A stretch of DNA of 64,000 nucleotides from Chlorobaculum limnaeum. GTDB taxonomy: Bacteria; Bacteroidota; Chlorobiia; Chlorobiales; Chlorobiaceae. Below the pieces are notes generated by a model, which saw only the letters and a list, made by a program, of their open reading frames with translations, had not been told where the DNA came from and did no database searches. The stretch covers positions 762,001 through 826,000 of the forward strand of contig NZ_CP017305.1 of NCBI RefSeq assembly GCF_001747405.1. The letters are read 5' to 3'. A program made the position numbers and the translations under genes. Positions 1 through 64,000 of this stretch are shown here, piece by piece; position 1 is the first letter of the stretch; the number at the start of each line of letters is the position of its first letter.

Positions 1-717
1 CTTCACGGTTTTTCTGGCGGCTTCGACCGGATCGGCAAAGGTGACCGGCCTGGCGAAACTCGCGTCTTCGGCGGCATCCTTGCCGAGTACGCTGAAGATG
101 CCGATGCGCAGCCCGCCACGTTCGACGACTGTATAGCCGCGCACCGGGTAGTCGCGGAAGGCCCGTTCCAGCGCGTCGTCGCCGGAGTCGCTTTCGCTGA
201 AGCGCAGGTTCGAGATGAGCAGTCGCGGCAGCGCGGCGGCTTTGGCGCGGGCGGCGCGAAGCATTCCCGCAGCGCCGGATGGGCGGAAGTCGAAATCGTG
301 GTTGCCGAAAGTGACGGCGTCGTAGCCCATCGCGCCCATGAGACGCAGTTCGAGCGCCTCGTCCACGAGAACGGTGTGGTAGAGCGTACCCTGGGTGAAG
401 TCGCCCGCATCGACGACCAGCGTCGCGCCGCCCGCCTGCGCGCGCTCCTCGTCAATCGCTCCGGCCAGCCGCCCGTAGCCGCCCGCCTCGCGAAGGCTGC
501 CGTCGCTCGCCATCTCGCGGCGCGGCGAGAGGTACGAGTGGAGGTCGCTGGTGAAGAGCACGGTCAGCCGCGCCGGTAACCCGAACGCCGCCGCCGGAAA
601 GAGGTGCAGCGCGGCGAAGAGCGAAACAAGCGCAAGCAGCATCCCGAACCGGCGCGTGGCCTGCCGGATGCGGGAGTCTGGATGAGCGATGTTGGTGAAG
701 CTGTCGCGGTCGATCAT
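1..717 (-). CDS. 5'-nucleotidase/metallophosphoesterase family protein, C-terminus beyond the window
   Basis: Reading leftward from an ATG at 717, the frame stays open to base 1 (239 codons), so only the N-terminal part is visible. After about 25 polar residues comes a hydrophobic stretch (MLLALVSLFAALHLFPAAAF), probably a signal peptide or anchor. The metallophosphoesterase core follows: FTSDLHS (Asp-x-His metal ligands), VVDAGDFTQGT and TFGNHDFDF (GNHD motif). This matches the UshA/5'-nucleotidase family, exported enzymes that hydrolyse nucleotides or other phosphate esters with a dinuclear metal centre. No good ribosome binding site precedes 717; Met26, just before the hydrophobic stretch, is an alternative start. 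The substrate cannot be inferred. Confidence 0.85.
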   Translation of the reverse strand, partial: MIDRDSFTNIAHPDSRIRQATRRFGMLLALVSLFAALHLFPAAAFGLPARLTVLFTSDLHSYLSPRREMASDGSLREAGGYGRLAGAIDEERAQAGGATLVVDAGDFTQGTLYHTVLVDEALELRLMGAMGYDAVTFGNHDFDFRPSGAAGMLRAARAKAAALPRLLISNLRFSESDSGDDALERAFRDYPVRGYTVVERGGLRIGIFSVLGKDAAEDASFARPVTFADPVEAARKTVK

Positions 718-871
718 GCGTCGAATCTGATGATATTGGCGGGGCGATTTGTCTGGCGTCCGGCTTGAGGGCCGAGCGCTGCGGGATCGCATCCCGTTCC
801 AATATAAAGAACAAACCCACGGCTTCGATGCGTGGAAGCCGTGGGTTTGGATCGGGCAAATCCTGAGCCGG

Positions 872-1807
872 TTACTTTCTCAGGTAATTAAAGCTCGGGT
901 TTGGACGGCCCACAAAGCAGGAGCGGGTGAAGCCATATTTCCTGATGATGGTAAACGCCGTTCTCGCTTCGCTCTCCTTGTCGCCGAAGTCGAAAATCCA
1001 GTGGTTGCCATCGACGATCTTCCAGCGTCCGCCAATGTTTTTGACCTCGATGGTGTTGGGGTTGAAGCTCACGTAATCCTCGCCAGGCATGCTTCCCTGA
1101 GGAGCGTTGCCGTTCACCAGCAGGTAACTGAAGCTCGGATCTGGGCGGCCAACGAAGCAGGAGCTGTCCATACGGTAGTATTTGATGACCTTCAGCGCAT
1201 TCAGAGCCTCGTCCCGTTTGTCACCAAAACTGAACAGAAGATGGTTGCCGTCAGCAATCGTCCAGTTTCCGTTAATGTTTCTGACGGTCGTGCTGGCCGG
1301 GTTGAACGACACGCAATCTTCGCGGAGCATTGGGCCAGGCATCGGCATCGGGCCGGGCATGGGGCGCATCGGCATTGGGCGAAACTGCCGTTTGAAGGTG
1401 TAAACCTCCCTGTAGTCGCTGCGGTTGCTGCGATCCGTGAAACGGGTGAAGACCTCGGCCCGGATAATGTTGTTACCAGCGGGCTTGACGATGAGGAGCG
1501 TCTGGCTGAAGGCGGTGCTGAATACGGCTGAAACCGCCTGCGCCGTTGGATTGACTGGAGCGGAGACGTTCGGCGCGTAGGCATACGCATCGACTTCGCC
1601 CCAGTCGCAATCCTGAGGATGGCACTTGCCCCAGGCGCGCATGCTCAGGTTGTTGGCGTTGCCGTCGATCACGAGGGTTGTGATGCCGCGTGTGTTCGGG
1701 TCGGTGTTTTTCCAGTTGCCGGTCATCTGGTTGAGAGCAGCGAAGCTGATCGAATGACAGAGCAGGAACAAGAACGCCAGCGTGGAGGAAAAAATGGTTC
1801 TTTTCAT
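872..1807 (-). CDS. Secreted protein with two tandem ~65-residue repeats, function unknown
   Basis: 311 residues. The ATG at 1807 is preceded by a good AGGAG ribosome binding site. A clear signal peptide (MKRTIFSSTLAFLFLLCHSI, cleavage near SFA-A) predicts export. The N-terminal module (about 25-145) contains GNWKNTDPNTRGIT and WGKCHPQDCDWGE with paired Cys, a pattern I have seen in uncharacterised secreted bacterial proteins. A Met/Pro-rich linker (RPMPMRPMPGPMPMPG) follows. Two homologous modules come next, each running from ED(C/Y)VSFNP through DGNH and FGDK to SCFVGRP(D/N)PSF(S/N)YL. I do not recognise a function. It is monocistronic, with the nitroreductase gene 115 bp upstream on the same strand. 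Confidence 0.8.
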   Translation of the reverse strand: MKRTIFSSTLAFLFLLCHSISFAALNQMTGNWKNTDPNTRGITTLVIDGNANNLSMRAWGKCHPQDCDWGEVDAYAYAPNVSAPVNPTAQAVSAVFSTAFSQTLLIVKPAGNNIIRAEVFTRFTDRSNRSDYREVYTFKRQFRPMPMRPMPGPMPMPGPMLREDCVSFNPASTTVRNINGNWTIADGNHLLFSFGDKRDEALNALKVIKYYRMDSSCFVGRPDPSFSYLLVNGNAPQGSMPGEDYVSFNPNTIEVKNIGGRWKIVDGNHWIFDFGDKESEARTAFTIIRKYGFTRSCFVGRPNPSFNYLRK

Positions 1808-1922
1808 GTCAACTCCTTTTTGCGGATTGAAATCGTTTCAGTGTCAGAGCGTTCGGTAATACATCAAAAAGTTAGAGATTCTTCAGGTCAATAAAAAGGT
1901 AACAGGGGTGCTTTTCAGGCGC

Positions 1923-2489
1923 TCACTCCATGATGGTGACGCAGTCGGCATTTTTCGGCGGAGTTTCAGGCCAGGGTTCCGCCGGATAGCCGAAAGCCGC
2001 CGCCGCGTAGGGCCGGTAGCCTTCCGGGAAGGCGATGCCGAGTTCCCGGAAAATCGCCTTGCCTTTTTCGGTGGCGTGGAGCATCATGACGGCGTTCATC
2101 CAGCAACTGCCGATGCCGAGCGACGTTGCGGCGAGCAGCATGTTCTCCGTCGCGAGCGTGCAGTCGTACTGCGCAGCGAGCGCCGAGGGGTCGCCAGAGA
2201 TGATGACGAGCATCGGAGCGTGGTAAAAGACGCTGAACCCTTCCTGCCTGGCGATCTCCCGCAGCGCCTCGACCTTCGAATCGAGGAACGCGCCCCGGCA
2301 GTGCTCTTCGAGTTGGCGGAGCAGTTCGGGATTGCGGATGACCGTGAAGTGCCACGGCTGCTGGTTCATGGCGCTTGGCGCGTGACGGGCGGCTTCGAGC
2401 ATCAGGTCGAGTTCCGGTTGGCCGACCGGATCGGGGCGGTAGGCGCGCACGCTGCGGCGCTTGAGGATCGTAGAAATGGTTTCGTTCAT
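1923..2489 (-). CDS. Nitroreductase family protein
   Basis: 188 residues, normal for the family. It starts MNETISTILKRRSVRAYRP, the typical nitroreductase N-terminus with RRSVR contacting FMN phosphate. SAMNQQPWHFTVI and the GIGSCWMNA segment near residue 130 are further hallmarks. Family members are FMN-dependent, usually dimeric oxidoreductases using NAD(P)H to reduce nitroaromatics, quinones or flavins; the physiological substrate here is unknown. The ATG at 2489 has a GGAGA sequence upstream. The gene lies 53 bp downstream of the kinase gene on the same strand and may be co-transcribed with it. Confidence 0.9.
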   Translation of the reverse strand: MNETISTILKRRSVRAYRPDPVGQPELDLMLEAARHAPSAMNQQPWHFTVIRNPELLRQLEEHCRGAFLDSKVEALREIARQEGFSVFYHAPMLVIISGDPSALAAQYDCTLATENMLLAATSLGIGSCWMNAVMMLHATEKGKAIFRELGIAFPEGYRPYAAAAFGYPAEPWPETPPKNADCVTIME

Positions 2490-2542
2490 GGCGTTCTCCG
2501 AATCTTGATTTACAACGAAAAAATGTGTCGGAGTGAATCGTT

Positions 2543-3235
2543 TCAGGGCGATCGCTTGACGTGGATGTCTTGCCTTGAAGCGGGATCGACCACCTGATAG
2601 TTCCTGTCCACATGCAGATCGGCCAGGTGCATCAGCGACCGGACGTGATGGTGCTCGCGTTCGAGCACACTCCAGCGGTAGCCGTCCGCAGGTTCCTTGC
2701 AGCGCAGCAACTGGCTGAGCCTGGTTTCGTGGTAGGTCAGGTCGATGAAGACCCTCAGGTCAATTCCTTCGGTGCGGATGGCGTACAGACCGTCGATGAC
2801 GAGCACCTGGATTTTGCTGAAATCGGTGACCAGCTCATCGACTTCGTCGGTGATGATGTCGATGCAGGGCATGGAAACCTTGCGATTCTGGCGGAAATCC
2901 TCGATGTTGCGGTGCAGCAACTCCCAGTCATACTCCTCCACGCCGACCAGCTCGTAGTTGTTGCTGATCCGGTGCTCGCGGCGGTCGAGGGGATGGACGC
3001 GGTAGTAGTTGTCGGTGTGCAGAATCTTGACGCGGATGTTCCTGGCCTTGAGCAACAGGGCCAGCGAGTGGGAGATTTCCGATTTTCCGGTTCCCGATTC
3101 GCCCGAAATGGCTACGACGAACTTGCCGCCTTCGCCTCGTTTTTCCAGCAATTCGAGGTCATAGAGCACGCGGTCGAAGATGGCTTTGGCCGCTGATTTG
3201 TGCTGATCGTTGATCAGCAGAACATCTCCCAGCAT
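2543..3235 (-). CDS. Uridine kinase/phosphoribulokinase-like P-loop kinase
   Basis: 230 residues. A Walker A motif ([20 protein letters not shown], from about residue 43) is followed by [11 protein letters not shown], the substrate-binding Asp region of uridine kinases, and [11 protein letters not shown] (Walker B type). These place it in the uridine kinase/phosphoribulokinase superfamily, which phosphorylates nucleosides or small sugars with ATP. The N-terminal 40 residues and the basic C-terminus ([10 protein letters not shown]) are not standard Udk, so substrate assignment is open. The ATG at 3235 is preceded by AGAGGT at a suitable distance. Confidence 0.8.
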
Positions 3236-3340
3236 AAATGGTTACCTCTTGATAGTGCCGGTACATTTTCATGGTTCTTTCTGAATAAAAGTTAAAACTT
3301 TTCTCCGGGAATTTTTCAATGGAAAGTATGACGCGGCGGC

Positions 3341-4906
3341 TCAGAATTGATCGGTGAGCTGCAACGGGTGTACCGTGACAGGTGACAATCGGGGGTTGTT
3401 GTCTGTGCCCGGCGGCCGGGGGAACTGACTGGCGGGGTTTTGATCCTTTGCTTCTGCTTGTTTGCGGATTCTGATGACCTTGCCCGATTTGATCCGCTTG
3501 ATGCGCAGGGCGTTTTTCGCGGTGGCGTTGACAAGAAGATAGACGTTGTGCCTGCCGACGCGGATATCGCATTTGCGGATGGCGAGGCTGTCGATGGTCA
3601 GATCGATGGTTCTGCCCGCTTTGGCTTTGGAGACTGCTCTGGTGATGATTGACGGCAGCCGATCGACGAATGAACCGATATGCACATCGAGGCGGGTGGT
3701 GATGCTGTCCCGGATTGCATCATGCAGAATGAGTTCTCCTGTGCTGATGATCGGGTTGCCGGTGTCGATGGCGTAGTCAAAATGGTCGATGCTGATGGTG
3801 TGGGTCGGTATGTCATAGCGCGGCTGGCCACTCATGATGATGTGCCCTTTCAGGTCGCGGTCTGTTATGATGGCTACCGAAAGCCCGCTTGACGAGCCGT
3901 ACGCTTCGAGGCTGTGTACGACGATGTCGTATCCCGACCGGCTGAAACTCCGGTTCATGAAGAAATCATTGAGATGCCGGTTGATGCTGGTGAAGGGCAC
4001 CAGGGCGTAGAAGTTGATATCGGAGATGGTCGAAATGCTGTCTCTGGGCGTTTGCCGGAACCGGGGCAAAGGCGTCGGTGGGCTGATGGCTGTTGTGTCG
4101 GTCAGCACCATCATGTTTGTCCTGATACGGGTGTTGCAGACGATGGCCCTTTTGTTCAGTAAAATATGGCCGCTGATGTCGTTGCAGTGGAAGCGCAGCC
4201 AGACGGGAACCGGCTTCCGGGTGAGCACGATGGGTTTCTGCAAATCTTTCCAGACATCGCTAACGGTGGGGTAAAGGCTGGCCGCTTTGTGGATTTCTGT
4301 GTCGAGCAGGGTGGTCAGGCCGCGGCTGTTACCGGTGAGCAGGGAGTCGACGTCAGCCCGGATGTTTTTCTTGAAAGGCCCTATTTTCAACACGGGCTCC
4401 TCTTCCCACCGGACGTCCACGATTTTAAAACGAGTCGTGAGACGCCAGTTGCGATCGAGCGCGATTGGTGTCGAGAAGGTGAAGACCGCTTTGGCATGCA
4501 CCGGCCAGACCAGCAGTTTTGCGAGAAACTTGCCAAGGCGGCTGTCAGTAAGCCGTGCTTCTGCCGAGACCGGAAAGGTGCAGAGCAGCTTATGCCCGTC
4601 CGAGCTGATGGTGATGTTTTCTTCTCTTGTCAAAGAGAGACTGATGCGCTCTTTGTGCTTTTTCTGCAACCACAGGTCGGCGTTCAGGAAGTTGCCGCGA
4701 ATCTTGCCGTTCAGATAGTCTGCCAGTACCGTATGTTCGATGCTGATGGGCAGGTTGAACAGCGATGACGGCTGTTCGAGTTCGACGTCGGTGGTCAGGG
4801 GGACGGGAGGCTTCGTTTTGAGGATCGTATAGCTGCGGTGCAGCCAGAAACCGAGTGCAGCCAGCAGGCTGGCCACGAGGCCGGTGACGAGAAGAGCTTT
4901 TTTCAT
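3341..4906 (-). CDS. DUF4403 family membrane-anchored protein
   Basis: 521 residues from the ATG at 4906. The N-terminus (MKKALLVTGLVASLLAALGF) is a signal anchor, followed by a long beta-rich periplasmic region. PVPLTTDVELEQPSSLFNLPISIEHTVLADYLN resembles the beginning of DUF4403 proteins, which look like lipid-binding or SMP/BPI-like beta folds; no activity is established. An in-frame TTG at 4936 with AAGGAG upstream would add 10 residues (PTSIGKKGK after the start). I prefer the ATG because it puts the Lys-Lys n-region at the start. The gene is convergent with nothing nearby and appears monocistronic. Confidence 0.7.
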   Translation of the reverse strand: MKKALLVTGLVASLLAALGFWLHRSYTILKTKPPVPLTTDVELEQPSSLFNLPISIEHTVLADYLNGKIRGNFLNADLWLQKKHKERISLSLTREENITISSDGHKLLCTFPVSAEARLTDSRLGKFLAKLLVWPVHAKAVFTFSTPIALDRNWRLTTRFKIVDVRWEEEPVLKIGPFKKNIRADVDSLLTGNSRGLTTLLDTEIHKAASLYPTVSDVWKDLQKPIVLTRKPVPVWLRFHCNDISGHILLNKRAIVCNTRIRTNMMVLTDTTAISPPTPLPRFRQTPRDSISTISDINFYALVPFTSINRHLNDFFMNRSFSRSGYDIVVHSLEAYGSSSGLSVAIITDRDLKGHIIMSGQPRYDIPTHTISIDHFDYAIDTGNPIISTGELILHDAIRDSITTRLDVHIGSFVDRLPSIITRAVSKAKAGRTIDLTIDSLAIRKCDIRVGRHNVYLLVNATAKNALRIKRIKSGKVIRIRKQAEAKDQNPASQFPRPPGTDNNPRLSPVTVHPLQLTDQF

Positions 4907-5101
4907 TTTGCCTTTTTTCCCGATGGATGTCGGCAAAAACTGGTGAACTCCTTGAGTATTGTCAAAACATAATACCGATTCTCACTGCGGCTTCAAAATG
5001 GTCGAAGCGCTTCGGTATGCGCGCAACAGGACGTGGGAAACCAAATGCGGCGGCGGGACGTTCGGGCAGAAAGCATCGATGAACTCTACTCCATTCCCTC
5101 C

Positions 5102-5659
5102 ATGAACACTTACCGTATCGCCGTGGTCGTTGGCAGCATCAGGCGCGAGTCGCTGAACCGCAGGCTTGCCGACGCGCTCACGAGGCTCGCTCCGCCCGAT
5201 TTTTCCTTCCATCACCTCCGTATCGACGACCTGCCGCTCTACAACCATGACGACGAAGAGCATCCGACCGACGCGATGCAGCGCCTGCGGCGAGAGATCG
5301 GCGAGGCTGACGGCCTTATGATCGTCACGCCGGAATACAACCGCTCGATTCCGGGCGTACTCAAGAACGCGCTCGATGTCGGCTCGCGTCCCTACGGCCA
5401 CAACGCCTGGGAGGGCAAGCCCGCCGGAATCATCGGCCTCTCGTCCGGCGCATGCGGCACGGCGATGGCCCAACAGCACCTGCGCAACATCCTCGCCGTG
5501 CTCGACATGCCAACGCTCGGCCAGCCCGAAGCCTTCATCGGCTATTACGACGGCCTGTTCGACGAGGAGGGCAACATCGGCCCGAAAAGCCGCGACTTCC
5601 TGCAAAGCTGGATGGATCGTTTCGCCGCCTGGGTGCGGCTGCATGGTGGGCGGCGATAG
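5102..5659 (+). CDS. NADPH-dependent FMN reductase family protein
   Basis: 185 residues. The start MNTYRIAVVVGSIRRESLNR gives the flavodoxin-like phosphate-binding GS.R..S loop at the extreme N-terminus; an upstream GTG frame (5033) would add 23 residues unlike the family and was rejected. TPEYNRSIPGVLKNALD is the family hallmark, followed by GIIGLSSG and LRNILAVLDM. Members reduce FMN, quinones, azo compounds or chromate with NAD(P)H. The C-terminus (SRDFLQSWMDRFAAWVRL) matters because a diverged copy of exactly this segment sits 4.3 kb downstream, beyond the TonB receptor and phytase genes. Confidence 0.9.
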   Translation: MNTYRIAVVVGSIRRESLNRRLADALTRLAPPDFSFHHLRIDDLPLYNHDDEEHPTDAMQRLRREIGEADGLMIVTPEYNRSIPGVLKNALDVGSRPYGHNAWEGKPAGIIGLSSGACGTAMAQQHLRNILAVLDMPTLGQPEAFIGYYDGLFDEEGNIGPKSRDFLQSWMDRFAAWVRLHGGRR

Positions 5660-5953
5660 CTGGTAACGCAATGCAATTTGAAGCATCACGGATTCATTGT
5701 AACATGGAGGATATGGTGTGTACCGGTGATCTGATTGCATCGCATCAAAACAGTACGTTTGCCATTGGCGCAAACCGCTGTTGTCAAGTCAGCCGAGTTG
5801 TCGGACGACGGCAAGTTGCTGTTTTTCTTGCGGTTGCCTGGTGATTGTTCACAATGATGTTTCCGGGCTTTCATGATGGCGACACAATGAGGGAGGTAAT
5901 TTCCGTAGCTGGAAAATCTGTAACCACCTCCAATTCATACACCTCGTTTCGCC

Positions 5954-8755
5954 ATGAATCGTTACCACCCTTACTCTTCGGCTGTTGCCGGTTCGTTGCT
6001 GTTGCTGGCAACGGCTGCGCAACCGTCTGTCGCATCGGCTGCTGATTCGGCCACGCAAACATCGATACCCTCAACTTCGAGAAGCATCGTGGGTACGATT
6101 GTCGATAAAAACGACAAGCTCCCTCTGCCTGGCGTGGCCGTCAGGGTCAAAGGCACGTCGCTCGGCGCAGTCACCGATCAGTCTGGACGTTACAGAATCG
6201 ACAATATCGGTTCGGATTCAGTGGTGATTTCTGTTTCCTATATCGGTTATGTCGGCGAAGAATACCCGGTCTCCATGAACCGGCTGAAATCGGCCATCCT
6301 GAACATTTCGCTGACTCCCGGTCTCGTTGTCGGTCAGGAGATCGTTGTGGTCGGCGAACAGCTCAAGGGGCAGGCCAAGGCGATTAACCAGCAGATCAAA
6401 AGCGACAATATCACCAACGTCATCGCCGCTGACCAGATCGGCAAATTTCCTGACGACAACGCTGGCGACGCGCTCAAGAGAATTCCGGGCATCAGCGTGT
6501 TCAACGATCAGGGCGAAGCGCGGTTCATCCATATCCGCGGCACGGAACCGCGATTCAATTCGGTCATGATAAACGGCGAGCGGATTCCTTCCGCAGAGGC
6601 TGAAACCCGCACCGTGCAGCTCGATCTCGTGCCCGCCGACATGCTTCAGACCATCGAGGTCAACAAAACCCTCACTCCCGACATGGACGCCGACGCCATC
6701 GGCGGATCGGTCAACCTCATCACGATGGCGCCAAGTGAGAGGCGCATCTCGATCACGGCTGGCGGCGGCGCCAACCTGATCGAAGGTTCCGGCGGGCCAA
6801 GGTCGAAGTTCTCCGGCGTGTACGGTAACCGCTTCATGGATGGCAAACTCGGCGTCGTGGTGGCCGGATCGTATGAAGACAACCATTTCGGTTCAGACGA
6901 TATCGAAGCCGAATGGAAGCGCAGCGGGACGACCGGTCAGATAAATCTCGATTCACAGCAGGTTCGTACCTATGATATCGAGCGTCTCCGCAAGAGCTTG
7001 TCCACCACGCTCGATTACCGATTCAATGAAAACCACACCCTGAAATTCTCCGGCATTTCCAACTGGCGAAATGACTGGGAGCAACGTTACAGAACGACCT
7101 ATACCAGTTTGCTTGACGATGACAACAACTATCTGGACAAGGGCGAAATCCGGATGCAGAACAAGGGCGGTACCGACAAGGATGCCCGCCTCGAAGAGCA
7201 GCGAATGATGTCGTACTCACTCGGCGGCGAGCACCATTTCGGCAAGCTCGAAGTTGACTGGCAGGCAGCGTACTCGAAGGCTTCACAAGAAAAGCCGAAC
7301 GAGCGCTACATCGACATCAGGGAGAAGAAACAGCCCTTCACGGTCGATGTTTCCGATCCAGGTAAACCTCTGGTCATCATGGACGCCTCTTCGGGAATTG
7401 CTTCGGGAGGTGACTGGAAACTGAAATCACTGACCGAAGAGCACGAATACACCGAAGATATCGACAAGGCGTTTGGTCTCGATTTCAAGTACGATCTGGC
7501 GGACAGACTGAAGCTCAAAGCTGGCGGCAAGATCAGGTACAAGAAAAAGATGAGCGATAACGATTATTATGAATACACCCCCGTCGATGAGGATGCCTTC
7601 ATGAACGAGGTGTACAACCATCTGTACAGCCCGTCGAAAAAGCACTATCTCCCTGGCGATCAGTATGTTGTCGGCTCCTATGTTGATCCCGCATTTCTTG
7701 GCAACCTCGATCTGAACAATGCAGCGCTGTTCGACAAGGCGACCGCTCTGGCCGAACTGGCTGGCAATTACACGGCGAAGGAGGATGTCAAGGCGGCCTA
7801 CGGCATGATGACCTGGGATGCTACCGACAAGCTTCGGCTGATCGGCGGCGTGCGCATGGAACACACGAGTAACCAGTACGATGCGTTCGTTTACGATGCC
7901 GATGCTGATACCCTGACGCCGGTGCATGGCGCGCGCGAGGATTACACCAACGTGTTGCCACACCTCAGCCTGCGCTACAAGCTCGACAGCTTCACCAACG
8001 TCAGGCTCGCCTACACCCATTCGCTGGCGCGTCCCAACTATTTCGATCTCGCTCCGTACCGCCAGATACTGGCCGATGACGAGGAGATTTATGTCGGCAA
8101 TCCCTCGCTCAAGGCGACGCTGTCGAAGAACTTCGACATCATGATCGACCGGTACCTCGGTTCGGTCAGCCTGGTGTCGATCGGGTATTTCCACAAATCG
8201 ATTTCGGATTTCATTGTCACCCAAAAATCGACCGACCCCGTCACCAGCTATGAGCTCTACCAGCCGGTCAACGGTGGAGACGGCAGCATCAACGGTCTGG
8301 AAGCCTCGGCGCAGTTCCAGCTTCCGTTCCTCAAAGGGCTCGGCCTGTACCTGAACTACACCTACACCGGTTCGAAGATCAAACACTTCAACATCGAAGG
8401 GCGCGACGGCGACGACCTGCCGCTGCCGGGAAGCCCGAAGCACACCTTCAACACCTCGGTCTCCTACGAAACCGGGCCGCTCGGGTTGAGACTTTCAGGC
8501 AACTATCACAGTGACTTCATCGATTCGGAAGAGGGGGCCATCGGCGAGAACGCATGGGAAGACCGCTACTACGACAGTTCATTCACGCTCGATTTCAACG
8601 GCACCTACCGCTTCAGCAAACAGGCGCAGATGTTTTTCGAGATCAGCAATCTGACCAACCAGCCGATGCGTTTCTACCAGGGCGAAAAGAAGTATGTGGC
8701 CCAGGAAGAGTGGTACGACCGCCGTTTCATGCTCGGTTTGAAGATGGACTTCTGA
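5954..8755 (+). CDS. TonB-dependent receptor with carboxypeptidase-like regulatory domain
   Basis: 933 residues. A signal peptide (about 1-29, ending SVASA) is followed by a carboxypeptidase-regulatory-like beta-sandwich (GTIVDKNDKLPLPGVAVRVK, about 46-120). The plug domain contains DNAGDALKRIPGISV and IHIRGTEPRFNSVMINGERI, and a long outer-membrane beta-barrel ends in the terminal Phe of RRFMLGLKMDF. It should take up a large ligand across the outer membrane using TonB-ExbBD energy. The next gene encodes a beta-propeller phytase; receptor-phytase pairs are a known arrangement, so phytate or its breakdown products are a plausible ligand (inference). A stem-loop lies between the two genes. Confidence 0.93.
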   Translation: MNRYHPYSSAVAGSLLLLATAAQPSVASAADSATQTSIPSTSRSIVGTIVDKNDKLPLPGVAVRVKGTSLGAVTDQSGRYRIDNIGSDSVVISVSYIGYVGEEYPVSMNRLKSAILNISLTPGLVVGQEIVVVGEQLKGQAKAINQQIKSDNITNVIAADQIGKFPDDNAGDALKRIPGISVFNDQGEARFIHIRGTEPRFNSVMINGERIPSAEAETRTVQLDLVPADMLQTIEVNKTLTPDMDADAIGGSVNLITMAPSERRISITAGGGANLIEGSGGPRSKFSGVYGNRFMDGKLGVVVAGSYEDNHFGSDDIEAEWKRSGTTGQINLDSQQVRTYDIERLRKSLSTTLDYRFNENHTLKFSGISNWRNDWEQRYRTTYTSLLDDDNNYLDKGEIRMQNKGGTDKDARLEEQRMMSYSLGGEHHFGKLEVDWQAAYSKASQEKPNERYIDIREKKQPFTVDVSDPGKPLVIMDASSGIASGGDWKLKSLTEEHEYTEDIDKAFGLDFKYDLADRLKLKAGGKIRYKKKMSDNDYYEYTPVDEDAFMNEVYNHLYSPSKKHYLPGDQYVVGSYVDPAFLGNLDLNNAALFDKATALAELAGNYTAKEDVKAAYGMMTWDATDKLRLIGGVRMEHTSNQYDAFVYDADADTLTPVHGAREDYTNVLPHLSLRYKLDSFTNVRLAYTHSLARPNYFDLAPYRQILADDEEIYVGNPSLKATLSKNFDIMIDRYLGSVSLVSIGYFHKSISDFIVTQKSTDPVTSYELYQPVNGGDGSINGLEASAQFQLPFLKGLGLYLNYTYTGSKIKHFNIEGRDGDDLPLPGSPKHTFNTSVSYETGPLGLRLSGNYHSDFIDSEEGAIGENAWEDRYYDSSFTLDFNGTYRFSKQAQMFFEISNLTNQPMRFYQGEKKYVAQEEWYDRRFMLGLKMDF

Positions 8756-8778
8756 GCGGGCACGGCAATGTTTGCAAC

Positions 8779-8812
8779 AGCCGAAGCATCGTGGCGGTGT
8801 TTCGGCTGTTCT
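8779..8812 (+). terminator. Stem-loop between TonB receptor and phytase
   Basis: ACAGCCGAA pairs with TTCGGCTGT around a 15-nt loop and is followed by the T-rich TCTTGTT. It could be a weak intrinsic terminator, or an attenuator lowering phytase expression relative to the receptor. The T tract is short, so read-through is likely. Confidence 0.5.
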
Positions 8813-8847
8813 TGTTATCATGAGTTTTCACAACCTGTCATGTCGTT

Positions 8848-9916
8848 ATGAAAAAGACTATTTTGATGATTTGTTTGTCTGTGCAGCTTTGCCTTTTCAG
8901 GCTTGCGCCGGTGGTATCCGCTGAAGCCGAAACGCCGCTCGAACCGGTTGCCATTACTGGCAAGGTTCGGTACGATTCGGATGATCCGGCCATCTGGGTC
9001 AACCGGGCCGACCCCTCGAAAAGCCTCGTTCTCGGCACTGACAAACATGAGGATGGTGCTCTGTACGTGTTCGATCTTGCGGGCAGGGTCATCGAAGAGA
9101 AGTGCGTTCGCGGGCTGGTTCGTCCGAACAATGTCGATGTTGAGTATGGCCTCATGTTGCAGGGCAAGCCGGTCGATATTGCCGCCGTTACCGAGCGGGG
9201 GCGGCGTATGGTTCGCCTCTACCGTTTGCCCGACATGACGCCGCTCGATAACGGCGGCATCCGGGTTTTCGACGGCGAGGCGCTCGATGAGCCGATGGGC
9301 ATCGCCCTCTACAAGCGCAGCCGCGACGGGAATATCTACCTGATCGTCAGCAGGAAAGAGGGGCCGAAAAAAGGGGTACCTTTGGGAATACCTGCTGCGC
9401 GATGACGGCGCGGGCAGGGTGATGGCGACAAAGGTTCGCGCTTTCGGCGCATGGAGGGGCGTGAAAGAGATCGAGGCGGTCGCAGTCGATGACGGTAACG
9501 CTACGGTCTATTACTCCGATGAACGGTTCGGCATCAGGAAATACTCTGCCGATCCCGCCGCCGTCGATGCAGGCAAGGAGCTTGCTGTGTTCGGGCAGTC
9601 GGGATTCGCCGCCGACCGTGAAGGCATTGCCGTGACCCGGAATGCCGAAGGCGGCACGCTGGTGCTGGTTTCCGACCAGAGCGGCGGTGCGCTCAGAATC
9701 TACAGCTCGACGAAAGTGGACGAAAATCGCTATCGTTTCATCACCTCGGTGCCATATCGTGCAACGGAAACCGACGGCCTCGACCTCTCGACGGAAATCC
9801 GGACGCCGGAGTTTCCCGAAGGAGTGCTCGTCGCCATGTCGGACGACCGCACCTTCCAGTTTTACTCGCTCGGCGAAGTGCTGAAGCGGCTCGGGGAAAG
9901 AGTTGACGGGGAGTGA
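8848..9916 (+). pseudogene. Beta-propeller phytase (3-phytase), interrupted by a one-base frameshift
   Basis: The first part (8848-9376) begins with a signal peptide (MKKTILMICLSVQLCLFRLA) and phytase motifs DDPAIWVN, GTDKHEDGALYVFDL and RPNNVDVEYG. The second part (9377-9916) continues in the +1 frame with YLWEYLLRDDGAG, DREGIAVTR and TDGLDLST. Dropping one G at 9373-9376 (A6G4 tract) restores a continuous protein of about 355 residues, the normal size for a six-bladed beta-propeller phytase, which releases phosphate from phytate using calcium. As read, the first frame ends at 9405 after about 185 residues. Sequencing error, recent mutation or transcript slippage in the homopolymer are all possible. 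It pairs with the TonB receptor upstream. Confidence 0.85.
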
Positions 9917-9923
9917 TGCCCGG

Positions 9924-10002
9924 CAGCCGGGAGTTTTTGCAGGGGTGGATGGATCGCTTTGCCAGGTGGGTGAGGCTGAACGCCAATCCGCGCAACGCCT
10001 GA
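9924..10002 (+). pseudogene. 3'-end remnant of an FMN reductase gene
   Basis: Read in one frame this segment encodes SREFLQGWMDRFARWVRLNA and ends NPRNA-stop. The C-terminus of the intact FMN reductase (5102-5659) is SRDFLQSWMDRFAAWVRLHG-GRR. Most base differences fall at third codon positions, so this copy evolved as coding sequence before it was cut off from the rest of its gene. It has no start and lies immediately after the phytase stop. Confidence 0.75.
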
Positions 10003-10005
10003 ACG

Positions 10006-11190
10006 TCACGGCTTTTTCTCCGCCAGCAAATCGTTCAGGTTGTTTCTGATTGTTATTGTCGTTGGATGCTTTGGGCCGAGAGACTTTTCCAGAATCGCGA
10101 GAGCGCGTCGGAAGAGCGGTTCAGCGTCGTCATACTTGCCCTGTGCGTAGAGCAGATTCGCCAGATTGTTCAGGCGCGTGGCAACGTTGGGATGATTGGG
10201 GCCGAGGGTTTTTTCGCCGATAGCGAGAGCGCGTCGGTAAAGCGGTTCAGCGTCGGCGTAGTTGCCCTGAGCTTTGAGTAAAAGCGCCAGATTGTTTAGC
10301 CATGTGGCAACGTCGGGATGATTGGGGCCGAGCGTCTTTTCGCCGATATCGATGGCGCGTCGGTAGAGCGGTTCGGCGTCGCGGTAGTTGCCCTGAGCAT
10401 AGAGTAACAACGCCAGATTGTTCCGGCTGGCAGCAACATCGGGATGATTGGGGCCAAGAGTCTTTTCACCGATAGTGAGAGCGCGTCGGAAGAGCGGTTC
10501 GGCTTCGTCGTATCGGCCCATTTTCCAGAGTATCGTTGCATGGGCATCGAGATAGAACGGGTTCTCATCTTCGATGGCGGCGGCTTTTTTGTAGTAGCGT
10601 TCGGCTTCGGGGTAGTTGATTTGGAGTTCGTAGGTCTGGCCTTGCAGATAATGCACCTTTGCAAGGTCTTGCTGCAAATCGTTGTGCTTGTCACGGAACT
10701 CGGCCAGCAGGCGATTGACCTCGTCGTAATTGAAGTTGTCTCTGGCGGCTTCGATTTTTGGAATCAGCGCTTTCAGTTCAGCGCCGACGGAGCCTTGCTG
10801 AAACAGTTTTTGCGCGTCGGCATCCGCCTGCACAACCTTGTCGAGGAAGTTTGAGAGGTCTTCCCAGAATTTCGCCCGGCTGTAAGCATCGAGCTGCTCG
10901 ACATCCTTGCCACCATGCGCGGCGCGAACCAGTTTCCTGAACGCGGGATTCTCTTTGGTCGCCTCCCAGTCATGTTGCAGGATGATCGATCTGTACTCGG
11001 TCAGTTGCGTGGGATTCAGGCCTTGATAAAGATTGCCCCCAGAGACGATAATTCCGGTGTTGTGGTCAGGGTTGATGGTAATGCCTTGCTGTTTCTTCTT
11101 ATCGCCCAGCCAGCCGAACATGCCGGTTACGATTGCGCCGATGATCGTCAAAACGCCACCGATAATCGCTACTGTGACCTCTGTTGTCAT
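10006..11190 (-). CDS. Membrane-anchored TPR protein (kinesin light chain-type repeats)
   Basis: 394 residues from the ATG at 11190 (MTTEVTVAIIGGVLTIIGAI), whose first 25 residues form one transmembrane segment. A longer frame reaching 11865 runs through proB on the same strand and is composed of Arg/His-rich non-protein, so it was rejected. After a helical region (about 60-200) come four 42-residue TPR units with the consensus G.Y.DAEPL(Y/F)RRAL.IGEKTLGPNHPDVA. Such repeats form protein-interaction superhelices. No enzymatic domain is visible, so it is probably a scaffold. The stop lies 4 bp from the FMN reductase remnant on the other strand. Confidence 0.85.
   Translation of the reverse strand: MTTEVTVAIIGGVLTIIGAIVTGMFGWLGDKKKQQGITINPDHNTGIIVSGGNLYQGLNPTQLTEYRSIILQHDWEATKENPAFRKLVRAAHGGKDVEQLDAYSRAKFWEDLSNFLDKVVQADADAQKLFQQGSVGAELKALIPKIEAARDNFNYDEVNRLLAEFRDKHNDLQQDLAKVHYLQGQTYELQINYPEAERYYKKAAAIEDENPFYLDAHATILWKMGRYDEAEPLFRRALTIGEKTLGPNHPDVAASRNNLALLLYAQGNYRDAEPLYRRAIDIGEKTLGPNHPDVATWLNNLALLLKAQGNYADAEPLYRRALAIGEKTLGPNHPNVATRLNNLANLLYAQGKYDDAEPLFRRALAILEKSLGPKHPTTITIRNNLNDLLAEKKP
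10075..10578. repeat. Four tandem 126-bp units inside the TPR gene
   Basis: Units begin at 10075, 10201, 10327 and 10453, each starting GCC(G/A)AG and spaced exactly 126 bp (42 codons). The last unit diverges toward its end. The high similarity between units makes copy number change by slippage or recombination plausible. Confidence 0.85.
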
Positions 11191-11287
11191 CGTTACGCGG
11201 GATGGGGGTGAAACTGCGAAATTGTATGCCGCAAGATAATGCGGAAATACTGCGCGGACAACAGGTTGGGGGAGATTGCGGAGGTTT

Positions 11288-11313
11288 GTAGGCGCGGCTC
11301 TTGTGGCTACCCT
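11288..11313. repeat. REP-like palindromic element
   Basis: A sequence of the form GTAGGCGCGGCTCTTGTGGC then TACCCT, related to the 25-28-bp GTAGGGG...GGCT.CCC elements at 24.8, 25.05, 25.37, 56.2 and 61.4-61.55 kb. It lies between the TPR gene and proB. Confidence 0.5.
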
Positions 11314-11352
11314 ATCTTTGCGTTTTTGGCTGGGTGGGGGGCAAAAAGAAGA

Positions 11353-11383
11353 GATCAGCCACATCGGGCTGATCCTGCTGATC
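11353..11383 (-). terminator. Probable proB terminator
   Basis: On the minus strand, just past proB, GATCAGCC pairs with GGCTGATC around a short loop and is followed by TCTTCTTTTTG. Position and T-rich tail fit an intrinsic terminator for the SMR-proB transcript. Confidence 0.55.
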
Positions 11384-11432
11384 TTGCTGGGGAGATTCTG
11401 CTGGGCCTGGTTGCAAGTGCTCTCTCGATTTC

Positions 11433-12518
11433 CTACGGCACGATATACAGATGATCGTAGTGAATGACCGGCTTGTGGCCTTTCTGACCTGCCGTCGCGC
11501 GGGCTTTTTCGGCGGTGCAGGAGGCCATGCCGTAGCCAATGACGGTGCCGTCTTCCGAGCAGATGCGGATGACGTCGCCGCGCTTGAACGAGCCTTCGAC
11601 GCCGGTGATGCCGACGGGCAAGAGGCTCGTGGCTCGCTCGTCGGAGGTGAGGGCGTCCTTTGCGCCCTGGTTGATGATGACGGCGCCTTTTTCGAGTCCT
11701 TCGCTGAGCGCGATCCAGCGCTTTCGGCTCTGCTTCGGCTTCTGGGCGATAAACTTCGTGCCGGTTCTGCCGCCGTGCGCGATGGTCTGCAAAATGCCGG
11801 GGGTGGTGCCGTTGGCGATGTGCACGGTAATGCCGAGGCGAGAGAGTTTGTGCGCGATGGTGCACTTGGTGAGCATTCCGCCGCGTCCGAACTCCGATTT
11901 GCCGGGGCGGATGTACTGGCTGAAGTTCTTCGAGCCGGGGTCGATCTCCTCGATCACCGGGTTGCCCTCAGTCAGCGTGTCGAACAGGCCATCGACGTTC
12001 GAGAGAATGATGTGCGCGTCAACCTGCAACATCGAGGCGATGAGGCCGGAGAGCTCGTCGTTGTCGGTGAACATCAGCTCCGTCACCGCCACGGCGTCGT
12101 TCTCGTTGACGATGGGCACGATCTTCTGCGCGAGCAGCGCCTCGAAACAGGTGCGCATGTTGAGGTAGTGCTGCCGGTCGCGGAAGTCTCCTTTGGTGAC
12201 GAGTAGCTGCGCGCCGGTCATGCCATGCTTTTCGAAGCGGTCGTTGTAGGCGTTGATGAGCCGGATCTGCCCGGTGGCGGCGAGCACTTGGCGTGTCTCG
12301 ACCGGCGTCAGGTTGCCGGTGAGCGACACGATGCCGCGCCCTGCACCGACCGCGCCGGAAGTGACGAGAATGACTTCGACGCCGCCCTGCATGAGCGAGG
12401 CGATCTGCGCGGTCAGGCTGTCGAGAATCGCCGGATCGAGCTTGCCGTCGCGGCCCGTGATGACGTTGGTGCCGACCTTGACGACGATGCGCCGGTAAAC
12501 CGGATGTTGTTGACTCAT
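11433..12518 (-). CDS. proB: Glutamate 5-kinase
   Basis: 361 residues. The N-terminal amino-acid-kinase domain shows VVKVGTNVIT, VTSGAVGAGRG, PIVNENDAV and FTDNDELSGLIA. IHIANGT-type segments and a C-terminal PUA-like domain (about 275-361: KGAVIINQGAKDAL, KRGDVIRICS) complete the long ProB architecture. It phosphorylates glutamate with ATP, the first and usually feedback-controlled step of proline synthesis. The gene sits 12 bp downstream of the SMR transporter gene on the same strand, suggesting co-transcription, though the two functions are unrelated. Confidence 0.95.
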   Translation of the reverse strand: MSQQHPVYRRIVVKVGTNVITGRDGKLDPAILDSLTAQIASLMQGGVEVILVTSGAVGAGRGIVSLTGNLTPVETRQVLAATGQIRLINAYNDRFEKHGMTGAQLLVTKGDFRDRQHYLNMRTCFEALLAQKIVPIVNENDAVAVTELMFTDNDELSGLIASMLQVDAHIILSNVDGLFDTLTEGNPVIEEIDPGSKNFSQYIRPGKSEFGRGGMLTKCTIAHKLSRLGITVHIANGTTPGILQTIAHGGRTGTKFIAQKPKQSRKRWIALSEGLEKGAVIINQGAKDALTSDERATSLLPVGITGVEGSFKRGDVIRICSEDGTVIGYGMASCTAEKARATAGQKGHKPVIHYDHLYIVP

Positions 12519-12529
12519 GCCTGTTCGCC

Positions 12530-12856
12530 TTACTTCATGTGTTCCTGACTGAAATGCAACCCTGCAATGCCCGCGATGATCAGGATCAGGGAGATCACCT
12601 TGAGCGCGTTTATCCCTTCGCCGAACCAGAGCACGCCGATTGCCGTGATGAGCGCCGTGCCGAGCGCCGACCAGATGGCGTAGGACATGCCGACCGGCAG
12701 CGTCCTGAGCGCCAGCGTGAGGAAGGTAAGACTCAGACCGTAAAAAACGAAAATCAAAACCGATGGCAGCGGTTTCGAAAAGCCCGCCGAGAGCTTCATG
12801 CTGGTGGTGCCGGAGACTTCGGTGACGATGGCGAGGATCAGGTAGAGCCAGGGCAT
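12530..12856 (-). CDS. Small multidrug resistance (SMR/EmrE-type) transporter
   Basis: 108 residues from the ATG at 12856 (MPWLYLILAIVTEVSGTTSM), the usual SMR length. The invariant membrane-embedded Glu of helix 1 (AIVTEVSGTTSMK) is present, with four hydrophobic helices, GMSYAIWSALGTALI in helix 3 and GIAGLHF near the end. An upstream in-frame extension to 12910 overlaps the end of fur and adds a non-membrane basic tail, so it was rejected. SMR proteins exchange protons for lipophilic cations, or guanidinium in the Gdx subgroup; the subgroup is not decided here. It lies between fur and proB, all on the minus strand. Confidence 0.9.
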   Translation of the reverse strand: MPWLYLILAIVTEVSGTTSMKLSAGFSKPLPSVLIFVFYGLSLTFLTLALRTLPVGMSYAIWSALGTALITAIGVLWFGEGINALKVISLILIIAGIAGLHFSQEHMK

Positions 12857-12869
12857 GGATTCGGGGATT

Positions 12870-13361
12870 TCAGGCTTTCTCTTGACGCTTGTTTTTGACC
12901 CGCTGGGCACAGGCCTCCCTGTCGAGGCATTCGCCGAAGAGCTGCATGCTGAAACTGCCGAGCGAGTAGCCGTTTTCGGCGCAGAGCGTTTCCATCATGC
13001 CAGGCAGCTCGCTGCTCGTGGCTTCCGAAACCTGGCCGCATTTCAGGCAGATGATGTGCAGGTGGTTGGCCACGCCCCACGACTTTTCGTAGTGGGTGTG
13101 CTTGTGGCCGAGGTCGATCTTGGTGACAAGGTTGTACCTGAAGAGCAGGTCGAGGGTATGGTACACGGTGGCGCGTGAAATGGCGACCCCCTTTTCACGC
13201 AGCCGCACGAACAGCTCGTCGGCGTCGAGATGGGTGTTGGAACGGTAAATTTCCCTGAGCACGCTCAGGCGCTCCTGGGTGCAGCGGAGCCGCTCCTCTT
13301 TCATGAATGTTTTGAAGAGGCTTTCGACCTTTGCCGTTGTATCGCCGCTTTTTTTGCTCAC
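12870..13361 (-). CDS. Fur family metal/peroxide-responsive regulator
   Basis: 163 residues from a GTG at 13361, chosen because the first DNA-binding helices (SLFKTFMKEERLRCTQERLSVL) require a start upstream of the internal Met. The winged helix continues with DADELFVRLREKGVAISRATVYHTLDLL. The C-terminal domain has HLHIICLKCGQV and GECLDREAC, two Cys pairs expected to bind structural zinc. A longer frame reaches 13547 but has no homologous character. No strong ribosome binding site is visible, so the start is uncertain. Whether it is Fur, PerR or Zur cannot be told from the sequence alone. It is divergent from def, with 279 bp between. Confidence 0.85.
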   Translation of the reverse strand: MSKKSGDTTAKVESLFKTFMKEERLRCTQERLSVLREIYRSNTHLDADELFVRLREKGVAISRATVYHTLDLLFRYNLVTKIDLGHKHTHYEKSWGVANHLHIICLKCGQVSEATSSELPGMMETLCAENGYSLGSFSMQLFGECLDREACAQRVKNKRQEKA

Positions 13362-13640
13362 CGTATTTCTGTCGCTCTTGCGATTGGCTGTTGTTTGCGT
13401 TCCTTTGCTGCAATGTACCGTTTTTTCCCTGAAATCCCTGTCGATGCTGACCGGACGAGGTTCAGTCAATCCGTACAAAAAAGGGTTGAAAATCGTACAT
13501 TGGACTTTTTTAAAGCCTGCCGACGGGGCAACTATCAGGAGTTCCAAAGGGTTTCTTGAATGTGGACTGCTTTTGTCCGCATCCGTTTCGGCAGGGCTGG
13601 CGCTTCAGGCCGTCAGCGCAATTCAGGAGACAGAAGTTCA

Positions 13641-14204
13641 ATGATATTACCGATCAATACGTATAGCGATCCGGTGCTCGCTTTGAAGGCCAAGCCTTTG
13701 AAAGGAGTCGATCCGGCAATCGAGGAGCTGATCGCCGAGATGTTCGACACCATGTACAAAGCACCGGGCATTGGCCTTGCCGCGCCGCAGGTGGGCCATT
13801 CGTTGCGCCTGGTCGTGGTGGATATTTCCACGATCAGGGAGTATGCCGATTTCAAGCCGATGGTGGTGATCAATCCGCGCCTCGTTGCCGTTCGTGGCCG
13901 CAACTCGATGGAAGAGGGGTGCCTCAGCGTGCCCGGCGTCGCCGGTGACGTCGTTCGTCCCGCAGCCATCACGCTGCGTTACCGTGACGAAAAGTTCGAG
14001 GAGCATACCGAAGATTTCAGCGGCATGATGGCCCGCGTGCTTCAGCACGAGATCGACCATCTCGACGGCACGCTTTTCGTTGACCGCATGGATAAGCGTG
14101 ATCGCCGCAAAATCCAGAAGGAGCTTGACGCCATTGCCGAAGGACGGGTGAAGGCCGACTATCCTCTGGCCCGTGACGCCAGCCGCGTCGAAGCGGAGGC
14201 CTGA
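13641..14204 (+). CDS. def: Peptide deformylase
   Basis: 187 residues. All three motifs are present: GIGLAAPQVG (43-52), EGCLSVPG (metal Cys94) and QHEIDHLDG (His136, Glu137, His140). It removes the formyl group from nascent N-terminal methionine. The ATG at 13641 has AGGAGA about 10 bp upstream; an in-frame upstream extension to 13560 was rejected because it is not family-like. fmt starts 3 bp after its stop, so the pair that adds and removes the formyl group is co-transcribed. Confidence 0.96.
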   Translation: MILPINTYSDPVLALKAKPLKGVDPAIEELIAEMFDTMYKAPGIGLAAPQVGHSLRLVVVDISTIREYADFKPMVVINPRLVAVRGRNSMEEGCLSVPGVAGDVVRPAAITLRYRDEKFEEHTEDFSGMMARVLQHEIDHLDGTLFVDRMDKRDRRKIQKELDAIAEGRVKADYPLARDASRVEAEA

Positions 14205-14207
14205 CCG

Positions 14208-15152
14208 GTGGGGTTGAGAGTTGTCTTCATGGGCACGCCCGATTTCGCCGTTCCGTCGCTCCGTCGAATCGCCGCCATGACGCCGCGCTTCGAAACGGTG
14301 CTGGTCGTCACCGGCTGCGACAAGCCGCGCCGCAGCAAGAGCTCGCCGCCCGAGCCGACGCCGGTCAAACAGGTGGCGCTCGAACTCGGCCTGCCCGTTC
14401 TGGAGGCCGACGATGTCCGCAGCCACGACTTTGCCGCGAAGATCGCCGACGCCCTGCCTGACATCATCGTTGTTGCCGCGTTCCGCATCCTGCCGCCCGA
14501 GGTGTTCGAGCTGCCGCCGCTTGGCGCGTTCAACCTGCACGGCTCGTTGCTTCCGGCCTATCGCGGCGCGGCGCCGGTCAACTGGTCGATCATCGAGGGC
14601 GACGCCGAGACCGGCGTGACCACCTTTTTCCTTCAGCGCTCGGTCGATACCGGCAACATCATCACGATGGATCGCACGCCGATCGGGCCGGACGAGAACG
14701 CCTCGGAGCTGCTCGTCCGCCTCTCGGTGATCGGTGCGGGCACCGTGGAGCGCACGCTCGCGATGATCGCAGACGGCGCGGTGAGGCCTGAAAAACAGGA
14801 TGAATCACTCGCCAGCAGAGCGCCGAAGCTGACCCGCGAGAACACCCGCATCGACTGGCGCCAGCCCGTCCAGCGCCTGCACGACTTCATCCGCGGCCTC
14901 GCCCTGAAGCCGACCGCCTGGACGACCTTCGGCGGCAAGAGCCTGAAAATCTACAAGGCCAGGCCCTTCGTCAGCGAGATGTCGCCCGACGAGCCGGGCA
15001 CGCTCCGCATCGCGGAGGGGCGGTTGCTTGCTGCCGGTTCAGACGGCTGGCTCGAACTGCTCAGCGTGCAGGCCGAGGGCAAAAAAGCGATGGATGGCGA
15101 ATCGTTCGCTCGCGGACTCCGCGCCGGTGATGAGACGCTTCGCTTTTTATGA
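14208..15152 (+). CDS. fmt: Methionyl-tRNA formyltransferase
   Basis: 314 residues from a GTG. N-terminal LRVVFMGTPDFAVPSLR is the family start; NLHGSLLPAYRGAAPVNWSI contains the formyl-folate site (catalytic His in HGS), and D.T.TG-type FFLQRSVDTGNII follows. The C-terminal tRNA-binding domain includes NTRIDWRQPVQRLHDFIRGL. It formylates initiator Met-tRNA using 10-formyltetrahydrofolate. It follows def with only 3 bp between, which also suits the GTG start. Confidence 0.95.
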   Translation: MGLRVVFMGTPDFAVPSLRRIAAMTPRFETVLVVTGCDKPRRSKSSPPEPTPVKQVALELGLPVLEADDVRSHDFAAKIADALPDIIVVAAFRILPPEVFELPPLGAFNLHGSLLPAYRGAAPVNWSIIEGDAETGVTTFFLQRSVDTGNIITMDRTPIGPDENASELLVRLSVIGAGTVERTLAMIADGAVRPEKQDESLASRAPKLTRENTRIDWRQPVQRLHDFIRGLALKPTAWTTFGGKSLKIYKARPFVSEMSPDEPGTLRIAEGRLLAAGSDGWLELLSVQAEGKKAMDGESFARGLRAGDETLRFL

Positions 15153-15272
15153 ACGCTGCCGGGCGGTACGTCACAATTTTCTTCTTATATTCAATGTTTT
15201 TATTATTCTACGCCCGCCGCCATTGCTGCGGAGCGGTTGTGTAACCATTATTATTCGTTAGAACAGATACTT

Positions 15273-17090
15273 ATGCCTCCGACAGGAACAGAAGTCGGCA
15301 TGATCAGAAATTTCTGCATTATCGCCCATATCGACCACGGCAAATCGACTCTTGCCGACCGGCTTCTCGAAGTTACCCATACCCTCGAACGTAACCAGAT
15401 GTCCACCGCGCAGGTGCTCGACGACATGGATCTCGAACGCGAGCGCGGCATCACCATCAAGAGCCACGCGGTGCAGATGCGCTACCAGGCGAAGGATGGA
15501 CAGGACTTTATCCTCAATCTCATCGACACGCCCGGCCACGTTGACTTCAGCTACGAGGTCTCGCGGTCGCTGGCCGCGTGCGAAGGCGCGCTGCTCGTTG
15601 TCGATGCCACCCAGGGCGTCGAGGCGCAGACCATCGCCAACCTCTACCTCGCCATCGAGGCCGGTCTCGAAATCATTCCGGTCATCAACAAGATCGACCT
15701 GCCATCATCGAATGTCGAGGGTGTGGCACAGCAGATCATCGACCTCATCGGTGTCAAGCGCGAGGAGATTCTCCAGGTGTCGGCCAAGGCTGGCATCGGC
15801 GTGGATGACCTCATGGAGGCGATCGTGGCTCGCGTGCCCGCTCCGGCGGACAATCGCCAGCTGCCGCTCCGCGCGCTCATCTTCGACTCGGTCTTCGACG
15901 CCTATCGCGGCGCTATCGCCTACGTCAGGATCGTCGATGGCGTGCTCAAAAAAGGCGACCGGGTGCGCTTTTTCGCCAACGACAAGATTTTCATCGCCGA
16001 CGAAATTGGCACCATGAGCCTGAAGCGCAATCCCGCGGACACGCTCGAAGCGGGCAACGTGGGTTACCTGATCTGCTCGATCAAGGATGTGAAGGACGCC
16101 AAGGTGGGCGACACGGTCACGCTGCTCGACAATCCCGCCTCGGAGCGCCTTGCCGGCTACAAGGATGTGAAGCCGATGGTCTTCAGCGGCCTCTACCCGG
16201 TCGAGTCGAACGAGTTCGAGAACCTGCGCGAATCGCTCGAAAAGCTCTCGCTCAACGACGCCTCGCTGGTCTACACGCCGGAAACCTCTGCGGCGCTTGG
16301 CTTTGGCTTCCGTTGCGGCTTCCTCGGCCTGCTCCACATGGAGATCATCCAGGAGCGGCTGGAGCGCGAGTACAACGTCAACATCATCACCACGGTGCCG
16401 AACGTCGAGTACCGCGTGATCATGACCAGCGGCGAGACGGTCGAGGTGGACAACCCCTCGAAGATGCCCGACACGACCAAAATCAACTGGGTCGAGGAGC
16501 CATACGTTTCGATGCAGATCATCACCATGTCGGACTACATCGGCAACATCATGAAGCTTGGCATGGAGCGGCGCGGCGAGTACAAGAACACCGACTACCT
16601 CGACACGTCGAGGGTGAACATCCATTTCGAGTTCCCGCTCGGCGAGGTGGTGTTCGACTTCCACGACAAGCTCAAGTCGATCTCCAAGGGGTACGCCTCG
16701 ATGGACTACGAGTATATCGGCTACCGCCGTTCCGATCTTGTGAAGCTCGACGTGCTGCTCAACGGCGAGACGGTCGATGCGCTTTCGTCCATCGTGCACC
16801 GTTCGAAAGCGTACGACTGGGGCCGCAAGCTCTGCCAGAAGCTCAAGGGTATCATTCCTCGCCAGATGTACGAAGTGGCGATCCAGGCGGCCATCGGCAG
16901 CCGGGTGATCGCTCGCGAGTCCATATCAGCCATGCGCAAGAACGTGCTCGCCAAGTGCTACGGCGGCGACATCAGCCGCAAGCGCAAGCTGCTCGAAAAG
17001 CAGAAAGAGGGCAAGAAGCGCATGAAGCAGGTTGGCCGCGTCGAGGTGCCGCAGGAGGCGTTCCTCGCCGTTCTGAACATCGACGAATAA
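15273..17090 (+). CDS. lepA: Elongation factor 4 (LepA)
   Basis: 605 residues from the ATG at 15273, the normal EF4 length; an upstream TTG extension was rejected. G motifs are [26 protein letters not shown] and NKIDLP. Domains II to IV follow, and the LepA-specific C-terminal domain ends [16 protein letters not shown]. It is a ribosome-associated GTPase thought to remodel stalled or misassembled ribosomes. lepB follows on the same strand after 110 bp, the classical lepA-lepB order. Confidence 0.96.
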
Positions 17091-17200
17091 CGAGTTACAG
17101 GCCACAAAATCAGTTGGGTTGCGCTGGAAACCGTGCCGCATGACGTCTCAGAAATCGTGTGGTCTGGCAATTCCGGCAATGCCTGCAAAAAAAGTGAAGC

Positions 17201-18043
17201 GTGAAAAAACAGAACACGGCCCACAAAGGAAAAAACGACAAGACGCAGTCGCGTGAATGGTTCGAGGCGCTCGTCATCGCAGCTCTCGTGGCGACAATAC
17301 TCAGAATGTTCGTCATTGAATCGTACAGAATCCCGACGGGTTCGATGGAAAAAACCCTGCTCGCCGGCGATTTCCTTTTTGTCAACAAGTTCGTTTACGG
17401 GGCCAGGGTGCCCTTCACCGATCTCAATCTTCCCAAAGTTCGTGACGTCGGACGCGGCGACATTATCGTCTTCAAGTTTCCCCGCGACCGGAGCCTGAAC
17501 TACATCAAGCGCTGCATTGCACTGCCGGGAGACAGGCTCGAAATTCGCAACCAGCAGGTCTTCATCAACGGCAAACTCGTTCCACTGCCGCCCCACGCGC
17601 AGTTCATCGGCACGAAAATGCCGCCCGGCGTGCCTGAATTCCAGATATTTCCGGCCATGTCCGATTACAACAAGGATAATTACGGCCCGATTCACATTCC
17701 GCGTAAAGGCGACGTGATCTCACTCACATCGAAGACGCTTCCGCTCTATCGCGACCTGATCGCCTACGAGGGGCACACGGTCAGTCTCGTTGGCGACCAG
17801 GTGTTCATCGATGGCGGCGCGGCGGACCGTTACACGGTTGATCGCAACTACTATTTCGCGATGGGCGACAACCGCGACAATAGCCTCGACAGCCGGTACT
17901 GGGGTTTTCTGCCGGAAAGCGACATGGTGGGCCAGGCCATGATGGTCTACTGGTCATGGGATCCCGACCTGCCGCTGGTGTTCGATCCGGTTGAAAAGAT
18001 CGCCTCGATTCGCTGGAATCGCATCGGGCTGGTAGTTCACTGA
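17201..18043 (+). CDS. lepB: Signal peptidase I
   Basis: 280 residues from a GTG. One N-terminal membrane segment (about 22-38) precedes the catalytic IPTGSMEKTL (Ser48 nucleophile) and SLNYIKRCIALPGD (Lys103 general base), then FAMGDNRDNSLDSRYWGF near 235. A longer insert around residues 130-190 is common in Bacteroidota/Chlorobiota enzymes. It cleaves secretory signal peptides at the periplasmic face of the inner membrane. Its 3' end overlaps by 7 bp the 3' end of the convergent gene 18037-18447. Confidence 0.95.
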   Translation: MKKQNTAHKGKNDKTQSREWFEALVIAALVATILRMFVIESYRIPTGSMEKTLLAGDFLFVNKFVYGARVPFTDLNLPKVRDVGRGDIIVFKFPRDRSLNYIKRCIALPGDRLEIRNQQVFINGKLVPLPPHAQFIGTKMPPGVPEFQIFPAMSDYNKDNYGPIHIPRKGDVISLTSKTLPLYRDLIAYEGHTVSLVGDQVFIDGGAADRYTVDRNYYFAMGDNRDNSLDSRYWGFLPESDMVGQAMMVYWSWDPDLPLVFDPVEKIASIRWNRIGLVVH

Positions 18044-18447
18044 TCGCTGTTCGAAAGGATTGCATGGCAGATCTTGCGAAGCGAGAGCAGCTCGTCCGCC
18101 GGTCTGAACGGGAAGAAACTGAGGTCGGAGCATTCGATCCGAAGTTCCGCGATTTCTAAAACGGAACGGTTCGTTCTTTGGCTTTCGTCATTTCTGATCG
18201 GGATCAGTTCGAGATTTTTCAGCATCAGTGAATTCAGGTCAGCGCCTGACCTGAGCGAGCCGATGTCGATCCGGTATCGCTGGCCGGCCTCGGTGATGAA
18301 GCGTTGCTTGAGATGGCGCTTGAAGGAGTGGTCCAGCCAGAAATTCAGCGATAGCCATACCGCGAGGTATGCCAAGGCAAAAATCATTCCCGGCGAGAGG
18401 AAGAGTGCAGTGAACCACTTTTTGCCGGATTCGCGTTTAATTTTCAT
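18037..18447 (-). CDS. Hypothetical membrane-anchored protein
   Basis: 136 residues. A basic N-terminus precedes one transmembrane helix (MIFALAYLAVWLSLNFWL, about 21-38). The rest is soluble, with RYRIDIGSLRSGADLNSLML resembling the first strands of AsmA/DUF748-type lipid-transfer domains; this resemblance is weak. I do not recognise the family. Its last codons overlap the end of lepB on the opposite strand. Confidence 0.6.
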   Translation of the reverse strand: MKIKRESGKKWFTALFLSPGMIFALAYLAVWLSLNFWLDHSFKRHLKQRFITEAGQRYRIDIGSLRSGADLNSLMLKNLELIPIRNDESQRTNRSVLEIAELRIECSDLSFFPFRPADELLSLRKICHAILSNSDQ

Positions 18448-18613
18448 GGAGACAGCTGCTTGATTACCGATAAGAGAACCAGTTTGCTGGTCATCGTTCT
18501 ATATGATTATTGCCGGTAGCCTGAAAATGATGCAGTAGTCATGGTACTCAATATATAATTGGCGAGGCTACCTTCATATGATTTTTTTACTTTATCGTAG
18601 CATTCAATAATTC

Positions 18614-20128
18614 ATGATCAGATCTTTTTCGGAACAGGCGGCAGACTCTCCCGAGGAGCCGTCTTTTAACCTGACCCCACTGGTCAGAACCTTCCAGGCC
18701 GACACGGAAACCCCGGTATCGGTATACCTCAAACTCCAGCGCCCCTACTCCTGCCTGCTCGAATCGGTCGAGGGGGAGGAGCGCATGGCGCGTTACTCCT
18801 ATATCGCCGTAGATCCGGTGGCCGTGCTCAAGGGAATGGTGGGCGGCGAAATTTCTCTCGACGTGCGCGACAAGCGCTACGCGGCGTTGTCCGCCATTGT
18901 CGAACAGGAGAGCGACCTTCGCGCCGTCGTCGATCGCTGCATGGCGATGTTCACCTCTGAAGAGCTCCCGCGCCGCAAGAGCGGTTCGCAGCAGATGAGC
19001 ACCTCCGGCGTGTTCGGCTACTTCGGTTACGATACCCTGCATCTCATCGAAAAGATTCCCGCGCCCGAAAAGCCCGACCCGGCGCAAATGCCCGACCTCT
19101 GCCTGCTCTTCTGCGATACGTTGGTCATCTTCGACAACGTGATGCGCAAGCTTTTTCTGGTGGCCAACTATCTCGACACCGCCGATCGCGCTCGCGCTGA
19201 AAGCAAGATCGACGAGCTGGCGGCGCTCTTGCAGGAGCCGCTCGTGCCCGCCCTCGTGCCGTTTCAGCCGGAGCAGCCGGAGCCGGTCGTTTCCAACACC
19301 ACACGCGACGAGTACTACGCCAAGGTGCTCAAGGCCAAGGAGTACATTCTCAGCGGCGACATCTTTCAGGTGCAGATTTCGCAGCGTCTGAAACGCACGC
19401 TGCACACCCGGCCGTTCGACGTCTACCGCGTGCTGCGCACGATAAATCCTTCGCCCTATCTCTACTTTTTCGACTTCGAGGATTTCCACGTTGTCGGCTC
19501 CTCGCCCGAACTGCTGGTCAAAGTCGAGCGCGACCACACCGGACGCCGCATCGTCGATACCCGCCCGATCGCCGGCACGCGGCGGCGCGGCGAGACGTTC
19601 GAGGAGGACGAGCGCAACGCCCGGGAGCTGATCTCCGACGAGAAGGAGCGGGCCGAGCACCTGATGCTCATCGACCTGAGCCGCAACGACATCGGGCGCA
19701 TCGCCAAAATCGGCACGGTCGAGACCAACGAGATGATGGTGATCGAAAAGTACTCGCACGTCATGCACATCGTCAGCAACGTGCGCGGCGAGCTGCAGGA
19801 GGGGCTGACAGCGATGGACGCCTTCTGGTCGTGCTTCCCGGCGGGCACGCTCACCGGCGCGCCGAAGGTTCGGGCGATGGAGATTATCTACGAGCTGGAG
19901 ACGGAGAAGCGCGGTCTGTACGGCGGCGCGGTGGGCTACCTCGATTTCCGTGGCCAGCTCAACACGGCCATCGCCATCCGCACGATGGTGATTCGTGACG
20001 GCGTGATCTATTTCCAGGCAGCGGGTGGCATCGTGGCCGACTCGACGCCCGAATTCGAATATGAAGAAACCATGAACAAAATGAGGGCCGGACTGACGGC
20101 TCTCGAAAGTATTGAGAAATCTCTCTGA
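18614..20128 (+). CDS. trpE: Anthranilate synthase component I
   Basis: 504 residues. The N-terminal domain has SCLLESVEG, the LLES tryptophan feedback motif, so inhibition by tryptophan is expected. The chorismate-binding domain shows SGDIFQVQISQR, SPELLV, TRPIAGTRRRG, DLSRNDIGR and FPAGTLTGAPK. It converts chorismate plus ammonia (supplied by TrpG) to anthranilate. trpG is not adjacent. No leader peptide with tandem Trp codons was seen in the 166 bp upstream. Confidence 0.95.
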   Translation: MIRSFSEQAADSPEEPSFNLTPLVRTFQADTETPVSVYLKLQRPYSCLLESVEGEERMARYSYIAVDPVAVLKGMVGGEISLDVRDKRYAALSAIVEQESDLRAVVDRCMAMFTSEELPRRKSGSQQMSTSGVFGYFGYDTLHLIEKIPAPEKPDPAQMPDLCLLFCDTLVIFDNVMRKLFLVANYLDTADRARAESKIDELAALLQEPLVPALVPFQPEQPEPVVSNTTRDEYYAKVLKAKEYILSGDIFQVQISQRLKRTLHTRPFDVYRVLRTINPSPYLYFFDFEDFHVVGSSPELLVKVERDHTGRRIVDTRPIAGTRRRGETFEEDERNARELISDEKERAEHLMLIDLSRNDIGRIAKIGTVETNEMMVIEKYSHVMHIVSNVRGELQEGLTAMDAFWSCFPAGTLTGAPKVRAMEIIYELETEKRGLYGGAVGYLDFRGQLNTAIAIRTMVIRDGVIYFQAAGGIVADSTPEFEYEETMNKMRAGLTALESIEKSL

Positions 20129-20152
20129 TCAACCTCAAAACTTCAACTCGGA

Positions 20153-21670
<1,518 letters not shown>

Positions 21671-21716
21671 TGCTCTTTGCCTACAGGATAAAGTTTCCTA
21701 AATTGCTTGAAACGAA

Positions 21717-21752
21717 GTAAAGTCGGCCAGGCTGCTGACTTTACTTTTTTTT
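21717..21752 (+). terminator. Terminator after the DegP-like gene
   Basis: GTAAAGTC pairs with GACTTTAC around a loop that itself contains GGCC..GGCT, followed by eight T. This is a textbook intrinsic terminator 47 bp past the stop. Confidence 0.85.
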
Positions 21753-21848
21753 GTTTGCCAAATGATCCATTGCTGTCGTGACCTCTGGCGGACACCAGTA
21801 AAATCCTATTGACCCGGCGAGTCGGGGCTGGGTGGCGCTCGAAAATGT

Positions 21849-21870
21849 CATCCCGAACGTTTTCGGGATG
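21849..21870. other. Perfect short inverted repeat upstream of greA
   Basis: CATCCCGAA pairs with TTCGGGATG around a 4-nt loop. There is no T tract. It sits about 80 bp before greA and could be a regulatory stem or a small dispersed repeat. Confidence 0.4.
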
Positions 21871-21947
21871 GAACGCCATGATACTTTTTAGCGGTGCCCA
21901 GGTGATCATACGTTCCTCAGCATCGCCAACCAAAACCATGAACTGAC

Positions 21948-22427
21948 ATGAGTGACCGAATTTATCTGACACGGGATGGGTACAACCGGCTCAAGGAGGA
22001 GCTTCACCTGTTGACGACCGAGACCCGCAAGGAGGTGCTCGAAAAGATCGCCGAGGCGCGTTCGCACGGAGACCTGAGCGAAAACGCCGAGTACGACGCC
22101 GCCCGCGAAGAGCAGTCGCAGCTCGAAGCGAAAATTTCCGATCTCGAAAACAAGCTCGCTTCCGCCACCATTCTCGACCCCAAGCAGATCAAGACGGACA
22201 AGGTCTATATTCTCACCTCGGTCAAGCTGCGTAACCTGCAAGTCGATGACGAAATCATCGAGTACACTCTGGTTTCATCCGAGGAGGCCGACATGGATCT
22301 CGGCAAAATTTCCGTGCGCTCTCCCGTCGGGCGCTCGCTGATCGGCAAGTCCGTGGGCGAAAAGGTGAAAATCAGCGTGCCGAAAGGGGAGTTGCATTAT
22401 GAAATCCTCGATATTTTTGTTAAATAG
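21948..22427 (+). CDS. greA: Transcription elongation factor GreA
   Basis: 159 residues, the standard GreA length. The N-terminal coiled-coil ([20 protein letters not shown], then [20 protein letters not shown] with the acidic [11 protein letters not shown] tip) enters the RNA polymerase secondary channel and stimulates transcript cleavage. The C-terminal FKBP-like domain ends [20 protein letters not shown]. It leads a short cluster with a small unknown gene and tpiA. Confidence 0.96.
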
Positions 22428-22451
22428 CGAGCCAAATCAAACACCATATCC

Positions 22452-22676
22452 ATGGGCAAACGACAGATAATCTACACATCCCGTCAGATTGGCGGCGCTC
22501 GCGAGCTGCTCGACAAGGAGATCAATCTCATCACCAAAGAGCAGCGGGTGTGGCACGGCTACGTCACGGCCATCGATCAGGACAAGATCGAACTCAAGGA
22601 CTCCCGCTTCTGGAAGCACACCTTCAAGGTGGCCGATATCGATAAAATTTACAGTGAAGTCGTAACCGATTACTGA
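22452..22676 (+). CDS. Small conserved-looking hypothetical protein
   Basis: 74 residues, beginning [20 protein letters not shown] and ending [16 protein letters not shown]. The ATG follows the greA stop by 24 bp, and tpiA begins 2 bp after its stop, so it is embedded in an operon. The sequence is compact and charged, with alternating hydrophobics ([17 protein letters not shown]) suggestive of a small beta-barrel. No family recognised. Confidence 0.7.
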
Positions 22677-22677
22677 T

Positions 22678-23430
22678 ATGCGCAGAAAAATTGTTGTCGG
22701 CAACTGGAAGATGAACAACACCATTGCCGAATCGGTCGAGCTTGCGACCGCGATTGCCGAGAAAGTCGGCGGCGACGGCGTCACGTGCGAGGTTGGCATC
22801 GCGCCGACCTTTCCGGCGTTGCACGAAGTTGGCAAGGTGATCGAGTGGAGCGGCATCAGGCTCTGCGCCCAGAACTGCCATTACGAGAACGATGGTGCGT
22901 TCACCGGCGAGGTCTCCACCCGGATGCTTGCCGCGGCGGGATGCAGCTACGTTATCGTCGGCCACTCGGAGCGCCGTCAGTATTTCGGCGAAACCAGCCA
23001 GATCGTCAACCGCAAGGTGCAGAAGGCGCTTGCCGAGGGTCTGTCGGTCATCATGTGCGTCGGCGAAACGCTCGATGAGCGCGAGCGCGGCGTGACGGAT
23101 GAAGTCGTCGCCACCCAGGTGGTCGAAGGACTTGCCGATGTAACCGACCTCACCAATCTGGTGATCGCCTACGAACCGGTCTGGGCCATCGGCACCGGCA
23201 AAACCGCCACCAGCCAGCAGGCGCAGGATGTTCACGCGATGATCCGCGCCAAAGTCGCCGAACTCTACGGCCAGCAAGCGGCGGATCACCTCAGAATACA
23301 GTACGGCGGCAGCGTCAAACCCTCGAACGCAGTCGAACTCTTCGGAATGCCCGACATCGACGGCGGCCTCATCGGCGGCGCAAGCCTCAAGGTTGACGAC
23401 TTCATGGGGATTGTCGAAGCCGCGGGGTAA
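22678..23430 (+). CDS. tpiA: Triosephosphate isomerase
   Basis: 250 residues, full length. Substrate and catalytic residues are visible: NWKMN (Asn9, Lys11), VGHSERR (His96), [12 protein letters not shown] (Glu166) and the phosphate-binding YGGSVKP and GGASL loops. It interconverts glyceraldehyde 3-phosphate and dihydroxyacetone phosphate for gluconeogenesis from fixed carbon and for glycolysis. It is the last gene of the greA cluster and is followed by a terminator. Confidence 0.97.
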
Positions 23431-23456
23431 GGCAAGAGGTTGGAATTTCAGCATTG

Positions 23457-23488
23457 AAAGGCTGCTCAGTGATTGGGCAGCCTTTTTT
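23457..23488 (+). terminator. tpiA terminator
   Basis: AAAGGCTGC pairs with GCAGCCTTT and runs into six T. The same stem sequence is used after typA (49440-49470). Confidence 0.85.
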
Positions 23489-23504
23489 GTTTTGGGGATG
23501 ACGG

Positions 23505-23546
23505 AATAGGTCTTATAAGTCCTATAGGTCGTATAGGACTTATAGG
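23505..23546. repeat. Nonamer tandem repeat array, copy A
   Basis: After AATAGG come four 9-bp units: TCTTATAAG, TCCTATAGG, TCGTATAGG, ACTTATAGG. The consensus is (T/A)CNTATA(A/G)G. Three other copies of the array occur at 25499, 43363 and 49498, all at convergent gene ends. Confidence 0.85.
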
Positions 23547-23547
23547 G

Positions 23548-23584
23548 AAAAGAGTTACGATTCGGCAGTTGTTTCCTATGAGCG
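23548..23584 (-). pseudogene. Remnant of the 3' end of thiC
   Basis: On the minus strand it reads Arg-Ser-stop-Glu-Thr-Thr-Ala-Glu-Ser-stop, against Arg-Ser-Gln-Glu-Thr-Thr-Ala-Gly-Gln-stop at the end of intact thiC (25541). About 32 of 38 aligned bases match. It directly follows nonamer array A, just as the real thiC end directly follows array B. Confidence 0.6.
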
Positions 23585-23873
23585 CGGGGTAGTGATGGGG
23601 GTTGGTTTTGTGGGTGGATTTGCGGTAAATTCTTTTTTTGAGAATGAGCGCTGATTGGTTGGTCGCTTTTGAGCAGATGAGTGTTCTGCTGATCCGTACA
23701 ACACCGCAGCATAAAATTCGGTGATGGATGTAAGGCTTTGAAGTAGAATGTTTTATCTGATTTTATGACTGCTTATGGCTGGCGGCTTATGCCGACACGA
23801 ATCAAGAATCAGGTTTCTTATACGGAACCATATAAACACTGTTGGGCCTTTCAGTCCACAGCGAGGAGCGGCC

Positions 23874-24638
23874 ATGTTTGAGGATGACGACCTAAAATGG
23901 CATAACCAAGGAGAGAAAGACGCCGCAGACGGGAAAGATCGCTCAAAGCCATGGCCAATACCTTTCGAGTCAGATGAGAGCTACCAGGCGCGGTGTAACG
24001 CCTACGACAGAGGATATTTTCACACAACCGGCCAAGTGGACGGTGCTAACCTAAAGTGGACCAAGTCTACGCCAACCACACGGCTCTTTGAGTCCGAAAC
24101 GGACAAACTACGAGAGTCCGCCTACCGAAAAGGATACGAAAGTGGAGCCAGAGCACCACGATCTAAAGGCGATTCAGGCATAAATTCTGACGTAACGATA
24201 TCAAACGAAAGTACATCGTCTTCTTACGGATCACATTCTGGTCATTATTCGGGCATCTCTCCAAAGCCTTTTAGTACCCTGATAGTTATCATCTATTTTG
24301 GCGTGATTATTAGCTACTACCTTTTGTGGCTCGTACACCCACACCCAGAGAAGTTCTTGGGTGGATTAATAGAAGCGTTTATTAATAATTGTTGGTCACC
24401 AACCAGTGACCCAGTTCTAAATTTCTTTATAGATGCAATCATTATCGTTGTTGGTATTCCAATTGCTTTGGCGCTTGCTGGTGGAATACTTGGCACCGGC
24501 ATAGTACTGTTCTTGGTTTTTGGGGTTGGCTGGCTTCTATTGAAGCTCGCTAGCCTGAGTCCATTCGGTGCGATAGTGGCAATTGGCATATCTCTTGGCC
24601 TGCTATACGGTGCGTTCAAGTGGGTGCGTGCGAGATAG
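23874..24638 (+). CDS. Hypothetical multi-pass membrane protein, accessory
   Basis: 254 residues from the ATG at 23874, which has GAGGAG six bases upstream; the longer frame from 23775 lacks such a site. The N-terminal half is hydrophilic with two similar tracts (WHNQGEKDAADGKDRSKPW and YQARCNAYDRGYFHTTGQ; later ESAYRKGYESGARAP), reminiscent of short G(E/Y)xDA.. repeats of unknown role. The C-terminal half has about four hydrophobic helices. Codon use is A+T-richer than in flanking core genes, suggesting transfer. No family recognised. Confidence 0.65.
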   Translation: MFEDDDLKWHNQGEKDAADGKDRSKPWPIPFESDESYQARCNAYDRGYFHTTGQVDGANLKWTKSTPTTRLFESETDKLRESAYRKGYESGARAPRSKGDSGINSDVTISNESTSSSYGSHSGHYSGISPKPFSTLIVIIYFGVIISYYLLWLVHPHPEKFLGGLIEAFINNCWSPTSDPVLNFFIDAIIIVVGIPIALALAGGILGTGIVLFLVFGVGWLLLKLASLSPFGAIVAIGISLGLLYGAFKWVRAR

Positions 24639-24811
24639 CGCCCCTCAAGCTGAACGTTATGATCCACGATGAACTACGATCATCAAAAACATCATCGACG
24701 TTCAATACGGTTGCCCGAATATGACTATTCAAAAGGCGGTGCGTATTTCGTAACGATTTGCACTCGAAACGGCGACCTGATATTGTCAAACCCGCCAAAA
24801 CCTGTACCTCC

Positions 24812-24839
24812 TGTAGGGGTAGCCCTTGCGGCTCCCCTA
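24812..24839. repeat. REP-like element inside the transposase frame
   Basis: TGTAGGGGTAGCCCTTGCGG followed by CTCCCCTA. It translates in frame as V-G-V-A-L-A-A. The homologous position of the second transposase fragment (25365-25391) has V-G-V-A-L-A-A as well. Confidence 0.6.
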
Positions 24840-25049
24840 GTCCCGAAACACATCCCAACCCCGAATCCGACTCTGCACTCCGTTTCGCACTCACGCCAAT
24901 TGGTGAAATTGTAGAACGCAATTGGCGAATGTTGCCCGACCGGTTTCCGATGGTGTCGCTGGATGAATACGTCATTATGCCTAATCACTTGCATGGCATT
25001 GTGGTTATCAACGAACGGGACCAATCGAATTTTTGTGGTGCTGGGGAAA

Positions 25050-25075
25050 GGGTAGGCGCGAGGCCTACCCCTACA
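25050..25075. repeat. Second REP-like element inside the transposase frame
   Basis: GGGTAGGCGCGAGGCCTACC followed by CCTAC, a palindrome read in frame as R-V-G-A-R-P-T-P-T. It resembles the other dispersed elements but in the opposite orientation. Confidence 0.55.
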
Positions 25076-25315
25076 GTTCCAAGAACCGCAGCAATACCGA
25101 CATTGGGAATGATTGTTGGGGCGTTCAAATCAATGTCGATACATGATGTTCTTGCTCACATTGAAGAGAATGGTTTGGATATGATCGGGAAAATCTGGCA
25201 GCGGAACTACTTTGAACGGGTCATCAGAAATGAACGTGATCTGGACAACATCAGAACCTATATCAGAAACAATCCCAGGAATTGGGAACGAGACGACGAA
25301 AACCCGGCAAGATGA

Positions 25316-25480
25316 TCGCAACGGCACCCAGATATTGTCAAACCCGCCAAAACCTGTTCCTGCCGTAGGGGTAGCCCTCGCGGCTACCCACTCTTCCGAA
25401 ACGCCTCCCAACTCCAAACCCGACAATGCACTTCTATTCGAACTGGCTCCAATCGGCAAAATCGTTGATAGCCACGATAA
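25316..25480 (+). pseudogene. Fragment of a second RAYT transposase gene
   Basis: The reading RNGTQILSNPPKPVPAVGVA then LLFELAPIGKIVDS aligns with RNGDLILSNPPKPVPPVGVA and RFALTPIGEIVERN of the preceding copy. Here the frame is intact through the palindromic element, but the conserved catalytic regions are absent and the sequence breaks off into the nonamer array. It is a truncated, diverged copy rather than a recent duplication. Confidence 0.7.
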
Positions 25481-25498
25481 AGTGTGCGCTGAAGGCCG

Positions 25499-25531
25499 AA
25501 TAAGTCTTATACGACCTATAAGTCCTATGAG
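25499..25531. repeat. Nonamer tandem repeat array, copy B
   Basis: After AATAAG come TCTTATACG, ACCTATAAG and TCCTATGAG, three 9-bp units of the same family as copy A. It abuts the 3' end of thiC. Confidence 0.8.
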
Positions 25532-25540
25532 CAAAAGAAG

Positions 25541-27372
<1,832 letters not shown>

Positions 27373-27548
27373 TGATTTTCGACGCTCACGAGGAAGCGCC
27401 TTTTGACAAGTCACGATAACCAAATTCACCCTGATTTCCAAGGATGGCCGCCGGACGCACTCCTTGAGAAAGCGGGGGTTTTGTGTAAATTACGGCCTCG
27501 TTTGACGAAGAGGCTTCCATTCAGCTCCAATCCTGTATCATCGGCTCA

Positions 27549-28913
27549 ATGAATAAATTCTTTCGGATTTTCAATCTTGCCAGGCTCTCGCTGTTTCAGA
27601 TAGGGTTCGGCATCATGCTCGGTTTCGTGCAGGACATCCTGAACCGGGTCATGATCAAGGAGCTGTTCCTTCCGGCCACCATCGCGCTCGGCCTGATCAG
27701 CCTCAAGGAGCTGCTCGCCATTCTCGGCGTCAAGGTGTGGGCGGGCAACCTCTCCGACCGCCACAGCATCTTCGGCTATCGCCGCACGCCGTATGTGCTG
27801 ATCGGCCTCTTGAGCTGCATCGTCTCCTTCATCCTCGCGCCGACGGCGGCCTACGAGGTGCGGCTCGATGGAACGGGAAGCCTCGTCAGCATCATTTTTT
27901 CTGCGCTGGGGGATGTCGGCCTCTGGAAGCTCAGCGCCATCTTCCTGATCTTCGGCTTCGGCCTCCAGGTCGCCACCACCGCCTATTACGCCTTGATCGC
28001 CGACATGGTTGACGAAAAAGACATTGGCAAGATCGCTGGAGCGAGCTGGACGCTCATGGTGCTGACGGCCATCATCTCCAACTACAGCATCGGCGTCTAT
28101 CTGAAGGTGTTCACGCCGGAGCGGCTGACCCAGGTTGCCGAGATCGGCGGCCTCGTCTCGCTCATCTTCGGTCTCATCGCCGTGCTCGGCGTCGAGCGCC
28201 GGAATGCCGCGGTCGGCACGCACAAGGAGAAGCACAGCATCAGCTTTCCCCAGGCGATCCGCCTGCTCGCTTCGTCGCCCAATACCATGCTTTTCGCGTT
28301 CTACATTTTTATCTCGATCTTCGCGCTCTTCGCCAACGAGGTGGTAATGGATCCCTTCGGCGCGGAGGTGTTCGGGATGCAGGTCTCCGAGACCACCAAG
28401 CTCTTCAAGCCGGTGATGGGCGGCACGCAGCTCATTTTCATGCTGCTGACCGGCTTCCTGCTCTCGAAGATCGGTGCGCGGCGCGGCGCGTATATCGGCA
28501 ATGTCTTCGGCGGAATCGGCTTCGGGCTGATTATCGCCGCCGGGTTCATGCACGACGTGCAGTTCCTGCGCATCGCGCTTGTGGTGACCGGCATCGGCCT
28601 CGGTGCGGCGAGCGTTTCGAACATCACCATGATGATGAACATGACCGCCGGACGGAGCGGCATTTACATGGGTCTCTGGGGCACGGCGCAGAGTCTCGCC
28701 ATCTTCATCGGTCACTCCAGCGCGGGGGTGATTCGCGATCTCGTGTTCCACTTTTCGGGCAACCACATGCTCGCCTACGCGGTCATTTTCGTGCTTGAAA
28801 TCATCGCCTTCACCGCCTCCAGCCTGGTGCTGCCGCACGTATCGCGCGAGGCGTTCGAGGCGGAGAGCGCGGCCAAAATGTCGGAAATCGAGAGTGCCGC
28901 CGAGGCGGGCTGA
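27549..28913 (+). CDS. PucC/LhaA-type MFS transporter (bacteriochlorophyll-associated)
   Basis: 454 residues with about 12 hydrophobic segments. LSLFQIGFGIMLGFVQDILN, VWAGNLSDRHSIFGYRRTPY and TAYYALIADMVDEKDIGKIA are typical of the PucC/LhaA family, a major-facilitator branch found in phototrophs next to photosynthesis genes. Members are needed for assembly of light-harvesting complexes or pigment delivery; in chlorosome bacteria the exact role is not established. It is the best single indication in this half of the window of a phototrophic lifestyle. It starts 341 bp divergently from thiC, with the TPP riboswitch between. Confidence 0.88.
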   Translation: MNKFFRIFNLARLSLFQIGFGIMLGFVQDILNRVMIKELFLPATIALGLISLKELLAILGVKVWAGNLSDRHSIFGYRRTPYVLIGLLSCIVSFILAPTAAYEVRLDGTGSLVSIIFSALGDVGLWKLSAIFLIFGFGLQVATTAYYALIADMVDEKDIGKIAGASWTLMVLTAIISNYSIGVYLKVFTPERLTQVAEIGGLVSLIFGLIAVLGVERRNAAVGTHKEKHSISFPQAIRLLASSPNTMLFAFYIFISIFALFANEVVMDPFGAEVFGMQVSETTKLFKPVMGGTQLIFMLLTGFLLSKIGARRGAYIGNVFGGIGFGLIIAAGFMHDVQFLRIALVVTGIGLGAASVSNITMMMNMTAGRSGIYMGLWGTAQSLAIFIGHSSAGVIRDLVFHFSGNHMLAYAVIFVLEIIAFTASSLVLPHVSREAFEAESAAKMSEIESAAEAG

Positions 28914-28937
28914 TCGAAAAAGGGAGGGAGCTTTGCC

Positions 28938-29876
28938 ATGAACTACGTTTTCGGACCGGTCTCATCGAAACGCCTCGGCCAGTCGCTCGGCGTCGATCTC
29001 TTGCCATCGAAGAGCTGCACCTGGAACTGCGTCTACTGCCAGCTTGGGCGCACGAAGGCGTTCGTGACGGAACGGCGTGAATTTTTCCCGAAAGAGGAGA
29101 TTCTCGCCGAAATTCTCGATTCGGTCACGAGCGGCAAGAAGATCGACTGGATCACTTTCGTCGGCTCCGGCGAGACGACGCTTTACAAGGGGCTCGACTG
29201 GCTGATCGCCGAGGTCAAAAAGGCGACGAAGATACCGGTGGCGGTCATTACCAACGGTTCGCTGCTCTCTTTGCCGGAAGTGCGCAAGGAGCTGCTCGAA
29301 GCGGACGCCGTGCTGCCGTCGCTCAACGCCGGTTCGGCGGAGCTGTTCGAGCGCGTCGACCGCCCCGCGCCGGGCTTCAGCTTCGAGCGGCACATCGAGG
29401 GATTGCGGCGCTTCAGGCAGGAGTATCGCGGAAAATTCTGGGTCGAGGTGATGCTCATCGCCGGGCTGAACGACTCGGAGGAGGCGCTCAAGGAGATGGC
29501 GAACGTGCTTGCGGAGATCCGGCCAGACATGATTCACCTGGTCATGCCGACCCGCCCCGCGCCCGAAAGCTTTGTCGGCATTCCGGACGAAGAGCTCGTC
29601 CAGCGAGCGGTCTTCATCCTGTCAGCAGCCGCTCCGGTGCTGCATCCCGCCAAGGGCGAAATGAAGCTCGGTTCGGCGGACGACCTGCTCGACACCGTTT
29701 CCGGTATCGCCACCCGCCATCCGGTGCAGGAGCGCGAACTCGAAGCGGCGCTCGGCAAGCTCTTCGATGGTGACGCCGCGAAAATCCGCGAGGCTATGGA
29801 GATGCTGCTCGCCTCGGGACGCTTCGAAAAGGTGCTCCAGGGCGGCGAGCTTTACTGGATAGTCAAATCTGCCTGA
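28938..29876 (+). CDS. Radical SAM protein with C-terminal helical extension
   Basis: 312 residues. The cluster motif is CTWNCVYC (Cys27, Cys31, Cys34), followed by FVGSGETTLYKGLDWLI and VITNGSLL, as in the family of short radical SAM proteins that begin VFGPVxSxRLGxSLGVDLLP. The last 80 residues (RHPVQERELEAALGKLF onward) look like a winged-helix domain. The substrate is unknown. A good GGGAGGGAG ribosome binding site precedes the ATG. It follows the PucC-like gene by 24 bp and is probably co-transcribed with it. Confidence 0.88.
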   Translation: MNYVFGPVSSKRLGQSLGVDLLPSKSCTWNCVYCQLGRTKAFVTERREFFPKEEILAEILDSVTSGKKIDWITFVGSGETTLYKGLDWLIAEVKKATKIPVAVITNGSLLSLPEVRKELLEADAVLPSLNAGSAELFERVDRPAPGFSFERHIEGLRRFRQEYRGKFWVEVMLIAGLNDSEEALKEMANVLAEIRPDMIHLVMPTRPAPESFVGIPDEELVQRAVFILSAAAPVLHPAKGEMKLGSADDLLDTVSGIATRHPVQERELEAALGKLFDGDAAKIREAMEMLLASGRFEKVLQGGELYWIVKSA

Positions 29877-29885
29877 ACGGCCACT

Positions 29886-29919
29886 GGCGAAGCACCTCCG
29901 GCAAGGGTGATGCTTCGCC
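29886..29919. terminator. Stem-loop between radical SAM gene and lipoprotein gene
   Basis: GGCGAAGCA pairs with TGCTTCGCC around a 16-nt loop at a convergent junction. There is no clear T tract on either side, so its termination strength is uncertain. Confidence 0.5.
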
Positions 29920-29928
29920 GGACGCGGC

Positions 29929-30120
29929 TCACTGATAACGATCCTTCCAGCGGTCATCATCCCGGTCACGCCGGTCATCGTAATCCCTTCTGTCGTACCG
30001 GTCGCGATCCCTGTCTCTTCTGTCCTCGCGGCGTTCCTTGTTACTCCGTCCGTCTTTGTAGTAGTATGACCCGCAGCCGACGAGCGAGAACAGCAGTGTC
30101 ATGACAAGCAGTTTTTTCAT
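29929..30120 (-). CDS. Small Arg/Asp-rich lipoprotein
   Basis: 63 residues from the ATG at 30120, with GGAGA five bases upstream; the frame extends to 30204 but without such a site. MKKLLVMTLLFSLVGCGSYY has a lipobox (LVGC), giving a 46-residue mature lipoprotein. The tail is almost entirely Arg, Asp, Tyr and Lys (RREDRRDRDRDRYDRRDYDD). Such low-complexity charged tails are common in small envelope lipoproteins of unknown role. Confidence 0.75.
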   Translation of the reverse strand: MKKLLVMTLLFSLVGCGSYYYKDGRSNKERREDRRDRDRDRYDRRDYDDRRDRDDDRWKDRYQ

Positions 30121-30270
30121 GATGGTCTCCAGATATTCATGGTTGACGGAATTGTGAAACAGCACCTCTCGGAAAGCATGGATTGCAACGCCGGATTTTC
30201 TCACTCAGAGTCAGACGCATGGTCTCGACGGGTCAGTATTTCGGCTTCAGCAAAAGCACTTCGTTCAGCT

Positions 30271-32574
30271 TCAAGACGATGCCAGCATCTTTGAAACCAT
30301 AGCCAGAAAACTGTTGATGTTGAACGGTTTCTGTATGAAGCTCGCTTTCTTATACAGGTTTTTTGGCTGGTAAAAGGTTTCCTGCGCATAGGCGGACATG
30401 AAGAGTGTTTTCAGGCCGGGTCGCGTGGCTTCAAGCTTTTCGCTCAGTTCGATCCCGTTCATCTCCGGCATCATGATGTCTGTCACCAGCAGATCGATAG
30501 CGCCAGGGTGCAGGTCGGCTGTCTCGAGCGCGGTTGCGGCGTTCATGGCAGCCAGTATGCGGAAGCCCTTCTCTTCGAGGAGTCCTTGCAGGATGGAGAG
30601 AATGTCGGAAGAGTCTTCGACAAGAAGAATTGTGCCATTGGAAATGTTCGTGGCGCTCTCCGCGGGTTCGTCATGCCTGCTGACAGCGCCGTTGCTCCGA
30701 AAAGCAGGCAAATAGACGATGAAGGTAGCGCCCTCGCCGGGTTCGGTCACGCAGTCGATCCACCCCTTGTTCTGCTTCAGGATGCCATAGACCGTGGACA
30801 AGCCGAGGCCGGTGCCTTTTCCCGGCTCCTTGGTGGTGAAAAAGGGTTCGTAGATATGCGGGAGCGCACGGGTGTCGATGCCGCATCCGGTATCGCAGAT
30901 GGCGATCCGTACATATTCGCCCGGAATCTGGCAGGGATGAGCGGAGCTGAATTCTCCACCCCTGATGACGACCGAGGTGGTTTCGATGGTGATCGTGCCG
31001 TTGCTGACGATGGCGTCCCGCGCGTTGACGCACAGGTTGATCAGAATCTGGTCGATCTGCGATGGATCGATGAGCACGCAGCGCCCGCCGCTTGCCGGAC
31101 GCCACAGGAAGCGGATGTGGCTTCCGATCAGCGATTCGATCATCGGAAGCAGGTGCTCGATCTCCTGGTCGATCTGGCAAACCTTAGGCGTCACGATCTC
31201 CTTTCGGGCGAAGGCAAGCAACTGGCGGGTCATGCTGGCCGAGCGGAGCGCCGATTTGCGGATGTCGTCGATGTGTTCGATGAAGCGCGACGACGGGGGA
31301 GCTTTTTTGGCGAGCAGCTCGGCATTGCCCAGAATGGCCGTCAGCGCATTGTTGAAGTCGTGCGCTATGCCGCCGGCAAGCTGGCCGATCGCCTCCATTT
31401 TCTGCGCCTGTTGCAGTTCGAGCTGCAACTCCTCCTGCCGTTCCGCCTGCTGTTTCCGCTCGCTGATATCGCGAACGAGTCCCGACATGAGAGAGTGGTT
31501 CGTGCGCGCATCGAACTGAAATCCGCCAGCCACCCAAATCCAGCGGATCTTGCCATCATTGCGGCGGATGCGGCATTCAAAGGTGAAATCCTTCTGTTTT
31601 TCCAGCGCCTGGTGGGACAGGTTTTTCACCATCGCGCGATCTTCGTCGATGATGTGATCGAGAAACAGGTTGAAATTCCACTCCGGCAGCAGGGCATCGT
31701 AGCCGAAGATGCGGTCATGTTCGAGGGTGCGTCTGGTCGAGTTGGTCACGGGGTTGAACTCCCACCACCCCAGGTGAGACTTTTCGAGGGTGAAATCGAG
31801 CCGGTCGCGGCTGCGTTTCAGCTCCTGTTCCATCTGCTTGCGTTCATCGATGTCGAGGCCGACGGTAACGACGAACGGCTCGCCGTCGATCACGGTTTTC
31901 CGGGCGTAAATGATGAACCACCTCGCTTGCTCAGGATTGCCATGCACGCAGATTTTTGCTTCGACCGTCTCCTCGATGTTTTTTTCCAGGATGGCCCTGA
32001 ACTTTTCCAGAACAACTGGCCGGTCTTCGGGATGAACGATCTCGAACGGATCGCAGGCATACAGCTCAGGCTCGCTTTTCCCGAAAACCTCCATTGCATA
32101 GCGATTGATGCCGCTGATCCGACCTTCGGCGTTGAGAATGATGACCGAACCGGGCGTTGCGTCCATGAGCGCCTTGAAGACGAGCTTGTCTTTTCTTGAC
32201 TGGAACTCCTCCTCTTTCGATTTGGTGATGTCGTGAACGATGACGAGCAGGCGGGTGATCCGGTTCTCAGCACTTCCCACCGGATGGATGATGTACCGCC
32301 AGTGTATGCCATCTTTCTCGTTGTCGAAGGAGAGGTGACCGCCTGTACGGAGCGCCTTCTGAACCATCGCTTTTCTCATCGCCGCGCTCTCCGGCGACTG
32401 GAGCGTTGCAGAAAGCAATTCGTAGATGTTGCATCCCGGAATTTCCGCGCCTGTTTCCGGTAAACGGGACTTGAACGCTTTGTTGGCATCGAGGATCGTG
32501 CCTTCCGGATCTATTAAACAGACCGGCTCCGGGAACTCCCTGAACAATCCGAACTCCGGGTTTTCAACTGGCAT
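30271..32574 (-). CDS. Hybrid histidine kinase with three PAS domains and a receiver
   Basis: 767 residues, no membrane segment, so cytoplasmic. Three PAS-type domains span about 8-120, 130-245 and 255-375 (each ending in DI..RK or similar). The HisKA box is LAGGIAHDFNNALTAILGNA (His405). The HATPase domain has LINLCVNARDAI and CDTGCGIDTRALPHIYEPFF. The C-terminal receiver (about 650-767) contains LLVTDIMMPEMNG (Asp699) and ends with the conserved Lys in FIQKPF. It should sense a small ligand or redox state and relay phosphate internally. No partner DNA-binding regulator is adjacent. Confidence 0.93.
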   Translation of the reverse strand: MPVENPEFGLFREFPEPVCLIDPEGTILDANKAFKSRLPETGAEIPGCNIYELLSATLQSPESAAMRKAMVQKALRTGGHLSFDNEKDGIHWRYIIHPVGSAENRITRLLVIVHDITKSKEEEFQSRKDKLVFKALMDATPGSVIILNAEGRISGINRYAMEVFGKSEPELYACDPFEIVHPEDRPVVLEKFRAILEKNIEETVEAKICVHGNPEQARWFIIYARKTVIDGEPFVVTVGLDIDERKQMEQELKRSRDRLDFTLEKSHLGWWEFNPVTNSTRRTLEHDRIFGYDALLPEWNFNLFLDHIIDEDRAMVKNLSHQALEKQKDFTFECRIRRNDGKIRWIWVAGGFQFDARTNHSLMSGLVRDISERKQQAERQEELQLELQQAQKMEAIGQLAGGIAHDFNNALTAILGNAELLAKKAPPSSRFIEHIDDIRKSALRSASMTRQLLAFARKEIVTPKVCQIDQEIEHLLPMIESLIGSHIRFLWRPASGGRCVLIDPSQIDQILINLCVNARDAIVSNGTITIETTSVVIRGGEFSSAHPCQIPGEYVRIAICDTGCGIDTRALPHIYEPFFTTKEPGKGTGLGLSTVYGILKQNKGWIDCVTEPGEGATFIVYLPAFRSNGAVSRHDEPAESATNISNGTILLVEDSSDILSILQGLLEEKGFRILAAMNAATALETADLHPGAIDLLVTDIMMPEMNGIELSEKLEATRPGLKTLFMSAYAQETFYQPKNLYKKASFIQKPFNINSFLAMVSKMLASS

Positions 32575-32832
32575 GACAAAAAAGATGTATTACTGAAGCG
32601 CCTTGTCTGATCTTCACAGCAAGCCTTTAATATATACGCGAGGCGCGACTATTCCGCGTATCTCCGTTGACGCCGCTGATGCTCATGCCCGGGGCGGCAT
32701 CGAGCGCGACGTACTGTTTGCAGAAACGAAACCATTCGAAATGCTATGTTCGTAACGGTTGCCGGATCAGGGCGATACTCACGATCACGGCCAGAGAGCG
32801 ACATCATTCACTTCAACAACTGTCGAACAGCA

Positions 32833-33141
32833 ATGAAATTCCAGGCACTGAGATACGGCGAATTCTTCCAGGGCAACATCAGCCACTACAATTACCAGCG
32901 TCCGCTCATCGTCAGGTTTATCGAATGTATCGAAAGGGAGGCGCAGGAGTGGCTGGTCGAGTTCTACCCCGGCAGCGGCCTCAACTCGGGAATGGTGCTG
33001 GCGATCGACCATGCCGATCAGCGCGTGCTTTGTGAAATTGTCGGCAGGAAAAAAGCCGGGCGGTACATTCGGCTGCTGGACCCGGAAATCGATCTCGAAG
33101 CGCTCTGGCGGCAACGCGAACCGGCGCTCGCCGAGGCCTGA
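32833..33141 (+). CDS. Hypothetical protein
   Basis: 102 residues from the ATG at 32833 (MKFQALRYGEFFQGNISHYN). The upstream in-frame extension to 32746 looks non-coding. It is charged, with no signal or membrane segment, and ends DLEALWRQREPALAEA. No family recognised. The next small gene follows after 97 bp on the same strand. Confidence 0.55.
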   Translation: MKFQALRYGEFFQGNISHYNYQRPLIVRFIECIEREAQEWLVEFYPGSGLNSGMVLAIDHADQRVLCEIVGRKKAGRYIRLLDPEIDLEALWRQREPALAEA

Positions 33142-33238
33142 CCGGGGCGTTGCGGAGCGGCTGTATCGCCGTCCTCTCGCGAGCCTGGGCGGCAATCCAC
33201 GGCGAATCAACGACACCCATGAACGGCGGAGGATGACT

Positions 33239-33469
33239 ATGGTACGCGAATCAGTCGAAGCGATAAAGCACAAAGTGCTCACCCAACTGCACGATGCAAG
33301 AAGAGCCGGGCGAGAACCGGCCTCGATCAAAGCCTCGCCGGAAAACTACCATCTCTTTCTGGTAGCCTTCATGCACCAACTCAGAATTTCCGAAACCGGC
33401 ATCGAACTGTTCGGCATCCCGCTGGTCATCGAACACGATATAGCCGAGATCGACGTGAGTCTGAACTGA
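33239..33469 (+). CDS. Small hypothetical protein
   Basis: 76 residues. I chose the ATG at 33239 because GGAGG lies six bases upstream; an ATG two codons earlier is also in frame. The product begins MVRESVEAIKHKVLTQLHDA and ends GIPLVIEHDIAEIDVSLN. It is likely cytoplasmic. No family recognised. Confidence 0.55.
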   Translation: MVRESVEAIKHKVLTQLHDARRAGREPASIKASPENYHLFLVAFMHQLRISETGIELFGIPLVIEHDIAEIDVSLN

Positions 33470-33511
33470 TGATGTGAAATCGGCGGATTGCTGCTTTTTC
33501 CCGATTCAGTC

Positions 33512-33940
33512 TCATTGGCCGTCGTAGTCCGCCCAGTTGTTCGGCGTTTCGTACCAGCGGAGGTTTTTGAGCGTGACGCCTTCTGGGAGTTTGCCCATGA
33601 TCTGGTTGAAGGCCCATTTGGCGAGGTATTCGGCGGTGGGTGGCTCGTCGGTCACGAGCACGCGGCTGTTGCGCCTGAGGATGAATTCGAGGTCTTCCTT
33701 GTCCTCTTTCCAGACCGCGAAGCCGTGGTCGAGCAGGTCGTGGATGTGCTCGTCCATGATCTGGCGCAGGAACTTGAAATCCATCACCATGCCCTCTTCG
33801 GCGTCGCCGTCGCGCTCGATGACCGGCCCTTCGACCGTCGCCACAATGACGCCGCGATGGCCGTGCAACTGGTTGCAGAAGCTGAAGCTGTTCGGAAGGG
33901 TGTGGCCGTAGTCGATCTCGATTTTCCTGGAGATGAGCAT
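33512..33940 (-). CDS. 6-pyruvoyl-tetrahydropterin synthase/QueD family protein
   Basis: 142 residues from the ATG at 33940 (MLISRKIEIDYGHTL). The zinc ligands His13, His26 and His28 (DYGH, LHGHR) and the catalytic-position Cys22 are present, and MVMDFKFLRQIMDEHIHDLLDH and PTAEYLAKWAF are typical. QueD makes 6-carboxytetrahydropterin for queuosine; related enzymes act in other pterin pathways. Longer in-frame N-termini to 34093 are not family-like. Confidence 0.87.
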   Translation of the reverse strand: MLISRKIEIDYGHTLPNSFSFCNQLHGHRGVIVATVEGPVIERDGDAEEGMVMDFKFLRQIMDEHIHDLLDHGFAVWKEDKEDLEFILRRNSRVLVTDEPPTAEYLAKWAFNQIMGKLPEGVTLKNLRWYETPNNWADYDGQ

Positions 33941-34206
33941 GGTGTCGCGCGGTGTCGTTTTCGTAAAGCTGTATCCAATTGTACGCAAAATTTTTTGGAA
34001 AACATGGAGGTTATCGACCGGGAGCGTCGGGTGGTTTTCGAGGGATGATCCGGAATGGCGGCAAGCGGGTGGTTTGCCTTGTTTTGCGTACATTTGCCAG
34101 TCAGCGCCGCAGCTCGCTGAAACCTTTAAGAGTCTGGCGGCGCTTTATTGCATGATGCGGCGAACGGTTGTTTCGCGTTGCCGTAATAGCCACCCAACAT
34201 GAAGCC

Positions 34207-35028
34207 ATGAGCGTACAGGAAATCTGGTCATCGATTCTCGAAGAGGCGCGTCTCGAATGCGAGCGCGAGCCTGAAATCAAGCTCTTTCTGGAGCAGCACA
34301 TTCTGCGGTACGAACAGTTCGCTCCGGCGCTGGCCATGCTGCTTTCCGTCAAGCTCGGCTCGAAGCACTTTCCGCCGCCGGTGCTTGAAGGGATTTTCGA
34401 GGATTTCTACCGCCAGAGTCCCGATGCTGTGCGGTTTGCCGTCTGCGACCTCGTGGCGACGCAGCAGCGCGACCCGGCGGCGGTAAACTATTACGAGATC
34501 ATGCTTTTCCTCAAGGGCTACCAGGCGCTCCAGTCCTATCGTCTGGCGCACTGGCTCTGGCGGAACGGACGCAAATCGCTCGCCTACTTCCTGCAGAACC
34601 GCATGTCGGAGGTGTTTGCGGTCGATATTCACCCGGCGGCCAAAATCGGCAAGGGCATTCTGCTCGACCACGCCACGAGCCTCGTCATCGGCGAGACCGC
34701 TGTGGTGGAGGACAACGTTTCGCTCCTGCACGAGGTGACGCTTGGCGGCACCGGCAAGGAGTCGGGCGACCGCCATCCGAAGGTCGGCAAGTCGGTGATG
34801 ATCGGCGCGGGAGCCAAGATTCTTGGCAACATCAAAATCGGCGAAGGCGCCAAGGTCGGCGCGGGTAGCGTGGTGCTCGACGACGTGCCTCCGCACTACA
34901 CGGTCGCCGGTGTGCCCGCGCACATCGTGGGCCGCACCGAATCGCCCGAACCCGCCCTCGACATGAACCAGCGCCTCGTCTTTCCGGAGAAGAAAAAGCC
35001 GAAAGGCGAAGAGCACCCCTGTTCCTGA
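34207..35028 (+). CDS. cysE: Serine O-acetyltransferase
   Basis: 273 residues from the ATG at 34207. The helical N-terminal SAT domain (WSSILEEARLECEREPEIKL) is followed by QSYRLAHWLWRNGRKSLAYF and the left-handed beta-helix hexapeptides (DIHPAAKIGKGILLDHATSL, VIGETAVVEDNVSLLHEVTL, GGTGKESGDRHPKVG). It acetylates serine with acetyl-CoA for cysteine synthesis; its His and Asp catalytic pair lies in the LLDHATS and LLHEVTLGGTGK region. The short C-terminal tail varies in CysE and controls docking with cysteine synthase and feedback by cysteine. Confidence 0.95.
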   Translation: MSVQEIWSSILEEARLECEREPEIKLFLEQHILRYEQFAPALAMLLSVKLGSKHFPPPVLEGIFEDFYRQSPDAVRFAVCDLVATQQRDPAAVNYYEIMLFLKGYQALQSYRLAHWLWRNGRKSLAYFLQNRMSEVFAVDIHPAAKIGKGILLDHATSLVIGETAVVEDNVSLLHEVTLGGTGKESGDRHPKVGKSVMIGAGAKILGNIKIGEGAKVGAGSVVLDDVPPHYTVAGVPAHIVGRTESPEPALDMNQRLVFPEKKKPKGEEHPCS

Positions 35029-35043
35029 GCGCGTGAACTGAAA

Positions 35044-35064
35044 GGGCGGGTTTCATGCCCGCCT
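35044..35064. repeat. Short hairpin element after cysE
   Basis: GGCGGG pairs with CCCGCC around TTTCATG. A nearly identical copy, GGGCGGGTTTCATGTCCGCC, lies at 61403-61422, so this is a dispersed element as much as a terminator. Confidence 0.5.
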
Positions 35065-35152
35065 TGGCCTCCGCCAATCCGCCTCTTGTTTTCTCTTCCC
35101 TCCTTTTTATCCATTTGCAGGCATGCAGCTCCCGCCAGACGCCGAAAAAATC

Positions 35153-36217
35153 CTAAACCACATCGATAATCATCTCGACCGGGAAGTGGTCGCTGTATCC
35201 TTTTTTCGTGCTTTTATCGAATGGTTTGGGTCTCATCTTCGCTCCGGGAGCCATTTCCGGCGTGGTGAATATCCGCATCGACCCAGGCCTTGCCTTGAGG
35301 CCCGCAGCCCCATAATGAAGCCCGCGCGACACCATGAACTGGTCGAACAGGTTCATCGTGTTTGCTGATTCGCCGCTGAAGAAGATCGTGCCGGTATCGG
35401 GCTGGGCGTAGAGCTGCCATGAGAGGTTGAAGAGCGCGGGCTGGCGTTCGATGTAGGCGTCGATGGTCGGAGTCTCGCGGTTTGGCGAGGCTTTCAGCTC
35501 CTCTTCGACCTTGTCGAGATCCTTCGCGGCAAGAAGATAGTCGGTGACGCTGCGGCAGGAGGGATCATCGTTGAAATCGCCCATCAGCACGATGTTGCGG
35601 TTCCAGCGGGCGCTCAGAGCGGCGAACGCTTCGGCGGTGTCCGGAAGCTCGGCGTACTCCTTCCTTTCGAGCTTGAGCACTTCGTTCACGAGCTGGCCGC
35701 AACGTTCCGCCACGGCGATGCGAAGCGGCTCGGACTGGTACTGCCCCTGCCTGCGCGATGGCCAATGGTTGACGAGCACATTGAGTTCCGCACCGCTGCC
35801 CTTGAGGGTCAGCCGAACCTGAAAAATGTCGCGCGTGGGGAAGCGGAAGTTGACCAGATGGCTCTCCATATCTCTGGTCGGAGGAGCTTTGAACACTTTC
35901 GACGAGTAGATGAGCGAGCAGTCGATGCCCCGGATGTCGGGTGATTCTTTATGAGCCAGCCGATAGTCGCTGCGCCCGATTTTTTCCAACAGCTTGTCAA
36001 TCACCTCCTTGTTTTCCACCTCGCACAAGCCGAGCAGGTCCGGCCCCGCGCCACCATGCATCTGCCGGATGATGCTGGCCAGATTGGCGATCTTGATGTC
36101 GAAAACCTCGTCCGTCCACCCCTGTTCCGGCGTGAATTCCAGGTCTGTTGCGATGGACGACGCTGTAGTGTCGAACAGGTTTTGCAGGTTCCAGAACGCA
36201 ACTTTGATTTCTGACAT
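35153..36217 (-). CDS. Endonuclease/exonuclease/phosphatase family protein
   Basis: 354 residues. Motifs of the DNase I-like fold are in order: VAFWNLQNLFDT (N-terminal Asn), LLGLCEVENKEVI (metal-binding Glu), VNHWPSRRQG (His), LMGDFNDDP and YSDHFPVEMII (C-terminal Asp-His). The family includes nucleases and phosphodiesterases; the substrate here is not indicated. No signal peptide is present. The gene is convergent with cysE, with about 120 bp between. Confidence 0.88.
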   Translation of the reverse strand: MSEIKVAFWNLQNLFDTTASSIATDLEFTPEQGWTDEVFDIKIANLASIIRQMHGGAGPDLLGLCEVENKEVIDKLLEKIGRSDYRLAHKESPDIRGIDCSLIYSSKVFKAPPTRDMESHLVNFRFPTRDIFQVRLTLKGSGAELNVLVNHWPSRRQGQYQSEPLRIAVAERCGQLVNEVLKLERKEYAELPDTAEAFAALSARWNRNIVLMGDFNDDPSCRSVTDYLLAAKDLDKVEEELKASPNRETPTIDAYIERQPALFNLSWQLYAQPDTGTIFFSGESANTMNLFDQFMVSRGLHYGAAGLKARPGSMRIFTTPEMAPGAKMRPKPFDKSTKKGYSDHFPVEMIIDVV

Positions 36218-36652
36218 GACAAAGCCTCCGGATTGTGTTGTAAAGCCGTTGGTAACGCCAATTATTTCAGATCGTTACAAGATTTTCGGAACTGCGAATG
36301 CCTGATCGCTGACGAATAACATCTCTGGATGAAGTCGGTATGTACATGCGTAAGATAGCGATATATGATTATGCCGACAAAATGACGGAAGAGTCGCCTA
36401 TGTGCCGGATGAGGTGGATGTGAAGTCAATCCGCCAGTGTTTTTGATTGACGCAACCGGAATTTTCGGCGCGAGTGCTGCCGACCATCATCGCCCGCTAA
36501 CCCGAAGCCGTCAGGCGGGTTATGGCGGGGGGAGGTTTTCAGGTGGCCTCTTAAGTTTCCATTGAAAAGATCATCGGACTATTCCTATTTTGCAGGTGTA
36601 GTCCTCTTGAATTGATAGGAATATCCGTTTTCCGGTTCGGATAGAGAACCGC
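36218..36652. other. 435-bp non-coding stretch
   Basis: No supported gene. The only structure seen is an inverted repeat near 36499-36536, CCCGCTAACCCG with CGGGTTATGGCGGG around an 11-nt loop. It may hold the promoters of the exonuclease-family gene (leftward) and the antitoxin (rightward). Confidence 0.5.
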
Positions 36653-36904
36653 ATGAACATTGACCTTATGACTATGTCAACATCTGCCATCAGTACGGAA
36701 TACCTGAAGCTCTCCGTTTCCGAGCGGATTCAGCTTGTCGAGGACATTTGGGACAGCATTGCTGCCGAAGCGTCAGAAACGATTGAGTTGTCACAGGCTC
36801 AAAAGGACGAGTTGCACCGCCGCGTCGCTGCGCACCGCACAGATCCTTCGACAGCCGTTCCGTGGGAAGAGGTAAGATCGCGATTGTTTTTAGGGAAATC
36901 GTGA
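36653..36904 (+). CDS. Putative addiction-module antitoxin (TIGR02574-like), no toxin partner
   Basis: 83 residues, possibly starting at internal Met6 or Met8. LSVSERIQLVEDIWDSIAAE and LHRRVAAHRTDPSTAVPWEE are the hallmarks of the short 'addiction module component' family that pairs with RelE/ParE-like toxins. The usual overlapping downstream toxin gene is absent: an ATG overlaps its stop (36904) but the frame encodes nothing toxin-like, even with the insertion sequence removed. It is therefore an orphan. Confidence 0.75.
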   Translation: MNIDLMTMSTSAISTEYLKLSVSERIQLVEDIWDSIAAEASETIELSQAQKDELHRRVAAHRTDPSTAVPWEEVRSRLFLGKS

Positions 36905-36971
36905 TGAGGGTCTATCCAAGAGCACTTGGGATTTATGCCATTGGAGTTTTTTTTTGCAAGGTTCTTTGTAA

Positions 36972-36979
36972 AGTTTATT
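36972..36979. repeat. Target-site duplication, left copy
   Basis: The 8-bp AGTTTATT here is identical to 38338-38345 on the other side of the insertion sequence. Eight bp is the usual duplication for ISL3-family elements. Confidence 0.93.
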
Positions 36980-38337
36980 GGCTCTTCGCAGAATTTAATG
37001 GTCTGGTAGTAAAAATGAGTGGCTTGGTGTAATTTATCCAAGAACGCCAAAACACTAACCCCAACGTATGCCGAGCCTCATTACCCATTACCAGCAGTTA
37101 TTAGGATTACCAGAAACATGGAAGGTGTCGGATGTCCGGCTGTCGATGTCCGGCCCCCGGATAGAAATCCATCTGGAGTATATCGGACCCAAAGTCGAAT
37201 GCCCTGAATGCGGCAAGGCCGGACGAATTTATGACCTGGCGCCAGAACAACGGTGGCGGCATCTGGATACCATGGAGTACGAGACGCATCTGATAGCCAG
37301 GGTGCCTCGGTGTGAGTGCAAAGAGCACAGGATCAAGACAATTAAAGTTCCGTGGGCAACGCGCTCTTCGCGCTACACCCTGAAGTTTGAAGCGCTTGCT
37401 GTCGAGTTGCTTCAGGAGTGTTCAAGCATTCAGTCGGCATCGAGGCTCTTGCGATTGAACTGGCATGCAACCAACGAGATCATGAACCGTGCGGTTAAGC
37501 GAGGCCTGAGCCGCCGGAATAAGGAGGCGATTGCTCATCTTGGTCTTGATGAAAAGAGCTTCCGGGCAGGCCATCAGTATGTGACGATCCTGAACGACCT
37601 GAAAGGTGGCCGGGTACTTGAGGTGGTCCAGAGCCGAACGACCGATGGAGCAGAAGCGCTACTCCTCAGCTTTGAAGCATCGCAACGCCAGGGTGTGAAA
37701 TCGATCTCGATGGATATGTGGAAACCCTTCGCGATTGCTGCCAAAAAGCATCTGCCGCAGGCCGATATTGTGCATGACCGTTTCCATATCAGCAAATATC
37801 TGAACGAGGCGGTCGACACGGTTCGTCGCCAAGAGTCCCGTCAACTTCATCATGCAGGGGACAGGACTCTGATTGGCTCGAAATTCACCTGGCTGCGCAA
37901 TCCGGAGAACATGACGGAAAGCCAGCGGACAAGCTTTGATCAATTGATGGCCTGTGAGCTGAAAACCGGAAAAGCCTGGTCGATGAAGAACATGTTTCGG
38001 GAGTTCTGGCGGCTGGGTTGTCGAGAGAGTGCAAGCTTCTTTTTCGATTACTGGTCTGAACGCGTTGACCAGTTAGCGTTGAAACCCATGATCAAGGTCA
38101 AAGAGCTGCTGAAGCGGCATCTCGACAACATCCTGAACTATTTCGAGCACGAAATGACCAACGCAGTTTCCGAAGGTCTGAACAGCAAGATCCAGTTGTA
38201 CAAAGCATCGGCCCGTGGGTTCCACAGCTTTCACAGCTACCGCATAAGGATTTTGTTTTACTGTGGAAAGCTCAACATGGCTATTACCGGTTGACGTAAT
38301 TGCTGACGAGCGTTACCATTAAATCTTACGAAGAACC
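36980..38337 (+). mobile_element. Complete ISL3-family insertion sequence, 1,358 bp
   Basis: The ends are imperfect 23-bp inverted repeats: left GGCTCTTCGCAGAATTTAAT (36980-37002), right end read inward GGTTCTTCGTAAGATTTAAT (38315-38337), 19 of 23 matching. A perfect 8-bp direct duplication flanks it. It contains one intact transposase gene. All parts needed for transposition appear present, so the element is probably recent and possibly active. Confidence 0.95.
37068..38294 (+). CDS. ISL3 family transposase
   Basis: 408 residues, full length. An N-terminal zinc-finger-like region (VECPECGKAGRIYDLAPEQR, RCECKEH) precedes the DDE domain: HLGLDEKSFRAGHQYVTILN (first Asp), SISMDMWKPFAIAAKKHLPQ (second Asp), ADIVHDRFHISKYLNEAVD, and EHEMTNAVSEGLNSKIQLYK with the final Glu region. 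The C-terminal GFHSFHSYRIRILFYCGKL is characteristic of ISL3. The frame has no interruption. Confidence 0.95.
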   Translation: MPSLITHYQQLLGLPETWKVSDVRLSMSGPRIEIHLEYIGPKVECPECGKAGRIYDLAPEQRWRHLDTMEYETHLIARVPRCECKEHRIKTIKVPWATRSSRYTLKFEALAVELLQECSSIQSASRLLRLNWHATNEIMNRAVKRGLSRRNKEAIAHLGLDEKSFRAGHQYVTILNDLKGGRVLEVVQSRTTDGAEALLLSFEASQRQGVKSISMDMWKPFAIAAKKHLPQADIVHDRFHISKYLNEAVDTVRRQESRQLHHAGDRTLIGSKFTWLRNPENMTESQRTSFDQLMACELKTGKAWSMKNMFREFWRLGCRESASFFFDYWSERVDQLALKPMIKVKELLKRHLDNILNYFEHEMTNAVSEGLNSKIQLYKASARGFHSFHSYRIRILFYCGKLNMAITG

Positions 38338-38345
38338 AGTTTATT
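38338..38345. repeat. Target-site duplication, right copy
   Basis: AGTTTATT, identical to 36972-36979. Confidence 0.93.
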
Positions 38346-38456
38346 TTTATATTTTTTGCATTACCTAACATAAATATATTGGAGGAATTATGTCATTTGT
38401 AGAGAAAATTGCAGGGTGTTTTGGTGATCAAGATTTGATTTTTGCAGGTCACTCAA

Positions 38457-38630
38457 ATGATAAAAAAAATAGCAAAAGAGATGATGATAAATGCATTAGA
38501 GGAAGGGGTGAGTTTTAAAGATTATGAAAAATCAATAAGGAAATATTTGGAGGGGAAAACCGAAAACAGAAGCCATATAAACAATCAGATGAGAAAGGTT
38601 AGAAAATTAAAATACTATTTCATGCAATAA
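38457..38630 (+). CDS. Small AT-rich hypothetical ORF
   Basis: 57 residues from the ATG at 38457 (MIKKIAKEMMINALEEGVSF, later RKVRKLKYYFMQ), highly basic. A second ORF in another frame, 38390-38518 (42 residues, MSFVEKIAGCFGDQDL), has GGAGGA four bases before its ATG and overlaps this one. Either the upstream ORF is a short leader coupled to this gene, or one base has been lost from a single gene. The region is strongly A+T-rich, unlike the chromosome core. No family recognised. Confidence 0.4.
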   Translation: MIKKIAKEMMINALEEGVSFKDYEKSIRKYLEGKTENRSHINNQMRKVRKLKYYFMQ

Positions 38631-38681
38631 ACCTATGGTTAATCACTTTTTGAGAATTCAATCATTATTTGTCGACTTATA

Positions 38682-39296
38682 TCAAAAATTTCCTTTATTA
38701 ATTTCGTAGTGCTTTTTTGAGCTTTCCGTGAATAACTTTGCTGTATCAGTTTTCTGCATAGGTTCTTCCAAAGAACAAATTTCTAAGAAAAGTAGGTTTT
38801 GATAATTTATAAGCTCATCCAACTGATAAACTTTATCTTTTAATTCTGGAAAGAAGAGTGTCGCAATGACAATGCCATTCCATCTTGGTGGGTTATTAAC
38901 AATTTGTTTTTTGTTTTTAATGTCAATTTTATCATTTGATAATTTTTTGTATAGTAGTGATATTTCGTTTCGATATTTATATAGACTTGTTGTTAGTTCT
39001 TCAAGTTTTGTTATTCTTAGTTTTTTCCATTCTCGTTGTGACCAGTCTAAATGTGCGATAGATGTTTTGATTTCTTCTTGTGCTTTGGTAGTCGCTTCAA
39101 TTTGTTTGACGAGATTATTGAGATCGGCCTTGGTTGCAGTTTGTTCCCCTTTTTTTTGAAAAAGTCCGCTGAAAAAGCTAAAGGCTGCTGTCGCAGACAG
39201 AGATATGAGAAAAAATATTATATAAAAATTGATATTATATGATATTTTCCCTTGAATTATGTCATTGGCTATATTGTGAGTTAGAGAGTCTGGCAT
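38682..39296 (-). CDS. AT-rich hypothetical protein with one membrane helix and a coiled coil
   Basis: 204 residues. One transmembrane helix (about 24-45, INFYIIFFLISLSATAAFSF) is followed by a long charged helix (TATKADLNNLVKQIEATTKA) and WSQREWKKLRITKLEELTTS, a pattern I have seen in uncharacterised accessory proteins of other bacteria. The remainder is predicted helical. The A+T content is far above that of the flanking aroC, indicating recent acquisition. Function unknown. Confidence 0.65.
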   Translation of the reverse strand: MPDSLTHNIANDIIQGKISYNINFYIIFFLISLSATAAFSFFSGLFQKKGEQTATKADLNNLVKQIEATTKAQEEIKTSIAHLDWSQREWKKLRITKLEELTTSLYKYRNEISLLYKKLSNDKIDIKNKKQIVNNPPRWNGIVIATLFFPELKDKVYQLDELINYQNLLFLEICSLEEPMQKTDTAKLFTESSKKHYEINKGNF

Positions 39297-39415
39297 AATA
39301 TGATTATTAAGCTATATTTGATGCAATATTGTGGCATCTGAGAAAAACTATAAAGTTTCATGTGCCACATCCTTATCACAAAATGAATGCAGCACAAAAT
39401 TTATGGCTCGCATTT

Positions 39416-40609
39416 TCATCCCCCAAACCTCATCCTCAATTCCTCGCGATACGCCTCAAGCCTTTCCGCAATCTCCGACATGTGATCCCCGCCAATCTTT
39501 TCCAGCAGGGCGTTGGCGATGACGGGGGCTACGACGGCTTCGGCGACGACTCCGGCGGCGGGGACGGCGCAGGTGTCGCTGCGTTCGAAGCGCGACTGGA
39601 CGGCTTCGAGCGTGGCGAGGTCGAAGGAGCGGAGCGGGGAGACGAGCGATGAGATCGGTTTCATGGCTGCGCGGATGTGGATCGGCTGGCCGCTCGACAT
39701 GCTCCCTTCGATGCCTCCGGCGCGGTTGGTTTCGCGTCTCAATCCCTTCTCTCCACCGGCAAACAACTCATCGTGCACCTGTGAGCCGGGTTTGCGGGCG
39801 TTGTCGAAGGCTGGGCCGATTTCGACCCCTTTGATCGCCTGGATCGACATGATGGCGGCGGTGAGCATCGAGTCGAGCCTGCGGTCGTGCTGGACGTAGC
39901 TGCCGAGGCCCATCGGGACGCCGGTGATATAGAGTTCGACGATGCCGCCGAGGGTGTCGCCGTCGGTTTTGGCCTGGTCGATGGCTGCGATGGCGGCGGC
40001 TTCAGCTTCGGCGTCGAGCATACGCACCTGCGACTTGTCGGCTTCGGCGGCGAGGCTTTCGGCTCCGGCGTCAAGCAGCGCCTGCAACGAAGCGGGCGCT
40101 GCGGCTTCGGCGGCGGGGCCGATGGCGGAGATGTAGCTGCCGATCTGGATGCCGAGCTGGCGGAGGAACGCTTTGGCGAGCGATCCGGCGGCGACTCTCG
40201 AGGCGGTTTCGCGGGCCGAGGAGCGGTCGATGACCGGGCGGATGTCGTCGAAGCCGTATTTGATGAAGCCGGTGAGGTCGGCGTGGCCGGGGCGGGGAAT
40301 AGTGATTTTCTGCACCTCGGCGGCGTGATCCTCGAATTGCGCCATCGGCGTCGTCCAGTTCTCCCAGTCGCGGTTGCGGATGAGCATCGCGACCGGTGAG
40401 CCGATGGTTTTGCCGAAGCGCACGCCGGAGAGCACCTCGGCGCGGTCGGTTTCGATTTTCATTCGACCGCCGCGTCCGTAGCCCTGCTGGCGACGGGCAA
40501 GCTGGTCGTTGATGTCGGCTTCGGTGAGGGCGACGCCTGCGGGAACTCCTTCGACGATGGCCGAGAGCGCCGGGCCATGCGATTCGCCTGCGGTGAAATA
40601 GCGTATCAT
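39416..40609 (-). CDS. aroC: Chorismate synthase
   Basis: 397 residues from the ATG at 40609 (MIRYFTAGESHGPALSAIVE); a longer frame to 40714 runs into the repeat region and was rejected. GESHGPALSAIVEGVPAG, RRQQGYGRGGRMKIETDR, GRSSARETASRVAAGS-like DRSSARETASRVAAGSLAK and the C-terminal RSDTCAVPAAGVVAEAVVA are signatures. It makes chorismate from EPSP using reduced FMN, feeding TrpE and all aromatic products. Confidence 0.96.
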   Translation of the reverse strand: MIRYFTAGESHGPALSAIVEGVPAGVALTEADINDQLARRQQGYGRGGRMKIETDRAEVLSGVRFGKTIGSPVAMLIRNRDWENWTTPMAQFEDHAAEVQKITIPRPGHADLTGFIKYGFDDIRPVIDRSSARETASRVAAGSLAKAFLRQLGIQIGSYISAIGPAAEAAAPASLQALLDAGAESLAAEADKSQVRMLDAEAEAAAIAAIDQAKTDGDTLGGIVELYITGVPMGLGSYVQHDRRLDSMLTAAIMSIQAIKGVEIGPAFDNARKPGSQVHDELFAGGEKGLRRETNRAGGIEGSMSSGQPIHIRAAMKPISSLVSPLRSFDLATLEAVQSRFERSDTCAVPAAGVVAEAVVAPVIANALLEKIGGDHMSEIAERLEAYREELRMRFGG

Positions 40610-40655
40610 ATCAGTGCGGGAAAAAGAGGTCGTAAAAGTTGAAATAAAAGATATT

Positions 40656-40781
40656 GGGCTGAAGCCCGGTTTCTTTGTTTGATTCGTGAACCCCGGCTGG
40701 AAAGCCGGGGCCATTGATTTGAGTCCTTATTGCCCCGGACGTCAGTTCGGGGTTATGAAAAAAAATAGAGGGCTTTAGCCC
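40656..40781. repeat. Composite cluster of four hairpins
   Basis: In order: GGGCTGAAGCCC (40656-40667), CCCCGGCTGGAAAGCCGGGG (40691-40710), CCCCGGACGTCAGTTCGGGG (40733-40752) and GGGCTTTAGCCC (40770-40781). The outer two share one sequence type, as do the inner two, giving a symmetric A-B-B-A arrangement like bacterial interspersed mosaic elements. Confidence 0.75.
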
Positions 40782-40862
40782 AATTTCTATCAGATGCAAC
40801 GTTTTTGTTCAATTGTCGCCTGAGAAACGATTGTTCGACCAGAAATAGTGGAACAAGATAAC

Positions 40863-40893
40863 AAAAAAAGCCCGGCGATTTCGCGCCGGGCTT
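40863..40893 (-). terminator. hemB terminator
   Basis: On the minus strand AAGCCCGGCG pairs with CGCCGGGCTT around CGAAAT and runs into TTTTTTG, 26 bp past the hemB stop. Confidence 0.85.
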
Positions 40894-40918
40894 GGTGTCG
40901 TGACTACTCAGCCAGCGT

Positions 40919-41953
<1,035 letters not shown>

Positions 41954-42067
41954 TCAACATCGTGAAGGCGTCCTTGCGTTTTTCACTGCATATCGTTAGG
42001 TTCGGCCTCCGTTGATTATCTTACGTCATCGTTCGCATTTCCCAACACTTAACCGGACTGTTCACCC

Positions 42068-42841
42068 ATGAATCCCGAACTTCAGCTCGCGCTCGAACTG
42101 GCCGAACAGGCTGGCAGGCTCACGCTCGATTACTTCGGCAAGCGGTCGCTCCAGGTCTTTTCCAAACGCGACGATACGCCAGTCACCGAGGCGGATCGCA
42201 AAGCCGAGGAGCTGATACGGCAGGGAATTACGTCACGCTTTCCCGACGATGGCGCATTTGGCGAGGAGTTCGACGAGCGCCCTTCCGGCAACGGACGCCG
42301 CTGGATCATCGATCCCATCGACGGCACCCGCTCCTTCATCCACGGCGTGCCGCTCTACGGCGTGATGATCGCGCTCGAAGTCGATGGCGCGCTCCGGCTC
42401 GGCGTCATCAACTTTCCTGCGCTTGGCGAGATGTATCATGCCGAAGTCGGCGGCGGAGCGTTCATGAACGGATCGCCAATCCGGGTTTCGGCCATCGCGG
42501 AGACGGCGGCTGCCACGGTGACGTTCACCGAAAAGGAGTATCTGCTCGATCCGCCCTCGACCCATCCGGTCGATCTGTTGCGCTCGAACGCCGGGCTGGT
42601 GCGCGGCTGGGGCGACTGCTACGGCCACATGCTGGTTGCGTCGGGCCGCGCCGAGGTGGCCGTGGACAAGATCATGAGTCCGTGGGATTGCGCGGCGGTC
42701 ATTCCAATTGTCACGGAAGCCGGTGGCTGCTGTTTCGATTATCACGGTGTGACAACCATCACGGGTCAGGGACTCGTCAGCGCGAACCGTGCGATTGGTC
42801 AGTCGCTCATCGATGCCATCGGTAAAGGGGAGCGCGCCTGA
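42068..42841 (+). CDS. hisN: Histidinol-phosphatase, inositol monophosphatase type
   Basis: 257 residues. IMPase-fold metal sites are GEEFDE (Glu), WIIDPIDGTRSFIHGVPLYG (Asp-x-Ile-Asp-Gly-Thr) and PWDCAAVIPIVTEAGG (C-terminal Asp). The RSFIHGVPLYG segment and GWGDCYGHMLVASGRAEVAV are typical of the HisN subgroup that dephosphorylates histidinol phosphate in histidine synthesis, rather than of SuhB. The subgroup assignment is from memory of the family, so a general sugar or inositol phosphatase is the alternative. The next gene overlaps its stop by one base. Confidence 0.8.
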   Translation: MNPELQLALELAEQAGRLTLDYFGKRSLQVFSKRDDTPVTEADRKAEELIRQGITSRFPDDGAFGEEFDERPSGNGRRWIIDPIDGTRSFIHGVPLYGVMIALEVDGALRLGVINFPALGEMYHAEVGGGAFMNGSPIRVSAIAETAAATVTFTEKEYLLDPPSTHPVDLLRSNAGLVRGWGDCYGHMLVASGRAEVAVDKIMSPWDCAAVIPIVTEAGGCCFDYHGVTTITGQGLVSANRAIGQSLIDAIGKGERA

Positions 42842-43338
42842 TGAACCTGCTGATTCTGCTGCTCTCGCTCATTATTCTGCTGCTGCTCGTCATCATCGCG
42901 ATGCTCGCGACCTGGTGGCCCGGCAGGCAGCGAGAGGAGATCGAGCGGCTTGGCAACAGTTTGCGTCGCGAGATGGCCGAGCAGCGAAGCGAGTCGCTTC
43001 AGCTCATGAAAAGCCTTCGCATTGTTGTCGAAGATGCCGTGAAGGAGTCGGTCGAGAAGGAGCTTGCCTCGTCCCGTCCGAGAAGCGGGCGGGCGCGGAA
43101 GTCGGCCTCTTCGAAAGCGTCGGATGCCGCAACCGTTCAGGAAGCCGTGGTCTCCGAAGGGGAACCGGACAACGGATGCCAGCTCTCCGTTCTGCAGGCG
43201 ATGCAGATATCGCTGTTTCCCGAGTCGCCCGCAGCTTCGGTCGCTCAACCGGCTTCAGGTGAAGCGCTTGCTGAAAAAGCAGCCGAGCTGGAAACGATCC
43301 ACATGGGTTTCGTCGATGATATTCCGGAGGTTGATTAG
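42841..43338 (+). CDS. Hypothetical single-pass membrane protein
   Basis: 165 residues. MNLLILLLSLIILLLLVIIA is an N-terminal anchor, then about 60 residues of charged helix (RQREEIERLGNSLRREMAEQ), similar in plan to RmuC-like N-termini, then a low-complexity Ala/Ser/Glu tail. Its ATG overlaps the stop of the hisN-like gene (TGATG), indicating translational coupling. No domain recognised. Confidence 0.65.
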   Translation: MNLLILLLSLIILLLLVIIAMLATWWPGRQREEIERLGNSLRREMAEQRSESLQLMKSLRIVVEDAVKESVEKELASSRPRSGRARKSASSKASDAATVQEAVVSEGEPDNGCQLSVLQAMQISLFPESPAASVAQPASGEALAEKAAELETIHMGFVDDIPEVD

Positions 43339-43362
43339 AAGAGCGTTATAGTGACAAACAGG

Positions 43363-43407
43363 TCTTATAAGTCGTATATGTCCTGTAAGACCTATTCGTC
43401 CTATGTG
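43363..43407. repeat. Nonamer tandem repeat array, copy C
   Basis: Five 9-bp units: TCTTATAAG, TCGTATATG, TCCTGTAAG, ACCTATTCG, TCCTATGTG. It lies between the convergent ends of the 42841 gene and hemD. Confidence 0.8.
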
Positions 43408-43427
43408 CTTGAAATTCGTAAAAAACC

Positions 43428-44168
43428 TCAACCCAGCGCCGCAGCAATCGCTTTGGCGAAGCTGGGGCCGTCGAAGTATTCGGGGATGATGTCCACCTTG
43501 ATGCCGAGTTTTTCGAGCGCGCCGGAGGTGGTGGTGCCGATAGCCGCAATCTGAACGGATTCGGGCAGCTCTTTCGAGCCTATCGCTTCAAAAAAATTGA
43601 TGGCGGTCGAGGGACTGGTGAAAGAGAGGCAGTCGAGCTTGCCTTCGGCGAGCAGCGATTTGACCTTTTGAGTCTCTTCAAGCGATGGCTGGACGTTGTC
43701 GTAAACGGTCAGCTCGACGCAGATGCCGCCGCGTTCGGCGATGACTTCGGGAATGGTGCCGAGCGAGAGGCTGCCACGGACAAAGAGGAAGGTTTTGCCT
43801 TCGATTTCACTGGCGTCGATGCCCGACATGAGGCTGACTGCATCAGCGCTTTTGGGAAGCGGCTCGATGGTGACGCCATGCTTCTCCAGATCGCCACCGG
43901 TGGTTTTGCCTACCGCCCAGACACGGGCGTTTTGCAGGTTTGGCAGCTCGTCCGGGGACTGTTCCAGCAGCCGTTCGAGGAAAAACTGAACGCTGTTGGC
44001 GCTGGTGAAGAAGATGCCCGCGAACTGCGTGATGTCGGGCACGCTCCAGCCGGCAACCGGCCTGATCTCGATCGTCGGAAAGACAACCGAGTTCAGGCCG
44101 TACTGCGCAAGCTCCCTCACAAAAGGCTCGGCCTGATGCTTCGGGCGAGTAACGAGAACTGTTTTCAT
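43428..44168 (-). CDS. hemD: Uroporphyrinogen-III synthase
   Basis: 246 residues. HemD is poorly conserved, but [20 protein letters not shown] at the start, [15 protein letters not shown] and [19 protein letters not shown] in equivalent positions of the two lobes, and [20 protein letters not shown] near the end are typical. It closes hydroxymethylbilane with D-ring inversion. Its ATG overlaps the hemC stop by one base, so translation is coupled. Confidence 0.93.
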
Positions 44169-45106
44169 CAGCGGGTTTTGCGGATGTCGGCGAGAATTTT
44201 CTCCGCACCCATCGAAAGCAGCACCTCTGCCAGTTCGATACCGACAGCTTCGGCCTCTTCCGGGGTGTTGACCGTTTTGGTCGCTTCGTTGCGGATGGCG
44301 GTCTTGCCGTCCACGGAGCCAACAAAAGCCAAAAGTTTCAGGGTGCCGTCGGCATACGAGCCATAGCAGCCGATCGGAATCTGGCAGCCACCCTGGAGGT
44401 GACGGAGCAGCGCACGCTCGGCGCGGCAGCAGATTTCTGTGTTGTCGTCGTTGAGCACGCGAACGATCTCGCGAGTCTCGGCGTCATCCGTGCGGGTCTC
44501 GATGCCGAGCGCGCCCTGGCCGACTGCGGGAAGCATCACGTCGTGCGGCAGGATTTCGGAGATGCGGTCGCTGAATTCGAGACGGAAAACACCGGCGTAA
44601 GCGAGCATCATGGCGTCGAACTCGCCGTCATCGAACTTCTTGAAGCGGGTATTGAGGTTGCCCCTGATGTCGAGAATCTGCAAGTCGGGTCTCATGGAGA
44701 GGAGCTGCGACATTCTGCGCAGGGAGCTGGTAGCCATCCTCGCATTCGGCGGAAGGTCTTTCAAACCCTTGCCTGACTTGGAGATAATGACGTCGCGGGT
44801 ATCTTCGCGCTCGGTGAATGAGGTGATGACCAGACCTTCAGGTGTGCCGGTCGGAACGTCCTTCAGGCTGTGAACGGCCAGATCGATCTCACCGGCAATC
44901 AGGTGTTTTTCGATGTCCTTGGTGAACAGGCCCATGTCTCCGATCTTGGAAAGAGGAGAGTCGAGCAGCACATCACCGGTCGTCTTGACCAGCTTGAGCG
45001 TGATGTTCATTTCGGGAAAGCGCCTGGAAAGTTCTGCTTTTGTGAATTCAGCCTGCCACAGGGCCAAGGGGCTGGATCGAGTGCCGATGATAAGCTCTTT
45101 TTTCAA
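44168..45106 (-). CDS. hemC: Porphobilinogen deaminase
   Basis: 312 residues. [44 protein letters not shown] and [13 protein letters not shown] are diagnostic; the Cys of GGCQIP carries the dipyrromethane cofactor. It builds hydroxymethylbilane from four porphobilinogens. The start is a TTG at 45106 ([11 protein letters not shown] follows directly); no ATG or GTG is positioned to give a normal N-terminus. It lies 18 bp after hemA. Confidence 0.95.
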
Positions 45107-45124
45107 TTCGATGACAGATTGATT

Positions 45125-46405
45125 TTATTGGAGTGACTGGTTGGGTTCTTCAAGATCGAAGATGTTTCTGACAAGATTGACCTTGCTGGGAATATTGTCG
45201 GCGGTATCGACCGGAGCCTTGAGCATCTTGATCGGATGATGCAGAATCTTCTTCAGGATCCTGTCGGTCAGGTGCTCCATGCGGCGCAACTCCTCCTCGC
45301 TTACCTTGTAACGGTAGCGTTCGAGCTCTTTCTCCTTGATTTCGATGAACTTCGACTGGAGATCGACGATGGTAGGACGCACCTTGAGGGTGTTGATCCA
45401 CTGGCCGAAGCCAACCAGCTCCTCGTCGATGATCGCCTTGACTTTCGGCAGCTCGGCGCGGCGGCGTTCGAGGTTCTTGTCGATGATGTGCTTGAGGGCG
45501 TCGATGTCCTTGAGGAACATATTCTGCAACTTGCCCACTTCGGGATCGATGTTTCTCGGCAGGCCAAGATCGAGCATGATCACCGGTTTCAGGCGGCGGC
45601 GCTGCATGGCCTGCTGCATTTCGGCTTCGTTGAGGATGTACTCCTTGGTGCTGACGGCCGTGATGATGATATCGAATTCGTGCAGGTGCTCCTTGTACGA
45701 CTCGTACGGAAGCACGCGGTTGGTGCCGAGCTCCTCGGCGAGCGCCTCGGCCTTGGAGAGCGTCCTGTTGGTGATGACGATGTTCCGGGCGTTCTTGGCG
45801 TAAATGTGCTTGGCGGCAAGCTCTCCGGTTTCACCGGCGCCGACGAGCAGCACCTTCTTCATGGAGAGGTTGGAGAAAATTTTCTGGGCAAGTTCGACCG
45901 CCGCGTAGCTGACCGAAACCGCGCCCTCCATGAGCTTGGTTTTTGTCTTGACCTTCTTGGCGACGCTGAATGCCGTGTGGCAAAGCCTGGTGAGAAGAAT
46001 TCCGGCGGTTCCGACCTCGGCGGCGATGCGGTAGGCATCCTTGACCTGGCCGAGAATCTGACCTTCGCCAAGCACGAGGGAGTCGATGGCGCTCGACACC
46101 TCGAAGAGGTGACGAGCAGTGCCGCAGTAGAAGCGGTTGAAGAAGTGTTCGGGGCGGACATCCTTGCGGGCATCCTTGTAAGAGATCAGGTAATCCTTGA
46201 GATAGTCGCAGTTCACTTCTACCATCGCAGGAACTACGTACAGTTCCGTGCGGTTGCAGGTGGACACAACCATGGCTTCGCTTGCCAGTCCGCTCGAAAC
46301 CAGGTCCGTGACGAATTCCTTGTTCTGAACTTCCGAAAGCGCGATTCTTTCACGGATTTCAATAGGTGCAGTCTTGTGGTTGACACCAACTGAAATGATG
46401 TTCAT
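45125..46405 (-). CDS. hemA: Glutamyl-tRNA reductase
   Basis: 426 residues from the ATG at 46405 ([20 protein letters not shown]). The catalytic Cys50 lies in [29 protein letters not shown]-type [15 protein letters not shown], the NADPH-binding [17 protein letters not shown] and the long C-terminal dimerisation helix are all present. It reduces glutamyl-tRNA to glutamate-1-semialdehyde, the first committed step of tetrapyrrole synthesis in the C5 pathway used by green sulfur bacteria. The order hemX-like, hemA, hemC, hemD on one strand indicates an operon. Confidence 0.96.
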
Positions 46406-46518
46406 GGCAGGGTTATTTAAATGAGCCGTTCGTAAACCGATCAAAAGAGCTTGGCGGAGTGATCTCCAAAAGTGTGTTAATATACCGCAATGTGCCGAAT
46501 TTTCAAATCAAGCTTCGG

Positions 46519-47364
46519 TTAAATCATCATTCCGTGAAAACTTGGCGTAACCAGGCTCATGAAAAACAGGAGCGCCGTGACCAGCACAAAAAGAGCGATG
46601 AGCAGGACGGCCATATGTTTGATATCCCATCCGAATAGCGGCTTGATGACCAGGCTGATACCGTAGAGCAGCCAGATGACGATCAGGGAAATCAGTCTTG
46701 GCTCGAAGAGGTTGATGGCCTGTCTTGAGGCCTGCTGTTCAAGAATGCCGGCGAAGATGGTGACCGTCAGGAAAAAGAAGCCGAACGCCACGGCGTGCAT
46801 GATCAGCAGGCCGAGCGCTTCGAGGTTCGGAAGGCGCTGGAAGAGCAGCCCGAAACGGTTGAGACGTATCTGGCGGAAAAGCACCAGGTACATGCCGCTG
46901 TACAGTCCGGCGATGGCTACCGAGCTGAAGCCGAAGATTGCCGCGATCAGGTGGACGCCGATGCGCAGGCCGCTGAATGCCGGGCCGGAATCGACGGTTT
47001 GGGAACTCAGGATCGATGAAAAGAGCGCCGAGCCGGTAGCAAAGGCGATGACGAAAAAGCCGGTCTTGTCACTTTTCGTGGTGAATTCGATGAACATATA
47101 AGTAATGGCGAGGGTCAGCGCCACCATGCTCATGAGGTTGTAGGCCGAGTAGTTCAGCCGGTATCCCGCCGTGGAGGTGAGCAGCCCGAGGTCAGCCACA
47201 TGCATGACGACGGTGAGAATCAGCGCTGGCTGCTTGAGACTTCCGGCAAGCGGTGTCTCCTTGAAAAAGTGGATGCCATACAGGGCAGTAGTGACGATGT
47301 AAAACAGCGGCACTATTTGCGTCAGGGCAAAAAGGAGGCTGTTTTCAAGAAATATATTGGCCAT
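46519..47364 (-). CDS. HemX/CcsA-type cytochrome c assembly family membrane protein
   Basis: 281 residues with about eight transmembrane helices. It fits the HemX/CcsA/ResC assembly family: HVADLGLLTSTAGY with a conserved-position His, GLRIGVHLIAAIFGFSSVAI with another His, and GLYSGMYLVLFRQIR. The tryptophan-rich WWD motif of true CcsA is absent, favouring HemX. HemX-like proteins next to hemA are thought to modulate glutamyl-tRNA reductase level or handle heme; this is by analogy with Bacillus. The gene starts the hem operon. Confidence 0.8.
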   Translation of the reverse strand: MANIFLENSLLFALTQIVPLFYIVTTALYGIHFFKETPLAGSLKQPALILTVVMHVADLGLLTSTAGYRLNYSAYNLMSMVALTLAITYMFIEFTTKSDKTGFFVIAFATGSALFSSILSSQTVDSGPAFSGLRIGVHLIAAIFGFSSVAIAGLYSGMYLVLFRQIRLNRFGLLFQRLPNLEALGLLIMHAVAFGFFFLTVTIFAGILEQQASRQAINLFEPRLISLIVIWLLYGISLVIKPLFGWDIKHMAVLLIALFVLVTALLFFMSLVTPSFHGMMI

Positions 47365-47387
47365 ACTCTGAAAAAGGAGGTCGTTTC

Positions 47388-47492
47388 GTGGAGAGGGTGA
47401 ATGTAAAATACTTCAGTGGTTACTGCGCCTGGTACGAGTCTGGTTCAATCGACAAAACTGAAAAGAAAAATATCTTCACGCCTCTCCGATGA
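47388..47492 (+). CDS. Possible small ORF with a very strong ribosome binding site upstream of typA
   Basis: AAAGGAGG (47373-47380) lies seven bases before a GTG that opens a 34-codon frame (MERVNVKYFSGYCAWYESGS, ending NIFTPLR), ending 77 bp before typA. It is too short to judge by composition. It could be a leader peptide or small protein. The alternative is chance, although a full eight-base Shine-Dalgarno match is unusual in this window. Confidence 0.3.
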   Translation: MERVNVKYFSGYCAWYESGSIDKTEKKNIFTPLR

Positions 47493-47569
47493 TAATTTCA
47501 ATGGAAAAAGTGTATATTCGGCCCGATTGAAAAACCAAGGCAATAAAATATACTTATTTATCGCAAAAG

Positions 47570-49399
47570 ATGAGCAGGAAACAGAATATTCGCAATATCG
47601 CCATTATCGCGCACGTCGATCACGGCAAGACCACCCTCGTGGACTCCATTTTCAAGCAGACGGGCGCGTTCAGGGAGAACCAGCATGTTGACGTCAGGGT
47701 GATGGACTCCAATCCGCAGGAGCGGGAGCGGGGCATTACCATCTTCTCGAAAAACGCAGCCGCGCAGCACAAGGGCTGCAAGATCAACATCGTCGATACC
47801 CCCGGTCACGCCGATTTCGGCGGCGAGGTGGAGCGCATCCTGAAGATGGTCGATGGCGTGCTCCTGCTCGTCGATGCCTTCGAGGGGCCGATGCCGCAGA
47901 CCAAGTTCGTGCTTCGAAAGGCGCTCGAACTCCATCTGAAGCCGATCGTGGTCATCAACAAGATCGACCGCCCGCAGGCAGATCCGGTCAAGGTGCACGA
48001 TCAGGTGCTCGATCTCTTCATCGCGCTTGGCGCCGACGAGGAGCAGCTCGACTTCCCCTACATTTTCGCTTCCGCCAAGAACGGCATCGCCAAATACAGC
48101 ATGGACGATCCGGACGGTGACATGAGCCTCCTGCTCGACATGATCGTCAAGGAGCTTCCCGCGCCGGAAGCGGACGATGACGCCGGGTTCCAGATGCTCG
48201 TCACCAGCCTCGACTACAACGACTATATCGGCAAGATCGCCATTGGCCGCATCCAGCGCGGCAAGGTCGCGCCCGGCAACCAGCTCACGCTGGTGACGCA
48301 GGACGGCATCGTGGGCAAGGGCACAGTCACCAAGCTCTTCCTCTTCGACCGCACGCAGCGCGTCGAGGCGCAGGAGGCGACGGCGGGCGACATCGTCGCG
48401 CTTGCCGGTATCGCGGCGGCCAACGTCGGCGAGACGCTGACCACTCCTGACCAGCCCGAACCGCTCGATTCGTTCGAGATCAGCAAGCCGACTCTCTCGA
48501 TGCTCTTTTCGGTGAACGACTCTCCGTTTGCCGGTCAGGAGGGCAAGGAGGTGACCAGTCGCAAGATCCGCGAGCGTCTCATGAAAGAGATCATGACCAA
48601 CGTCGCGCTGAACGTCGAGGAGACCGACAGCGCCGACACCTTCAGGGTTTCTGGCCGCGGCGAGCTTCACCTTTCGGTGCTCATCGAGACCATGCGCCGC
48701 GAGGGCTACGAGCTGGCGATCTCGCGTCCCGAGGTCATTCTTCGCGAGGAGAATGGCGTGACGCTGGAGCCTGTCGAGCATGTCACCATCGACGTTCCCG
48801 AGGAGTACACCGGCGTGGTGATCGAAAAGATGGGGCGCAGAAAGGCCGAGATGACCAACATGAGCACCCTGCGCGGCGGCATGAACCGCCTCGAATTCGA
48901 GATTCCGACGCGCGGCCTGATCGGCTACAACCTCGAATTCACCACCGACACCAAGGGCGAGGGCATGATGTCGCACGTGTTTCACAACTACCAGCCCTAC
49001 AAAGGCAAGCTGCCGTCGCGCGAGTCGGGCGCCCTGGTCTCCGCCGAAACCGGCGTGGCCGTGGCCTATGCGATTTCGAGCCTCGAAGATCGCGGCACCT
49101 TCTTCATCGGGCCGAACGCGAAAGTCTACGAAGGCATGGTGGTCGGCGAATCGACCCGCGACCTTGACATCACGATGAACATCTGCAAGACCAAGAAGCT
49201 CACGAACATGCGAGCTTCCGGTTCGGACGAGTCGATGCGCCTGACCCCGCCGAAGCGCCTCTCGCTCGAACAGGCGCTCGAGTTCATCAACGACGACGAG
49301 CTGCTCGAAGTGACGCCGGAAAACATCCGCATCCGCAAGAAGATTCTCAACGCCGACCTGAGAGCCAAGGCCACCAAGAAAGCCAAAGCGATGGCGTGA
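47570..49399 (+). CDS. typA: Translational GTPase TypA/BipA
   Basis: 609 residues. G motifs are [36 protein letters not shown] and [27 protein letters not shown] is the switch region typical of TypA. Domains II, III, V and the BipA-specific C-terminal domain ([20 protein letters not shown]) follow. It is a ribosome-binding GTPase needed for growth at low temperature or under stress and for late 50S assembly. A terminator follows. Confidence 0.96.
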
Positions 49400-49406
49400 C
49401 GGAGAG

Positions 49407-49437
<31 letters not shown>

Positions 49438-49439
49438 TG

Positions 49440-49470
49440 AAAAGGCTGCTCCGGGTGGGCAGCCTTTTTT
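49440..49470 (+). terminator. typA terminator
   Basis: AAAGGCTGC pairs with GCAGCC around TCCGGGTGG and ends in six T; the stem is the same as that of the tpiA terminator. Confidence 0.85.
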
Positions 49471-49497
49471 GTTGCTGGGCGGGAGTGAGGAATAAAG

Positions 49498-49557
49498 AAT
49501 AGGTCTTATGGGTCGAATAAGTCCTATAGGTCGTATAAGACTTATTCGACCTATAGG
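49498..49557. repeat. Nonamer tandem repeat array, copy D
   Basis: After AATAGG, six 9-bp units: TCTTATGGG, TCGAATAAG, TCCTATAGG, TCGTATAAG, ACTTATTCG, ACCTATAGG. It is the longest of the four arrays and sits between the convergent typA and bchX. Confidence 0.85.
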
Positions 49558-49576
49558 TGAGAAATTACGCTTTATT

Positions 49577-50704
49577 TTATAGCTCGAAGAAGAGCTTGCG
49601 CATCGCTTTGCGGGCGGTGGCGATTGCGGCTTTCACCTCCTCTTCGCTGAGGCTGTTCAGCCCGGCGATCTCCGCGGGTGATTTGCCCTCGAATTCCAGC
49701 AGCGTGTAAATCTCGCGCTCAGGCTCCGGCAGTTTTTCAATGCAGGCGAGAAGGCGTTGGCGTTCAGGGTCTGGCGCGGAGTTGTTCGTCTTGGCGTCAG
49801 GTGCAGGTTGCGCGGCGTCGCCGTCAACGGATGGGCGACGGAACAGCTCTTTCGCCGTCGCGGCTGCGGGGCGTTCCTCGCTGACGTCACCGAAGAGGCG
49901 CACGAAATCCCTGAAATCGAGGCCGCTCGCTTCGCAGGGGGTGATGGCGTCGGCGAGGATGTCGGCGGCGAGTTTGCGGAACGGTTCGCCCACTTCCGGC
50001 AGTTTGACGGCGAAGTCGAAGCTGTCGTCCATGTCCCGCGCTTCGAGGTTGTAGGGCACCTTCATCAGCACGTTGATGCCCGCCGCTTTCGCGTAGCTTT
50101 CGGCCATGCCGCTGCCGTCGTCGCGGTTGACGATGAGGCCAAGCAGGCGCGAGCGTCCGCCGATGGTGCGGAAGTAGTTGTTGGCCTGGCAGATGTTGTT
50201 CGAGGTGAAGATCGACTGCCGGTCGTTGCTCGTCACGAGAATCACCTCCTCGCTGAGCGAGCGGGCCAGGGGAGTGGCGAAACCGCCGCAGACCACGTCG
50301 CCGAGGAAATCCATCAGAATAATATCGATGTCCCACTCGAAGATGCCGAGCTTTTCGAGCACGTCGAAGCCGGAGATGATGCCGCGCCCGCCGCAACCGC
50401 GCCCCACCTGCGGGCCGCCGAGTTCGATGCCGTAGATCGGCTGCGGAAATCCGGGAATGTCGCGCCGGAAGACAATGTCGCTGATCTGTACCTGCTCGTT
50501 TTTCGCATTCTTTTCGGCGAACACCTCGGTCACCGTCGGCAGCGAAATGCCGCCGAAGAGCGATGTGGTCGAGTCGTGCTTCGGGTCGCAACCGAGCTGC
50601 AGGACGCGCTTGTTCATCATGGCGAAGGTGGCGCTGAGGTTCGTGGTCGTGAAGCTCTTGCCGATGCCGCCCTTGCCGTAAATGGCGATGGTTCTTGGCG
50701 CCAT
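49577..50704 (-). CDS. bchX: Chlorophyllide a reductase iron protein BchX with sigma-region-4-like C-terminus
   Basis: 375 residues from the ATG at 50704 (MAPRTIAIYGKGGIGKSFTT). The Walker A loop GKGGIGKS (10-17) and the cluster cysteines Cys104 (GRGCGGRG) and Cys139 (LGDVVCGGF) identify a nitrogenase-Fe-protein-like subunit that donates electrons to BchYZ, making bacteriochlorophyllide from chlorophyllide. Residues about 275-313 are a Pro/Ala-rich linker. Residues 314-375 (LPEPEREIYTLLEFEGKSPA, EIAGLNSLSEEEVKAAIATA) match the pattern of sigma-70 region 4 in ECF sigma factors, which is not part of BchX elsewhere as I know it. bchC follows upstream 7 bp away. Confidence 0.93.
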   Translation of the reverse strand: MAPRTIAIYGKGGIGKSFTTTNLSATFAMMNKRVLQLGCDPKHDSTTSLFGGISLPTVTEVFAEKNAKNEQVQISDIVFRRDIPGFPQPIYGIELGGPQVGRGCGGRGIISGFDVLEKLGIFEWDIDIILMDFLGDVVCGGFATPLARSLSEEVILVTSNDRQSIFTSNNICQANNYFRTIGGRSRLLGLIVNRDDGSGMAESYAKAAGINVLMKVPYNLEARDMDDSFDFAVKLPEVGEPFRKLAADILADAITPCEASGLDFRDFVRLFGDVSEERPAAATAKELFRRPSVDGDAAQPAPDAKTNNSAPDPERQRLLACIEKLPEPEREIYTLLEFEGKSPAEIAGLNSLSEEEVKAAIATARKAMRKLFFEL

Positions 50705-50711
50705 AAAGTAC

Positions 50712-51749
50712 TCAGTTGCCCGTGTTGCAGGTTGGAAAGTGCTCTCCCGCCTCGTCGCCATGCTTCCAGTGAATGATCATCTTCAGGCAGTCGGGATCGC
50801 TGAATGCCTGCGAATAGGCCTCCATGAGGTTGTCGTCAACCGTGCACTGATGGGTGAATATTTTCTCCGCATTGATCTTGCCCGCGCCGATCAGCTCGCG
50901 CACGCGGCGCAGGTCGCCCTTGGCCCACTGGCGGGCGGCGATGAAGGAAAGCTCCTTGTTGAACGCCTGCGAGTAGTCGATGTTCATGCGCTGGTAGTAG
51001 CCGCCGAAGATCACCTTGCCGTGGAATTTCAGAAAGCGCAGGCCTGTTTCGATGGCGGTCATGATGCCGGTGCTGTCGATGAGAATGTCGAACTCGTGAC
51101 CCGCCAGCGCCGCCGACACATCCTGCTTTTCGGGGTTGACCCTGATGTCCGCCGTCGAAACGTCGAGCCTCCGCTGGTGCGGTTCGGTGACCGCCACGAG
51201 GCTCGCGCCGAAGCGCTTGGCCAGATCCGCGGCGAGGATGCCCACCGCGCCCTGGCCGAGCACGAGCACCTTGCGGTTCCGCACTTCGGCGAGATCGACG
51301 ATATGCAGCGCCGTCGCGCCGAGCGGAAGGGCGATGCCGCATTGCGGATTGGCGATGCCGTCGAGCACCGTGATGCTTTCGAGCGGGCAGACCAGGTACT
51401 GCGACGCGCCGCCGAAAGCCGCGTTCACATCCTGATAGCCGAACGAACCGGCCACGTAGGCGAACTTGCCGATCAGCCCCTGATTGACGTGATCGCCCGC
51501 CTCGACGATCCTTCCGACCGTCTCATAGCCGGGAATGAAGGGAAAGATGAAGGGCGGCGACGGGATCAGGCCGTTCAGGGCCATCTTCTCCGTGCCGGTG
51601 CTGATCGACGACCACCAGGTCTCGACCATGACGTCGGTCGAAGAGACCGGTTTGAGGGTCACCTCTCGCAGCTCGATCTGGTTGACACCGCTAAAGACGA
51701 TGGCTTTGGATTTCTTCGCTTCCATACTGATTCCGGTTTTTCCGTTCAT
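50712..51749 (-). CDS. bchC: Bacteriochlorophyllide a dehydrogenase BchC
   Basis: 345 residues. It is a medium-chain dehydrogenase-like protein: TWWSSISTGTEKMALNGLIP, PFIPGYETVGRIVEAG and the nucleotide-binding VLVLGQGAVGILAADLAKRF. BchC oxidises the 3-hydroxyethyl group to acetyl on the way to bacteriochlorophyll a. Start 51749 overlaps the bchF stop as ATGA, suggesting coupling; Met9 (51725) is an alternative. In green sulfur bacteria it supplies reaction-centre and baseplate pigment rather than chlorosome bacteriochlorophyll c. Confidence 0.93.
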   Translation of the reverse strand: MNGKTGISMEAKKSKAIVFSGVNQIELREVTLKPVSSTDVMVETWWSSISTGTEKMALNGLIPSPPFIFPFIPGYETVGRIVEAGDHVNQGLIGKFAYVAGSFGYQDVNAAFGGASQYLVCPLESITVLDGIANPQCGIALPLGATALHIVDLAEVRNRKVLVLGQGAVGILAADLAKRFGASLVAVTEPHQRRLDVSTADIRVNPEKQDVSAALAGHEFDILIDSTGIMTAIETGLRFLKFHGKVIFGGYYQRMNIDYSQAFNKELSFIAARQWAKGDLRRVRELIGAGKINAEKIFTHQCTVDDNLMEAYSQAFSDPDCLKMIIHWKHGDEAGEHFPTCNTGN

Positions 51750-52219
51750 GCCGCGCCGCTGGCCTTGAGTTTCTTCTCGTTATGCTTTTCGAGCAGCAGG
51801 CGGATGACGAACTGCGCCGCGTTGATGAGGTAGCTCAGGTAGGCGAGATAGGCGGTCGTGATGAGCATCTGTTCGTCGAGGCCCATCCAGAAGAGGATGA
51901 AGTAAGAGATATGCACGATCATGGCGATAGCGCTGCCGAAATCCTCCCAGAAGAACTCGTGAGCGAAGGCGAACTGCCCGAACACCTCGAGCTCGAAGAA
52001 TCCACCGGTGACGAAGATCAGCACCAGCATGGCGGTTTTCAGGATGACGAAGGTGGTGATCCAGGTGAAATCGGTGATCCAGACGCCCTGCGAGTAGAGG
52101 TAGGTGACGGTCAGACCGGCAAGGAAGATGAGGAACTGGATCGGCGCGAGAATTGCCTGCACGGTCGTCCACTTGGACGCATTTCTTTTTTCAAGCTGTT
52201 CCGGTGTATAACGGGGCAT
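51746..52219 (-). CDS. bchF: 3-vinyl bacteriochlorophyllide hydratase BchF
   Basis: 157 residues from the ATG at 52219 (MPRYTPEQLEKRNASKWTTV). The long frame reaching 52393 crosses a dispersed repeat and was rejected. Four hydrophobic helices and segments such as FFELEVFGQFAFAHEFFWED, EDFGSAIAMIVHISYF and AYLAYLSYLINAAQF fit BchF/BchV membrane hydratases, which add water to the 3-vinyl group. The operon context with bchC and bchX favours BchF. The gene starts the bchFCX unit. Confidence 0.9.
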   Translation of the reverse strand: MPRYTPEQLEKRNASKWTTVQAILAPIQFLIFLAGLTVTYLYSQGVWITDFTWITTFVILKTAMLVLIFVTGGFFELEVFGQFAFAHEFFWEDFGSAIAMIVHISYFILFWMGLDEQMLITTAYLAYLSYLINAAQFVIRLLLEKHNEKKLKASGAA

Positions 52220-52527
52220 GGTGGATGATCGGTTCGGTGATGGAAACGGCACGCAACGCGCGCCGGAACGACGGAGAATATAGCAAAATAGGCTGGATGG
52301 CAAAACTGCGAGAGATGGGCGACGAGGCAGGTTGCGGGGCGCTGTTGGGGTGGTTCCTTTTCTGTCATTGCGAGGAGCGCAGCGACGTGGCAATCCAGTC
52401 GATTTGCTTGAAAATCAGGCGTAATCTTCGTACCTATAATCTGTAAGCCATACCGTCGGGTTTATTTTGTGCCCCTTTCAAGACGGTTCCTGTGCGATGA
52501 ACAGCAACCGTTTAGCAGTTTTTTGAA
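52220..52527. other. 308-bp gap upstream of bchF
   Basis: It contains the bchF promoter side, a dispersed repeat (52363-52398) and the start of the A+T-richer accessory segment from about 52430. No gene is seen. Confidence 0.55.
52363..52398. repeat. Dispersed repeat of the CATTGCGAGGAGCG type
   Basis: TGTCATTGCGAGGAGCGCAG followed by CGACGTGGCAATCCAG. I recognise this imperfect palindrome (CATTGCGAGG..GCAATC) as an intergenic repeat seen in many unrelated bacteria. Only one copy lies in this window. Confidence 0.7.
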
Positions 52528-55077
52528 ATGAACCTAGAAGCATGGTTTACTAATCGACCGCAGTGGCTCCAGATTGCAGTTACTCGGCTACTTCAGCAGC
52601 CCGAGCTTACCGACAAGGACGTCTCTGAGCTCGCAATTCTGTGCCAGCAGGAAGCTGCCGGAAAGTTGCCCAAAACAACTACTTCCTTTCCCTCTTCCGC
52701 GTTTCTCCAAAACGCTACAGGTAACTTGCGTTTGTGTTCAATCAGTGACGTCGAGGGAGTAAATGCCCTTGCGCCGAAAAAACCACTAGAGTTTGGTAAA
52801 AGCAATATCACGATTGTTTATGGCAACAACGGATCAGGCAAATCCGGTTACGTCAGACTCTTAAAGCATGTATGCGGTGCCCGTGAGATGGGCGCCCTTC
52901 ATCGCAATGTCTATAAACCTGTCTCTGCCATACAGAAAGCTTGCATTTCGTTTGAACAGGATGGCATTCCGAAAAGTCATACATGGTCAGGACAAGGCAT
53001 CTGCGATGACCTTAATAGCGTTGACATTTTCGACACCTCGTTTGGTAAGGTCTTTGTCAGTAGCGAAGATGAGGTGAGCTACGAGCCACCAGTGTTATCG
53101 TTTTTCAGCTCGCTTATCATTGTATGTGAAAAGGTTGCATCGGCTCTGGATGCCGAGGCCAACCGGCACCAGTCCAAAAAGCCGAATATTCCGGCTGACA
53201 AGAAAGTTACTCCAGAAGGCATCTGGTACGAAGACATTAGCGCCAAGACCACCACCCAGGACATCGACAAGCATTGCGCATTCGGTAGCACTGACGAGAT
53301 CGAGATGCAAACGCTGCAACAGCGCCTTGCTGAACAGGCACCGGCGGAAAAAGCGAAGGGGCTGAGAAAGCAGAAACAGCATATCGACACTCTGGTACAA
53401 GACGCACAAAAGCATCTGGATCAATTATCAGACGAGAATTACCGACGGATCATTGCAGCCAAAGAGAATTCGATCCTCAAGAAGGCAGCAGCAGATGCGG
53501 CGGCGGAAAAGGTGTTCTCCGGCAGCGAGTTGGCAGGCATCGGGTCTGATGTCTGGAAAGAACTTTGGGAAGCGGCCCGGAAATACTCTGTATCGGCTGC
53601 CTACAAAGAAGCCGTGTACCCGAATGTTTCTGATGGTTCCCGTTGTGTCTTGTGCCATCAAGCCTTGACCCAAGAGGCCAAGGAGCGGTTGATCTCCTTC
53701 GAAAATTTTGTGAAGGGTGAAATGCAGAAAGCGGCAACGGATGCGGCCAAGGAATATGAGGCCGCCAGTCAAACTATCGAGTCACTACCGACATTGGAGA
53801 CGCTGAGGATACGTATCGATGCGGCGGGCATTCCACAGAACGAGTTTGCCACCCATGTGATGGAATTCTTTGAACAATTGCAGGCAAGGATAAGCCAACT
53901 CCCTGAAATCGATTCTGAAGAAGCCATTCCCGACCCTCTGCTCTCACCGAAATGGATCGATGAAGCCAACGCCCAGTCGGAAAGCCTCGGTGAACTCGCG
54001 GAAAAATATGACGAAGACGCCAAAAGCGACAATCGAGAGGAGATCAAGAAGAAGCTAAACAGCTTACAGACCAGAAAGTGGTTGTCGGAGCACCGCGCTG
54101 CCATTGATGAAGAAGTCACCCGATTGAAGCTACTGAACCAGATTCAAGAAGCCAAGAAATCGGCCAACACAATGGCCCTGTCAAAGAAAAAAGGCGAATT
54201 GGCAGAGATATTGATCACAGAGGCCTTCGTGCAGAGGTTCGACGCAGAGCTAAAAACTCTTGGTGCATCACATTTAAAGGTTAAGCTAGTAAAAACAAGG
54301 GCTCCAAAGGGAAACGTCCTTCACCAAATCCAGCTTCGCGGTGCCTCTATGAATGGCCTTGCCGAAATCCTTAGCGAGGGAGAGAATCGGATCGTTTCTA
54401 TTGCGGCATTTTTGGCTGACGTCACCGGTAAAAGCAACCAGGCCCCGTTCATCTTCGACGATCCAATATCCTCGTTGGACCAAAGCTATGAAGAGGCTGT
54501 GGTTCAAAGGCTAATCGAGTTGTCTCAGGATAAGCAAGTCATTGTTTTTACTCACCGTCTATCCTTGATGGGACTAATCCAAGAGTACACAAAAAAAGTT
54601 GATCAAGACCCAGAAATCATCGGCATTCGGGCTGAAACATGGGGAACAGGGGAGCCTGGAGACACTCCACTCTTCGTTAAAAAACCCGATAAAGCCTTGA
54701 ACAGCCTCATTATTGATCGTCTTTCCAAAGCGACGAAGCTACTTCACGAGCATGGCAAAGATGCTTATGAGCCATATGCAAAGTCACTATGCAGTGATTT
54801 CAGGATTCTCCTTGAGAGAATGATCGAGTTTGAGCTTATGGCCGATGTCGTAGGCCGTTACCGCCGTGAAATCAATACCAAGGGAAAAATCCACAAGCTT
54901 GCTAAAATAAGCGAGTCTGATTGTCAGTATTTTGATGACCTCATGAGCAAGTATTCTAGATTTGAACACTCTCAACCAACAGAATCACCAGTAGAACTAC
55001 CGAGTCCACAGGATCTTTTAGCTGACATGACTGGGCTGAAAGAGTGGCGAGAGGAATACGCAAAACGAACGATCTAA
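52528..55077 (+). CDS. ABC/Rad50-like AAA ATPase with zinc-hook CxxC, defence candidate
   Basis: 849 residues. Walker A is VYGNNGSGKSGY (99-106). A long helical middle carries a hook-like RCVLCHQAL (Cys373, Cys376), as in Rad50 and RloC. The ABC signature LSEGENRIVSIA (about 615), Walker B FIFDDPISSLDQ (about 642) and H-loop VFTHRLSL (about 675) complete the nucleotide site. The C-terminal 150 residues are helical and contain DLMSKYSRFEHSQPTESP, a motif I recall in relatives. Proteins of this plan (RloC, PrrC-like, other overcoming-lysogenisation-type ATPases) act in phage defence; the role here is inferred. It is A+T-richer than the bch genes and stands alone. Confidence 0.8.
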   Translation: MNLEAWFTNRPQWLQIAVTRLLQQPELTDKDVSELAILCQQEAAGKLPKTTTSFPSSAFLQNATGNLRLCSISDVEGVNALAPKKPLEFGKSNITIVYGNNGSGKSGYVRLLKHVCGAREMGALHRNVYKPVSAIQKACISFEQDGIPKSHTWSGQGICDDLNSVDIFDTSFGKVFVSSEDEVSYEPPVLSFFSSLIIVCEKVASALDAEANRHQSKKPNIPADKKVTPEGIWYEDISAKTTTQDIDKHCAFGSTDEIEMQTLQQRLAEQAPAEKAKGLRKQKQHIDTLVQDAQKHLDQLSDENYRRIIAAKENSILKKAAADAAAEKVFSGSELAGIGSDVWKELWEAARKYSVSAAYKEAVYPNVSDGSRCVLCHQALTQEAKERLISFENFVKGEMQKAATDAAKEYEAASQTIESLPTLETLRIRIDAAGIPQNEFATHVMEFFEQLQARISQLPEIDSEEAIPDPLLSPKWIDEANAQSESLGELAEKYDEDAKSDNREEIKKKLNSLQTRKWLSEHRAAIDEEVTRLKLLNQIQEAKKSANTMALSKKKGELAEILITEAFVQRFDAELKTLGASHLKVKLVKTRAPKGNVLHQIQLRGASMNGLAEILSEGENRIVSIAAFLADVTGKSNQAPFIFDDPISSLDQSYEEAVVQRLIELSQDKQVIVFTHRLSLMGLIQEYTKKVDQDPEIIGIRAETWGTGEPGDTPLFVKKPDKALNSLIIDRLSKATKLLHEHGKDAYEPYAKSLCSDFRILLERMIEFELMADVVGRYRREINTKGKIHKLAKISESDCQYFDDLMSKYSRFEHSQPTESPVELPSPQDLLADMTGLKEWREEYAKRTI

Positions 55078-55111
55078 TATCGATTCCCCTGAGAACGTAA
55101 TTCACTAACCG

Positions 55112-55380
55112 TCACTTGTCACTACTTTTCACTTTCCAATCATACATATTCCCCAACGTCGCCAGCAGGCTTAGCTTTACATTCTCCACTCGCTTGTTGA
55201 ATCCCTCGAGTTCGGCGTAGTAATACAAAAAGGTTCGTGGCTGTTCGTTGCGAGAATTTGCTGGTACTCCTTCCAGAGTTTTGCCTGTTCGGCTTGCGGT
55301 AACGGGCCGGTCAGTTTGGAGACGACGAGGTCGAGGTCGGCGTTCCGGAAGGCTGAGGAGTTGAAAGGTTTTTTCTCGAA
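55112..55380 (-). pseudogene. 3'-end remnant of a peptide-binding lipoprotein gene
   Basis: On the minus strand it encodes FEKKPFNSSAFRNADLDLVV, KLTGPLPQAEQAKLWKEYQQ, then after a one-base deletion NEQPRTFLYYYAELEGFNKR and LATLGNMYDWKV. The same order, about 85% identical in DNA by eye, closes the intact gene 56222-57913. It has no start and stops abruptly at 55380, where similarity ends sharply. Confidence 0.85.
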
Positions 55381-55416
55381 TCTTATGCACCGATGATACG
55401 GCTTTACCATCAGAAC

Positions 55417-55743
55417 TCACACGATTTCTTCCTGATTCGAGTTCAATTTGATCGGCGTGATGCGCTGAAGAATCGATTCCTCTTTTTTTGTCGCATCATA
55501 AAGGTCAGCGCGTATCTGGAGGTTCATCCAGAAATCGGGGGTATTGCCGAAATATTTTGCCAGACGCAGTGCGGTCGAGCTTGTGATGCCGCGCTTGCCG
55601 TTGATGATTTCGTTGATTCGCTGGTAGGGCACCTGAATGGCGTCGGCCAGTTGGCGCTGCGTAATGTTCATCGGAATGAGAAACTCTTCGAGCAGCAACT
55701 CTCCGGGATGCGTTGGTTCGCGGTCTGTTGGAATGCGTATCAT
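55417..55743 (-). CDS. HigA-type antitoxin
   Basis: 108 residues. HPGELLLEEFLIPMNITQRQ, LADAIQVPYQRINEIINGKR and LAKYFGNTPDFWMNLQ are the typical XRE/HigA signature: a helix-turn-helix antitoxin that binds its own promoter and neutralises HigB. It follows the toxin gene by 16 bp, in the toxin-first order usual for higBA, so the two are co-transcribed and autoregulated. Confidence 0.92.
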   Translation of the reverse strand: MIRIPTDREPTHPGELLLEEFLIPMNITQRQLADAIQVPYQRINEIINGKRGITSSTALRLAKYFGNTPDFWMNLQIRADLYDATKKEESILQRITPIKLNSNQEEIV

Positions 55744-55759
55744 GTTCTGGTTGCTTTTA

Positions 55760-56053
55760 TCAATGATAATCCACTATTTCTACCTCGGCAGGGCCTGATG
55801 CAGTCCAGAGAAAACAGATTCTGTATTGCTGGTTAATCCTGATGCTGAACTGACCAGCCCGATCACCCGACAGTGCTTCGAGATGATTGCCCGGCGGAAT
55901 TCGCAACTCTTCAAGCATTAGTACCGAGTCGAGCTGATCCAACTTTCTTTGCGCGGTTCTCCACAGATCAACGGGGCATATTTTCAGAGCGGCCTTTGTC
56001 TGTTTGCCATTGAAAATCGCTTCGGTCTCGCCGTTCTTGAATGATTGTATCAC
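55760..56053 (-). CDS. HigB/RelE-type mRNA-interferase toxin
   Basis: 97 residues from a GTG. MIQSFKNGETEAIFNGKQTK is the usual start, followed by AQRKLDQLDSVLMLEELRIP, PGNHLEALSGDRAGQFSIRI and NQQYRICFLW, the RelE-fold residues including the Arg pair that contact mRNA in the ribosome A site. It is normally neutralised by the adjacent HigA. Length and motifs are intact, so the module is probably functional. Confidence 0.92.
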   Translation of the reverse strand: MIQSFKNGETEAIFNGKQTKAALKICPVDLWRTAQRKLDQLDSVLMLEELRIPPGNHLEALSGDRAGQFSIRINQQYRICFLWTASGPAEVEIVDYH

Positions 56054-56171
56054 GATAACACGGTTGTCATGTTATTTGTTGCGATATCTGAAAAGATTTT
56101 ATGACGAGCAAGACAGAGCTGGGGGTCTTGACTCTGAAGCGGAAAATGGTTCTGCAAACGGCTAACAGTAG

Positions 56172-56195
56172 AGGGCAGCCGCGAGGGCTGCCCCT
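56172..56195. repeat. REP-like element upstream of higB
   Basis: GGGCAGCC pairs with GGCTGCCC around GCGAG, continuing into CCTAC. This is the dispersed palindrome in inverted orientation. It could also help terminate transcription between the lipoprotein gene and higBA. Confidence 0.55.
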
Positions 56196-56221
56196 ACGAA
56201 ACAATTATCAACTATCCATTA

Positions 56222-57913
56222 TCAATTGTCAACTGACTTCACTTTCCAATCATACATATTCCCCAACGTCGCCAGCAGGCTGAGCTTCACATTCTTTACC
56301 CGTTCGTTGAATCCTTCAAGCTCTGCATAATAATACAGGAAGGTTCGCGGCTGTTCATTGGCGAGAATTTGCTGGTACTCTTTCCAGAGTTTTGCCTGTT
56401 CGGCTTGCGGCAGTGGGCCGGTGAGTTTGGCGACGACGCGGTCGAGGTCGGTGTTCTGGAAGGCTGAGGAGTTGAAGGGCTTTTTCTCGAAGTCCGATCC
56501 CCAGATGACGAGCTGGAAGGGGAGCGTTTCGGCGGCCATTCCTGAGAGGGCGGCGTCGTAGCGGTACTGGTTCTGGTTCTTGTTGAACATGAGTGACTCG
56601 TCGAAGCGCAGGCGGCAGTCGATGCCGATTTCGCGGAGGTTCTGCTGGATGATGTTGGCCGCGTAGTTGCGCCTCGGGTTGCCGGTCGGGGCGGCGAGTT
56701 CGAACGAGAACTTCAGGCCGTTCTTCTGCAAGATGCCGTCCGGCCCCGGCGTCCAGCCAGCCTCCTTCAGCAGGGCGAGCGCCTTTCCGGGATCGTACCC
56801 GTAGGCGGGCAGCGACCGGTCGATGATCGAGGTGTAGGCGGGCGAGAGCGTGGTGTTGACGATGGTGGCGTAATCCGGTCCCATGAAGCCGTCGATGATC
56901 GCCTGCCGGTCGATGGCATACGTCATCGCCTGCCGAACGCGGCGGTCGCCGAAAAAGCGGTTCGGCGCGATCCGCTTGCCGTTGCGCCACGCTTCGCCGT
57001 CGATGTTCAGCCACACGACGCTGTCGAAATAGCGGTCGGCCACCGGGATGATCGAAATATCAGGGTTGCTCCGCGCCATCTCCACGGCGTCTTTCGGATT
57101 GATGCCGCCCGCCGAGACGAGCGCGTCGATCTGCCCAGACTTGAGCATCGCCAGGCGCGTCGTGTACTCCGGCACCACCATGAAGGTCACGGCGGGCGTC
57201 GCCGCCGGATGGGGCAGAACCGAGGTTGGGCTGGAAACGAGCGTCAGCTTCGACTGGCGTTGCCACTCCTTGAGCTTGAACGGGCCGGTGCCGACGACCG
57301 GTAGGGTGGCCGCCCGCTGGCGAATCTCGGTGGCGGGGATCGAGCGGAAGAGGTGCTCGGCGACCGGCATCAGGTCGTTGAAGTGATCGAGCACGATGCT
57401 CTCCGACATCGGCTTGTTGAAGCGCAGCACGAGCGTCTTGTCGTCCGGCGTCTCAACCGCCCTGTCGAAATCGACCGAACCGTCCGGCTTGAGGAGCAGG
57501 TCGTTGAGGTAGTCCTGTCGGCTGCTCGCCACGGCGGGGTCGGCGTAGAGGCGGTACGAATAGCTGAAATCCTTTGAGGTGAGCGGCTTGCCATCCTCCC
57601 AGACTGCATCGTGTTTGAGGTGAAAGGTGACGCTCCGCCCGTCCGGCGCAAACTCCCAGCGCTCGGCGGCGTTCGGTTGGTAGGAGATCGCGCCGATTTT
57701 CTCGTCGAACGACGGCCTGACCAGCGACGGATAGATCATCGTGCACACCTCGCGGGCGAGCGACATCTGGATGAGCAGCGGATTGAGATGGTCGAAATCG
57801 GCGGAGAGCGCCACCACGATGGTGTCGGGATGCTTGTTCTGCGATTTCGGCCCGCAGCCCGCGAACAGCGTCACGAAGAGGAGGGCGGCGATGGCGAGCA
57901 GGGATTTGCGCAT
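56222..57913 (-). CDS. Peptide/oligopeptide ABC transporter substrate-binding lipoprotein
   Basis: 563 residues from the ATG at 57913 (MRKSLLAIAALLFVTLFAGC), with a lipobox at LFAGC. SBP family 5 features: LVRPSFDEKIGAISYQPNAA (A.. W.), VTFHLKHDAVWEDGKPLTSK (the conserved FxLR...W.DG.P.T..D), AMTYAIDRQAIIDGFMGPDY and EAGWTPGPDG. It should bind peptides, nickel or similar ligands at the periplasmic face of the inner membrane. No ABC permease or ATPase genes adjoin. Its 3' end is copied as the remnant at 55.1-55.4 kb. bshB1-like lies 41 bp upstream on the same strand. Confidence 0.9.
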   Translation of the reverse strand: MRKSLLAIAALLFVTLFAGCGPKSQNKHPDTIVVALSADFDHLNPLLIQMSLAREVCTMIYPSLVRPSFDEKIGAISYQPNAAERWEFAPDGRSVTFHLKHDAVWEDGKPLTSKDFSYSYRLYADPAVASSRQDYLNDLLLKPDGSVDFDRAVETPDDKTLVLRFNKPMSESIVLDHFNDLMPVAEHLFRSIPATEIRQRAATLPVVGTGPFKLKEWQRQSKLTLVSSPTSVLPHPAATPAVTFMVVPEYTTRLAMLKSGQIDALVSAGGINPKDAVEMARSNPDISIIPVADRYFDSVVWLNIDGEAWRNGKRIAPNRFFGDRRVRQAMTYAIDRQAIIDGFMGPDYATIVNTTLSPAYTSIIDRSLPAYGYDPGKALALLKEAGWTPGPDGILQKNGLKFSFELAAPTGNPRRNYAANIIQQNLREIGIDCRLRFDESLMFNKNQNQYRYDAALSGMAAETLPFQLVIWGSDFEKKPFNSSAFQNTDLDRVVAKLTGPLPQAEQAKLWKEYQQILANEQPRTFLYYYAELEGFNERVKNVKLSLLATLGNMYDWKVKSVDN

Positions 57914-57954
57914 GGCTATCTTGTCTGTAATTCTTATGATTGAGCGTCGCACCA

Positions 57955-58707
57955 TCAGCTGCGGGCAGGAAAGACGCTCGTGAAGTGGCCGATGCCGAGC
58001 GCCGTCGGCAGGAGGAAACCCTCGCCGTACATCGCGCCGATCTGCTCGCCCAAGGCTCTCGCGCGTGCTTCGAGGCCCGGCAGGAACTCCTTGCGGTTGA
58101 TCATGGTCTGCGGCTCGTCGCTTCCCTCCTTGCGGTGGAACTGCGTGCCGAACGCCTCGATGCCGCCTCGCGACCGCTCGAATGTCGCCGAGACATCCAC
58201 GATGATGTGCGGATCGAGCTGCTTGAACTGGATGTAATAGAGCAGGTGGCGCGGGCGGTGAGCGGCTTGCGGCTGTTCGCCGTCGAGGGTCTCGATCTTG
58301 CGTAGACCGGCGTAGTAGCAGGCGTCGTAAACGAGCCGCGAGGCCTTCATGTGATCGGGATGGCGCTCGTCCGGCGGGTTGCAGATGACCGTTTCGGGCT
58401 GGTATTTGCGGATGATGCGGATGATTTTGTGCAGATTTTCTTTGCTGTAAAACAGTTCCGAATCGCCGAGATCGAGCTGTTCCCGCGCCGCGTAACCCAT
58501 GCGTTCGGTGGCGAGCGCGGCCTCCATGCGGCGGGTTTCGGCGGTGCCGAGCGTGCCCATCTCCCCGGCGGTGAGGTCGCAGACGGCCACTTGCTGTCCT
58601 TCGTCCATGATTTTCAGGAGGGTCGCTCCGCAGGCAAGTTCGACATCGTCGGGATGCGCGCCGAAAGCGAGCGCGTAAACCGGTTGAGTGGGTGCGGTCA
58701 AGGTCAT
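57955..58707 (-). CDS. bshB1: BshB1-type LmbE deacetylase (bacillithiol synthesis)
   Basis: 250 residues. The zinc motif AHPDDVE (His18, Asp20, Asp21), the ATLLKIMDEGQQVAVCDLTA segment, GEMGTLGTAETRRMEA and DERHPDHMKAS (zinc His) are typical of BshB1, which deacetylates N-acetylglucosaminyl-malate. Green sulfur bacteria are known to make bacillithiol derivatives, which supports the assignment. A general LmbE-type N-deacetylase is the alternative. It precedes the lipoprotein gene with 41 bp between. Confidence 0.88.
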   Translation of the reverse strand: MTLTAPTQPVYALAFGAHPDDVELACGATLLKIMDEGQQVAVCDLTAGEMGTLGTAETRRMEAALATERMGYAAREQLDLGDSELFYSKENLHKIIRIIRKYQPETVICNPPDERHPDHMKASRLVYDACYYAGLRKIETLDGEQPQAAHRPRHLLYYIQFKQLDPHIIVDVSATFERSRGGIEAFGTQFHRKEGSDEPQTMINRKEFLPGLEARARALGEQIGAMYGEGFLLPTALGIGHFTSVFPARS

Positions 58708-58772
58708 GATTTCATATATTGCGCGACGCGATTACCGTGCCGCTAAGGCCATCAAGCAAAAAAAGATAGATC

Positions 58773-59228
58773 ATGATCAAGGTAAAAATAGTTCGACTCA
58801 ATCAAAAGGCGATCCTGCCGGCTTATGCCACCGCACATGCCGCCGGGATGGATGTGTCGGCGTGTCTCGACGCGCCCGTGACCGTCGCGCCCGCCGCGTC
58901 GGCGCTGATTCCGACTGGTTTCGCCATCGAGCTGCCGGAGGGGCACGAGGCGCAGCTCAGGCCGAGGAGCGGGCTGGCGCTTCGGCATCTGATCTCCCTG
59001 CCCAACTCGCCCGCGACCATCGACGCCGACTATCGCGGCGAGGTGGGCGTGATTCTCATCAATCACGGGCGCGAGCCCTTCACGGTCAACCACGGCGACC
59101 GCATTGCGCAAATGGTGGTGGCGAAGGTCGATCACGTAGTGTTCGAGGAGGTCGAAGAGCTTTCCGATACGGCGAGAGGTGAGGGCGGTTTCGGCCACAC
59201 AGGGGTTCAGGCGAAGGCGGGCGACTGA
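58773..59228 (+). CDS. dut: dUTP diphosphatase
   Basis: 151 residues. The five trimeric-dUTPase motifs are in order: [53 protein letters not shown] and the C-terminal [11 protein letters not shown] arm. It hydrolyses dUTP to dUMP, limiting uracil in DNA and feeding thymidylate synthesis. It diverges from bshB1, with 65 bp between, and shares a bidirectional terminator with the next gene. Confidence 0.96.
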
Positions 59229-59268
59229 TTCGACTGATCCATTCAATTCTCTTCTCCCGCGCTGGGCT

Positions 59269-59305
59269 AAAAAAACAGGGCGAGGTTGGCGCCTCGCCCT
59301 GTTGT
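59269..59305. terminator. Bidirectional terminator between dut and the chlorosome-like gene
   Basis: ACAGGGCGAGG pairs with CCTCGCCCTGT around TTGGCG, with an A tract on the left and T-rich sequence on the right, so it can serve both convergent genes. Confidence 0.8.
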
Positions 59306-59323
59306 AAAATCGAAAGCCTGCGA

Positions 59324-59902
59324 TTACGCTTTTGGCTCGCTTTCCGGGGCTGGCTGGGGTGCCGGTTTGGCTTCAGAAGAGCGCACCATGGGAATCTGCT
59401 GCACCAGTTTTCTCTTCTCTTCGCCGCCGCCCATGAACACGGGAGGCATGCCCTGAGAAAAGATGCTTCCTGCAAGCTGGTTGATGCCCGCGCTGACGTT
59501 GTCGAACAGGCTCTTGACCTGGTCGGAGTTGACCGTCGAGTTGAGGTTCGAAATCATTCCCGTCCAGAATTTGCCCAGCTCGTTGAACGAGTTCTGGATG
59601 GTTTCCGATTTCAGGGTGTTGGTCACGCCCTCGATGAGCTGGCCCGAGACCGAATTGACGTTGTCGATGATCCCCTTGACCTGATCGGAATTGATGGTTG
59701 TCGAAACCCCTTCGATAATCTGGCCGGTGGCAGTGCTGACTGTGTTGAGCACCCCCTGCACGGATTCTATGGTCGTATCGATCAGAATCCCCATGTTGCC
59801 GATCAGATGAGCCATGTCGCCGTTGCCGACGTTGGATCCCTGTTCTTGTCCCGCGGGTTTGGGTGCTCCGGCGGCTGGTTTGCTGGTTTCTTCGTTGGCC
59901 AT
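59324..59902 (-). CDS. Possible chlorosome envelope protein (CsmH-like), repeat-containing
   Basis: 192 residues. A Pro/Ala-rich N-terminus is followed by amphipathic repeats: VSTATGQIIEGVSTTINSDQ, VNSVSGQLIEGVTNTLKSET, and a third around STVNSDQVKSLFDNVSAG, each about 30 residues with regularly spaced Val/Leu/Ile. The tail is Pro/Glu-rich. No signal peptide. Size (about 20 kDa), repeat character and a chlorosome-bacterium context recall CsmC/CsmD/CsmH envelope proteins, with HLIGNMGILIDTTIESV loosely like CsmB. This naming is tentative. Confidence 0.5.
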   Translation of the reverse strand: MANEETSKPAAGAPKPAGQEQGSNVGNGDMAHLIGNMGILIDTTIESVQGVLNTVSTATGQIIEGVSTTINSDQVKGIIDNVNSVSGQLIEGVTNTLKSETIQNSFNELGKFWTGMISNLNSTVNSDQVKSLFDNVSAGINQLAGSIFSQGMPPVFMGGGEEKRKLVQQIPMVRSSEAKPAPQPAPESEPKA

Positions 59903-60059
59903 GATGGTGTAGTTTGAAGATATTTGCGTAGAAGGTTATCCTTCCGGAGCGAGGCTCCTGTTGGAATTATTATGCCTTAAATATAGCGATAATAATCGAA
60001 AAATCGTTTCGGGAGGGCGTATGAGGCGATATAGGTGCAGCTTTGGCAGACAGCTTTTT

Positions 60060-60755
60060 TTACCGGATCGACTTCCGGTAAAAACCGAGCATATCCTCCT
60101 GGCTGAAGCCGAGTGCGTACATCAGGTGAATCGTGCCGAAGATCGCTTGCAACCGGATGGTGCCGTTGTCACGGTACTTTCGCGCCGAGGTGACGACCGT
60201 CGAGTCGAGGATGTGGAATGCGGCGTGGCGCTGGATGCGCTCGATGATCTCGATATCCTCCATGATCCGCAACCGCTTGTCAAAGCCGCCGATGCGCCTG
60301 AACAGCTCGTGCGTGATGAACAGCGACTGGTCACCGCCACGGCAGAGCTGAAGCGGAAATTTTGTGAACCAGCCGTAGAGCTGCATGAGCCAGTCGTCAT
60401 CGTCGAAGGTCATCTGGAAGCAGCCAGCCTCTGCACCGCGCCCGATGGCCGAGAGAATGTCGTCGCGGAACGAGGGCGGGGGAGTGGTGTCGGCGTGCAG
60501 GAAATACAGCACCGCCCCTGACGCAAGTTTCGCGCCGGCGTTCATCTGCACGGCGCGTCCTTTTTCGGAGCGGCAGACGCTGACGGGATAGGTTCCGGCA
60601 ATCGCTTCGGTGCGGTCGTCGCCCGACACGCTGACGATGATTTCCGTGTCGCCGCGCTCCGCCGTCAACCGGAGCAGCGTTTCGAGCGTACGGGCGATTC
60701 CGGCCTCTTCGTTCCAGGCCGGGATGACGATGCTCAGTCGTATTCCGGAGTCCAT
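60060..60755 (-). CDS. TIGR04283-type glycosyltransferase
   Basis: 231 residues from the ATG at 60755 (MDSGIRLSIVIPAWNEEAGI). GT-2 fold hallmarks: SIVIPAWNEE, CRSEKGRAVQMNAGAKLASG, VLYFLHADTTPP (the DxD-like metal site) and LCRGGDQSLFI. MEDIEIIERI follows. The family (with the next gene) is described from arsenosugar biosynthesis operons, but the function is unproven. Its start overlaps the end of the upstream gene by 22 bp, so the two are translated together. Confidence 0.87.
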   Translation of the reverse strand: MDSGIRLSIVIPAWNEEAGIARTLETLLRLTAERGDTEIIVSVSGDDRTEAIAGTYPVSVCRSEKGRAVQMNAGAKLASGAVLYFLHADTTPPPSFRDDILSAIGRGAEAGCFQMTFDDDDWLMQLYGWFTKFPLQLCRGGDQSLFITHELFRRIGGFDKRLRIMEDIEIIERIQRHAAFHILDSTVVTSARKYRDNGTIRLQAIFGTIHLMYALGFSQEDMLGFYRKSIR

Positions 60756-61351
60756 AAGCCGCTCGATTTGAGGTCGTCGAAGGTGTCGATGTCGGAGAGC
60801 GCCGGGAGCAGCTCGCACGTTCTGCTATGCTCACGCGCGATGCGCTGCGAGTCGTTCAGCACGCTCGATGTGCTCCAGGTTCTGTTGAGAAAAAGCTCCG
60901 GGAAGGGTCGCTTCAGGGCTGAGAGATAAAAGCCGCCATCCCGCGCCGGGCCGAGCACCAGGTCGCATTCGTCGAGTTTCTGAAAGGCGAGATCGAGGAT
61001 GAACGGGCTGATCTCCGGGCAGTCGGTGCCGATGAGCGCGACGCGGCTGAAGCCGAGCGAGAAGCCTTTCACGAAGGCGCGATGCATTCGCTCGCCGAGG
61101 TCGCCTCCATCTTGCAGCCACGCTTCCGCGTCGCCGGTCAGGAGCAGGTCGGCGTCGGGAATGAACTCCGAGTAGGCGATGGCTTTTGCGGCATCGACGC
61201 CAGCCACGGCCTCTCGGGTGATCTCCCGGAGCTGCTCGTAGATGCGCAGCGCTTCGGCGTCGCCAATCGCCGAGGCCAGTCGTGTTTTGACTCGCCCGGC
61301 GACGGGATTCTTCGAGAAGACGATCAGCAATTTGTCGTTCCGGCGGTTCAT
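60734..61351 (-). CDS. TIGR04282-type glycosyl/nucleotidyltransferase
   Basis: 205 residues. MNRRNDKLLIVFSKNPVAGR and VKTRLASAIGDAEALRIYEQ are the start of the DUF2064/TIGR04282 family, a nucleotidyltransferase-like fold. ALIGTDCPEISP and LVLGPARDGGFYL are the further signatures. Members are often fused to or paired with TIGR04283 proteins, as here. arsM/arsS genes for methylarsenical or arsenosugar synthesis are not in this window, so the arsenic link is only by association. Confidence 0.88.
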   Translation of the reverse strand: MNRRNDKLLIVFSKNPVAGRVKTRLASAIGDAEALRIYEQLREITREAVAGVDAAKAIAYSEFIPDADLLLTGDAEAWLQDGGDLGERMHRAFVKGFSLGFSRVALIGTDCPEISPFILDLAFQKLDECDLVLGPARDGGFYLSALKRPFPELFLNRTWSTSSVLNDSQRIAREHSRTCELLPALSDIDTFDDLKSSGLWTPEYD

Positions 61352-61398
61352 GAGAGGTTGTCGAGGTTGGCGGGAAGAGAATTACGATTTCGATTTCT

Positions 61399-61552
61399 GT
61401 AGGGGCGGGTTTCATGTCCGCCCTTCATATGGTTATTCAACGATTGCGCTGGAAACGGGTTCCCGTAGAGGCAACCCTCGCGGTTGCCCGGCTCATGCGA
61501 TGGCGCCGTGATGCGTCGTGAAGGCAGGACGGCCACAAGAGCCGTCCCTACA
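61399..61552. repeat. Cluster of three REP-like elements
   Basis: Elements at 61399-61424 (GTAGGGGCGGGTTTCATGTC then CGCCC), 61465-61490 (GTAGAGGCAACCCTCGCGGT then TGCCC) and 61525-61552 (inverted GTAGGGACGGCTCTTGTGGC then CGTCC). They lie between two minus-strand genes and include three spacer variants of one family. Confidence 0.6.
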
Positions 61553-61575
61553 AGAAATGCACAATCACCGGATTC

Positions 61576-62937
61576 TTACCTTCCCAGCCTCTGGTGCAGC
61601 TTTTCGGCTACCTGTTTGCCGCTGAGGGCCGCGCCCTCCATCGAGGCGAGGTAGTGCTGGTCGGTGTAGTCGCCCGCGAGGAAGAAGTTGCGGATCGGGC
61701 TGACCTGATCGGGACGGTACTGATCGACGTCCGGCACCGCCTTGTACACCGATTCGGGAATCTTGACGATGGTCGATTTGAGCAGCTTCGCGCCTCGCGA
61801 CTTCGGGAAGCGGTCGTTAATCTCTTTCATTACCATCTCGGTGATGACGTCGTTCGGCAGGCCCATGAGCTGGTGGGCGGGCGCGAGCACGAGGCTCATC
61901 ACGCTGCCGCCGTTCGCCGAGCCCATGCCCGACTGGAAGTCTTCGGGGCAGGTGATCGAGACGTCCGCGAAGGTGGCGAAGGTGGTGCCCTGCGAGAACA
62001 TCAGGTTGTCGGTGTCGGTAATTTTCCGGTCGAACCAGAGCTGGCAGTTGGCCACCGGGCTGCCGACGAACTGGTGCAGGTTGCGGAAGTAGTCGTGCTG
62101 AAGCCATTCGTTCGGCACGATTTTCTTGACGCTGTGCACCGGCAGCGCGGAGATGTAGGCGTCGGCTTCGATATTGTGGCCGTCGCGCAGCACGGCGCGC
62201 TTGATGGTCTGGTCGTCATTCAGCTCGAAGCGCGCCAGGCGGGCGTCGATGAAGATGCGGCCACCCTTGCTCTGAATGTACTGCCGCATCGGCTCGATCA
62301 TCGAGTCGCCGGGATTTTTGCGGAAGAAGGCGAATTTCGTGGCAGCGTAGTTCGTGCCGAAATATTTGAAGATCGTGATCATGGGCCGGGCGCTGATGAC
62401 GTTCGGCTCGATGAAGTTCATGGCCAGCGCTATCGCCTTCCAGAGCTTCTGGAGCGAGTGCTCCGACGCGCCGTGCAGCCGGTGCCACTCGGAGTAGGTC
62501 ATGTGATCCTGGCTGCGGAAATACTCCTCGTTTCCGGCGAGCGCGGGCCAGAGCCCCTTGATGAGCGAAATCTTGTCCCACATGGTGAGGAAGTCCGCCT
62601 GCAAGCCGCCGACCACTTCAGCCCAGGGGCTGGGCAGGTTGGCTTTCCTGGAGAAGGACTGCTTGCCGTCCGGCTCGGCGTAGATGAGCGAGTGCTCCTT
62701 CCAGAGGTAATTGTCAGCCGCTCCGACCTTTTTCAGGTACTCCTGAAGCTGGGCGTAACCGCCGAAAACGATGTGCAGGCCGGACTCTATCGAGTCGCCG
62801 TCATTGTCTTTCCAGACCGAAACTTTTCCGCCGAGCACCTTGCGTTTTTCGTACAGCTCGACGGTATGGCCGCGATCGACCAGTTCGATGGCCGCGCTGA
62901 GACCGGCGACACCTGCTCCGAATATGGCTACTTTCAA
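61576..62937 (-). CDS. crtQ: FAD-dependent carotene desaturase, probably zeta-carotene desaturase
   Basis: 453 residues. The N-terminal FAD motif is AIFGAGVAGLSAAIELVDRG. SGLHIVFGGYAQLQEYLKKV, KYFGTNYAATKFAFFRKNPG and the C-terminal FFLAGDYTDQHYLASMEGAA are typical of plant/cyanobacterial-type CrtP/CrtQ desaturases. Green sulfur bacteria use CrtP, CrtQ and CrtH rather than CrtI. The gene order around bchFCX recalls where crtQ lies in Chlorobaculum, favouring CrtQ over CrtP; this is from memory and the two are close paralogs. Confidence 0.85.
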   Translation of the reverse strand: MKVAIFGAGVAGLSAAIELVDRGHTVELYEKRKVLGGKVSVWKDNDGDSIESGLHIVFGGYAQLQEYLKKVGAADNYLWKEHSLIYAEPDGKQSFSRKANLPSPWAEVVGGLQADFLTMWDKISLIKGLWPALAGNEEYFRSQDHMTYSEWHRLHGASEHSLQKLWKAIALAMNFIEPNVISARPMITIFKYFGTNYAATKFAFFRKNPGDSMIEPMRQYIQSKGGRIFIDARLARFELNDDQTIKRAVLRDGHNIEADAYISALPVHSVKKIVPNEWLQHDYFRNLHQFVGSPVANCQLWFDRKITDTDNLMFSQGTTFATFADVSITCPEDFQSGMGSANGGSVMSLVLAPAHQLMGLPNDVITEMVMKEINDRFPKSRGAKLLKSTIVKIPESVYKAVPDVDQYRPDQVSPIRNFFLAGDYTDQHYLASMEGAALSGKQVAEKLHQRLGR

Positions 62938-63051
62938 CGTTGCTTGGATGGCTTGTGGTTGGAGATGCTGAAAAATAATGCAGAATATAAGGAATTGGCG
63001 CGCTTTCGCGAAAGGATGACCGGCGTTGTAAGGGAGCGGTTTTCCGGAGGC

Positions 63052-63306
63052 TCACGAAGGATCGTTCGCCTTTACCTCTGCATCTTGCTTTTCAGGCTTT
63101 TTTTCAGGCTCATCCTCCCTGAATTTCTGGAGCATCCTGTCAACCTCGTCGAAAAAACGGAAGCCCAGGTTGAGCGACTCTTTTACCACGAAACGCAGGT
63201 CTTGACACACGGGTCGGCCATCTCTGTCCGGCTGCCGGATCGTTCGATCTGAGGGGTTCAGTTCATCGTTTTCATCAGCGGAGAACTTTCTGGACAACTC
63301 TTTCAT
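63052..63306 (-). CDS. Small charged hypothetical protein
   Basis: 84 residues, starting MKELSRKFSADENDELNPSD. The middle reads VCQDLRFVVKESLNLGFRFF-DEVDRMLQKFRED and the C-terminus is Lys/Glu/Asp-rich. No signal or membrane segment. No family recognised. It lies between crtQ and the divergent AsnC-type regulator. Confidence 0.55.
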   Translation of the reverse strand: MKELSRKFSADENDELNPSDRTIRQPDRDGRPVCQDLRFVVKESLNLGFRFFDEVDRMLQKFREDEPEKKPEKQDAEVKANDPS

Positions 63307-63586
63307 GACGTAACTCAGTCGATAAAGGTGACGGGTCTCTTACTGGTGACTCCGGGAAGGCGCTCCGGCGGCCGTTTCACGCAGAGAAAGCAGTTGAGAG
63401 GCATGGATTATTAACTTACATTCTTGTCTGTAAATAACAAGAATTTTATTCAGAGGTTGTTGCTGGTAGTCGAGATCAACTCCTAAAATATTAAGGGAAA
63501 GTGCCGGTAAAAACCATCATTATTTAGAATAAGCTTGTTTATTTCTTAGATTTCATTAATTTCCTACAAAATCGAAGATTCTGCTT

Positions 63587-64000
63587 ATGTCCGGACACCT
63601 TGACCTCATAGACCTGAAGATCATCGAATCCCTTGGCGGCAACGGACGGATACGTCTGAGTGAGCTGGCCGAGGTTGTCGGCCTGTCGATTCCTTCGGTC
63701 AGCGAGCGCCTCGACAAGCTTCAGAAGAACGGTATCATCAAGGGGTTCACGATGGAGGTCGACGAGCGTCAGCTCGGTTTCGACATCCAGGCGTTCGTGC
63801 GCGTCCGCGTCGATTCTTCGAAGCATTACAAGTCGTTCATGGAGCATGTCATGAAAGAGGAGGAGATCATGGAATGCTACTCCGTCACCGGAGAAGGCTC
63901 GCATATTCTCAAGGTCATGACGCATAACACCGCGTCGCTCGAACGCTTCCTGTCCCGCATCCAGAGCTGGCCGGGAGTGCTTGGCACCAATACGAGTTTC
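63587..64000 (+). CDS. AsnC/Lrp family transcriptional regulator, C-terminus beyond the window
   Basis: 138 codons visible from the ATG at 63587, still open at the window end. The winged helix has DLIDLKIIESLGGNGRIRLS, ELAEVVGLSIPSVSERLDKL and QKNGIIKGF. The RAM effector-binding domain begins GFDIQAFVRVRVDSSKHYKS and continues VMKEEEIMECYSVTGEGSHI and LKVMTHNTASLERFL. Such regulators bind amino acids or related effectors; target genes are unknown. The 280 bp upstream are A+T-rich and free of genes, a plausible promoter and autoregulatory site. Confidence 0.92.
   Translation, partial: MSGHLDLIDLKIIESLGGNGRIRLSELAEVVGLSIPSVSERLDKLQKNGIIKGFTMEVDERQLGFDIQAFVRVRVDSSKHYKSFMEHVMKEEEIMECYSVTGEGSHILKVMTHNTASLERFLSRIQSWPGVLGTNTSF

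Follow-up and report, generated by a model that had tools for sequence, protein, structure and literature searches.

The window is a stretch of 64,000 nucleotides from a complete genome of 2,797,276 bases that belongs to the Chlorobiaceae. Near its left end, an intact gene for an FMN reductase is followed by genes for a TonB-dependent receptor and a beta-propeller phytase. Behind the phytase, the 3' end of an FMN reductase gene occurs once more. The features of this locus are collected in Table 1. The 4.3 kb between the two FMN copies, here called the cassette, holds the receptor and the phytase only, and no recombinase or integrase gene.

On the DUF4403 side, the gene order is the same in genomes G003, G019, G015, G004, G001 and G002. 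On the other side, the TPR-repeat gene stands tail-to-tail with the FMN fragment, with its stop (10006-10008) 3 nt from the stop of the fragment. The tail-to-tail arrangement is likewise found in G020. A search of the cassette leader against Rfam gave no match, and an RNA element in the leader was dropped as a candidate.

Table 1 Features of the locus from the DUF4403 gene to proB, with positions in the window.
Feature	Positions	Strand	Remarks
DUF4403 gene	3341..4936	-	PF14356, 340 bits; resident left flank, divergent from FMN
Intact NADPH-dependent FMN reductase	5102..5659	+	Pfam FMN_red PF03358, 136 bits; own-clade body
FMN last 30 nt, cassette-linked tail WVRLHGGRR*	5630..5659	+	Identical in G003
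Cassette intergenic leader	5660..5953	+	91.5% identical to G003; GC low, 0.476
TonB-dependent receptor, carboxypeptidase-regulatory-like N-terminal domain	5954..8755	+	TIGR01782, PF13715, PF07715 (plug), PF00593 (barrel)
Beta-propeller phytase gene, frameshifted at 9367-9376	8848..9916	+	PF02333 in both halves
Stranded 3' end of second FMN reductase copy, ~27 codons	9918..10002	+	Homology to FMN ends
TPR-repeat protein gene, resident right flank	10006..11199	-	Start approximate, inferred from G020 homology
proB (glutamate 5-kinase), conserved right anchor	11433..12518	-	Homology across relatives

A TonB receptor beside a phytase is a common module in the Bacteroidota, and already known. Among 80 relatives of the receptor, 51 have a phytase directly downstream and 6 have one upstream, on the other strand, and the relatives paired in this way are mostly Bacteroidota. 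The receptor in the window scores 510 bits on TIGR01782 (cut-off 310) and has both the plug and the barrel domain. It is 95% identical in amino acids to its counterpart in G003 (LUZT01000011.1), the sole other genome of the genus that carries the cassette.

In Flavobacterium johnsoniae, the pair Fjoh_1368/Fjoh_1367 is induced by phosphate depletion (PMC8115612). There too, a TonB-dependent transporter adjoins a PF02333 phytase. Because that pair responds to phosphate depletion, the receptor and phytase described here likely serve the uptake of phosphorylated substrates. Unlike in F. johnsoniae, the phytase in the window is frameshifted, and a response of the pair to phosphate depletion is putative.

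An earlier note on this DNA treated the phytase gene as intact. As assembled, its frame is interrupted: there are two ORFs, 8848-9405 and 9419-9916, each of which matches PF02333 (64 and 35 bits, cut-off 21). In G003 the gene is whole, scores 112 bits, and encodes a protein that matches PDB 1cvm/1poo with an E of about 1e-26. In the A6G4 run at 9367-9376, the six A's are followed in the window by one G more than in G003. This is either a real mutation, which makes the gene a pseudogene, or an assembly error. If it is real, the uptake of phosphorylated substrates would be impaired in this genome. Programmed -1 frameshifting at A6G is out, as the downstream frame, read by hand, requires +1 and not -1.

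The central observation of the earlier note, that the FMN 3' end recurs behind the receptor and phytase on the same strand as the intact gene, is borne out. When every 63-mer of the window is compared with the intact FMN end, the fragment at 9919 matches at 44/63 positions and the runner-up at 32/63, on a background of 16.3 (SD 3.6). This rules out chance similarity. The repeat had been placed at 9924-10002; the homology in fact begins at about 9918, and the fragment, read in frame from 9916, gives MPGSREFLQGWMDRFARWVRLNANPRNA*. In a protein search of the whole 2.80 Mb genome, nothing but the fragment comes up as a second match to FMN (genome positions 771913-771987, E 1.7e-5).

The intact end and the fragment differ at 19 positions, of which 6, 2 and 11 are first, second and third codon positions. 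The earlier note had these differences mostly at third positions; the excess is there, but it is modest (binomial p 0.024).

The fragment had also been predicted to match the 3' ends of FMN genes in relatives without the cassette, and it resembles several of these more than it does the window's own intact end. Over a core of 63 nt, on which all these affinities rest since the fragment is short, its identity is 88.9% with G001 (56/63), 87.3% with G004, 82.5% with G019, and 69.8% with the window's own end. The fragment is nearer the FMN ends of other species than the one next door, and is therefore not a local copy. A target-site duplication is out for the same reason. Nor does it derive from a gene family unrelated to FMN reductase, as it aligns to FMN ends from across the genus. 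These similarities show the scrap behind the phytase to be the end of another FMN allele, which has kept its connection to the resident right flank.

The intact gene is itself of mixed descent. Its body is nearest to those of G004 and G020, at about 86% of nucleotides, with G017 also among the closest. Its last 30 nt are unlike those of all cassette-less genomes compared. In G003 and its sister G019, 238 of the 240 FMN nucleotides before the tail are identical. After GTGCGGCTG this ends abruptly, and the G003 gene changes to the tail that it has in common with the window. Given this near-identity and sudden switch, both carriers keep the FMN body of their own clade and have no more than the very end in common. 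The alignments thereby show a hybrid gene, with an own-clade body and cassette-linked last codons. The earlier note held that the newcomer brought its own FMN end. The foreign tail agrees with this, but only about the last 30 nt look imported, and the body does not.

Among 21 genomes of the genus, the receptor and phytase occur only in the window's genome and in G003. The other members, as the earlier note had foreseen, have one uninterrupted FMN gene at the locus, which abuts the right flank or other cargo. Its 3' neighbour is the TPR gene in G020, G019 and G001, proB in G015 and G002, and other cargo in G004, G014 and G012. What lies between FMN and proB differs by species: one or more TPR genes, AAA_14/DUF4143, a pyruvate-kinase-like gene with a histidine phosphatase, NUDIX, or nothing (cargo loci L055, L058, L061 and L060). 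This shows the interval between the FMN reductase gene and proB to be a variable locus across the genus.

For the earlier note, an intact gene and a fragment together in relatives without the cassette would have counted against its reading. This is seen only in G017, where a degenerate FMN 3' remnant (L032 2182-2268) lies between two TPR-repeat stretches and adjoins proB. G017 is a MAG of 460 contigs, and two full FMN copies sit on its other contigs; the case is uninformative. Truncated FMN ends in G053, G064, G076 and G039 were candidates for further scars but were dropped, as they look like decaying genes or uninformative remnants. The genomes of G053, G064 and G076 hold no second FMN match, and the truncated ends in G076 and G039 are similar to an FMN subfamily that is more distant.

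In G051 (L044 5769-9861), a gene for an Nramp-family transporter is flanked on both sides by FMN copies. The two copies share a strand and are some 3 kb apart, and the transporter gene runs the other way. A comparable course for the window's lineage would be a tandem duplication of the FMN gene, then an insertion that separated the two copies, the second of which decayed. For the locus studied here such a course is improbable: the fragment is closer to the FMN ends of other species than to the supposed sister copy, it starts at the same codon right at the phytase stop in two genomes, and the first ~158 FMN codons have left no trace. The clean single FMN gene of the relatives already disfavours it.

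G003 carries the same scar as the window. Both have the same final 30 nt of FMN and the cassette in full, and in both the joint of phytase and FMN fragment reads phytase stop, TGCC, fragment. Behind the phytase stop, the fragment of G003 runs AGTAATGCCACGTCAACCGCGACTTCCTGC...; it has lost a short internal stretch, and its tail resembles that of G015. The tail of the window's fragment is like that of G019. The right flanks differ as well: that of the window is as in G019 and G020, with the TPR gene, and that of G003 is as in G015, without it. A single founding event, followed by exchange of flanks, would explain the shared joint and the differing right flanks.

Because G003 has the scar too, the founding insertion predates the window's genome, and the stranding of the FMN end goes back to a single event in an ancestor, shared or donor. 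The earlier note proposed an import of about 4.3 kb that stranded the resident end. The outline of this stands, but it is not new here, as joint and fragment are also in G003. That the window's genome itself took in the cassette is unproven.

In a tree of rpoB and gyrB, G003 pairs with G019, and then with G015. The window's genome and G003 as one clade are rejected on the same genes (AU p 6e-5). At third codon positions of core genes, the window and G003 are 77% (rpoB), 76% (gyrB), 78% (proB) and 75.5% (def) identical. The phytase comes to 68-74%, and the receptor to 75-92% along its length, with the highest stretch, 89-92%, in its first ~1.2 kb. The FMN body stands at 66.5% and DUF4403 at 87%. 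To judge by these identities, recent exchange between the two lineages seems confined to the first ~1.2 kb of the receptor gene. The phytase and the last two thirds of the receptor have diverged like core genes, and so a recent import from the G003 lineage is not supported.

The DUF4403 region (window 2400-5150) is much closer to G003 and G019 than core genes are, with 87% of third positions identical against 76-77%. This is a sign of a separate exchange tract beside the cassette.

A cassette that was already at this locus in the ancestor of both carriers would also have diverged at the pace of core genes, and would show identical joints on both sides in both genomes. It would then have been lost repeatedly via the ~60-85 bp FMN repeats, with no import here; as direct repeats, these would permit a loss without a scar, restoring one FMN gene with the resident tail. 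The rpoB and gyrB tree, however, demands at least four independent losses for this, versus two gains, and no cassette remnant was recognised at the loci of the cassette-less relatives. We consider such ancestral presence possible, though short of probable. Counted as events, the history is two gains, or a single gain with four or more losses. Put as origins, it is an old transfer, or presence in the ancestor followed by at least that number of losses. In each case, both are possible.

The explanation we hold to be probable is an old insertion of the phosphate-scavenging receptor-phytase pair at the FMN 3' end, via homology-facilitated illegitimate recombination. In PMC3240628, this process has one homologous end, and the other end is joined at minimal matching sequence. 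As there, foreign genes have here been added beside a shared gene. The difference from what is described there is that the present case is inferred from an old scar, whose ends were not observed forming and whose donor was not found. No genome with FMN, TonB receptor and phytase in a row and no fragment turned up, and the four other TonB-phytase pairs in the Chlorobiaceae (G026, G044, G047 and G048) do not adjoin an FMN gene.

Under this old insertion, DNA from a relative carrying FMN-TonB-phytase would have entered a shared or donor ancestor. On the left, it would have been joined by a homologous crossover inside FMN, and the hybrid FMN gene and the empty sites of the relatives are consistent with one such end inside a shared gene. 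On the right, the end of the phytase gene, just past its stop, would have been joined non-homologously to codon ~159 of the resident FMN gene, with no more than 3-4 bases matching. The phytase stop abuts FMN codon ~159 in both carriers, with about GCC in common. Thereafter, homologous recombination that involved the FMN body, the flanks and the FMN repeat of ~60-85 bp would have moved or reshaped the cassette between lineages. Recombination between the FMN repeats could remove it without trace. In the window's genome, the phytase would later have acquired, or been read with, its frameshift.

Prophage e14 sits at icd in E. coli, where it supplies a replacement gene end and the displaced one comes to lie beyond the prophage. 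The FMN locus is similar: the body of the host gene is kept, its end is replaced by a new 3' end from the incomer, and the old end is found at the far side. It is dissimilar in that the window has no integrase or phage genes at this locus, only two cargo genes, and site specificity is putative. Integration into the FMN 3' end in this style, with an integrase since lost, is unlikely. It would account for the switch to cassette-linked sequence at the extreme FMN 3' end in both carriers, inside the final ~30 nt of the gene in the window and the final ~60 nt in G003, and for the ~60-nt repeated core that brackets the cassette. However, own-clade FMN recombination that erases everything upstream of an unalignable tail gives the same pattern, the 4.3 kb lack a recombinase gene, and no other element with such ends was found.

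One could go further and propose that the FMN 3' end is a recurrent docking site in the Chlorobiaceae, free of integrases, where short repeated gene ends let cargo in by RecA-type or circle-mediated recombination. This would fit because the cargo between FMN and proB differs by species, and because FMN copies bracket the Nramp gene in G051. We give it little credence. If true, the gene would be repaired at each entry and exit would be scarless.

The empty sites, the sister genome and the scar common to both carriers make the locus a cleanly readable case of accessory nutrient genes gained by green sulfur bacteria without mobile-element genes. It is a fairly ordinary gene exchange: the known mechanism of such exchanges is unchanged, and no new kind of system is involved.

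Elsewhere in the window, at 27272-27378 on the minus strand, there is a TPP riboswitch (RF00059, 66.6 bits).

Follow-up and report, generated by a model that had tools for sequence, protein, structure and literature searches.

A solitary RloC-like zinc-hook ATPase of Chlorobaculum limnaeum: a probable defence gene whose relatives exchange their C-terminal domain

Introduction

Among the described systems closest to the gene treated here is RloC, a protein held latent by its ATPase and zinc hook, whose tRNA cutting is activated by linear DNA or by DNA breaks (PMC2610378, PMC3874168). The triad of RloC consists of R692, E696, and H737, and that of PrrC of R320, E324, and H356; in fact, alanine at any of the RloC triad residues abolished activity (PMC2610378). 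Proteins of this kind have also entered the defence databases. In a survey, PDC-S06 figures as an unpublished single-gene candidate, and the same proteins are named differently by PADLOC (PDC-S06) and DefenseFinder (PMC11811056).

Here, a window of 64,000 nucleotides from the genome of Chlorobaculum limnaeum (NZ_CP017305.1, positions 762,001 to 826,000) is analysed. An earlier note, made from its sequence alone, had pointed to a zinc-hook ABC ATPase as a candidate single-gene anti-phage system. The candidate is not of a new kind, since the defence databases already list its family. Judged by its sequence and that of its relatives, the window gene is real, and is probably a functional defence gene of this catalogued kind. 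The main new result, which escaped the single-genome reading, is the exchange of a C-terminal cassette among related proteins.

The ATPase and its family

The features of the locus are collected in Table 1. The PADLOC profile PDLC04893 of PDC-S06 matches residues 2-848 of the protein with 1094 bits, and a second PDC-S06 profile, PDLC04891, gives a full-length match with 573 bits. In the matches obtained, this label spans at least two branches, a short one of about 727-790 aa (RloC-type) and a long one of about 843-862 aa; the window ATPase belongs to the latter, distinct from the branch of RloC proper. Short-branch proteins occur in sister Chlorobiaceae (loci L127 and L129, the second followed by a Fic-like gene), and their CPFC hooks and R-x3-E...SH triads are RloC-type.

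Table 1. Features of the ATPase locus, in window coordinates
Feature	Position	Strand	Basis or remark
RloC-like zinc-hook ABC ATPase, 849 aa	52528..55077	+	ORF; PDLC04893; Pfam AAA_13
N-terminal extension, residues 1-80	52528..52767	+	long branch only; without Pfam match
Walker A GNNGSGKSG, residues 99-107	52822..52848	+	G, N, G, G, K invariant (54 relatives)
Zinc-hook motif CVLC, residues 373-376	53644..53655	+	both Cys 57/57
ABC signature LSEGE, residues 615-619	54370..54384	+	alignment of relatives
Walker B and D-loop FDDPISSLD, residues 643-651	54454..54480	+	alignment of relatives
Switch (H-loop) His676	54553..54555	+	57/57
Exchangeable cassette, about residues 683-806, class A in the window copy	54574..54945	+	DNA identity, trees, breakpoint scan
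C-terminal helical domain, residues 687-849, proposed HEPN-like RNase	54586..55074	+	AlphaFold2
R759-x3-E763, proposed catalytic pair	54802..54816	+	57/57 each
R777, invariant	54856..54858	+	57/57
H814, proposed catalytic His	54967..54969	+	56/56
oppA 3'-end partial duplicate	55128..55380	-	88.6% identical to 56238-56491
HigA antitoxin, separate acquisition	55417..55743	-	TIGR02607 5e-32
HigB toxin, separate acquisition	55760..56053	-	PF05015 5e-14

The ABC-type ATPase and the CxxC hook read from the sequence are both borne out, since the open reading frame holds the complete motif set (Lys105 lies in Walker A, FDDP occupies residues 643-646 and SSLD residues 648-651), and all motifs of the ATPase and the hook show little or no variation among 57-59 long-branch relatives, down to about 24% identity. 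In the N-terminal extension, W13 is invariant and W6 and A17 are nearly invariant in the long-branch alignment. The dN/dS of the core is 0.13, which indicates that the protein is under constraint (purifying selection). In Pfam, the protein matches AAA_13 (1.6e-18), and in NCBIfam it gives ABC-type matches only, all sub-threshold. A sequence search of the PDB returned SMC, Rad50, AriA, and ABC heads only, and nothing for the C-terminus.

The RloC-like plan proposed in the earlier note is upheld by the full-length PDC-S06 match and by the strong similarity of the core, ATPase and hook together, to RloC-type cores (hhalign 99.5%, E 5e-23). In the comparisons proposed with PrrC and OLD/PARIS-like ATPases, the PrrC profile matches the window protein in the Walker B stretch only (E 0.003) and the OLD/PARIS matches are weak. 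PrrC-profile matches in relatives are likewise weak or partial, and were used solely to find RloC-type proteins.

A foreign gene in the bchF-oppA slot

The A+T-rich composition noticed earlier is real: the ATPase gene has a G+C content of 48.5% (52.5% at third positions), as against 61-63% (80-85%) in the nearby bchX, bchC, oppA, PIG-L, and typA. The ATPase has a single copy in the window genome (G000; one contig, 2.80 Mb), is scattered in the family (present in 5 of 37 genomes), and is 79-84% identical to proteins of other phyla. It stands solitary between bchF and oppA (the flanking gaps span 52349-52527 and 55078-56221), with no R-M or BREX partner alongside; in nine relatives bchF and oppA are adjacent and the slot is empty (39-460 bp). 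Weak SMC_N and Rad50-type matches would fit a housekeeping SMC/SbcC-like DNA repair ATPase present there by chance. Against it stand the sporadic occurrence, the foreign composition, the empty site in relatives, the high identity to other phyla, and the SbcD-SbcC pair that the genome has of its own. A clear match to a housekeeping repair family, named in the earlier note as counterevidence, was looked for and not found. This explanation was rejected on the distribution of the gene and is left with very little probability.

The HigBA pair reported beside the ATPase is also real, both genes being recognised by their profiles. The two do not form one defence island, as had been proposed, because each occurs without the other in relatives: the slot of the relative G017 holds the same ATPase without HigBA, and in G015, G010, and G009 the ATPase is missing but HigBA (or HigB) is there. 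A joint arrival of HigBA and the ATPase in one event was thus rejected. In the window genome the order is ATPase, an oppA 3' duplicate of about 250 bp, HigBA, and intact oppA, and the duplicate stands immediately after the ATPase, a place taken in G017 by intact oppA. This order, together with the G017 slot, indicates that HigBA arrived on its own, the probable route being recombination with a G015-like HigBA-oppA allele. The slots of G015 and G010 contain HigBA and a membrane-protein-like ORF, and that of G012 another ORF.

Other observations concern the slot itself. The bchF-oppA gap is a site of variable cargo in Chlorobiaceae (L093-L104, L116, L119, L123-L125), and in other genomes a CBASS operon, an SPFH protein, or a 431-aa protein of unknown function abuts the same oppA end. 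For example, in G001 (L125:6268-9503) a complete CBASS operon (cyclase, HORMA, TRIP13, and NucC) abuts the oppA 3' end, next to bchI-bchD. Fragments of the oppA 3' end also occur elsewhere in relatives (G009 C27, G001 C16, G011 C59 and C5), and their scatter hints at a recurrent recombination product. Finally, a short CATTGCGAGGAGCG...GACGTGGCAATCC sequence 5' of the ATPase (52366-52400) also occurs in the bchF upstream region of sister species.

Neighbourhoods of the relatives

The company kept by the relatives could not be seen from a single genome. The survey covered 60 neighbouring proteins at 18 close loci (58-84% identity, several phyla), and found 8 SbcD, 6 SbcC, 4 BrxL, 4 HsdR, 3 HsdM, 2 PglX, and 2 PglZ. 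Typical orders are PglX-PglZ-BrxL-ATPase-SbcD-SbcC in Desulfobulbus (L003) and hsdM-hsdS-ATPase-hsdR at L007, and in the Chlorobiaceae genomes G035 (L012) and G030 the ATPase lies between hsdS and hsdR; type I hsd linkage is present in the relatives L007, L012, L131, and G030. The ATPase has R-M, BREX, CBASS, Abi, or TA genes at its side on all of five plasmids (5/5), as against 0/5 for control stretches of the same plasmids. Matches to the ATPase were found neither in phage records nor in E. coli. That BREX, type I R-M, and SbcDC recur near the ATPase suggests a guarding role for it over DNA-degrading defences, and the single-gene defence role proposed from the window is supported as likely by the PDC-S06 match and by the relatives in BREX and type I R-M loci.

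An RloC-like RNase could also be kept mainly as a stress or addiction gene, for DNA-damage persistence or for the stability of plasmids and islands, and not for phage defence. This would agree with the response of RloC to DNA breaks without phage (PMC3874168), with the TA and SOS genes often found near the plasmid relatives, and with the solitary state of the window gene. We regard it as quite improbable, given that relatives repeatedly lie embedded in BREX and type I R-M loci and that CBASS genes adjoin the same oppA end in a related species.

With regard to SbcDC, SbcD, mostly with SbcC, lies directly 3' of the RloC-like gene at L003-L006, L013, L014, L016, and L132; several of these SbcD-linked loci have BREX upstream, a conserved defence gene cassette in distant phyla. 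No prior report of an association of BREX, SbcCD, and RloC was recognised in a literature search that covered subscription papers and preprints thinly. On a Caulobacter plasmid (L170), an RloC-type short-branch gene lies near an SbcD/SbcC-like pair, and the SbcDC association may therefore predate the long branch. The SbcD-SbcC pair of the window genome is unlinked to the ATPase, and is 53% and 43% identical to the partners found in relatives. The sole HsdM-like match in this genome is partial and contains an in-frame TGA (L187 about 7753-8487, minus strand; C1 about 1381749-1382486), so that the closest type I R-M locus may be defective.

The C-terminal domain

The C-terminus had been described as helical, with the motif YSRFEHSQ (residues 809-816) as a possible nuclease active site. 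An AlphaFold2 model of residues 687-849, from 33 diverse sequences, gives a confident helical bundle (pLDDT 87.5, pTM 0.75), in which one helix bears both R759 and E763 and a second has H814 at its end; a full-length model from 16 close sequences was poor (pLDDT 65, pTM 0.38) and was set aside. The proposed active site stood in part. H814 is invariant, but position 811 is R in 11 of 56 relatives and position 813 is E in 37 of 56, so that SRFEH was right for the histidine alone, and the invariant set is instead R759-x3-E763, R777, and H814. As a pattern of residues, R759, E763, and H814 is that of the RloC/PrrC triad, in the same order as the mutagenised triads, with an R-to-H spacing of 53-56 in the long branch and 41-46 in RloC-type relatives.

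Comparisons of profile and fold were less telling. The C-terminal profile is not above a shuffled-column control against RloC-type C-termini (hhalign 0.31%). A Foldseek search of the PDB with the C-terminal model gave the HEPN protein 2hsb as best match, but with E 0.4, and VIA-align placed several HEPN proteins at Z 7-8 among unrelated bundles scoring equally. The structure prediction proposed earlier has thus yielded the helical bundle, but the fold searches do not single out HEPN. With no sequence similarity to RloC-type C-termini above that control, and fold searches of this kind, the likeness of the triad could be coincidental; the case for a putative HEPN RNase rests on the invariant triad and the architecture.

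Exchange of the C-terminal cassette

The window genome and G017 carry the ATPase at identical insertion junctions, and their core DNA (residues 1-680) is 86.1% identical. Over residues 691-810 the identity is 52.4%, and it recovers at about residue 811; over these same residues, the G017 gene is 95.5% identical to that of Desulfobulbus (L003), which belongs to another phylum. Of the 82 pairs whose cores share 80% identity or more, which have members in common and are not independent counts, 36 have a cassette identity below 60%, 42 reach 75% or more, and 4 fall in between. Segments of 116 residues that lie wholly before residue 726 never fall below 60% in any pair, and every 116-residue segment covering the cassette does so in 44-45% of pairs.

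Trees lead to the same result. In the cassette tree, a branch with 100/100 support divides classes A and B, and holding the near-identical-core set together is rejected (p-AU 6e-5); on the core tree, four changes are required to account for class A, and a topology that unites its members is rejected (p-AU 0.003). A breakpoint scan of the window copy places the exchanged stretch at residues 657-804 (chi-square 117, as against at most 16 in 100 shuffles). For most of its length, the G017 core resembles L003 more closely than it does the window copy, which indicates that exchange is not confined to the cassette; the comparison gives exchange and not the direction of a swap. A chimeric assembly is unlikely, because the window copy and G017 both lie on complete single contigs. 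Read from these alignments and trees, the C-terminal domain, which probably cuts RNA, is exchanged wholesale between otherwise near-identical proteins.

A binding or adaptor role for the C-terminus would leave the architecture of a defence ATPase unchanged, with a domain that docks, for example, SbcDC, BREX, or R-M subunits, and with SbcDC as the effector nuclease. The SbcD and SbcC genes that immediately follow the ATPase gene in close relatives (8 and 6, respectively, among the neighbouring proteins of the 18 loci) are in line with it, as are the lack of a significant sequence or fold match of the C-terminus to HEPN and the greater variability of this domain relative to the core. Nevertheless, the four invariant residues (R, E, R, and H) look catalytic, the cassette class does not track partner genes (both classes adjoin hsd genes and SbcDC), and neither hsd nor SbcDC adjoins the window copy; we consider an adaptor unlikely.

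Under the reading of the cassette as an effector, its exchange may let the system change target. A broader idea, which we put forward tentatively as somewhat less likely than not, is that hook ATPases constitute a family that guards BREX, type I R-M, and SbcDC, transfers broadly, and has an exchangeable C-terminal RNase cassette. Homologous recombination in the conserved flanks (H-loop; KYSxFEHSQP) would replace one nuclease class by another in situ, so that the RNA target changes or phage antidotes are evaded, in a manner comparable to the swapping of HsdS target domains. Viral contigs, scanned once with the B-class cassette and once with the core, yielded no clear new combination of core and cassette (one partial 51% match, L194), and a Gammaproteobacteria sample had the ATPase in 3 of 369 genomes, the seed genome included, too few for further cassette classes. 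No prior report of such swapping of effector domains was recognised in the literature, of which subscription papers and preprints were thinly covered, so that absence is unproven. If the cassette is a nuclease, these proteins are of significance as a natural domain-swap experiment, in which sensors about 90% identical carry two quite different C-terminal classes. Comparison of the classes would then show directly if tRNA specificity resides in the C-terminus, and if a swap can overcome phage tRNAs or RNA repair.

Proposed mode of action

The explanation that we favour, and hold to be reasonably probable, is a stand-alone anti-phage RNase of the abortive-infection type that works like RloC and has a recombining effector cassette. 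For its parts we infer HEPN chemistry, a tRNA target, a DNA-end trigger, and phage protection. The two ABC half-heads and the coiled coil with its zinc hook would form a Rad50-like sensor, which at rest would keep the C-terminal helical domain inactive. Phage attack would yield DNA ends or altered DNA complexes and lead to ATP binding or hydrolysis; the C-terminal domain, with R759, E763, and H814, would then cut RNA, most likely tRNA, and translation would stop. In the relatives, the ATPase may back up BREX or type I restriction and adjoins SbcDC, and the long branch would thus monitor DNA attack while restriction, BREX, or SbcDC works or fails. The window copy would be a solitary derivative, which could at most use the unlinked SbcDC of its own genome. 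Recombination of the cassette as a unit might retarget the nuclease or allow escape from phage counter-measures. The literature searched holds no activity, toxicity, or phage assay on the long branch.

Comparison with known systems

Within PDC-S06 itself, the C-terminal domains of the short and long branches have no detectable sequence similarity. PARIS AriA and the OLD ATPases resemble the window protein through weak ABC-type matches, but it has a long coiled coil with a hook instead of a TOPRIM domain; no TOPRIM family is among the Pfam, PADLOC, or NCBIfam matches listed for it, and its neighbours are BchF, HigA, HigB, and OppA. SbcC/Rad50 share with it the head, the coiled coil, and the zinc hook; on the other hand, the window protein has an extra C-terminal domain and a sporadic distribution, and no SbcD/Mre11 partner adjoins it. 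PrrC, associated with EcoprrI, also combines an ABC ATPase with an R/E/H C-terminus, and relatives of the window protein are embedded between hsdS and hsdR (L012/G035, G030, and L007). However, PrrC does not have the hook insert that the window protein has, and in the window bch and oppA genes flank the ATPase, with no hsd genes linked. Finally, RloC of Geobacillus kaustophilus and Acinetobacter baylyi differs from the window protein in that the latter has an extra N-terminal extension of 80 residues, an R-to-H spacing of 55 (45 in GkaRloC), and a C-terminal sequence unrelated at the profile level. The likeness to RloC lies in an ABC ATPase divided by a coiled coil with a CxxC hook, in a C-terminal R-x3-E ... 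H triad (as a pattern only), and in a mostly solitary, mobile gene.
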